From NCBI GenBank assembly GCA_945870505.1, contig CAMBSN010000030.1, forward strand, positions 1-33,037: a stretch of 33,037 nt of DNA. The letters run 5' to 3'. Source of the stretch: Candidatus Kuenenia stuttgartensis (GTDB lineage: Bacteria > Planctomycetota > Planctomycetia > Pirellulales > UBA1268). Of the stretch, positions 1 to 33,037 are shown piece after piece. The notes under the pieces were generated by a model. That model was not told the origin of the DNA. It did no database searches and worked only from the letters and a program-made list of their open reading frames with translations. The position numbers were made by a program, and so were the translations under genes. Each line of letters begins with the position of its first letter. Position 1 is the stretch's first letter.

Positions 1-176
1 CCCGGCGTCGGCTCCGGCTTACGGTCGCCGGGCGCGGCCCGGCTCCCAGCATCCTGCCCTTCGCTCGCTCGATGCTGACTTCGCTCCGCCATCCATGGCT
101 GCGCCGACCAATCCGCCTGTGGCGGATCGGTGCCCGAGCAACGCCGGCTCCCGGGCACGGGCAGCCTTGCACCTCA
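1..176. repeat. Degenerate copy of the ~130-bp dispersed element (family A)
   Basis: This stretch before deoC shares blocks with the copies at 1023, 11057 and 25036: the CATCCTGCCCTTCGCTCGCT block (about 50-70), a CTTCGC...GCCATC block, and a right end GGGCACGGGCAGCC at 153-166. The left end is not recognisable or lies outside the window. The centre differs and carries its own hairpin, ATCCGCC-TGT-GGCGGAT (111-127). I see no credible gene in 1-259. Confidence 0.6.
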
Positions 177-259
177 GGGACGTGCGAGGATCAAGTGTGA
201 ACCGTAGCACCAGAACGCGATCGGGTAGACTCCGCGGCCTCGTTCCCGAGGAGTCCATC

Positions 260-967
260 ATGAGCCCCCGCACCGCCGCCGAAGTCGCGAAGACGCTCGA
301 CCACGCCGTTCTTAAAGCCGAGTTCTCCCACGACGACCTCGCACAGCATGCCGCGATGTGCGTGGCCCGGGGCGTGGGCTGTCTCTGTGTGCGGTCGTGC
401 GACGTTGTGGCCGCGGCGAAACTGGTCGCCGGCAGTCCGGTGGTGGTGGCGAGCGTGATCGGCTTCCCGCACGGCGCCCAGCGGCCCGAGGTGAAGGCCC
501 TCGAGTCGCGGTTGGCGATCGCCGACGGCGCCCGCGAACTCGACATGGTCATGAACGTGGGGGCGCTCAAGTCGGGCGATGAGGCGGCCGTCCAGGCCGA
601 CATTGCGGCGGTGGTGGGCGCGGCGAAGCCGCAGGGCGTGGTCGTGAAGGTGATCCTCGAGACCTGCTATCTCACGCCCGTCGAGATCGCCACGGTCTGT
701 CGGCTGGCGGAGTCGGCCGGCGCCGACTTCGTGAAGACCTCGACCGGCTTCGGCGTGAAGGCGAGCGGCCCGACGGGGGCCACGCCCGAGGCGGTGCAGG
801 TGATGCTCGACACCGTGGGGGGCCGGCTGCAGGTCAAGGCCTCCGGCGGCATTCGCACCTGGGACGACGCGGTCCGCTACCTCGACATGGGCTGCACGCG
901 GATCGGCGTGGGCGACGCGGCCGCGATCCTCGACGGCGGTCCGGCGAAGGGCGACGCCGCGTACTGA
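260..967 (+). CDS. deoC: Deoxyribose-phosphate aldolase
   Basis: DeoC cleaves 2-deoxy-D-ribose 5-phosphate to glyceraldehyde 3-phosphate and acetaldehyde, in cytosolic deoxynucleoside breakdown. The 235-residue product has the usual family length. Motifs in order are VIGFPHG (66-72), LDMVMNVG with Asp95, FVKTSTGF with the Schiff-base Lys159, and VKASGGIR with Lys193. The 34-residue spacing of the two lysines matches E. coli K167/K201. The ATG at 260 is chosen because GAGGAG lies about 6 nt upstream and homology starts here; an in-frame start at 95 would add a non-homologous leader made of repeat sequence. The gene stands alone: upstream is a family A repeat, downstream a family B hairpin 12 nt after the stop. 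Confidence 0.95.
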   Translation: MSPRTAAEVAKTLDHAVLKAEFSHDDLAQHAAMCVARGVGCLCVRSCDVVAAAKLVAGSPVVVASVIGFPHGAQRPEVKALESRLAIADGARELDMVMNVGALKSGDEAAVQADIAAVVGAAKPQGVVVKVILETCYLTPVEIATVCRLAESAGADFVKTSTGFGVKASGPTGATPEAVQVMLDTVGGRLQVKASGGIRTWDDAVRYLDMGCTRIGVGDAAAILDGGPAKGDAAY

Positions 968-978
968 CCGACTCGCCT

Positions 979-1002
979 CGTAGCACAGGTTTCCAACCTG
1001 TG
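979..1002 (+). repeat. Family B palindromic repeat unit
   Basis: One copy of the short hairpin repeat: CGTAG then CACAGGTT, a 3-nt loop, AACCTGTG. It lies 12 nt after the deoC stop in the gene's sense orientation. Confidence 0.85.
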
Positions 1003-1022
1003 TCTGTCCATTGCGGTGGCTC

Positions 1023-1152
1023 GGGGCTGCCCACGCCCGTCGCCGGACGCTCGCTGCGGGCATCCTGCCCTTCGCTCGCTCGATGCTTTCTCCGCTTCGC
1101 CATCGTGGCTTCACGGAGAAAGCAACGCCGGCTCCTGGGCATGGGCAGCCCC
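1023..1152 (+). repeat. Dispersed ~130-bp element with terminal inverted repeats (family A)
   Basis: The left end GGGGCTGCCCACGCCC (1023-1038) and right end GGGCATGGGCAGCCCC (1137-1152) are inverted repeats matching at 15 of 16 positions. Inside is a second perfect inverted repeat, GCTTTCTCCG (1085-1094) and CGGAGAAAGC (1114-1123). The element is closely similar to those at 11057 and 25036. It encodes no plausible protein. With the family B unit at 979 and the family C halves at 1186-1283 it fills most of the gap between deoC and the AAA+ gene. Confidence 0.8.
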
Positions 1153-1185
1153 TCGCAGCATCGACGCGATCGAGCGCTGGACGAA

Positions 1186-1283
1186 TGAGAGCCGACCGGC
1201 CGTGAGGCCGCGGGCTTCGTCCGTTGGGAGTGGCCTCTGCGGTGGTTCGCCCCACGCCTCACGGCGTTGGGCTTGGACGAGGC
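1186..1283 (+). repeat. Family C palindrome-rich repeat, two half-units
   Basis: The left half (about 1186-1217) contains the palindromic CCGGCCGTGAGGCCGCGGGC; the right half (about 1250-1277) contains CCCCACGCCTCACGGCG followed by TTGGGCTTG. The same two halves recur in reverse-complement order at 28230-28316. Confidence 0.6.
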
Positions 1284-1362
1284 CAGGTAAGCCGGCCGGC
1301 CGGCTGCGGCGCTTCAGGGCCCTATGACGCACCAACTGATAGGCCGCGTGGATCGCCCGGCC

Positions 1363-1384
1363 TACAATGGCTGTCATCTAGGAG
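1363..1384 (+). promoter_or_regulatory. Candidate -10 box and ribosome binding site of the AAA+/VWA operon
   Basis: TACAAT at 1363-1368 resembles a sigma70 -10 box. GGAG at 1381-1384 lies 9 nt before the ATG at 1394 and supports that start. I cannot point to a convincing -35 box. Confidence 0.35.
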
Positions 1385-1393
1385 ATTCGCCCC

Positions 1394-2821
1394 ATGAGCA
1401 GCACTCGATTGCCGTCCAATCTCGCCGAACTGAAGGCCAGCGGCTGGAAGCGCCGCAGCGTGAAGGACGAGGTTCGTGAGAACTTCCTGCGGATGCTGCA
1501 GAACGGCGCCGAACTCTTTCCCGGGATTGTCGGCTACGACGACACGGTGATCCCCGAGATCAGTATCTCCCTGATCGCGGGGCACGACATGCTCTTCCTC
1601 GGCGAGAAGGGGCAGGCGAAGAGTCGCCTGATGCGGCTCTTGGTGCGGTTTCTCGACGAGCACCTTCCCTACCTCGACGATCCCGCGATCCCGCTGCACG
1701 ACGACCCCTTCGCCCCGATCACATCGGCCGGCCGCCGGCTCGTGGCCTCACGGGATCCGGCCGACGTGCCGATCGCCTGGTGGCCCCGGTCGGAGCGGTA
1801 CGCCGAGCGGCTCGCTCCCGGCACGAAGTTCGCCGACATCATCGGCGAGATCGACCCAGCGAAGCTCGCCGGCGGCACGAGCATGTCGAGCGAGGAGGCG
1901 CTCCATCTGGGCCTGATTCCGCGGATGCACCGCGGCATCTTCGCGATGAACGAACTGCCCGAACTCGACGAGCTCGTGCAGGTGGGGATGTTCAACATTC
2001 TCGAGGAGCGCGACGTCCAGATCCGCGGGTATCCCGTGAAGTTTGACATCGACGTGATGCTCCTCTTCTCGGCGAACCCGTCGACCTACAACCGTTCTGG
2101 CAAGGTGATCCCCCAGCTCAAGGACCGGATCGGCGCCGTGATCCACACCCACTACCCGCAGGAACGGGAACTCGGCATCCAGGTGGCCGAGCAGGAGGCG
2201 GGCATCGACCTCGGAGGCGAATGGCCCGTGGTTGTGCCGCACTTCATGAAGCAGGTGCTCGAGCAGATCACGATCGCGGCGCGGAAGAGCAAGTTCATCG
2301 ACCAGCAGTCGGGCGTGAGCGCGCGGTTCTCGATCGCCAACTACGAAACGCTGGTGGCGAGCGCCCGCCAGCGGGCGGTCCGCCTCGGCGAACAGCCGGC
2401 CGTGCCGCGGATCAGCGATCTGGGGCACCTCGCCACCTCGAGCCTCGGCAAGCTCGAGCTCGACCTGATGGGGAGCCACCAGATGACCGAGCGGCAGGTG
2501 CTCGAGGCTGTGGTGGCCGAGGCGATCACGACCGTCTTCGAGGAATACGTCGAGGAGCACGGCCTTGCCGAGATCGCGGCCGCCTTCCGTCAGGGGGCGA
2601 AGGTCGAGGTGGGCGACATGGTGCCGAGCGCGGCCTACGAAGCGATCGTCGCGGACGTGCCGGCCGTCTGGCAGAAGGCCTTCGAGGTGAACGCCGCGCG
2701 GGATCCGGCGGTGCGCGCCAGTTGCATCGAGTTCGTCCTGGCCGGCCTCTATGCCACCGAGCGGATCAGCCGCCTCCAGTCGCATGGCCGCACGGTCTAC
2801 GACACGGGAGGGTTTCGCTAG
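1394..2821 (+). CDS. MoxR/magnesium-chelatase-like AAA+ ATPase
   Basis: A 475-residue AAA+ ATPase of the ChlI/MoxR type, probably a chaperone-like machine working with the VWA protein encoded next. Walker A is GEKGQAKSR (70-78). The Walker B region reads [11 protein letters not shown] (181-191), with Asn-Glu where Asp-Glu is usual. Sensor 1 lies in FSANPS (about 225-230). From memory, the NELP form is normal for this subfamily, so it need not mean loss of activity. The C-terminal ~180 residues are helical and have no motif I recognise. GGAG lies 9 nt before the ATG. The stop TAG overlaps the GTG of the next gene by one base, so the two are probably translationally coupled. The substrate is unknown. 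Confidence 0.85.
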
Positions 2822-4536
2822 TGCCCACGCGCGACACGCTCGGCGGGATCGTTCACACGTACCAGCGGTACGACCCGGCGCGGATTCCGCCACCGCGGCC
2901 GCCGGCGATCGACCTCGTCACGCCCGCGATGGAGCACCTTCTCGAGTTCGGCGACAGTTCCGAACTGACCGAGGAGCAGCTTGCCGACGCGATCGTGCTG
3001 TCTCCCGAGCAGATTCGCGGACTCGGGCCGTCGCTCGAATCGATCCGGCGGCGACTCGAGGAGGCGCGGCGGAAGATTCTCGAAACCTACGAGACCGACG
3101 CGGTGCGGAAGCGGGCACGGCAGCGGTTTCGTGACGCAGCTCAGCGGGCGCAGCCGCCGGCGAAGTCGCGCGAGGGCTTCGCGAAGGCGGTTCGCGAGGA
3201 GCAGATCCGGTCGCTCGAGAGGCTCTGGTACGCGCAAGACGACGATCAGTCGCCGTTCGCCGGGCAACTCGCGGGACTGATCGAGGTGCTGGGGGAGGTC
3301 TATCAGGTCGACGAACTCGCCGCGCGATGGACGTTTACCGGCCGGGAAAAGCTCGCCGTACCCGAGGCCCTCGAGGTGAAGGAGCGACTGGAGCAGATCG
3401 AGGAGCTGCTGCAGCAGATCGAGGAGGCGATGAAGACCGCCAAGGTGGCGCTGATCGACATGGAGGCGCTGGGCGGGTATCTCGAACAGGGCGAGCGGGA
3501 CGAGCTCGACCTGCTGCAGCGTCAGATTCAGGAAGCGGTCGAACGGCTGGCCGCCGAGCAGGGGCTCCAGAAGACCAAACGCGGCTACGAACTGACTCCG
3601 CAGGCGCTGCGGCTGTTTCAGGGGAAGTTGCTGGAGCGGATCTTCGCCGACCTCGATCCATCGCGGACCGGCCGGCACCAGGGAGACGTCCAGGGAGAAG
3701 GCGCGGTCGAGACGGTGCCGACGCGGCCCTATGAGTTTGGCGATTCGGTGGCCCACATGGACATTCCCGGGTCGCTCGTCAACGCGATGCTGCGGCAGGC
3801 GGGCGAATCGGCCGGTGTGGCCCGCCCGCTGCGGCTCGACCCGCGCGACATCGAGGTACACCGCACGCGGAACACGCCCAAGTGCGCCACCACCGTGGTG
3901 ATGGACATGAGCGGCTCGATGCGCTACGGCGGACTGCACGTGAGCGTGAAGCGGATGGCGCTGGCGCTTCAGGGGCTCGTGCTCCGGGAGTATCCGGGCG
4001 ATTACGTGCAGTTCATCGAGATGGCGTCGTTTGCGAAGCCGCGGTCGCCGGGCGAGATCGTCTCGCTGATGCCCAAGCCCGTGACGGTCTTCGACTCGGT
4101 TGTCCGCCTGCGGGCCGACATGGCCGATCCGGCAATCTCGGAGTCGGACGTGCCCCCCCACTTCACCAACATCCAGCATGCGCTCTCGCTCTCGCGGCAG
4201 TATCTCGCGCGGCAGGACACGCCCAACAAGCAGGTGATCCTGATCACCGATGGGCTGCCGACGGCACACTTCGAGGGGAGCCAGCTCTACCTGCTCTATC
4301 CTCCCCACCGCCGGACCGAGGAGGCCACGATGCGGGAGGCCGAACTCTGTCGCCGCGAGGGGATCGTCGTGAACGTGTTTCTGCTCTCGGGGTGGTCGCA
4401 GTCGCGGGCAGACATCCAGTTCGCGTATCGGCTCGCGGAGGCGGCCCATGGCAGGGTGTTCTTCACCGCGGGCAAGGAACTGGAGCGGTTCGTGGTCTGG
4501 GACTACCGTGCCAGGAGACGATCCGTCATCGGCTGA
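2821..4536 (+). CDS. VWA-domain protein, partner of the AAA+ ATPase
   Basis: A 571-residue protein with a C-terminal von Willebrand A domain. The MIDAS metal site is intact: DMSGS (362-366), Thr449 in TNIQHAL, and Asp477 in LITDG. The N-terminal ~300 residues are charged and helical, with likely coiled-coil segments around 175-240. The start is a GTG overlapping the stop of the ATPase gene (TAGTG). An in-frame extension upstream would lie wholly inside the ATPase gene and has no homologous look. AAA+/VWA pairs usually act together, as in magnesium chelatase I/D or MoxR/VWA systems, with the VWA subunit binding a client. No signal peptide or membrane segment is visible, so it is probably cytosolic. 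Confidence 0.85.
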   Translation: MPTRDTLGGIVHTYQRYDPARIPPPRPPAIDLVTPAMEHLLEFGDSSELTEEQLADAIVLSPEQIRGLGPSLESIRRRLEEARRKILETYETDAVRKRARQRFRDAAQRAQPPAKSREGFAKAVREEQIRSLERLWYAQDDDQSPFAGQLAGLIEVLGEVYQVDELAARWTFTGREKLAVPEALEVKERLEQIEELLQQIEEAMKTAKVALIDMEALGGYLEQGERDELDLLQRQIQEAVERLAAEQGLQKTKRGYELTPQALRLFQGKLLERIFADLDPSRTGRHQGDVQGEGAVETVPTRPYEFGDSVAHMDIPGSLVNAMLRQAGESAGVARPLRLDPRDIEVHRTRNTPKCATTVVMDMSGSMRYGGLHVSVKRMALALQGLVLREYPGDYVQFIEMASFAKPRSPGEIVSLMPKPVTVFDSVVRLRADMADPAISESDVPPHFTNIQHALSLSRQYLARQDTPNKQVILITDGLPTAHFEGSQLYLLYPPHRRTEEATMREAELCRREGIVVNVFLLSGWSQSRADIQFAYRLAEAAHGRVFFTAGKELERFVVWDYRARRRSVIG

Positions 4537-4545
4537 GGACGCGGA

Positions 4546-4899
4546 TCACGACGGTGGGCCGCCGCGTCGCTCCCGGGCGAGCATGACAAACGACCCGACG
4601 GCTGCTGCGGCGGCGAGGGCCACGAGCGTCCAGAGGGGCACAATCCGCGTTGGAGCGACCTCGCTGCGGTCACGGGCCGACTCTGCCAGATCGATCTCCG
4701 GCAGTCCCGCCGCCCGCCGCTGCCGCTCGTTGGCCGCCTGCTGACGTCCGAGGAAACGTCCCTCGACCTGCCGTTGCCTGACGTCGAACTTTTCGCGGAT
4801 CGCCGCCATGCCCACCAGAGCCATCAACGAGAACAGTCCGGCCCAGAACCAGCCACTGTCCGTCACGGGCGGCTGAGGCCTCTGCTGGTCTGAGTTCAC
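4546..4899 (-). CDS. Small membrane protein, function unknown
   Basis: I do not recognise a family. The 117-residue product has two membrane segments, one near the N-terminus (GWFWAGLFSLMALVGMAAI) and one near the C-terminus (VPLWTLVALAAAAAVGSFVM). A charged Arg/Gln/Glu-rich region of about 55 residues separates them. The GTG start at 4899 is chosen because GGAGG lies about 6 nt upstream; a longer in-frame form from 4983 exists but has no such signal. The gene converges on the VWA gene (9 nt between stops) and diverges from sufR across about 117 bp. It could be a membrane partner of the AAA+/VWA pair, but nothing beyond proximity supports that. Confidence 0.6.
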   Translation of the reverse strand: MNSDQQRPQPPVTDSGWFWAGLFSLMALVGMAAIREKFDVRQRQVEGRFLGRQQAANERQRRAAGLPEIDLAESARDRSEVAPTRIVPLWTLVALAAAAAVGSFVMLARERRGGPPS

Positions 4900-4973
4900 C
4901 GAATCCTCCGTGAAAGCATAAAATGCCCCCGTTTCATCACAGTCTAGAACCGAACGTCGAGGCTGCCGATAAA

Positions 4974-5000
4974 CTTTTCGCATGGGTGGTTGTCGAAAAG
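4974..5000. promoter_or_regulatory. Inverted repeat, candidate SufR operator
   Basis: CTTTTCG (4974-4980) and CGAAAAG (4994-5000) form a perfect 7-bp inverted repeat around 13 nt. It lies 16 nt before the preferred sufR start, in the divergent region shared with the small membrane gene. SufR proteins are known to repress their own suf operons, so an autoregulatory operator is expected here. The sequence does not match the cyanobacterial CAAC-N6-GTTG motif I remember, so this is inference from position and symmetry. Confidence 0.4.
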
Positions 5001-5016
5001 GCTTTCCGGCATAAAA

Positions 5017-5751
5017 ATGAAGGGTATGAACGGCTTCACGAGAGAATTTCGAGACTCAGACGCAGCGGTCGTGGACCTGCTGCGGGGAGACACGTCGCTG
5101 GGCATCGGCGAGTTGGCGGATCATCTCGGCGTGACGGCTACGGCCGTTCGCCAGCGGCTGGATCGGCTCATGCAGGCTGGCATGGTTGAGCGGAGAGCGG
5201 TGGCAAAGCCCCGTGGTCGTCCGTCGCATGCCTACAGCCTCACGGCCACCGGCCGACGGCTGGGTGGCGACAACTTTCGCGATCTGGCGATGGTGCTCTG
5301 GAAAGAAGTTCGCTCGGTGACGGAGGTGACCGTCCGGCGGGGCCTCCTTAATAGGATCGCCGGCGGGCTGGCCGATGTGTACCGCGACCGCGTGACGGGC
5401 AAAACACCGGCTGAGCGGCTTGCGGACGTGGCTGCCGTCTTCAACGACCGCAACGTGGCCTGCTCCGTTGAGCATGGCGCCCTGCCGGTCCTGACAAGCT
5501 ATTCCTGCCCCTACCCCGACCTGGCGGAACAGGATCGGGCGATCTGTTCCGCCGAACGGCTGATGATCCAAGAACTCGTGGGCACGGCGGTGCAACTCTC
5601 GGAATGCCGCCTTGACGGTGCCCCGTGCTGCCGGTTCACGGCGGCGGGCACCGAGGGCGATCTGCCCCAATGGCTTGAAAGAAAGCCGGTTCCATCATCG
5701 AATGCCGGTCAGTTTCCCGTCCCCTCGACCGCTCCGGAGAGCCTCTCATGA
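5017..5751 (+). CDS. sufR: SufR-type iron-sulfur-sensing transcriptional repressor
   Basis: A 244-residue regulator at the head of the SUF operon. Residues ~15-75 form a winged helix-turn-helix ([20 protein letters not shown]...). The C-terminal half carries the cysteines expected to bind an Fe-S cluster: Cys164 and Cys177 (C-x12-C in the CPYPDL region), then Cys197, Cys204 and Cys205. In known SufR proteins the cluster-loaded form represses suf transcription and cluster loss derepresses it. The ATG at 5017 is preferred; an in-frame TTG at 4990 would overlap the inverted repeat, and ATG at 5026 is also possible. The 3' end overlaps nuoB in an ATGA junction. The C-terminal ~20 residues, rich in Pro and Ser, are probably disordered. 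Confidence 0.85.
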
Positions 5752-6380
5752 CCGTGCCTGCAGCCGATGCCAGTCTCGCCAAGCCCTGGATCGAGGGCCG
5801 CTTCGAGGAAAACCTCGTCCTCACCACGGTCGAGCAGGCGATCAACTGGGCTCGGCAGTCGAGCATCTGGCCGATGACGTTCGGCCTGGCATGCTGCGCC
5901 ATCGAGATGATGGCCGCTGGCGCCAGCCGGTACGACATGGACCGCTTCGGGGCCGGCGCTTTTCGCGCCACGCCCCGGCAGGCCGACCTGATGATCGTGG
6001 CGGGCACGGTGACCTATAAGATGGCCAGCCGCGTCCGACGGCTCTACAACCTGATGCCCGATCCGAAGTACGTGATCGCCATGGGCGCCTGCACGACCGG
6101 TGGCGGCCCGTACTTCAAGTGGGGCTATCACGTCGTCAAGGGCGTCGACCTCGTCGTGCCGGTCGACGTCTACGTGCCCGGTTGCCCACCGCGTCCTGAG
6201 AGCCTTCTCGAGGGGCTGATGCGGATCCAAGACAAGATCCTCGGTCAGCGAATCGCGAAGCAGAAGGGCGGCGTTGGCAAAATCGACGACGAACTGCCCG
6301 TACCTCACCACTCCGGCTACGTCGCGCCGGCCGTGGACTTCGATGAGCTCGTGTTCAACCACCAGAAGGTCCAGCCCTGA
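5748..6380 (+). CDS. nuoB: NADH-quinone oxidoreductase subunit B-like protein inside the SUF operon
   Basis: A 210-residue NuoB homologue, the complex I subunit that holds the terminal [4Fe-4S] cluster N2 near the quinone site. All four cluster ligands are present: Cys49-Cys50 (LACCAIEMM), Cys115 (MGACTTGG) and Cys146 (VPGCPPRPE). The conserved [15 protein letters not shown] and [17 protein letters not shown] blocks are intact. The C-terminal ~45 residues are a longer tail. The ATG overlaps the sufR stop by 4 nt (ATGA), so translation is probably coupled. No other nuo gene is in the window, which makes the location unusual: it may be the only nuoB of the cell displaced into the suf operon, or a paralogue. 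It is not a broken copy. Confidence 0.88.
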
Positions 6381-6450
6381 TCGCGACGACCGCTGTTGGT
6401 TGTCGCTCACTCGTTTCCGTCTCTCCACCCCTGCCCACCACCCGACTGCC

Positions 6451-7296
6451 ATGCCTTCCGCCGCCGAACAACTCGTCATCAAGGGCCTCCACGTCTCTGT
6501 CGAGGGGCAGGAGATTCTCAAGGGGGTTGATCTCACGATCGGCCGCGGCGAGGTGCACGCGCTCATGGGCCCCAACGGCTCCGGGAAGAGCACGCTCGGC
6601 TATGCGATCATGGGTCACCCGTCCTACGAAGTGACGGCCGGCTCGATCGAGATCGTGGATCCGAGCGGGGCGCGGCACGACGTGCTCGCCATGGAGCCGG
6701 ACCAACGGGCCCGGGCCGGCCTGTTTCTCGCGTTCCAGCGGCCGATGTCGATTCCGGGGGTGCGGCTCGCCGACTTCCTGCGGCACGCGGTCACCAACTG
6801 CCGCAATCCCGACCGCAAGGAGGGGCAGGAACTGATGCCGATGCGGGAGTTTCGCAACGAGCTCAAGGCCAAGATGGCCGAACTCTCGATGGATACCGAG
6901 TTTGCCCGCCGCTACGTCAACGACGGCTTCTCGGGGGGCGAGATGAAGCGGGCGGAGATCCTCCAGCTCGCGATGCTGCGGCCGAAGTTCGCCGTGCTCG
7001 ACGAGACCGACAGTGGCCTCGATGCCGACGCCGTGCGGCTCGCCAGCGAGAGCATCGCCCGGATTGGCGGCGCTGAGATGGGCATCCTCATCATCACCCA
7101 CCACGAACAGCTGCTCGAGCACAACATTCCGCTGCAGACCCACGTCATGCTCGGCGGTCGAATCGTGGAATCGGGCGGGCCGGAACTCGCCCGGGAACTC
7201 CACAAGCTGGGCTACGAGCGGATTCGAGCCGCCTATCCCGACGCCGCCGCCGCGGAGAAGGCGATGGAGGAGTCGGCCAAGGCGGCCGCCGTCTGA
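6451..7296 (+). CDS. sufC: SUF Fe-S assembly ATPase SufC
   Basis: ABC-type ATPase of the SufBCD scaffold, which assembles Fe-S clusters in the cytosol; it is not a transporter. Walker A is GPNGSGKST (40-48), the signature [10 protein letters not shown] (Ser161 on), Walker B plus D-loop [15 protein letters not shown] (from 181, Asp184-Glu185), and the switch His lies in ITHHEQ. The LDE-x-DSGLD form is characteristic of SufC rather than ABC transporters. The product is 281 residues, about 30 longer than usual, mainly through a C-terminal tail rich in Ala and Glu. The start at 6451 precedes the first conserved strand; in-frame sequence upstream overlaps nuoB. No clear ribosome binding site. A 70-nt gap follows nuoB; sufB begins 35 nt downstream. 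Confidence 0.95.
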
Positions 7297-7331
7297 CACA
7301 ATTCCAATCCGCACACGCAGGAGCTTTCACC

Positions 7332-8756
7332 ATGGCCACGGGACTCGACGAATCAGCGACGCTTGATGTCCGCCCTGAAATTGGGGAGATCAACAAGTAC
7401 GACTTCCGCACCGACTCCCCGGCCGTGTTCAAGGCCCGGAAGGGCGTTGACGCGGAGATCGTCGCGCAGATCTCCGACATGAAGAAGGAGCCCGCCTGGA
7501 TGCGGGACTTCCGCCTGAAGTCGCTGGAGATCTTCGAATCGAAGCCGATGCCAAACTGGGGCGGCCATATCGGCGTCGACTTCCAAGACATCTACTACTA
7601 CCTCAAGCCCACGGAGCATCAGGGCAAGACGTGGGAAGAGGTGCCGGATGCCATCAAAAAGACGTTCGACCGGCTCGGCATCCCCGAGGCCGAAAGGAAG
7701 TTTCTCTCCGGCGTGAAGGCCCAGTTCGAGAGCGAGGTGGTCTATGGCTCGCTGCAGGAGGATCTCGCCAAGAAGGGTGTGATCTTCACCGACACCGACA
7801 CGGCCGTCCGCGAGCACTCCGACCTGCTCCGCCAGTACTTCGGCACCATCATCCCGCCCACCGACAACAAGTTCGCCGCGCTCAACTCCGCCGTCTGGTC
7901 GGGTGGCTCGTTTATCTACGTCCCCAAAGGGGTGAAGATCGAGTTCCCGCTCCAGGCCTACTTCCGCATCAACGCCGAGAGCATGGGGCAGTTCGAGCGG
8001 ACGCTGATCATCGTCGACGAGGGAGCGCAGGTGCACTACGTCGAGGGCTGCACGGCGCCGATGTACTCCACCGAGAGCCTCCACTCGGCAGTGGTCGAGA
8101 TCGTGGTCAAGAAGCACGGCCGCTGTCGCTACACCACGATCCAAAACTGGGCCAACAACATCTATAACCTCGTCACCAAGCGGGCCATGGCCTACGAGGG
8201 GGCGTTGATGGAGTGGATTGACGGCAACCTCGGCAGCCACCTGACGATGAAGTATCCGGCCGTCTACTTGATGGAGCCGGGCGCCCGCGGCGAGATCCTC
8301 TCGATCGCGTTTGCTTCGGCCGGGCAGCATCAGGACGCCGGCGCGAAGATCGTGCACGTCGCACCGAATACGAGCGGCAGGATCGTCTCGAAGAGCATCT
8401 CGAAGAATGGTGGCCGGGCGAGCTACCGCGGCCTCGTGAAGGTCGAGCCGGGCGCGACGAAGAGCAAGTCGAGCGTGGTCTGCGACGCCCTGATCCTTGA
8501 CGACAGAAGCCGCAGCGACACCTATCCGTACATCGAGATCGAGGAGCAGGACGTCTCCATCGGTCACGAGGCGAGCGTTTCCAAGATCGGCGAGGAGCAG
8601 CTCTTCTACCTGATGAGCCGCGGCCTCACCGAGGCGGAGGCGAGCACGATGATCGTCGGCGGGTTCATCGAGCCGCTCGTCAAGGAGCTGCCGATGGAAT
8701 ATGCCGTGGAGATGAACCGGCTGATCGAACTGCAGATGGAAGGCTCGGTGGGCTGA
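7332..8756 (+). CDS. sufB: SUF Fe-S assembly protein SufB
   Basis: Core scaffold subunit of SufBC2D, 474 residues, the normal length. The right-handed beta-helix region and conserved C-terminal blocks are intact: the [13 protein letters not shown] segment, Cys384 in VVCDAL, and the [22 protein letters not shown] segment. By motif alignment Cys384 corresponds to the sulfur-accepting Cys405 of E. coli SufB, and the His-Glu of GHEA to its H433/E434. AGGAG lies 8 nt before the ATG, the best ribosome binding site in this operon. sufD follows after 8 nt. Together with SufC and SufD it builds [4Fe-4S] clusters for cytosolic apoproteins. Confidence 0.96.
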
Positions 8757-8764
8757 CCTACCCC

Positions 8765-10195
8765 ATGAGCACCGCCACGGCCTCTCCACGAGCCGCGTTC
8801 GACGCGGCCCTTCTTGAGCGGATCATTGCCTCGTCGTCGCTGCCGTCGTGGGCGAGCGACGTCCGCCGCGCCGCGTTCGACCGGTTCGTGTCACTCGGCC
8901 TACCTGGTCGCCGTGACGAGAGCTGGATGCGGACGGATGTTCGGCTCTTCAAGCCCCAGGCTTGGGGCCCGAGTGCGGCCCCGACGTCGCCCACTGTCCC
9001 CGAGGGCCTGCTCGCGCCCGCGATTCTCTCGGGCGACCTGGCGGCAGATTCTTACGCCGATTTCGACCGGGCACAGGCACCTTTTGCGTCGCAGCACGCG
9101 GCGGCCGGCTCCGCTGCTGCTCCTGGTGCCGGAGGGAAACTAGCCGGCCGGTTGGCTTCCGTGGATGGCCACGTCGTTCGCCACGAACTCGATCCGGCGC
9201 TGGCCGCGAAAGGTGTGGTCTTCGGGCCGGCCGATGAACTGCTCGCCAGCCATGCCGATGCCCTGCGGCCGCACTGGTTCCGCGTCATTGACACAGGTTG
9301 CGACTGGTTCGCGGCCGCTCACGCCGCATTCCATTCCGCCAGCTCCGTGCTCTACGTGCCGCCGGGTGTGCGGATCGCCGATCCGCTCCACGTGATCGCT
9401 GGCATGAGCGACGGCGGCGTCGACACATCGCACGTGCTCGTGGTCCTCGGCGAGGGTGCCGAGGCGACGGTGCTCACCGAGACGGCCGGCGGTGGTGCCA
9501 CTGGCACGGCTGGTGGCTTCCACTGCGGGGGCACCGAGATCGTCGTCGGCAAGGGTGCCTTCCTGCGGATGGTGAACCTCCAAAACTGGAACACGGGCGT
9601 CTGGCACTTCGCCCGCCAGAAGGCAGTGGTGCAAGCGAGCGGCCGGCTCCAGTGGACGCTCGGCGCTCTCGGCAGCCGTCTCTCGCAGGTTGCTCAGGAT
9701 GTCGCGCTCGCGGGCCGCGGCGCGTCGGCCCAGGTGAACGGCGTGATGTTCACCGAGGGCCGTCAGCACCTCGTCTACAACACCCTCCAGCACCACGAAG
9801 CTCCCTCCTGTACCAGCGACTTGCTCTACAAGGGCGCGCTTCAGGGCAAGAGCCGGCTCGTCTGGCGGGGCATGATCAAGGTCGACAAGGCCGCGCAGAA
9901 GACCGACGGCTACCAGCGGAACGACAACCTGATGCTCTCGACCGAGGCCCGGGCCGACTCGATCCCCGGCCTGGAGATCGAGGCCGATGACGTCCGCTGC
10001 ACCCACGGGGCGACCAGCGGCCGCGTCGATGCCGAGCAGATCTTCTACGCCCGGGCCCGCGGCCTCTCGGCCGAGGAGGCCGCGCGGCTCGTGGTCGCCG
10101 GTTTTTTCCAGCAGGTGTTCGACCGGATCACGATCCCCCAGGTCCGCGAAGCGCTCGCCAAGGCGATCGGCGGCCGCATCCACAGGATCGCGTGA
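8765..10195 (+). CDS. sufD: SUF Fe-S assembly protein SufD
   Basis: Paralogue of SufB and third member of the SufBC2D complex, 476 residues. The conserved C-terminal half is clear: VVQASGRLQWTLGALG, GLEIEADDVRCTHGATSGRVDAEQIFYARARGL. His414 in CTHGAT corresponds by motif to His360 of E. coli SufD, implicated in cluster assembly at the SufB-SufD interface. The N-terminal ~150 residues are more divergent, with an Ala/Gly-rich stretch around 115-130. The start is 8 nt after the sufB stop without a clear ribosome binding site. The 3' end overlaps a possible GTG of the next gene (GTGA). Confidence 0.94.
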   Translation: MSTATASPRAAFDAALLERIIASSSLPSWASDVRRAAFDRFVSLGLPGRRDESWMRTDVRLFKPQAWGPSAAPTSPTVPEGLLAPAILSGDLAADSYADFDRAQAPFASQHAAAGSAAAPGAGGKLAGRLASVDGHVVRHELDPALAAKGVVFGPADELLASHADALRPHWFRVIDTGCDWFAAAHAAFHSASSVLYVPPGVRIADPLHVIAGMSDGGVDTSHVLVVLGEGAEATVLTETAGGGATGTAGGFHCGGTEIVVGKGAFLRMVNLQNWNTGVWHFARQKAVVQASGRLQWTLGALGSRLSQVAQDVALAGRGASAQVNGVMFTEGRQHLVYNTLQHHEAPSCTSDLLYKGALQGKSRLVWRGMIKVDKAAQKTDGYQRNDNLMLSTEARADSIPGLEIEADDVRCTHGATSGRVDAEQIFYARARGLSAEEAARLVVAGFFQQVFDRITIPQVREALAKAIGGRIHRIA

Positions 10196-10203
10196 GTCCA
10201 CCG

Positions 10204-10968
10204 ATGACAGAGTTTGTCCGCGTCGCCGATATCGCCGAGATTCCCGATCCGGGCAAGACGCTCGTCGAAGTCGATGGCGATATGGTCGCGTTATTTCACG
10301 TCGGCGGCACGTTCTACGCCATCGACGACGTCTGCACGCACGACGGTGGTCCGCTCGCCGACGGCGAACTTCGTGACTACAAGATCGCCTGCCCGAGGCA
10401 CGGTGCGAAGTTCGACATTCGCACCGGTGCCGCCCTGTCGATGCCTGCCGTGCGGCCGACCCGTGCCCACGACGTGAAGGTGGAGAACGGTGGCGTGTGG
10501 GTACGCCTCCGATCGGCGGCCGGGGCCGGCACTTCGCCTCTGCACGGTGCGATCGCGGTGCCGGTGGTTCCGACATCGACCTGCTGCACGCCAGCGGCGA
10601 GCCGCGAGGCGGGCGAATTGACGGCGGAATCGACTGGCGCCGGCGGGCCGCTCTGTGAGGACCGCGTCCGCGAGATGCTCAAAGAGGTCAAGGACCCCGA
10701 GCTGTTCGTGAACATCGTGGACCTTGGCCTGATCTACGGCGTCACGCTCTCACCGGCGGCCGACGTGCCTGGCAAGCAGCACGTGTCGATCGACATGACG
10801 ATGACGAGCCCCGCCTGCCCAGCGGGTCCGCAGCTGATCGCCGACACCAAGCGGGCTGTGGGCGCGAGCCCCGAGGTGTCGGCCGTGGAAGTCCGGATCG
10901 TGATGGATCCACCCTGGACGCCCGACCGGATGACAGAATCAGCCCGCGACCAGCTCGGAATTTTCTGA
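10204..10968 (+). CDS. Rieske [2Fe-2S] - MIP18/SufT fusion protein
   Basis: Two domains in one 254-residue protein. Residues ~3-105 are a Rieske-type ferredoxin with both ligand pairs intact: Cys44-x-His46 (CTHDGG) and Cys63-xx-His66 (CPRHGAKFD). Residues ~150-254 are a MIP18/DUF59 domain of the SufT/PaaD type (REMLKEVKDPELFVNIVDLG, then MTSPACPAG with Cys205, then a PPWTPDRM block). SufT-like proteins help deliver [4Fe-4S] clusters. The linker (~106-149) holds a Cys-Cys pair. ATG at 10204 is preferred because homology begins there; a GTG at 10192 overlapping the sufD stop would add four residues. It is the last gene of the operon. I infer a role in Fe-S trafficking or electron supply for assembly. 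No sufS or sufU follows. Confidence 0.85.
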   Translation: MTEFVRVADIAEIPDPGKTLVEVDGDMVALFHVGGTFYAIDDVCTHDGGPLADGELRDYKIACPRHGAKFDIRTGAALSMPAVRPTRAHDVKVENGGVWVRLRSAAGAGTSPLHGAIAVPVVPTSTCCTPAASREAGELTAESTGAGGPLCEDRVREMLKEVKDPELFVNIVDLGLIYGVTLSPAADVPGKQHVSIDMTMTSPACPAGPQLIADTKRAVGASPEVSAVEVRIVMDPPWTPDRMTESARDQLGIF

Positions 10969-10987
10969 CGAGCGTGCTCGTTGCTCC

Positions 10988-11012
10988 CGTAGCACAGGTT
11001 TTCAACCTCTGC
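10988..11012 (+). repeat. Family B repeat unit, slightly degenerate
   Basis: CGTAG, CACAGGTT, TTC, then AACCTCTG with one change from the consensus arm. It starts 19 nt after the last gene of the SUF operon, in its sense orientation. Confidence 0.75.
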
Positions 11013-11056
11013 CCATTGTTTCGGCTACGCTCTGGGCTGCTGGCGATACGCCGCTC

Positions 11057-11187
11057 GGGGCTGCCCATGCCACATCGCCGGACGTTCGCTGCGGGCATCC
11101 TGCCCTCCGCTCTCTGCGTGTCCGCTTCGCTTCGCCATCCTGGCTTCGCTCGCTCCCACAGCCCGGCTCCGTGGCACGGGCAGCCCT
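11057..11187 (+). repeat. Dispersed ~130-bp element (family A)
   Basis: The left end GGGGCTGCCCATGCC (from 11057) and right end GGCACGGGCAGCC (11174-11186) are inverted repeats. The interior shares the GGACGTTCGCTGCGGGCATC block and the TTCGCCATCCTGGCTTCGC block with the other copies. It is bracketed by family B units at 10988 and 11201. Together these fill the 300-bp gap between the SUF operon and mfnD, where I see no gene. Confidence 0.8.
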
Positions 11188-11200
11188 TCGCTGATCCCCA

Positions 11201-11248
11201 CGTAGCACAGGTTTTCAACCTGTGTGATCCCCCGTAGCACACCTGTGT
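11201..11248 (+). repeat. Family B repeats, one intact and one truncated
   Basis: An intact unit at 11201-11224 (loop TTC) is followed at 11233-11248 by a shortened one, CGTAGCAC joined directly to ACCTGTGT, that has lost one arm and the loop. mfnD starts 25 nt later. Confidence 0.75.
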
Positions 11249-11272
11249 GATCCTGTCTCCTCGACCACACTG

Positions 11273-12328
11273 ATGCGTCTTGTCATCTACGAATGGTGCT
11301 GCTCCGGCGGGCTTGCCGGGCCCGACCGTGAACTCGTGGTTCATCCTGGCGACGACGTGAACTCGCTCGCCCGTGAGGGGCGGGCGATGTTCGCCGCGCT
11401 AGTCGCCGACGCGGTGCGCGACGGCGGCTTCGACGTCGCCGCCCTCGTCGATGAGTCGCTGCCACTGAAACTGCCGGCCGCCCCACGGCGGGTCGTTGTG
11501 CCTCGCGGCCGCGAGGTCGAAGCGCTCGTCGCGGCGGCTCGGGACGCCGATGGTGTCATTCTGGTCGCGCCCGAGACGGCGGGCGTGCTGGCGGCGCGGG
11601 TGGAGTTGGTTCGGTCGGCCGGGGGCACGGTGCTCGGCCCTTCGACGTCGGTCATCCGACTCGCGGCCGACAAGCAGGCCACGATCGATGCGCTGGCCGC
11701 GGCCGGTGTGCCCGTGCCCGCCGGACGCTCGCTCGCAGCAGGCGAGGCGTGGCCAGCCGGCTTTCACCTGCCGGCCGTCCGCAAGGCTCGGACCAGCACC
11801 GGCTGTGATGGCCTCGTGATCGTCCGCCCGGGCGACCCACTCCCCTGCCCCGCCCCCGTGGCCACAAGGCTCGAAGCCGAATGTGCCGGTCAGCCGGTCG
11901 GCGTGTCGTGCCTGATCGGGCCGCAGGGCGTCGTGCCATTCGCGGCGCTCGTGCAGCAGTTCTCGTCTGGGCCGCTGCCTGGCTATGCCGGCGGAGAGCC
12001 GCTGCGTGACACGGGCGAACAATGCCGGGCGGAGGGGTTGGCCGTGCGCGCCGTCGAGGCCCTTCTCCGCCGCGATCCCGACACCGCCCACGCTGGCTGG
12101 GTTGGAGTCGATATGATCCTCGGGGGTCGTCCCGACGGCCTCGATGACCGCGTGCTGGAGGTGAATCCTCGCGTGACCACGTCGTTCGTCGGGCTCGCAG
12201 CCGCGGCACCAGCGAGCCTCGTCCGAGCGATTGTGGATGCGGCCGCCGGTCGCAAGTTCGGCCCTACGGCACTGCCGGCAGGATTCACCTTCACGATCAC
12301 CGATGACGTCCTCTCCTTTCCGACGTGA
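11273..12328 (+). CDS. mfnD: ATP-grasp ligase, probable tyramine--L-glutamate ligase of methanofuran-type cofactor synthesis
   Basis: A 351-residue ATP-grasp protein. The N-terminal ~110 residues form a pre-ATP-grasp domain (MRLVIYEWCCSGGL...). The ATP-grasp part includes LAADKQATIDALAAAGVPVP and the metal-binding Glu296-x-Asn298-Pro-Arg (LEVNPRVTTSFVG). ATP-grasp alone does not fix the substrate. The call rests on its two overlapping neighbours, which fit MfnF and MfnE; MfnD joins glutamate to tyramine in archaeal methanofuran synthesis, and related genes occur in methylotrophs and planctomycetes with tetrahydromethanopterin-linked C1 transfer. The ATG has no ribosome binding site. The 3' end overlaps mfnF by 26 nt, a strong operon sign. 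Confidence 0.72.
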   Translation: MRLVIYEWCCSGGLAGPDRELVVHPGDDVNSLAREGRAMFAALVADAVRDGGFDVAALVDESLPLKLPAAPRRVVVPRGREVEALVAAARDADGVILVAPETAGVLAARVELVRSAGGTVLGPSTSVIRLAADKQATIDALAAAGVPVPAGRSLAAGEAWPAGFHLPAVRKARTSTGCDGLVIVRPGDPLPCPAPVATRLEAECAGQPVGVSCLIGPQGVVPFAALVQQFSSGPLPGYAGGEPLRDTGEQCRAEGLAVRAVEALLRRDPDTAHAGWVGVDMILGGRPDGLDDRVLEVNPRVTTSFVGLAAAAPASLVRAIVDAAAGRKFGPTALPAGFTFTITDDVLSFPT

Positions 12329-13340
12329 CGTGCTGGCCCTCGATATCGGAGGCGCGAACATCAAGGCGGCCGACGGGACGGGCTGGACGCATGCCGAACC
12401 ATTCGCGATGTGGCGCGACGCCCCGCGGCTCGCTGACGTGCTCAAGCGGATCGCCCGCGACGCTGGGCCGCGACGGATCGTCGCCACGATGACCGGCGAG
12501 ATCGCCGACTGCTTCGGCTCTCGGGCCGAAGGGGTTTCGCACATCGTCCAAGCGGTGGTGACGGCGGCCGAATCCTGTGGGTGCGAATCCCCCGGGATCT
12601 ACCGAATCGATGGCCGGATCATTTCGCCGGACGACGCGGCTGTTGATCCACTCGGCGTCGCGGCGAGCAACTGGCACGCCGTCGCACGGCTCGCAGCGTC
12701 GTTTGTGCCGCACGCGCGGGCACTGCTCGTGGACATCGGCTCGACCACCTGCGACATCGTGCCGCTCGCCGGCGGCCGGCCCGCGCCGTTAGCCGATGAC
12801 GATGCCGGGAGGATGGCGACGGGCGAACTCGTCTACACCGGCGTCGAGCGGACGCCCGTTCCTGCGATCGTCCGCGGACTACCGCATCGGGGCATCCGCC
12901 GACCGGCTGCGAGCGAGCGGTTTGCGGAGTCGCGGGATGCCTGGCTCATCCTCAGAGGCCTCACGGAGAATCCGGCGTCGAGAGACACGGCTGACGGCGG
13001 CCCCTTCACCTACGACGCCTCCCGCATCCGGCTGGCCAGGGCGATGCTCCTGGAACCCGCCGCGGTGACGGCCGCCGATGCGGAGCAGGCCGCCAGATGG
13101 ATCGCCGAGGCCCAGGCCCGGCAGGTGGCCCGGGCGATCGATCGAGTGGCCCGGCGGTGCGGGGGAAGACCGGAGGCCGTTGTCTTTTCAGGTCACGGCG
13201 AGCCACTTGCGCGCATGGCCCTCGATCGGCTCGGCTGGAGCCTTGCTGCTGTGTCGTTGCCGGCCGTCGTCGGAGCGGCCGTCTCCCGGTCGGCACCCGC
13301 CCATGCCCTCGCCCTCATCGCCCGGGGAGAGCTTTCATGA
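12303..13340 (+). CDS. mfnF: MfnF-like protein (H4MPT-linked C1 transfer pathway protein, hydantoinase/oxoprolinase-like)
   Basis: A 345-residue ASKHA-fold protein. An N-terminal phosphate-binding motif LDIGGANIKAADG (13-25) and a second, LLVDIGSTTCDIVPL (Asp144), are followed by a late VFSGHGEP motif (~293-300). This layout is that of the family annotated as H4MPT-linked C1 transfer pathway protein; the archaeal member MfnF joins the furan phosphate to gamma-glutamyltyramine. ATG at 12303 is chosen because homology starts with the DIGG strand; it overlaps the end of mfnD by 26 nt in another frame. The stop overlaps the mfnE start by 4 nt (ATGA). In bacteria the product is probably a methylofuran-like cofactor. 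I am confident of the family, less of the exact reaction. Confidence 0.8.
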   Translation: MTSSPFRRDVLALDIGGANIKAADGTGWTHAEPFAMWRDAPRLADVLKRIARDAGPRRIVATMTGEIADCFGSRAEGVSHIVQAVVTAAESCGCESPGIYRIDGRIISPDDAAVDPLGVAASNWHAVARLAASFVPHARALLVDIGSTTCDIVPLAGGRPAPLADDDAGRMATGELVYTGVERTPVPAIVRGLPHRGIRRPAASERFAESRDAWLILRGLTENPASRDTADGGPFTYDASRIRLARAMLLEPAAVTAADAEQAARWIAEAQARQVARAIDRVARRCGGRPEAVVFSGHGEPLARMALDRLGWSLAAVSLPAVVGAAVSRSAPAHALALIARGELS

Positions 13341-13948
13341 CCGCCGGCTGGCTGAGGGGCGTGATCCGGTCCACCACGGGCGCGGTCGTTCCGCAAACCG
13401 TGGTCAAGTTCGGCGGTAGTCTGCTGGTGCGGCGCACCTGGCGCGACGAACTCCGATCGCTCATGGCGGATTGCGTCGGCCCGACGACCATTGTGGTCGG
13501 CGGCGGGCCGGTCGTCGACGGCCTGCGGGCGCTCGACGCGGCGAGCCCGTGCTCCGCGGAGGTGATGCACCGCGCGGCGATCGACGCGATGGGCATCACG
13601 GCACGATTAGCCGCGGAGGCCGCTTCGCTGAAGCTCGCCGCTGAGCCGGCCTGCGACGAGCGGCCCGTCGTTCTCGACGCGGCTGCGTGGCTCTCACTGG
13701 CCGGCCGATACGACGACCTGCCCGTGGGCTGGCATGTGACGAGCGACTCGATCGCGGCCGCCGTGGCCACGGCGTGCGGTGCCGCGCTTCTGCTGGCGAA
13801 GAGCATGCCGCCGCCGGAGTTCGCCGGCAGCCTCGCCTCACTCGCACAGGCGGGGTGGGTCGACGATCACTTTCCGACCGCCGCGGCGGATCTTGAGCGG
13901 ATTGAGTGGGCGGTGCCGGAGGGCATCAGTCCCACGAGCAGCCGCTGA
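13337..13948 (+). CDS. mfnE: Amino-acid-kinase-fold protein, probable MfnE-type furan phosphate kinase
   Basis: A 203-residue small member of the aspartate/glutamate/uridylate kinase fold. Motifs are VVKFGGSLL with Lys24, IVVGGGPVVDG (~52-62) and TSDSIAAAVA (from 135). It is shorter than the ~260 residues of typical amino acid kinases, as expected for MfnE, which phosphorylates the (aminomethyl)furan phosphate to the diphosphate used by MfnF. The ATG overlaps the mfnF stop (ATGA), with GGAGA nearby upstream. The 3' end overlaps the end of the convergent DUF1598-like gene by 23 nt. The assignment depends on the three-gene context; by sequence alone it would be an unspecified amino acid kinase. 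Confidence 0.72.
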   Translation: MTAGWLRGVIRSTTGAVVPQTVVKFGGSLLVRRTWRDELRSLMADCVGPTTIVVGGGPVVDGLRALDAASPCSAEVMHRAAIDAMGITARLAAEAASLKLAAEPACDERPVVLDAAAWLSLAGRYDDLPVGWHVTSDSIAAAVATACGAALLLAKSMPPPEFAGSLASLAQAGWVDDHFPTAAADLERIEWAVPEGISPTSSR

Positions 13949-15296
13949 GCGTGGCGGGCCGGGCCGCGATCGCGACCGTCCTGCTCGCCGCGAGGTCGGT
14001 GGCCTCGGCGGTGTTGGTGGCGAACTGCCACGGCTGGAACTTCACGCCGCCGGATGCCGACAGTACCCACGTCGTCCCCTTCTTCACGCCGGTCGCCACG
14101 GTCGGCACCGACGCCGGCACATCGTATGACGGCAGCTTCAGGCCAGCGGCATCGGTGAGCGGCGCAAGGTCGCACCCGGCCCGGCCGTCGAGTTGCCGGC
14201 CCTTGATCAAGGCGGCCACCACGGCGAGGTCGATGCAGTTCACCAGTTCAGCGAATACCGGCTGCTTCCCAGCCAGGTCTTCGTAGGAGGCTGTCATGGC
14301 AGCGCACCACTTTTTGGCGATGGCGTCGGCTGGGACGGCCCCGCGCTTCATGCCGCCCTCTGCGGCCACGTCGCTCTCGGTCAGGCACCTCATCCGGCGG
14401 CCGCCGATGCTCCAGGCCAGTTCGTCCGGATCGCGGGCGATGGGGTCGTAGTCGGCTTCGAGCCAAAACCGCGGCAGCGTGCTGGCCCGGCCGCCGGCGG
14501 GGATCATGGCGAGGTAGCTCGGCAGGTCCTTCAGGCCCGACTCCTCGAGCCCCATCCCGATCCGCTTCATGCGGTAGTCGGCGGCCACGAGGACGCGGGC
14601 AAAGCGGCTGTCGGTCGGCACACCACCGACGGTGATCTTCTGGGGGCCGAGGGCCTGCTCCATCGCGGTGAACGTCGCCTTTGGGTCCGGGCCCATCGTG
14701 CCCTGCCGGCGGAGGACGGCCTGCAACTTGGCGATGCCCTCGGGTGTGGGATCGATCGAACAGGTCATGCCGCCCGCGCGGGCCGCCTCGATCGCACGCA
14801 GGCAGACGACGAGATCCTCGAGGTGGAGGGGCGGCCGGCGGCTGGTGGCGCCGACGATCGCTCCGGAGCCGTCGACCGCCAGCGCGTCGGCGGGGCCGCA
14901 GAGAAGGATGTCGTGCCCATCGGGATCGACGAACACGCGTTCGATCCGCTGCAGGCCGCCAAGGAACTGCACCTCCGCCGGAAGTGGCGTGCCCTTCGCG
15001 ACCGATTCGGTTACAGCCGCAGCGACGGCCTTGAGCGACACCGTGCGCGACGCGCCCGCCTTGCCCGACCATCCGGCGTCGGCCAGGGCACGCGTCCGCT
15101 CGACCGCCAGCGACTCCAGGGCCTTCGGCTCGAGCGTCCGCACGATGCCATCGGCCTCGACGGAGATGCCGCCCACGGCCTGGCTCCCGAATCCACCCAT
15201 TTGGCCGAAGCAGAGGTTCGACTGCATCAGCGCGGCGAGCACGGGCACGAGGCAGACCGCGCGGCGGACCGTAGCGGGGAGGGGAATCGCGGACAT
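13926..15296 (-). CDS. Secreted DUF1598-like planctomycete protein, function unknown
   Basis: A 456-residue protein with an N-terminal signal peptide (hydrophobic [22 protein letters not shown], cleavage probably near residue 31). The rest is soluble. The C-terminal half contains [10 protein letters not shown] and [19 protein letters not shown] segments that I associate with DUF1598, a family found mainly in planctomycetes and without known function; this is from memory. A Gly/Met-rich stretch follows the signal. The start is supported by GAGG 5-6 nt upstream. It converges on mfnE with overlapping 3' ends and diverges from the sigma54 activator across about 218 bp, so it is a candidate target of that activator. 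Confidence 0.7.
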
Positions 15297-15514
15297 GGAG
15301 ACCTCGCAGTGGCGGTATGAAACCCCGGGGGCAAACCGTCCCCGATGCTAGTAAGGCCCGCAATTTCCAGCAAACCCGGTTCTCCCGGGGAAACCCTGCC
15401 TTTTGCTGCCCCTCGCCAAGTGGTCGCCCCTGGATCATGATGCACGCTTCGTGCCGCTGGCGCCCCAGCGACTTGCGAGGGCCGACGCGGCCAGCCCAGT
15501 TCCCGACGCATGGC

Positions 15515-17461
15515 ATGACGGCCGTAACCCAGTCCTTTTTGCACGTGGTCGACCCGGCGGTCGGCGAGAGCATCGTCCGGCTTGAGCCCGGAAAACGGGT
15601 GACTCTCGGCCGCGCCCCCTCCAACGACGTCGTCCTCCACGACGAGCGGGCCAGTCGGGTGCATGCCGAGATCCTCTTCGCTCCCGGCGGCTGGGTCGTC
15701 CGCGACCTGCAGAGCCGCAACGGCACCACGGTCAACGGTATCGCGGTGATCTCGGAGCGGCCTCTGGCTGCCGGCGACGTCATCTGCATTGGACTCGTGC
15801 AGATCACCTTCACGGATGGCGCACCGCCGACCGGCGCCAGCCAGGCGATTGGGCCATCCGACACGATCGCCGGCGACGTGCCGGCCGGCGCCGCCGAGTG
15901 GATGGCGTCGATCACGCATCGCCGCAGCCACAGCCGGCTGCTCGAAGTGATCAGCGAGGCGGCCGGCACGGCACCGCGCGTGGGGCGGGCGGCCGCCGAA
16001 CTCTGCCGCCTCGCCTTCGCGCTGGCTGGCGCCGATGATGCCCGCGGCATCGCCCGGCTCGCGGTCGACTCGGCACTTCAGGGCACGGCGGCCACCCGCG
16101 GCATCGTTCTCCTGCCGGCCAGGCTCGGCGACGCGGCCGTCGACCGGGTCACCATCGACATGGTCGCCCCGACCGCATCGACGCCAGACCCCTGGCCGGG
16201 CGCGATTCCCAACGCTGCGGCTGCCACGGTGCTCCTCACCGATGAGGCGGTGCTCGCGTCAAGTGATGGCGGGTTGGGTGGGGCCGCGACCACGATCGCC
16301 GCACCGATCCGCTCGCGGAGCCGGCCGGTCGGTGTGATGCACCTCGAGGTCGAGGCCGGCGGTGCGGCGACTCCCGACGATCTGGAGTTTGTGATGGCGG
16401 TCTGCGACGCCCTGGGCGTGGCGCTCGACAATCTCGCCGCCCGCGAGGTCCTCTCCACCCGGCTCGCCACGGCCGCCGACGAGAACGAGCGACTCCGCCG
16501 CCGGCTTGGCCAGGAGACCCACATGGTGGGGGCGAGCCCGGCGCTCCAGGGCATCATCGGCCAGATGCAGCGGGTGGCGACGACCAAGGCGACGGTGCTC
16601 GTCCGCGGCGAGAGCGGTGCGGGCAAGGAACTCATCGCCCGTGCCATCCACGACGCGAGCGATCGGAGCAGCGGCCCGTTCGTCTGCCTCAACTGCGCGG
16701 CCCTCTCGGAGACGCTGCTGGAGAGCGAACTGTTCGGCCACGAGAAGGGCGCCTTCACGGGTGCGACCGAGCGGAAGATCGGGAAGTTCGAGGCGGCCCA
16801 CCGGGGCACGCTGATGCTCGACGAGATCGGCGAGATGAGCCCCGCCATCCAGGCCAAGTTTCTTCGCGTGCTGGAGGGACATCCGTTTGAGCGCGTCGGC
16901 GGTAGCGGCCGGGTGCAGGTGGACGTGCGCGTTGTCGCAGCTACGAATCGCGACCTGGAGAAGGCCGTCACGGCCGGCGGCTTTCGCCGCGACCTCTACT
17001 TCCGTCTCAAGGTGGTGGAAATCATCGTGCCGCCGCTCCGCCGGCGTCTCGAAGACATCGAGCCCCTCGCCGCGCATTTTCTCAGCCGCTTCGCCGCCGA
17101 GACCGGCCGCAAGCTTCGCGGCTTCACGCCCGAAGCGGTCGAGGCGATGCAGGCCTACCACTGGCCGGGCAACATCCGCGAACTTCGCAACGTGATCGAG
17201 CGGGCCGTGGTGCTCTCCCAAGAGGAATTGATCGACGTCCACGAACTCAGCCTGAGCCATCTCGCCGTCCCCGGTGACACTGACAACGACGCGGTGTCGC
17301 GGCTAGGGCCCTTCGTACCGACGACGATCGAGGAGATGGAACGGCGGCACGTGCTGGCCACGCTCGAGGCGGTGGGGGGCAACAAGACGAAGGCCGCCAC
17401 GATCCTCGGGATCGAGCGATCGACGCTCGATCGCAAACTCGCCAAGTGGGCGCGCGTGTAG
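15515..17461 (+). CDS. FHA-GAF sigma54-dependent transcriptional activator
   Basis: A 648-residue bacterial enhancer-binding protein. An N-terminal FHA domain has GR (32-33), SRVHAE (~48-53) and NGTTVNG (69-75), and reads phosphothreonine. A GAF-like domain (~165-312) follows. The AAA+ domain has Walker A GESGAGKE (365-372), the sigma54-contacting GAFTGA (412-417) and Walker [10 protein letters not shown] (433-441). A Fis-type helix-turn-helix ends the protein ([20 protein letters not shown], from 623). ATG at 15515 is preferred; an in-frame ATG at 15437 would add 26 residues without homology, and neither has a good ribosome binding site. The FHA domain suggests control by a Ser/Thr kinase. 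The target genes are not evident; I found no convincing -24/-12 promoter near it. Confidence 0.9.
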
Positions 17462-17477
17462 GCGCGTGCCTTCCCCC

Positions 17478-17533
17478 GGAGCACAGGTTTTCAACCTGTG
17501 GATTCTTCAGTAGCACAGGTGGTCAACTTGTGC
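17478..17533 (+). repeat. Two family B repeat units
   Basis: 17478-17500 (GGAG replaces the CGTAG lead; arms perfect, loop TTC) and 17510-17533 (loop GTC; right arm ACTTGTG, still able to pair through G-U in RNA). They lie between the stop of the sigma54 activator (sense for it) and the stop of the convergent NYN gene. Confidence 0.8.
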
Positions 17534-17560
17534 AGCCTTCCTATCTCGATCGTGTCGCGC

Positions 17561-18052
17561 TCACTCCTCGAGCCCGAAATACTTCTTCCAGTAGTCGGCC
17601 CCCTCGGGGCCGGGCTCCGGGGGCTTGGCGTCGGGAGACGGGCGGCCGAGGCGGCGCCGGGCTTCGCGGGCCTCCGCCAGCCACTCCTCGCACGACACCG
17701 CCTTCGCTCGGCGGCGGCGGGCCGCGACCTGCAGCCGCCGGTCGCTCGACACCACCACGAGGTGCGCCGGTGCCGTGTCGTTCTCGACGAGTTCTTCGAT
17801 CAGCGAATCGGCGTCGGGATACTCGCGGGCGAACCACACCCGGATGCCGCCGTGCGAGAGCCGCGCCGGCAGGCCGTCGGGGGCACGGGCCGCGTCGAAC
17901 ACCACGATCGTGTCGGAGGCTTTCTCGCCGAGCAAGTCGACGAGCAGATTGAGCAGCGCGATCCGCGATTGCTCGAACCCTCTCGGTCCACGCGACTCGC
18001 CAAACACGCCCGAGGCGTGCAGCAGGTTGTAGCCGTCTACGATCAGTGTCAT
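17561..18052 (-). CDS. NYN-domain (YacP-like) RNase
   Basis: A 163-residue PIN-like NYN-domain protein related to YacP/Rae1 of Gram-positive bacteria, which cleaves ribosome-bound mRNA. Motifs are LIVDGYNLLHA at the N-terminus with the first metal-binding Asp, TIVVFDAAR, YPDADSLIEELVEN and VVSSDRRLQVAAR, consistent with a complete acidic metal site. The C-terminal ~35 residues are Pro/Glu-rich and end in DYWKKYFGLEE. The ATG follows the pyrC stop with no gap (TGA then ATG) and there is no ribosome binding site, so it is probably translated by reinitiation after pyrC. Substrate unknown. Confidence 0.8.
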   Translation of the reverse strand: MTLIVDGYNLLHASGVFGESRGPRGFEQSRIALLNLLVDLLGEKASDTIVVFDAARAPDGLPARLSHGGIRVWFAREYPDADSLIEELVENDTAPAHLVVVSSDRRLQVAARRRRAKAVSCEEWLAEAREARRRLGRPSPDAKPPEPGPEGADYWKKYFGLEE

Positions 18053-19342
<1,290 letters not shown>

Positions 19343-19355
19343 CGACGAATCCTTG

Positions 19356-20360
19356 TCAGAAGATCTTGGTCGCGGAGGAAGACGACTCGTCGCCCGTCCG
19401 CGTTGCCCGCGGCCCGCACGTCAGCCAGAGCACCGCCATCCGCACGGCGAGTCCGTTGGCGACCTGGCCGAGGATCAGCGACTGCGGGCAGTCGGCTACC
19501 TCGGCCGTGACCTCGACGCCTCGGTTGATTGGGCCGGGCGCCAGGATGAGCAGGTCTTTCTTGGCGCGCTTCAGCCGGTCGCGGGTCATCGCGTAGAGGT
19601 GGGCGTATTCGCGGATGGAGGGAAACGGCCTCGTGTTCTGCCGCTCGAACTGGATGCGGAGGAGGTTGAGCACGTCGCACCGCGGCACGATCGCGTCGAG
19701 GTCGTGCGACACTTCCACGCCCAGTTCCCGCCACCGCTCCGAGACGAGCGTGGGTGGGCCGCAGAGAATCACCTTGGCGCCGAGCTTCATCAGGCCCCAG
19801 AGGTTGGACCGCGCCGTCCGGCTGTGGGCGATGTCGCCGACGAGCCCGACGGTGATTCCGGAGAGGTCGCCGAGCCGCTCCTTGATCGTGAAGATGTCGA
19901 GCAGCCCCTGGGTGGGATGCTCGTGCGGGCCGTCGCCGGCGTTGATGACGCCGACCGAGAGATGCTGGGCGAGCAGGTGCGGCGTGCCGGGGGTCTGGTG
20001 GCGGACCACGACGGCGTCGATCCCCATCGCCTCGAGGTTCTTGGCGGTGTCGATGAACGACTCGCCCTTCGAGAGGCTGCTCGACGAGGCCGAGAAGTCG
20101 ACCACGTCGGCTCCCAACCGGCGGGCCGCCAGGGCGAAGCTCGTCTTCGTGCGGGTCGAGGCCTCGAAGAACAGCGTGACGATGGTGGTGCCGTTCAGGA
20201 CGGCGAGCTTCCGGCGGCAGCCGTCGGTCGCCTCCTTGAGGAGCGTCGCCGTGTCGAGCAGCGTGCGGATCTCATCCGGCGTGAGTCGCTCCAGGTCGAG
20301 CAGGTGCCGGTGACGCCAGTGCGACGGCACGGTCTCGTGGGCGATTGCGGCGGTGCTCAT
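19356..20360 (-). CDS. pyrB: Aspartate carbamoyltransferase catalytic subunit
   Basis: ATCase joins carbamoyl phosphate and aspartate, the committed step of pyrimidine synthesis. The product has 334 residues. Carbamoyl-phosphate binding STRTKTSF is at 68-75 (Lys where Arg is common), SLSKGES with Lys98 follows, HPTQGLLD begins at 147, and [12 protein letters not shown] near the C-terminus matches the aspartate-binding loop. The last ~20 residues are a Ser/Thr-rich tail. It is the first gene of a pyrB-pyrC-NYN transcription unit. No pyrR or pyrI is present. A hairpin and an inverted repeat lie upstream (20424-20464). Confidence 0.95.
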
Positions 20361-20423
20361 GCGGCGTGGGAGATGGTCTTGAGGTGTGCCGAGTGCCTCT
20401 CCATAAGAGGGGGTTTTCGGCAG

Positions 20424-20464
20424 GCTGTGAGCAGCCGCAGTTTAGCAAATTTGAGACGATTTGC
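20424..20464. promoter_or_regulatory. Hairpin and inverted repeat upstream of pyrB
   Basis: GGCTG-TGAG-CAGCC (20424-20437) and GCAAAT-N8-ATTTGC (20445-20464) lie in the 242-bp gap between pyrB and the divergent lipoprotein gene. They could be an operator or part of a leader RNA. There is no T-run to make the hairpin an obvious terminator. The rest of the gap shows nothing I can name. Confidence 0.25.
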
Positions 20465-20602
20465 GGGGCCGACGGGCTTGTCGCTGCAGCGTGGCTGTTG
20501 ACCTTGCTCCGGCGGATCGCGGCCCCCTACCCTCCCCCCGTGTTTGGAAATGGACCCTGGCGACGGGCCGCGATGCCCGCGCTGCATGTCGAGCACCCAT
20601 TC

Positions 20603-21652
20603 ATGAACGGCTCCGTCTGGTCGATCCGGGCATCCTGCGCGGCGATGCTCGCCGCCGTCGTCGTCACAACGAGCGGTTGCACCTCGGCCATCAGCACCGC
20701 CTACCTCCGCGACACGTTCTGGGACCTCCCCGAACACGCCGCCGCGGAGGAGCCACAGGCCGACGCCATCGCCGATGCGGAGGAACTGCCCGCTGTCGAG
20801 ATCTCTGACACGGCGGTAGCCGACGAGGAGCGGCGTGAGGCCGCAGTCAATGAGGCAGTCGCGCGGCTTGCCAAGATCGGCAGACTCGACCCCGCGGCCC
20901 GGGCCACGCTCGTCGAGACGCTGCAGGGAACCCAGCAGGAAGACTGGCCCGTCGTGGTCGAGGCGTTCGCGTCGTCATTGGCCGCCTCGCTGCCGCCGCC
21001 CGCGACCGAACAAACCGACGCGGCCGAACCGGCCGATGCGCCAGTTCCCGTCGTCACGGCTTCGCACACGGCCGCCAAGGCCGATCTCGATGAGGCCTCG
21101 ATCGCGCTGGCGCCAGAGCCGGTGATGCCTCTGGCTGAACCTGTGGTCGCATCATCCCCAATGCCGGCCGTCGCACCGGCGCCCATGCCGGTGTCATCCG
21201 CTCCCGAGCCGAACGACCAAGCCCAGCAGGTGGCGGCAGCGGCCGCTCTCCCGCTGGCTGTCCGTAACCCCTGCTTCGCCACCAGGGTACAGGCGTGGGG
21301 TGTGGTTGACCGCTTCCAGACCGCCCGCTTCCGCCCCGGTCAGGAGGTGATCGTCTACTTCGAACTCGACCACCTCTCTTCCGGTCGGTCTGCCGCCGGC
21401 CATACCACCTGCATCGATGCATCGCTCGCGCTCGTCGCAGCCGACGGCACGATGGTCCGCGACTGGAGTTTCGAACCGATCGCGGAGACGTGTGCGGCGC
21501 AGCGTCGCGACTATTTCGCGCGGTATGTGATCCGGGTTCCGGAATCGGCGGCGACCGGGGCCTTCCGGCTCGACATCGACGTCGTCGACACGCTCGCCGG
21601 CACGACCGCCAGGGCCAGCCTGCCGCTCGAGATCGCAGCGGATTCCCGCTGA
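20603..21652 (+). CDS. Predicted lipoprotein, function unknown
   Basis: No recognised family. The ATG at 20603 gives a 349-residue protein with a textbook lipoprotein signal: a hydrophobic stretch (CAAMLAAVVVTTSGC) ending in lipobox TSGC, Cys26. An in-frame ATG at 20573 would add ten residues and is also possible. After the lipid anchor comes a ~190-residue region rich in Ala, Pro, Glu and Val, probably an extended linker. A compact C-terminal domain of ~130 residues follows (NPCFATRVQAWGVVDRF... to RVPESAATGAFRLDIDVVDTLAG), predicted all-beta. The product is expected on the outer membrane facing the periplasm. It ends 47 nt before an ABC export gene pair and may be functionally linked to it. 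Confidence 0.7.
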   Translation: MNGSVWSIRASCAAMLAAVVVTTSGCTSAISTAYLRDTFWDLPEHAAAEEPQADAIADAEELPAVEISDTAVADEERREAAVNEAVARLAKIGRLDPAARATLVETLQGTQQEDWPVVVEAFASSLAASLPPPATEQTDAAEPADAPVPVVTASHTAAKADLDEASIALAPEPVMPLAEPVVASSPMPAVAPAPMPVSSAPEPNDQAQQVAAAAALPLAVRNPCFATRVQAWGVVDRFQTARFRPGQEVIVYFELDHLSSGRSAAGHTTCIDASLALVAADGTMVRDWSFEPIAETCAAQRRDYFARYVIRVPESAATGAFRLDIDVVDTLAGTTARASLPLEIAADSR

Positions 21653-21699
21653 GCCTCGCCCGGCGAGTTACGATAGCGTGGCCTCCCAGGTTCCACGCG

Positions 21700-22413
21700 A
21701 TGCACGCTCCACCTCCGATCCTTCGCACCGAGCGACTTGAGAAGACGTTCTCCGGCGGTGACGCCGAGTCGGCAGTCGCCGCCGTCGGCGGCGTGGATTT
21801 CCAGGTCGGCCGCGGCGAGTTCGTGGCGGTGACGGGCGCTTCCGGATCGGGAAAGAGCACGCTGCTCCACATGCTCGGCGGGATCACGCGGCCGACCGCG
21901 GGCCGCGTGCTGCTCGAGGGTGTCGACCTCGCCACGCTCGACGACGATGCCCTCGCCGCCATCCGCCGTCGTCGGATCGGCTTCGTGTTTCAGCGGTACA
22001 ACCTCCTCCCAGAACTCTCGCTCCTCGAAAACGTCTCTCTCCCACTCGCGCTCGACGGTGCGACTCCGGCACGGTGCGAGGCAGCCGCCCGCGCAGCGCT
22101 CGAGGCGGTCGGAATGGCCCACCGCGGCTCCCACAGGCCCGACGAACTTTCGGGGGGCGAGCAGCAGCGGGGGGCGATCGCCCGGGCGCTCGTCACCGAC
22201 CCGGCGGTCGTGCTCGCCGATGAGCCGACGGGCGCCCTCGATTCGGCCAACTCCGCTCGCGTCGTCGAGTTGCTCCAGCGGCTCGTTGCCGAGCGGCAGC
22301 AGACGGTGATCCTCGTCACCCACGACCCGGCGGTGGCGGCGGCGGCGGGCCGCATCGTGCGGATGCAAGACGGCCTGATCCACACCGATTCGGCCGGGAC
22401 ACCGCGGCCATGA
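21700..22413 (+). CDS. ABC transporter ATPase, LolD/MacB type
   Basis: A 237-residue ATPase of the LolD/MacB/FtsE group. Walker A is GASGSGKST (46-54), the signature LSGGEQQRGAIARAL (from 150), Walker B VVLADEPTGALDS with the D-loop, and the switch His is in VTHDP. The ATG at 21700 is chosen because the first conserved strand (LRTERLEKTF) follows directly. The stop overlaps the start of the permease gene by 4 nt (ATGA), so the two form one transporter. This type moves substrates out of, or extracts lipoproteins from, the inner membrane rather than importing solutes. Substrate unknown. Confidence 0.9.
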   Translation: MHAPPPILRTERLEKTFSGGDAESAVAAVGGVDFQVGRGEFVAVTGASGSGKSTLLHMLGGITRPTAGRVLLEGVDLATLDDDALAAIRRRRIGFVFQRYNLLPELSLLENVSLPLALDGATPARCEAAARAALEAVGMAHRGSHRPDELSGGEQQRGAIARALVTDPAVVLADEPTGALDSANSARVVELLQRLVAERQQTVILVTHDPAVAAAAGRIVRMQDGLIHTDSAGTPRP

Positions 22414-24923
22414 ACCTCCGCGGGCTGCTCATCCGGCAGTGGATGCGACGCCCGGGGCGGGCGCTGGCCGCGGCGCTGAGCGTCGCGGTGGCGGTGGGTG
22501 CGGCGGTGGCCACCTGGGCAGCGGCCGACGCGTCGCGGGTCGGCTACAAGCGGCTCACCGAGGCGGTGGCGGGAGTGCCCACGATCGACGTGACGGCCCG
22601 CGACGGCAAGCGGTTTGATGCCTCGGCCGTGCCCCGTGTCGTAGACGTACCCGGCGTGCGAGCGGTCGTGCCGCTCTTCTATCGGCCGTCGCTCCTCCGC
22701 GTCGGCGAGAGCCGGCTCCGCGAGGTGGCGGTGGGAGTCGATGTCGCGGCGCTCGTGTCTGCCGGGCTCCTCACACTGGAGTCGGGCGAGCCGTGCCGCG
22801 AGGACGACGAAGTGGTGCTCGATGCCACGCTCGCCAAAGGGCTCGGCCTGGCGGTGGGCGACGAGGTGCTGTTCTTCGCGCGGCGGCGGGTCGCCCGGAT
22901 GCGGGTCACGGGGCTGGCCGCCACCGACTCGCTCCGCTGGTTCGCGGAGGGCGCCACCGTGGTCGCCGACATCCAGGTGCTGGAATCGATGTCGCTTTCG
23001 ACGGCGGAGGTGGACCGCGTGCGGGTCGTGCTGGCTGCCGACGTCGATCGCGAGGGCGTGCTGGCCGCGGTCGCTCAGCGGCTGCCGGAGGCACTCGTCG
23101 CCGAGGTACCCGCCGGCCGGGCGAGCCTGGCCGACGACGTGCTGCATTCCGCCAACCTGGGCCTCGACTTCGTCACGGCCCTGACGCTCGCCATGGCCTG
23201 GTTCATCGTCGGCAATGCGATGCTGATGAACGTTGCCGAGCGGCGGCGTGGGCTGACGCTGATCCGGGTGCTCGGCGGCACTGGCCGCCAGGTGCGCCGG
23301 CTCGTGACCGTCGAGGCCGCGATCCTCGGTGCCCTGGGGGCCGCCGTCGGCGCCGTGGCCGGGCTCGCGGCGGCGGCGCCGATCTCTGCCGGCATCGCGC
23401 GGGCGCTGCAGACCCGCGCGGGCGACGTCGTCGTCCATCCGCTCCTCGTGCCCGTGGCCGTGGCCCTGGGTGTTGTGATCGCGGTGGCCGCCGCCTGGTG
23501 GCCCGCCCGTCAGGCCACGTCGGTCGACCTGCTCGAGGGGCTGTCGGTGCTCCCGGCCAAGCCGCCGCGGGAATCGATGCGGGTGCTGCTCGTGGCAGCG
23601 CTGCTCCTGAGCCTCGTCGCGTTTGGCTGCGAACTGGCGATGGCCTTCGGCTTCCTGCCGCCGCGAGCGTCGGTGGTCTCGGGCGTGGTGCTGCTCCTCG
23701 CCTTCGTGGCCTTCACGCCCTTCTTCCTGATCCCGCTGGTCCGCATCCTCGGCCGGCTTGTGCCCTCGCGCTGGCGGATCGAGGGCCGGCTCGCCGTTGA
23801 GCAGATCGTCCGGCAGCCGATTCGCACCGCGCTCACGGCGGGCGTGCTCGTGGTGGCGGTGAGCAACGGCATCGGGCTCGGCCACGCGATCCGCGACAGC
23901 GTCGACGACGTGCTCGGCTGGTACGGCAAGATGCTCCGGGCCGACTGGGTGCTGACCCAGGCCGGAGCACTTTCCGTGTCGCGGCAGGATCGGGGGGCGG
24001 CATCGCGAGAAATGGAAGCGGAGGCTCGCGGGCTCGACGGCGTGGCCGACGTGGAAGGGATCGGCGTGGCGACGGGCCGGATCTCGGGTCAGGTGTGCGT
24101 CGTCATCGCCCGCGATCTGCCCTCAGCGCTGCCGCTGCCGCTCGTGCCGGTCGACGCCACCGAAGCCGATGTGCGGCAGGCGCTCGAACGGGGCGAGGCG
24201 GTCGCCGGCACGGTGCTCGCCCAGCGGACGGGCCTTAAAGTGGGCGACGACGTGATCGTCGAGGTGTTTGGCCGCAAGACGCCGGTCCGTGTCGCGGCGC
24301 TCGTGGTCGACTACACCTCCGGAGGCGCCTCGCTTGTGCTCCGCCGCGACGCCGCCCGGCGGCTCTTCGGCATGGAGGCTGCCGACGTGCTCCTCGTGAC
24401 CGCCGTCGAGGGCCGCTCGCCCGCCCTGCGGGAACCGCTCGAAGCGATCGCCCGAAAACACTCGATGTTTCTGCGGTCGTTTGGTGAGCTTCGTGGCTTC
24501 ATCGACCGCATCGTCTCCGGCGTGGTCGGCTCGCTCTGGTCGATCCTGGGTCTCGGCTTCGTGGTCGGAAGCCTTGGTGTCGCCAACACCGTCACCATGA
24601 GCGTGTTGGAGCAGCAGCGGTCGCTGGGGCTCTTGCGGGCGGTAGGGATGCGACGCGGCCAGGTGGTCGGCATGGTGGTGTTGCAGAGCGTCTTGCTGGG
24701 CGCCGCCGCCGGCATCGTCGGCCTCGTGGCCGGCGTGACGACCGCACTGTTCATCCAGTTTGCGAGCCAGCCCCTGCTCGGTCATCCTCTCGCGCTGCAC
24801 ATCCGCCCCGGCGTAGTGGTCGCCAATCTGCTGGCCGCCCTCGCGGTCACCGCCCTGGCGGCCTGGCTACCGGCCCGCCGCGCCGTGAAGCTCGAACTGC
24901 TCGAGGCGCTGTCCACGGAGTGA
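22410..24923 (+). CDS. FtsX-like ABC transporter permease (two FtsX domains)
   Basis: An 837-residue permease partner of the preceding ATPase. TM1 is at the N-terminus (ALSVAVAVGAAVATWAAA), followed by a large periplasmic domain. A first FtsX block (~255-370: TALTLAMAWFIVGNAMLMN, then the RGLTLIRVLGGTGRQV coupling loop, then LGALGAAVGAVAGLAAAAP) follows. Two more TMs come near 390-445, then a second periplasmic domain. A second FtsX block ends the protein (ILGLGFVVGSLGVANTVTMS, RSLGLLRAVGMRRGQV, and the final TMs). This double-FtsX form with about ten TMs occurs in exporters that lack a separate membrane fusion protein; none is encoded here. The upstream lipoprotein is a possible partner. Confidence 0.88.
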   Translation: MNLRGLLIRQWMRRPGRALAAALSVAVAVGAAVATWAAADASRVGYKRLTEAVAGVPTIDVTARDGKRFDASAVPRVVDVPGVRAVVPLFYRPSLLRVGESRLREVAVGVDVAALVSAGLLTLESGEPCREDDEVVLDATLAKGLGLAVGDEVLFFARRRVARMRVTGLAATDSLRWFAEGATVVADIQVLESMSLSTAEVDRVRVVLAADVDREGVLAAVAQRLPEALVAEVPAGRASLADDVLHSANLGLDFVTALTLAMAWFIVGNAMLMNVAERRRGLTLIRVLGGTGRQVRRLVTVEAAILGALGAAVGAVAGLAAAAPISAGIARALQTRAGDVVVHPLLVPVAVALGVVIAVAAAWWPARQATSVDLLEGLSVLPAKPPRESMRVLLVAALLLSLVAFGCELAMAFGFLPPRASVVSGVVLLLAFVAFTPFFLIPLVRILGRLVPSRWRIEGRLAVEQIVRQPIRTALTAGVLVVAVSNGIGLGHAIRDSVDDVLGWYGKMLRADWVLTQAGALSVSRQDRGAASREMEAEARGLDGVADVEGIGVATGRISGQVCVVIARDLPSALPLPLVPVDATEADVRQALERGEAVAGTVLAQRTGLKVGDDVIVEVFGRKTPVRVAALVVDYTSGGASLVLRRDAARRLFGMEAADVLLVTAVEGRSPALREPLEAIARKHSMFLRSFGELRGFIDRIVSGVVGSLWSILGLGFVVGSLGVANTVTMSVLEQQRSLGLLRAVGMRRGQVVGMVVLQSVLLGAAAGIVGLVAGVTTALFIQFASQPLLGHPLALHIRPGVVVANLLAALAVTALAAWLPARRAVKLELLEALSTE

Positions 24924-24949
24924 GCATTCTCCCCGTAGCCCAGGCCCCC

Positions 24950-25010
24950 CGTAGCACAGGTTGTCAACCTGTGCCTCCGCGCCCCTCGTAGCACAGGTTG
25001 GTAACCTGTG
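24950..25010 (+). repeat. Two family B repeat units
   Basis: Intact units at 24950-24973 (loop GTC) and 24987-25010 (the central base breaks one pair: GGTT-GGT-AACC). A fragment, CGTAGCCCAGG, lies at 24934. They begin just after the permease stop in its sense orientation and precede a family A element. Confidence 0.85.
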
Positions 25011-25035
25011 TGCCTTCCCGGTTCGCGTTGGGCTC

Positions 25036-25164
25036 GGGGCTGCCCATGCCCATCGCCGGACGCTCACTTCGGGCATCCTGCCCTTTGCTCGCTGCACGCC
25101 GGCTACGCTTCGCCATCCTGGCTCCGCTTGCCGCCGAGCCCGGCTCCTGGGCACGGGCAGCCCC
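25036..25164 (+). repeat. Dispersed ~130-bp element (family A)
   Basis: The left end GGGGCTGCCCATGCCC (25036-25051) and right end GGGCACGGGCAGCCCC (25149-25164) are inverted repeats. The interior is closely similar to the copies at 1023 and 11057. It is bracketed on both sides by pairs of family B units. With them it accounts for nearly all of the 350 bp between the permease gene and the next, minus-strand, gene. Confidence 0.85.
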
Positions 25165-25192
25165 TCGCTCGTCACTCGTCGCATAGGTTCCC

Positions 25193-25246
25193 CGTAGCAC
25201 AGGTTGTCAACCTGTGTCTCTTCGTAGCACAGGTTTTCAACCTGTG
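25193..25246 (+). repeat. Two family B repeat units
   Basis: Units at 25193-25216 (loop GTC) and 25223-25246 (loop TTC), separated by 6 nt, directly right of the family A element. They end 27 nt before the stop of the minus-strand gene at 25274 and are antisense to it. Confidence 0.85.
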
Positions 25247-25273
25247 CCTGTGCCTTCCGCTCCGCCCCTGCCC

Positions 25274-26332
25274 TCACCCGATGTCGAGCCAGCGGGGCAG
25301 CGGCGCGTCGGCGTCGAGGCCGAGGATCGTGCGGAGGTCCGCCACCTCCGCGGCGTCGAGCGGCACAAACACCACCGGATCCTGCACGAGCGCGGGATCG
25401 ACGAGCCGCCAGCCGGTGATCGCGGTGCCCTCCATGATCGGCGCCCGGCCGTAGCCATACATCATGTTGTCAACGTTCTCGAAGAAGTTGCGGAGCACGA
25501 TCGCCTCCGGCCGCGGACGGCGGACGTAGTACAGCTCGATCACATCCTTCCAGAAGTGCGGCACGAACTTTTCCCCCACGTCGGCGATGCCGAAGCGGTC
25601 GCGGTTGGTGCCGGCGATGCAGACGGGGAGCGAGGCGAGCGTGAGATCGCGGTCGCGGCAGCGGGCTTCGATGCAGCCGAGCAGGTTGATCGAGAAGTCG
25701 GCGCTGAAGCAGTCGTCGCAGATGAGCACCACGTCGCGGAGATCGACCTCCTTGCCGGAGCCGCGGCGGGCCGCCCCTTCAATCAGGGCGTCGGCCACGC
25801 GCTCAAACCGGATGTGGTAGCTCTGGATCTCGGTCGGCAGGCCGTGGCCAAGCACGACGACGGTGGTGGGCGTCGGGCCGGCCGTCGCGCTACGGATCGC
25901 CGACAGAAAGGCATCGGCCACGCTGTCGAGCGTTTCGCCATCCTCGTCCTTCTTGAACACCTGCGTCGTGCCGCCGTAGGCCTCGGTGATCGTCGTGACC
26001 TCCTTCGGGCCAAGTCCGGTGGCCGGATCAAGCAGGCCGATCACCGTCCGGCCGCTGGCGAGCACGGGCCTGCCCGCAGCCTTCTTGCGAACGCCGTCGA
26101 TGAAGCCGGCGAACTTTGCGAGCGTGGCGGTGCGGGCATCGTCATCGAGCGCCGCGAGTCGGTCGGCGTGCTCGAGCGCCAGGTGGTGCACCGCCGGCTC
26201 GATCTGCCGCCAGTGCTTCGCGTCGCACGGCCGGGCGGTGAGGATCGCCGGCGACACGTCCCGCTGAAACGTGGGCAGATCCGCAGGAATCACCGCCGCT
26301 GCCAGCAGCAGCATCGACATGCAGGTAACCAT
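25274..26332 (-). CDS. Uncharacterised protein with possible clan CD (caspase-like fold) cysteine peptidase dyad
   Basis: I do not recognise a named family. The 352-residue product starts with a short hydrophobic stretch (MSMLLLAAAVIPA), probably a signal peptide. Its middle has a hydrophobic strand ending in His163-Gly164 (TTVVVLGHGLPTE). 45 residues later a second strand ends in Asp-Asp-Cys208 (VVLICDDCFSADFS). Strand-HG and strand-D-x-C at this spacing is the layout of the catalytic His and Cys in clan CD peptidases such as caspases. That is a motif-level inference. The C-terminal region (FWKDVIELYYVRRPRP...) is conserved-looking but unknown. ATG at 26332 lies 2 nt after the stop of the amidohydrolase gene, so the two are co-transcribed. 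A longer in-frame reading upstream is a shadow of the amidohydrolase. Confidence 0.7.
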   Translation of the reverse strand: MVTCMSMLLLAAAVIPADLPTFQRDVSPAILTARPCDAKHWRQIEPAVHHLALEHADRLAALDDDARTATLAKFAGFIDGVRKKAAGRPVLASGRTVIGLLDPATGLGPKEVTTITEAYGGTTQVFKKDEDGETLDSVADAFLSAIRSATAGPTPTTVVVLGHGLPTEIQSYHIRFERVADALIEGAARRGSGKEVDLRDVVLICDDCFSADFSINLLGCIEARCRDRDLTLASLPVCIAGTNRDRFGIADVGEKFVPHFWKDVIELYYVRRPRPEAIVLRNFFENVDNMMYGYGRAPIMEGTAITGWRLVDPALVQDPVVFVPLDAAEVADLRTILGLDADAPLPRWLDIG

Positions 26333-26334
26333 GT

Positions 26335-28098
26335 TTACTTGTCGCCCCTGTAGACGGTCTTGCCTTCCTTGATCGTTTCGACCACCGCGATGTCTTTGAT
26401 CGTAACCGGATCGACCTTTAGCGGGTTCTTTTCGAGGATCACGAGGTCGGCGAGTTTGCCCGCCTCCAGCGTGCCCTTCGTCTTCTCTTCCTTGAGTTGA
26501 TACGCGGCCATCGCCGTGACGGCGCGGAGGCCGTCGTAGGGCGAGATCCGCTCGTCGGGGCCGATCACCTGACCACTCGCACTTTGCCGGTTGGTGCCGG
26601 CGTCGACGAGTGCCAGGATCCACGGCTGCGGCGACACGGGCGCGTCGTGCGAGAACGTGAACGGCAGGCCGGCGCGAAGAAACGTCCGCGTGGCCATCGA
26701 CCCCGCCGCCCGCTCCGGTCCCCAGAGCTTCACCACACCGTCGCCCCCCGGCACGATGCCCGACGGGAGGAAGCTCGGGATCGCTCCACACTTCTTCACC
26801 TTCTCGATCTGGTCGGGCCGCAGCCACGAGGCATGCACGAACACCGGCCGGGCGTCCCGCATGCCGTGCTTCTTCACCGCCTTGTCGATCGCGGCCAGGG
26901 CCTGGTCGGCGGCGGCGTCGCCGTTCATGTGCATGTGGATTTGCATCTCAGTGGGCCAGAAGCGATCGAAGGCGGCGTCGATCACCTCGTCGGGGATCTG
27001 GCGGAAGCCCGAGTAGCCGCCGGTCTTGCCCGGTGGATTGGTGGCATACGGCTTCGTGAACCAGGCGGTGTCGATGCTGCCGTCGAGCCAGAACTTGATG
27101 CCGCCCAGCCGAACGCGGTTCACATACCGCTTGTCGAGATCGGTGCGGGCGGCGCGGAGCTTTTCGAGCGTGCCGTCGGGCTTGGGGTTGTAGGCCGAGG
27201 CCACGCCATAGGCCGCCGTGAGCGTGTCGTCTACGGTGGAGTCTTTGGCGGCGATATAGAGGTCGATCGGCAGGAGGTTCTTGTCGATCGCGTTGACCAC
27301 CACCTCGATATCGTCGCTGCCGAGGCCGAGGCCCGCCTCCATCGCCGTGGTCTGCCCGTAGCGGGCCCAGAGGGTGGCGGCGCCGGTGATCACGGCGTCG
27401 GCCAGTTCCCCGGTGAACGGCGGTCGCTTGCTGCGGACCGCATTGAGGGCCGTCTCCTCCATCGGCCCCGCGAGCGATTTTCCGCCAGTCTTGCGAGTGA
27501 ACGAGCCGCCCTCGGGATTCGGCGTGTCGGCCGTGATGCCGGCGACGTCAAAGACCCTCGAATTGCCAGCTCCGAGGTGGCCCGAGGAATCGACGATCAT
27601 CACAGGGCGGTCGGCGGCCACGCCGTTGAGCTCTTCGATCGTGGGCGCGCGGTTCTCCTGCATCTGCCGCGGCTGGTAGCCGAAGCCCACGATCCAAGCC
27701 CCGGCGGGTGTCCGCTCCGCCTGCTTCCTCATCCGCGTGAGCAGGTCGGGGATGTCGGTGCAGCCGAAGAGATCGGCATCGACGAGGTTCTTGCCGAAGT
27801 AGACGAAGTGGCCGTGGGTGTCGATGAATCCGGGAAGAAGCGTCTTCCCAGCGAGGTCGATCGTGGTCGTTGCCGGGCCGACGAGGGCCTTTGCCTCGGC
27901 GAGCGGACCGACGAACAGGATCTTTCCATTCTTGACGGCGAGGGCCTCGGCCATCTCGGGCTGCGGCCCGCGCATCGTGATGATGTCGCCACCGGTGTAG
28001 AGCGTGTCGGCGACGTCAGCGCGCGACGGGGTAGCGGAGGCGAGCGACAGAACGATGGCAGCAGAAGACAGGATCGAGGTAGGCCGGACGCATCGCAT
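26335..28098 (-). CDS. Secreted YtcJ-like amidohydrolase
   Basis: A 587-residue metal-dependent hydrolase of the Amidohydro_3/YtcJ group. An N-terminal signal peptide (LSSAAIVLSLASATPSRA, cleavage near 27) predicts export. The beta-sandwich strand DTLYTGGDIITM leads to the metal-binding GFIDTHGHF (His95, His97). The barrel continues with RVRLGGIKFWLDGSID and MQIHMHMNGDAAADQAL, and near the C-terminus FTFSHDAPV supplies the likely catalytic Asp. The usual closing strand (GTLEAGKLADLVILEKNPL) is present. Enzymes of this group hydrolyse varied C-N bonds; the substrate cannot be told. It is the first gene of a two-gene unit with the peptidase-like protein. Confidence 0.85.
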   Translation of the reverse strand: MRCVRPTSILSSAAIVLSLASATPSRADVADTLYTGGDIITMRGPQPEMAEALAVKNGKILFVGPLAEAKALVGPATTTIDLAGKTLLPGFIDTHGHFVYFGKNLVDADLFGCTDIPDLLTRMRKQAERTPAGAWIVGFGYQPRQMQENRAPTIEELNGVAADRPVMIVDSSGHLGAGNSRVFDVAGITADTPNPEGGSFTRKTGGKSLAGPMEETALNAVRSKRPPFTGELADAVITGAATLWARYGQTTAMEAGLGLGSDDIEVVVNAIDKNLLPIDLYIAAKDSTVDDTLTAAYGVASAYNPKPDGTLEKLRAARTDLDKRYVNRVRLGGIKFWLDGSIDTAWFTKPYATNPPGKTGGYSGFRQIPDEVIDAAFDRFWPTEMQIHMHMNGDAAADQALAAIDKAVKKHGMRDARPVFVHASWLRPDQIEKVKKCGAIPSFLPSGIVPGGDGVVKLWGPERAAGSMATRTFLRAGLPFTFSHDAPVSPQPWILALVDAGTNRQSASGQVIGPDERISPYDGLRAVTAMAAYQLKEEKTKGTLEAGKLADLVILEKNPLKVDPVTIKDIAVVETIKEGKTVYRGDK

Positions 28099-28174
28099 GA
28101 CGAAAAACTCTTTGAGTTCCCTCTGGGTGATGACGAGTCGGGCAGTGTAGCGAGGGGATGAGCGTGGGGGGGGA

Positions 28175-28316
28175 CGCCTGCGGCCTTACGGCCTTCGGCT
28201 TGCACGGCTGGCCACTCACGTCCGTACAAGCCCAACGCCGTGAGGCGTGGGGCGAACCGCCGTCAGGCGCCGCATCCAGCGTGGTTTGCCCGCGGCCTCA
28301 CGGCCGGTCGGCTTTC
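28175..28316 (-). repeat. Family C palindrome-rich repeat (minus orientation) with an extra half-unit
   Basis: 28175-28252 read on the minus strand matches 29880-29957 with about five differences in 78 positions, so the two copies form an inverted pair around mqnB-mqnD. A further half-unit (28289-28316, GCCCGCGGCCTCACGGCCGG core) matches the left half of the copy at 1186. Its edge reaches the mqnD stop codon. Confidence 0.75.
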
Positions 28317-29160
28317 ACTTGCCACAGCCCGCGAAGATCTCGAGCCGGCGGCCCGTTCCTAGGCCGATCGACGCGGCCCTGGCCAAGAGTTCCTCCAGGG
28401 CCCGCATGCCGACGGGGCCGAGGTTCACCGTCCACTCGTTCACGTAGAGATCGACGTGCCGCATGAGCACCGCGTCGTCGTGCTCCTGGGCATGCGCCCG
28501 CATCGTGGGCAGCGCGGCATCGCGGTCGCCCAGCGCCAGCAGCAGCGAGTCGTGGATCACCCGCTGCACTGCGGCGATCGTGTCGCCAGGCAGCCGCCGG
28601 CTCGCCACGATGCCGCCCAGGGGAAGCGGGCAGCCCGTCTCGGTCTCCCAGCGGGTGCCGAGGTCTTCCACCAGCCCCAGGCCGTGCTGCTCCCAGGTGA
28701 ACCGCCCCTCGTGGATGCAGACGCCGAAGTCGGCCCGCCCGGCCTCGAGCGCCGGCATGATCTCGGAAAACACCACGTGCTCCACCCGCGTGGTGCGCGG
28801 GTGAAACAGCGCGAAGAGGAGCGCCGCCGTCGTGTGCCTGCCGGGGCAGAGCGTGAGCTGCCCGGGGCCGGTCGGCGCACCGCCGGCTGGTGCCGACAAG
28901 AGCAGCGGCCCCACGCCGAAGCCGAGCGCCGATCCGCTCGGCAGCACCACGTAGTCGTCGGCCAGCGAGAGGGCGGCGTGAAAGCTCGTCTTGGCGACGT
29001 CGAAGTCGCCGGCCAGCAGCTGTTCGTTGAGCTGCTGGATGTCGAGCAGTTCCACCTCAAACTTCAGCCCCTGCCAGTCCACCGCGCGGGTGATCAGGCC
29101 GTGAAAAGCGAAGGTGTCGTTGGGGCAGGTCGAGATGCCCAGGCGAATGATGCGGCTCAC
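28315..29160 (-). CDS. mqnD: 1,4-dihydroxy-6-naphthoate synthase (futalosine pathway)
   Basis: MqnD converts cyclic dehypoxanthine futalosine to 1,4-dihydroxy-6-naphthoate in the futalosine route to menaquinone. The 281-residue product has the solute-binding-protein-like fold, with LGISTCPNDTFAFHGL at the N-terminus, DVAKTSFHAAL, SGSALGFGVGPLLL and the hallmark CIHEGRFTWEQHGLG. The GTG start at 29160 overlaps the mqnB stop (GTGA), indicating translational coupling, and homology begins exactly there. Longer in-frame sequence upstream is antiframe to mqnB. The stop lies at the edge of a family C repeat, so the final residues may derive from it. mqnA, mqnC and mqnE are not in the window. Confidence 0.93.
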   Translation of the reverse strand: MSRIIRLGISTCPNDTFAFHGLITRAVDWQGLKFEVELLDIQQLNEQLLAGDFDVAKTSFHAALSLADDYVVLPSGSALGFGVGPLLLSAPAGGAPTGPGQLTLCPGRHTTAALLFALFHPRTTRVEHVVFSEIMPALEAGRADFGVCIHEGRFTWEQHGLGLVEDLGTRWETETGCPLPLGGIVASRRLPGDTIAAVQRVIHDSLLLALGDRDAALPTMRAHAQEHDDAVLMRHVDLYVNEWTVNLGPVGMRALEELLARAASIGLGTGRRLEIFAGCGK

Positions 29161-29816
29161 GATGCCTCCGCGATCACCTGGGCGGCCAGTGCTCCCGCCG
29201 CTTCGAGGGCGGCCTTCGTCTGCCATCGGCTCTGGTCGCGGTCGCCGGCGGTATTCGAGATGCCACGGACGATCTCGCACGGCACGCCGGCAAGCCGGCA
29301 GGCGAACGCCACGGCGAAGCCCTCCATGTCTTCCGCCACGGCGGCGGGAAACAGCCGTTTCCGAGCGAGCATGTCGTCGGTGGTGGCCGAGGCCGCGCAG
29401 GCCGTGAGCAGGAGTTTGGCCGCAGCCGCGGCGGCCGACGCTTCCCGAGGCCCGCAGTCGATCACGTCGCCAAGGGCGGGCGAACCGTCGGTCGCGTCGC
29501 CCGGCCACTGGGGCCACCCGAGCGTGCCAGCCGGGATGAAGTCTTCGCGAGATCCCACGCCAATGCCGAAGCAGGCCACCTGCTCGAATCGATAGGCGGC
29601 GGCGAGGGCGAGCCCTTCGTCGATCCTGCCGGCGATGCCCACGAGCAGCACGCGGTCCGGCTGGTGCCGGGCCACAAGCAACGACGTGCGAGCGGCGGCG
29701 GCCACGGGGCCGAACCCGCAGAGTTCCACGAGGCCATCACGGCCCAAGGCGGGAGCGACGAGCGGTTCAAGCACCCGTCGCTCGAGTTCCGTCGGTACGA
29801 CAAAGAGCGTTCGCAT
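29157..29816 (-). CDS. mqnB: Futalosine hydrolase
   Basis: MqnB removes hypoxanthine from futalosine in the menaquinone futalosine pathway. The 219-residue nucleosidase is of the PNP/UDP phosphorylase superfamily: MRTLFVVPTELE at the N-terminus, VLLVGIAGRIDEGLALA, and the nucleoside-binding VAEDMEGFAVAFACRLAGVPCEIVRGISN near the C-terminus. ATG at 29816 is chosen because homology starts there; an in-frame start further upstream would include the promoter-like TATAAT. There is no Shine-Dalgarno sequence, and the -10 box lies only 7 nt away, so the message may be leaderless. It is the first gene of mqnB-mqnD. Confidence 0.93.
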   Translation of the reverse strand: MRTLFVVPTELERRVLEPLVAPALGRDGLVELCGFGPVAAAARTSLLVARHQPDRVLLVGIAGRIDEGLALAAAYRFEQVACFGIGVGSREDFIPAGTLGWPQWPGDATDGSPALGDVIDCGPREASAAAAAAKLLLTACAASATTDDMLARKRLFPAAVAEDMEGFAVAFACRLAGVPCEIVRGISNTAGDRDQSRWQTKAALEAAGALAAQVIAEAS

Positions 29817-29823
29817 CGCGATG

Positions 29824-29829
29824 ATTATA
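29824..29829 (-). promoter_or_regulatory. Consensus -10 box of mqnB, probably leaderless
   Basis: A perfect TATAAT on the minus strand, conspicuous in this GC-rich region, ends 7 nt before the mqnB ATG. A transcript starting at the usual distance would begin at or next to the A of the ATG. No clear -35 box is visible. Confidence 0.5.
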
Positions 29830-29879
29830 GGCGCGACGGTGAGCCCGCCAGCCTGCAGTCGACACGGGACAGTGATTCC

Positions 29880-30017
29880 CCCCACGCCTCACGGCGTTGG
29901 GCTTGTACGGACGTGAGTGGCCGCCCGTGTAAGCCGAAGGCCGTAAGGCCTCGGGCGCGGTCGAGAGGATGCCGACTCTGTTTTGGCCGCACCCCACGCC
30001 TCACGGCGTTGGGCTTC
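29880..30017 (+). repeat. Family C palindrome-rich repeats (plus orientation)
   Basis: A full unit at 29880-29957 contains CCCCACGCCTCACGGCG, TTGGGCTTGTACGGACG and the palindrome GAAGGCCGTAAGGCC. A second half-unit (29992-30017) repeats the CCCACGCCTCACGGCG and TTGGGCTT blocks. The full unit is the inverted partner of 28175-28252. The block occupies most of the 300 bp between mqnB and the next gene, where I see no further gene. Confidence 0.75.
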
Positions 30018-30081
30018 TCCAAACGGCCGCGCAAGGCTTATGGAAAACCCGTAATACACAAACGGCCCGATCGTCCGACGC

Positions 30082-30111
30082 TTGCTGAAGTCACGTTGGC
30101 CGACCTATTCT
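30082..30111 (+). promoter_or_regulatory. Candidate promoter of the GT-C/TPR gene
   Basis: TTGCTG (30082-30087), 18 nt, then TATTCT (30106-30111), with the ATG 7 nt further at 30119. If used, the message would start at or near the start codon, as suggested for mqnB. Confidence 0.35.
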
Positions 30112-30118
30112 CTGACAA

Positions 30119-31888
30119 ATGAAGCGGCCGAAGGCACGACGAACAGGCCGTGAGGCCGCCCAAACACCCCCCAGCGTCCCGTTGCCCCCGTGGGTCGGCC
30201 TGGCCGGCGGTGTCGTCATCGGGCTGGCCGTGCTCCTGGCCTTCTGGCCTTCTCTGAGTGGCGGGTTTCTCTGGGACGACGACAACTGGATCGCGGCCGT
30301 GCCCTCCACGCCGACGCACCGCCTGATCCACGACGACGGCGGCCTGCGCGGCATCTGGCTCACCAACGAGGCGCAGGACTACTGGCCGCTTTCCAACTCG
30401 ATGTTCTGGCTCGAGTGGCGGCTCTGGGGCATGAACCCCGCGGGCTATCGCGCCGTCAACCTGGTGCTGCATGCGATCGGCTCGATCCTGGTCTGGCGCA
30501 TCGGGCGGCAGCTCGGCGTTCCCTGGGCCTGGCTCGGAGCGATCCTGTTCGCCGTCCATCCGGTGACGGTTGCCTCCGTGGCATGGATTGCGGAGTTGAA
30601 GAACTGCCTCTCGCTCACGCTCTACGCCACGGCCCTGTTGTTCTGGCTCTGGTTTGATGCCGCTGGCCGGCGGGTCTGGTATGCCGCGTCGCTGGTGGCA
30701 TTTCTGATGGCGCTGCTGGCGAAGACCTCCACCGTCGTCCTGCCGGTCATGCTCCTGGCCTTCGCATGGTGGCGGCGGGGGCGCATCGACCGACAGGATG
30801 TCGTCCGGGCGGCCCCCTTCTTTCTGCTTGCCTTCGTGACGGGCCTCGTGACGCTCTGGCGGCAGACGTCGGGGGCTGGCGTTCCGGGCGATGCGGCCGC
30901 CGATGGCCTGCTCTCGCGGATCGCGGCGAGCGGCTGGGTGGCATGGTTCTATCTCTCCAAGGCGCTCCTGCCGGTGCGGCTGGCGATGCTCTATCCGCGG
31001 TGGACGGTCGATCCGGCCGCCATCACGGCCTGGCTGCCCCTTGCCGCTCTCTTCGGCGCGGCGGCCGGCATCCACCGGCTTGATCCTCGCTGGCGCCGGC
31101 CGCTCGTGACGGGGCTGGGGTGCTACCTCGTGTCGCTCGGTCCGGTGCTGGGCATCTTGCCGATGTGGTTTCGTCGCTACTCGCTGGTGTCGGACCACCT
31201 CCAGTATCTGGCTCTCCCGGCGATCACGCTTCTCCTGGCGGCCGGCCTGCGAGCGGCCGCCGCGATCGCGGGCTGGCGGCCCCTTGCCACGGGGGTCGCG
31301 TCGGTGCTCGTGGTCGGCTGCATGGCGCTCACGTGGCAGCGGAGCGGCGTGTTCACGTCGAACGTCAGCCTGATGCAAGACTCTCTGTCGAAGAACCCCG
31401 ACTCCTGGACGGCCCACACGAATCTGGGAGCTGAGTTGGGCCATCTCGGCCGCCCCCAGGAGGCGATTGAGCACTACGAGGCAGCCTTGCGGTTGAGGCC
31501 CACGGCGTTCCAGGCCCGCAACAATCTGGCCACGATGCTATTTCAGCTCGGCCGGCCCCAGGAGGCGATCCCGCACTACCAGGAGGCGCTGCGGATCAAT
31601 CCCGACGTTGCCGAGATCCACGCGAATCTCGGCAACGCCCTCGCCGTACTGGGAAACACCTCCGAGGCAACCGTCCATTTTCGGGAGGTGTTGCGGCTGA
31701 TGCCGAACTCGGCGCCGGTGCACAACAACCTCGGCTACATTCTCGAGAATGAAGGGCGGCTCGCAGAGGCTGTGACCCACTACGAGGAGGCGTTGCGGCT
31801 GGATCCCGCCAACGAGAAGGCCCGCGACAACCTCCGTCGCGCCCGGGAGCAACTGCTGCAGCAGCCACGCGACCGCGCCGACCAATAA
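30119..31888 (+). CDS. Polytopic membrane protein with C-terminal TPRs, GT-C glycosyltransferase-like
   Basis: A 589-residue protein. After a basic N-terminus come about ten membrane segments (first VGLAGGVVIGLAVLLAFW, ~26-43). The first extracytoplasmic loop holds an acidic FLWDDDNW motif (~51-58), as expected in GT-C enzymes that use lipid-linked sugars. Four tetratricopeptide repeats span ~427-562, each with the NLG...LG...EA..HY.EALRL.P pattern. The layout recalls TMTC-type O-mannosyltransferases and the many TPR/GT-C proteins of planctomycetes; transferase activity is inferred. No Shine-Dalgarno sequence is seen. Codons ~9-15 coincide with a family C repeat fragment. A family B array follows the stop. 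Confidence 0.8.
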   Translation: MKRPKARRTGREAAQTPPSVPLPPWVGLAGGVVIGLAVLLAFWPSLSGGFLWDDDNWIAAVPSTPTHRLIHDDGGLRGIWLTNEAQDYWPLSNSMFWLEWRLWGMNPAGYRAVNLVLHAIGSILVWRIGRQLGVPWAWLGAILFAVHPVTVASVAWIAELKNCLSLTLYATALLFWLWFDAAGRRVWYAASLVAFLMALLAKTSTVVLPVMLLAFAWWRRGRIDRQDVVRAAPFFLLAFVTGLVTLWRQTSGAGVPGDAAADGLLSRIAASGWVAWFYLSKALLPVRLAMLYPRWTVDPAAITAWLPLAALFGAAAGIHRLDPRWRRPLVTGLGCYLVSLGPVLGILPMWFRRYSLVSDHLQYLALPAITLLLAAGLRAAAAIAGWRPLATGVASVLVVGCMALTWQRSGVFTSNVSLMQDSLSKNPDSWTAHTNLGAELGHLGRPQEAIEHYEAALRLRPTAFQARNNLATMLFQLGRPQEAIPHYQEALRINPDVAEIHANLGNALAVLGNTSEATVHFREVLRLMPNSAPVHNNLGYILENEGRLAEAVTHYEEALRLDPANEKARDNLRRAREQLLQQPRDRADQ

Positions 31889-31900
31889 CGCGGCGCCTCT

Positions 31901-32086
31901 CGTAGCACCCGTTTCCCGTAGCACAGGGTTCCTTCGTAGCACAGGTTTCCAACCTGTGTGTCTTCTGTGCCTTCGTAGCACAGGTTGGCAACCTGTGTGT
32001 CTTCACGGCGCCCATGACGGCACAGGTTGACAACCTGTGCTACGGGGGAAGGCTAGAGGGCACAGGTTGAAAACCTGTGCTACGGG
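31901..32086. repeat. Array of family B repeats between convergent genes
   Basis: Truncated plus-strand pieces at 31901 and 31915 are followed by intact plus units at 31935-31958 (loop TCC) and 31975-31998 (loop GGC). Two intact units in the opposite orientation follow, at 32021-32044 and 32061-32084. The orientation flips midway, so each convergent gene is followed by two units in its own sense. The array fills nearly the whole 204-bp gap. Confidence 0.9.
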
Positions 32087-32092
32087 GGAGCG

Positions 32093-33037
32093 TTAGAGCA
32101 TGCGGGCCCGGCGGAGCAGGCCGAAGAGCAGTAGGAAAATCACCGCCGAGAGAGCCCAGAAAAACAGGTAGCCGTTTTGCCAGCGGATTTCGGGCATCAC
32201 ATCGAAGTTCATGCCGTAGACACCGCAGAGGAACGTCAGCGGCAGGAAGAGCGTGCTCATCACCGTGAGGCGGTTCATGTTTTGATTCGTGCGGTGCGCT
32301 GACACCGCCAGCGAAAACTCCAGCGAACTCGAAAGCACGTCGAGATTCGACGCGATGTCGGCGAGCAGTCGCTCGAGCATGCCGACCATGTGGCCCATGA
32401 ACGTGAGCGTGGCGTCGCTGATCAGCGGCGTCTTTCGCGACAGCATCTCTTCGAGCACCCTGCGGGCCGGCACCACGAGCTTGCGGAGCGCCAGCAGCCT
32501 GCCGTTCACCCGCGCGAGGTCGTCGAGCGTGGCGGCGTCCACCGCCTGCCGCACCCGCGCCCGCACCACCTCGGCCTCCTCGTCGAGCCGCCTCTGGAGT
32601 TCGAAAAACTGCTCGATCTGCTTGCTCCAGATCTCGTAGACGAGGAAGCTCGGCGTCGCCGCGTGTGTTTCGAAATCGCGAACGTACACGCTCCGCACTC
32701 CCCGGATGATGGCATTTGGGCCGCGATGCACGGTCAAAAGGAACGACGTGCCGAGCAGCACATCGAGCCGCTCGTTGACGATCTCGTCGGGCTGAATCGC
32801 TCCCCCGGCAAGCACGATGTGAAGCAGACCGCCCGCCCGGCTCAGGCTGGAAACGCAGTGGCCTTTGTCGGCCGCACACCGGGCCACGACTTCGCAGGGA
32901 TTGAGGCCGTCGACGCCTCTCCAGGGGAGCACGTTGCCAAGAGACGGCGGAACGCCGACCGTGCAGTCGACGTCGATCCAGACGAAATGCCCTGCCTCGA
33001 TCTGCTGCGGGATGTCAGCGATCGGGATCTCGCCCCG
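32093..33037 (-). CDS. corA: CorA-type magnesium/divalent cation channel, 5' end outside the window
   Basis: 314 codons of a CorA-family protein are visible; the frame is open to the window edge, with conserved-looking sequence (IEAGHFVWIDVDC...) before the first internal GTG, so the true start lies beyond 33037. Most of the cytoplasmic funnel domain is present, with the long helix around IWSKQIEQFFELQRRLDEEAE. Two C-terminal membrane segments follow, with the family's pore motif YGMNFDVMPE between them and a basic C-terminus (LLRRARML). CorA forms homopentameric channels for Mg2+ (sometimes Co2+ or Ni2+) in the inner membrane. The gene converges on the TPR gene across a repeat array. Confidence 0.88.
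   Translation of the reverse strand, partial: RGEIPIADIPQQIEAGHFVWIDVDCTVGVPPSLGNVLPWRGVDGLNPCEVVARCAADKGHCVSSLSRAGGLLHIVLAGGAIQPDEIVNERLDVLLGTSFLLTVHRGPNAIIRGVRSVYVRDFETHAATPSFLVYEIWSKQIEQFFELQRRLDEEAEVVRARVRQAVDAATLDDLARVNGRLLALRKLVVPARRVLEEMLSRKTPLISDATLTFMGHMVGMLERLLADIASNLDVLSSSLEFSLAVSAHRTNQNMNRLTVMSTLFLPLTFLCGVYGMNFDVMPEIRWQNGYLFFWALSAVIFLLLFGLLRRARML

Follow-up and report, generated by a model that had tools for sequence, protein, structure and literature searches.

A recurrent Rieske-SufT fusion at the end of a planctomycete SUF operon: a possible tethered electron donor in iron-sulfur cluster maturation

Introduction

Why would a Rieske-type electron carrier be joined in one polypeptide to a SufT domain? 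The question is raised by a gene for a protein of 254 amino acids in a stretch of 33,037 nucleotides (hereafter the window), which is contig C30 of a planctomycete metagenome-assembled genome of 3.35 Mb (87% complete). In the original prediction, such a fused carrier was not known to have been characterised. This stands as far as function is concerned, since we found no functional study of Rieske-SufT proteins in the open-licence literature; the architecture itself, however, had already been catalogued as 'S7', in 3 of 761 SufT homologs, by Mashruwala et al. (2016; PMC4982691), who give it no function. By its description there, 'S7' is like the window protein in combining an N-terminal Rieske iron-oxygenase-type ferredoxin domain with DUF59 in one chain. 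The two differ in that 'S7' is only listed, whereas the fusion described here is fixed in a planctomycete clade, recurrent, and encoded by the last gene of a conserved SUF operon. The survey also holds that SufT fusions tend to persist once formed. New here are the fixation in a clade, the recurrence, the specificity for one gene junction, the operon context, a cysteine pair that proved not to be conserved and an exceptional homolog that lacks the cluster ligands.

Results and discussion

The fusion gene closes a SUF operon

The genes of the operon are as follows:

4990..5751, plus strand: SufR-like winged-helix regulator
5748..6380, plus strand: nuoB-like gene within the operon
6451..7296, plus strand: sufC
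7332..8756, plus strand: sufB
8765..10195, plus strand: sufD
10204..10968, plus strand: Rieske-SufT fusion gene, 254 amino acids

The original prediction placed the fusion at the end of a SUF operon, and the NCBIfam assignments bear this out: sufC (TIGR01978, 303 bits, cut-off 213), sufB (TIGR01980, 708 bits, cut-off 346) and sufD (TIGR01981, 261 bits, cut-off 222) precede it in the order sufR-nuoB-sufC-sufB-sufD-[Rieske-SufT], and the fusion gene, the last, starts 8 nt past sufD. Its open frame runs from an ATG at 10204 to a stop at 10966-10968; a GTG in the same frame lies a little upstream, at 10192, where sufD has not yet ended. The first gene is a putative sufR, so named from a sub-threshold match (its best in NCBIfam, TIGR02702 SufR, at 39 bits below a cut-off of 178.8) and from its position, which is the same in relatives. 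The nuoB-like gene (PF01058; TIGR01957, 232 bits, cut-off 143) occupies the same spot in many Planctomycetia operons. A further NuoB, 51% identical to the operon copy, is encoded in one of the nuo clusters, that of contig C4; within the stretch read of a second nuo cluster, on contig C14, no NuoB was found. Among the other iron-sulfur genes of the genome are those for two desulfurases, one IscS-like with an A-type protein as its neighbour and one related to SufS/CsdA, and for an ApbC/Mrp protein with DUF59. No NifU_N scaffold was detected in this genome, which is 87% complete.

Downstream of the operon lie an ATP-grasp protein with a weak likeness to the tyramine-glutamate ligase MfnD (11273-12328) and a hydantoinase/oxoprolinase-type protein (12258-13340); together they hint at a C1-carrier (methanofuran-like) cofactor pathway. 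A short palindromic intergenic repeat, approximately GCACAGGTTTTCAACCTGTGC, is found at 10992-11012, at 11205-11225 and at 17 more places in the window, some of these 19 matches being the same palindrome on both strands, against 0 expected by chance. With up to one mismatch and both strands counted, it has 244 matches in the genome, and it looks like a REP-type element.

Two constrained domains flank a disordered linker

Within the fusion gene we distinguish:

10204..10515, plus strand: Rieske-type [2Fe-2S] ferredoxin domain, residues 1-104
10333-10335, 10339-10341, 10390-10392 and 10399-10401, plus strand: Rieske ligands C44, H46, C63 and H66 (C-x-H ... C-x2-H)
10516..10641, plus strand: flexible linker rich in Ala/Pro/Ser/Thr/Gly, residues 105-146
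10582-10587, plus strand: Cys127-Cys128 pair in the linker, not conserved
10642..10965, plus strand: DUF59/MIP18 (SufT) domain, residues 147-254
10816-10818, plus strand: SufT cysteine C205, conserved alongside D164-P165-E166 and T201

The fusion of a Rieske to a MIP18/SufT domain, as it had first been read from the DNA, is upheld by both Pfam families in one open frame, with the ligands and Cys205 present. PF00355 matches residues 5-87 (58.7 bits against a cut-off of 20.3, E=5.6e-16), and PF01883 (FeS_assembly_P) matches residues 152-230 over positions 1-73 of the 73 of the model (59.4 bits against 23.5, E=4.4e-16). Structure prediction, which had been proposed as a check, gave two confident domains around a disordered segment: AlphaFold2 (20 fused homologs) reached a pLDDT mostly above 90 in both domains and below 50 at residues 108-111 and 113-145 of the linker, and from the pTM of 0.46 the Rieske and SufT domains would have no fixed mutual orientation. 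Compared with near relatives, the window has a pN/pS of 0.08-0.16 in the Rieske part and 0.03-0.10 in SufT, against 0.34-0.81 in the linker, and the motifs of both domains are retained as patterned in 63 of 65 distinct fused proteins. The two domains are under strong purifying selection and are joined by a loose tether.

The linker, which stands out by its low pLDDT, composition and pN/pS, is 41-69 codons long in the window's clade, always in frame and differing in sequence. The original prediction was that its Cys-Cys pair could form an additional metal or redox site. This is probably not the case, and we rejected the idea: the pair occurs in the window, its nearest relatives and sporadically elsewhere (L058 and L210), and is not conserved, most of the 65 distinct fused proteins having no such pair. 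An internal start yielding a separate SufT was likewise set aside. The window does have an in-frame TTG 8 codons upstream of the SufT segment, but this is no conserved feature, as the last 30 linker codons contain no ATG, GTG or TTG in 23 of 46 distinct clade proteins and 37 of the 46 have no linker ATG at all.

The Rieske half

The nearest solved structures found by Foldseek are the dioxygenase ferredoxins 5bok (TM-score 0.94 by target length) and 2qpz. With these and 1fqt the domain shares the fold, the CxH/CxxH ligands, a low-potential box and about 31-36% identity by structural alignment; it differs from them in its associations: they serve oxygenases, and the domain here has SUF genes around it and SufT at the other end of its tether. 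High-potential Rieske proteins of bc1 complexes have Ser/Tyr hydrogen-bond donors and extra cysteines. Here the box reads CTHDGG...CPRHGAKF, with no extra cysteines and Ala/Phe at the Ser/Tyr positions, and by this analogy a low-potential soluble carrier is expected. Rieske-type ferredoxins usually lie near -150 mV and are less reducing than ISC ferredoxins, because of which persulfide reduction is predicted to be marginal for a protein of this type.

Given these best matches in sequence and fold, could the Rieske part be a catabolic dioxygenase ferredoxin that adjoins the SUF genes by chance? The NCBIfam models for such ferredoxins (HcaC and AndAb types) come near (92.9 against 113, 73.2 against 150 and 68.6 against 150 bits), yet every cut-off is missed. 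Moreover, no flanking gene examined matches an oxygenase family, and synteny with SUF genes holds across Planctomycetia; other phyla, too, have Rieske genes within their SUF operons. In Paraburkholderia and Cupriavidus sufT is followed by an adjacent Rieske gene, and in the actinomycete Nonomuraea the order is sufD-Rieske-sufC...sufT. The presence of Rieske genes in SUF operons of Burkholderiales and an actinomycete supports a general link between the two, as far as gene order can tell, and we consider a chance neighbourhood very improbable.

A different alternative is that the domain is a docking, sensing or cluster-holding module, which would bring SufT to a partner or report cluster status, and no electron donor. 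In one fused homolog from a planctomycete metagenome-assembled genome (L196, 7001-7759), Q/D/C/D stand at the ligand positions, so that C44, H46 and H66 are lost and the SufT half is intact. Judging from these residues, that domain could hardly hold a Rieske cluster and may have another use there or be decaying; that it is retained at all indicates that the Rieske domain can persist without a normal cluster, and cautions against an obligatory redox role. Other SufT fusions have different modules at the N-terminus, among them a U-type scaffold in 'S5' (PMC4982691), which also speaks for such a module. Against it, only one of the 65 distinct fused proteins departs from the ligand pattern, which the other 64 and every split Rieske gene examined retain. 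To our knowledge, His-ligated Rieske clusters are moreover not usual donors in cluster transfer. Overall, a module of this kind seems to us quite improbable.

The SufT half

Foldseek matches this half to the DUF59 structures 3lno, 5ird and 1uwd. Among aligned fused proteins DPE164-166 and T201-x3-C205 are invariant. The published SufT motif is DPE-X26-31-T-X2/3-C with a reactive Cys (PMC9045647); the spacer from DPE to T has 34 residues in the window, against X26-31 in that motif, and is shorter in the fusions of Planctomycetaceae. As both NCBIfam SufT equivalogs are missed (TIGR02945, SUF_assoc, 87.3 against 143.4 bits; TIGR03406, FeS_long_SufT, 103.5 against 202.6 bits), we file the domain as DUF59/SufT-type and under neither equivalog. 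It resembles stand-alone SufT/DUF59 proteins (S. aureus SufT; M. tuberculosis Rv1466, 5ird; T. maritima TM0487, 1uwd; B. anthracis 3lno) in its whole DUF59 fold, the DPE, the single conserved reactive Cys and, often, the SUF operon; unlike the window protein, these are without a Rieske domain, and in the window's clade DPE and T-x3-C stand a few residues further apart. HCF101/ApbC (Mrp), of which one is encoded in the window's genome (contig C4), also carries DUF59, at its N-terminus, in a multidomain Fe-S maturation factor, but there the partner is a P-loop NTPase instead of a Rieske domain. In another fused homolog (L163, 2956-3702) a short deletion, real or due to assembly error, takes out the conserved SufT stretch DLGLIY.

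SufT of M. tuberculosis binds no Fe-S cluster, and its Cys contacts SufS, SufU, aconitase and SufR (PMC9045647). Because of this, the SufT half is by analogy best read as a docking factor.

The fusion is real and fixed in the window's clade

Since the window is a metagenome-assembled contig, an assembly or sequencing error that merged two genes had to be considered. We searched 60 related genomes and scanned named genomes, which gave 46 distinct proteins for the window's clade. All 46 are fused and none is split; they come from tens of separately assembled genomes and their linkers differ in sequence and length. Same-family genomes with a complete locus have the full-length fusion in one open frame. 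Three same-genus genomes gave no match: their SUF locus is cut by contig ends or, in a half-complete genome, was not found. The clade members from named collections are planctomycete metagenome-assembled genomes, mostly from lakes and some labelled Pirellulales. We therefore reject a merging error, whose probability is practically negligible, and the earlier concern that relatives might always carry two separate genes falls away as well, with the fusion present throughout the clade and recurring elsewhere.

The fusion recurs at a single junction

The search of domain architectures and gene neighbourhoods that had been suggested showed the SUF context to be conserved beyond the clade. In the rest of Planctomycetia, Rieske and sufT are usually separate and adjacent, in the same operon position, and the operon order is the same in most loci examined. 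Nineteen further distinct fused proteins (65 overall) were found in Planctomycetaceae and scattered Pirellulales. We mapped the fused state on a SufB+SufD tree of 102 loci, from which the fused gene itself was excluded and short loci where the SufB query had matched SufD were filtered out. The window's clade forms one group of 22 rows, all fused. The tree calls for 9 changes of state, at least 6 of them forced by well-supported branches, with the root state split; this count is approximate, as several single-genome fusions are metagenome-assembled genomes, a few possibly errors, and some changes could be fissions. The same fusion seems to have originated on several occasions among relatives. 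In the phylum sample (392 genomes), full-length one-frame matches fell only in the window's class, among the matches listed. Outside Planctomycetota no fusion was seen in the plasmid and viral collections, where the plasmid hits examined are separate genes and the viral-contig hits cover the SufT half only. In some loci (L059, L120, L123 and L117-L119) the SufT gene has no adjoining Rieske gene and lies directly after sufD or away from the SUF genes, hence the coupling is not obligatory. A supposed SufB insert in L059 was discarded as a run of N.

Does the recurrence reflect more than the loss of a stop codon? The two products might simply be needed in similar amounts, with the linker letting each act alone and no electrons passing between them. 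Many relatives keep separate genes, the split genes are adjacent and in the same frame in 45 of 82 split loci with stop-to-start gaps down to 3 nt, and the linker is featureless and fast-evolving, all of which would suit such a history. However, at the Rieske-SufT junction 39 of 99 loci have a single frame, against 0 of 426 cases (71+75+98+88+94) at five other junctions of the same operons, despite similar or shorter median gaps (60-137 nt), and the fused state has been retained in all 46 distinct proteins of the clade. This bias and retention speak for a reason particular to the Rieske-SufT pair, which could also be free termini at that place. We consider a fusion for stoichiometry unlikely, if deserving of real weight. 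The specificity for one junction rather supports a functional coupling of Rieske and SufT, as far as gene structure can indicate, and is silent on what flows between them.

A possible tethered electron donor

Our tentative reading, which we hold at slightly under an even chance, is that two adjacent operon genes fused into a SUF-specific maturation factor in which a SufT-docked, tethered Rieske domain would act as electron donor. Cys205 would let the SufT domain dock on client proteins and/or the SUF machinery, by analogy with M. tuberculosis SufT, and the Rieske domain, on about 40-70 disordered residues, could swing between an electron source and the docked site, supplying single electrons. 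The likeliest use would be the reductive assembly of [4Fe-4S] from [2Fe-2S] units at the interface of SufBCD, carrier and client, so that the target is probably late, and probably [4Fe-4S], maturation; another would be to reduce sulfane sulfur or Fe(III) there. Being fused, the two parts would always be present at 1:1, and the donor would be locally concentrated. A bolder version, which we find rather improbable, is that Rieske-SufT is a dedicated SUF reductase, as Fdx is for ISC, uniting electron delivery and client docking in one swinging-arm protein; where Actinomycetota and Burkholderiales have separate Rieske genes in their SUF operons, these would serve the same function in trans.

Neither the role of DUF59/SufT nor the source of electrons for the SUF pathway is well established. 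The repeated fusion of this one pair, and of no other operon neighbours in our sample, points to a working partnership between the Rieske carrier and SufT, and the fusion, as a single soluble protein, lends itself to assays of electron transfer to the scaffolds, carriers and clients of the SUF pathway.
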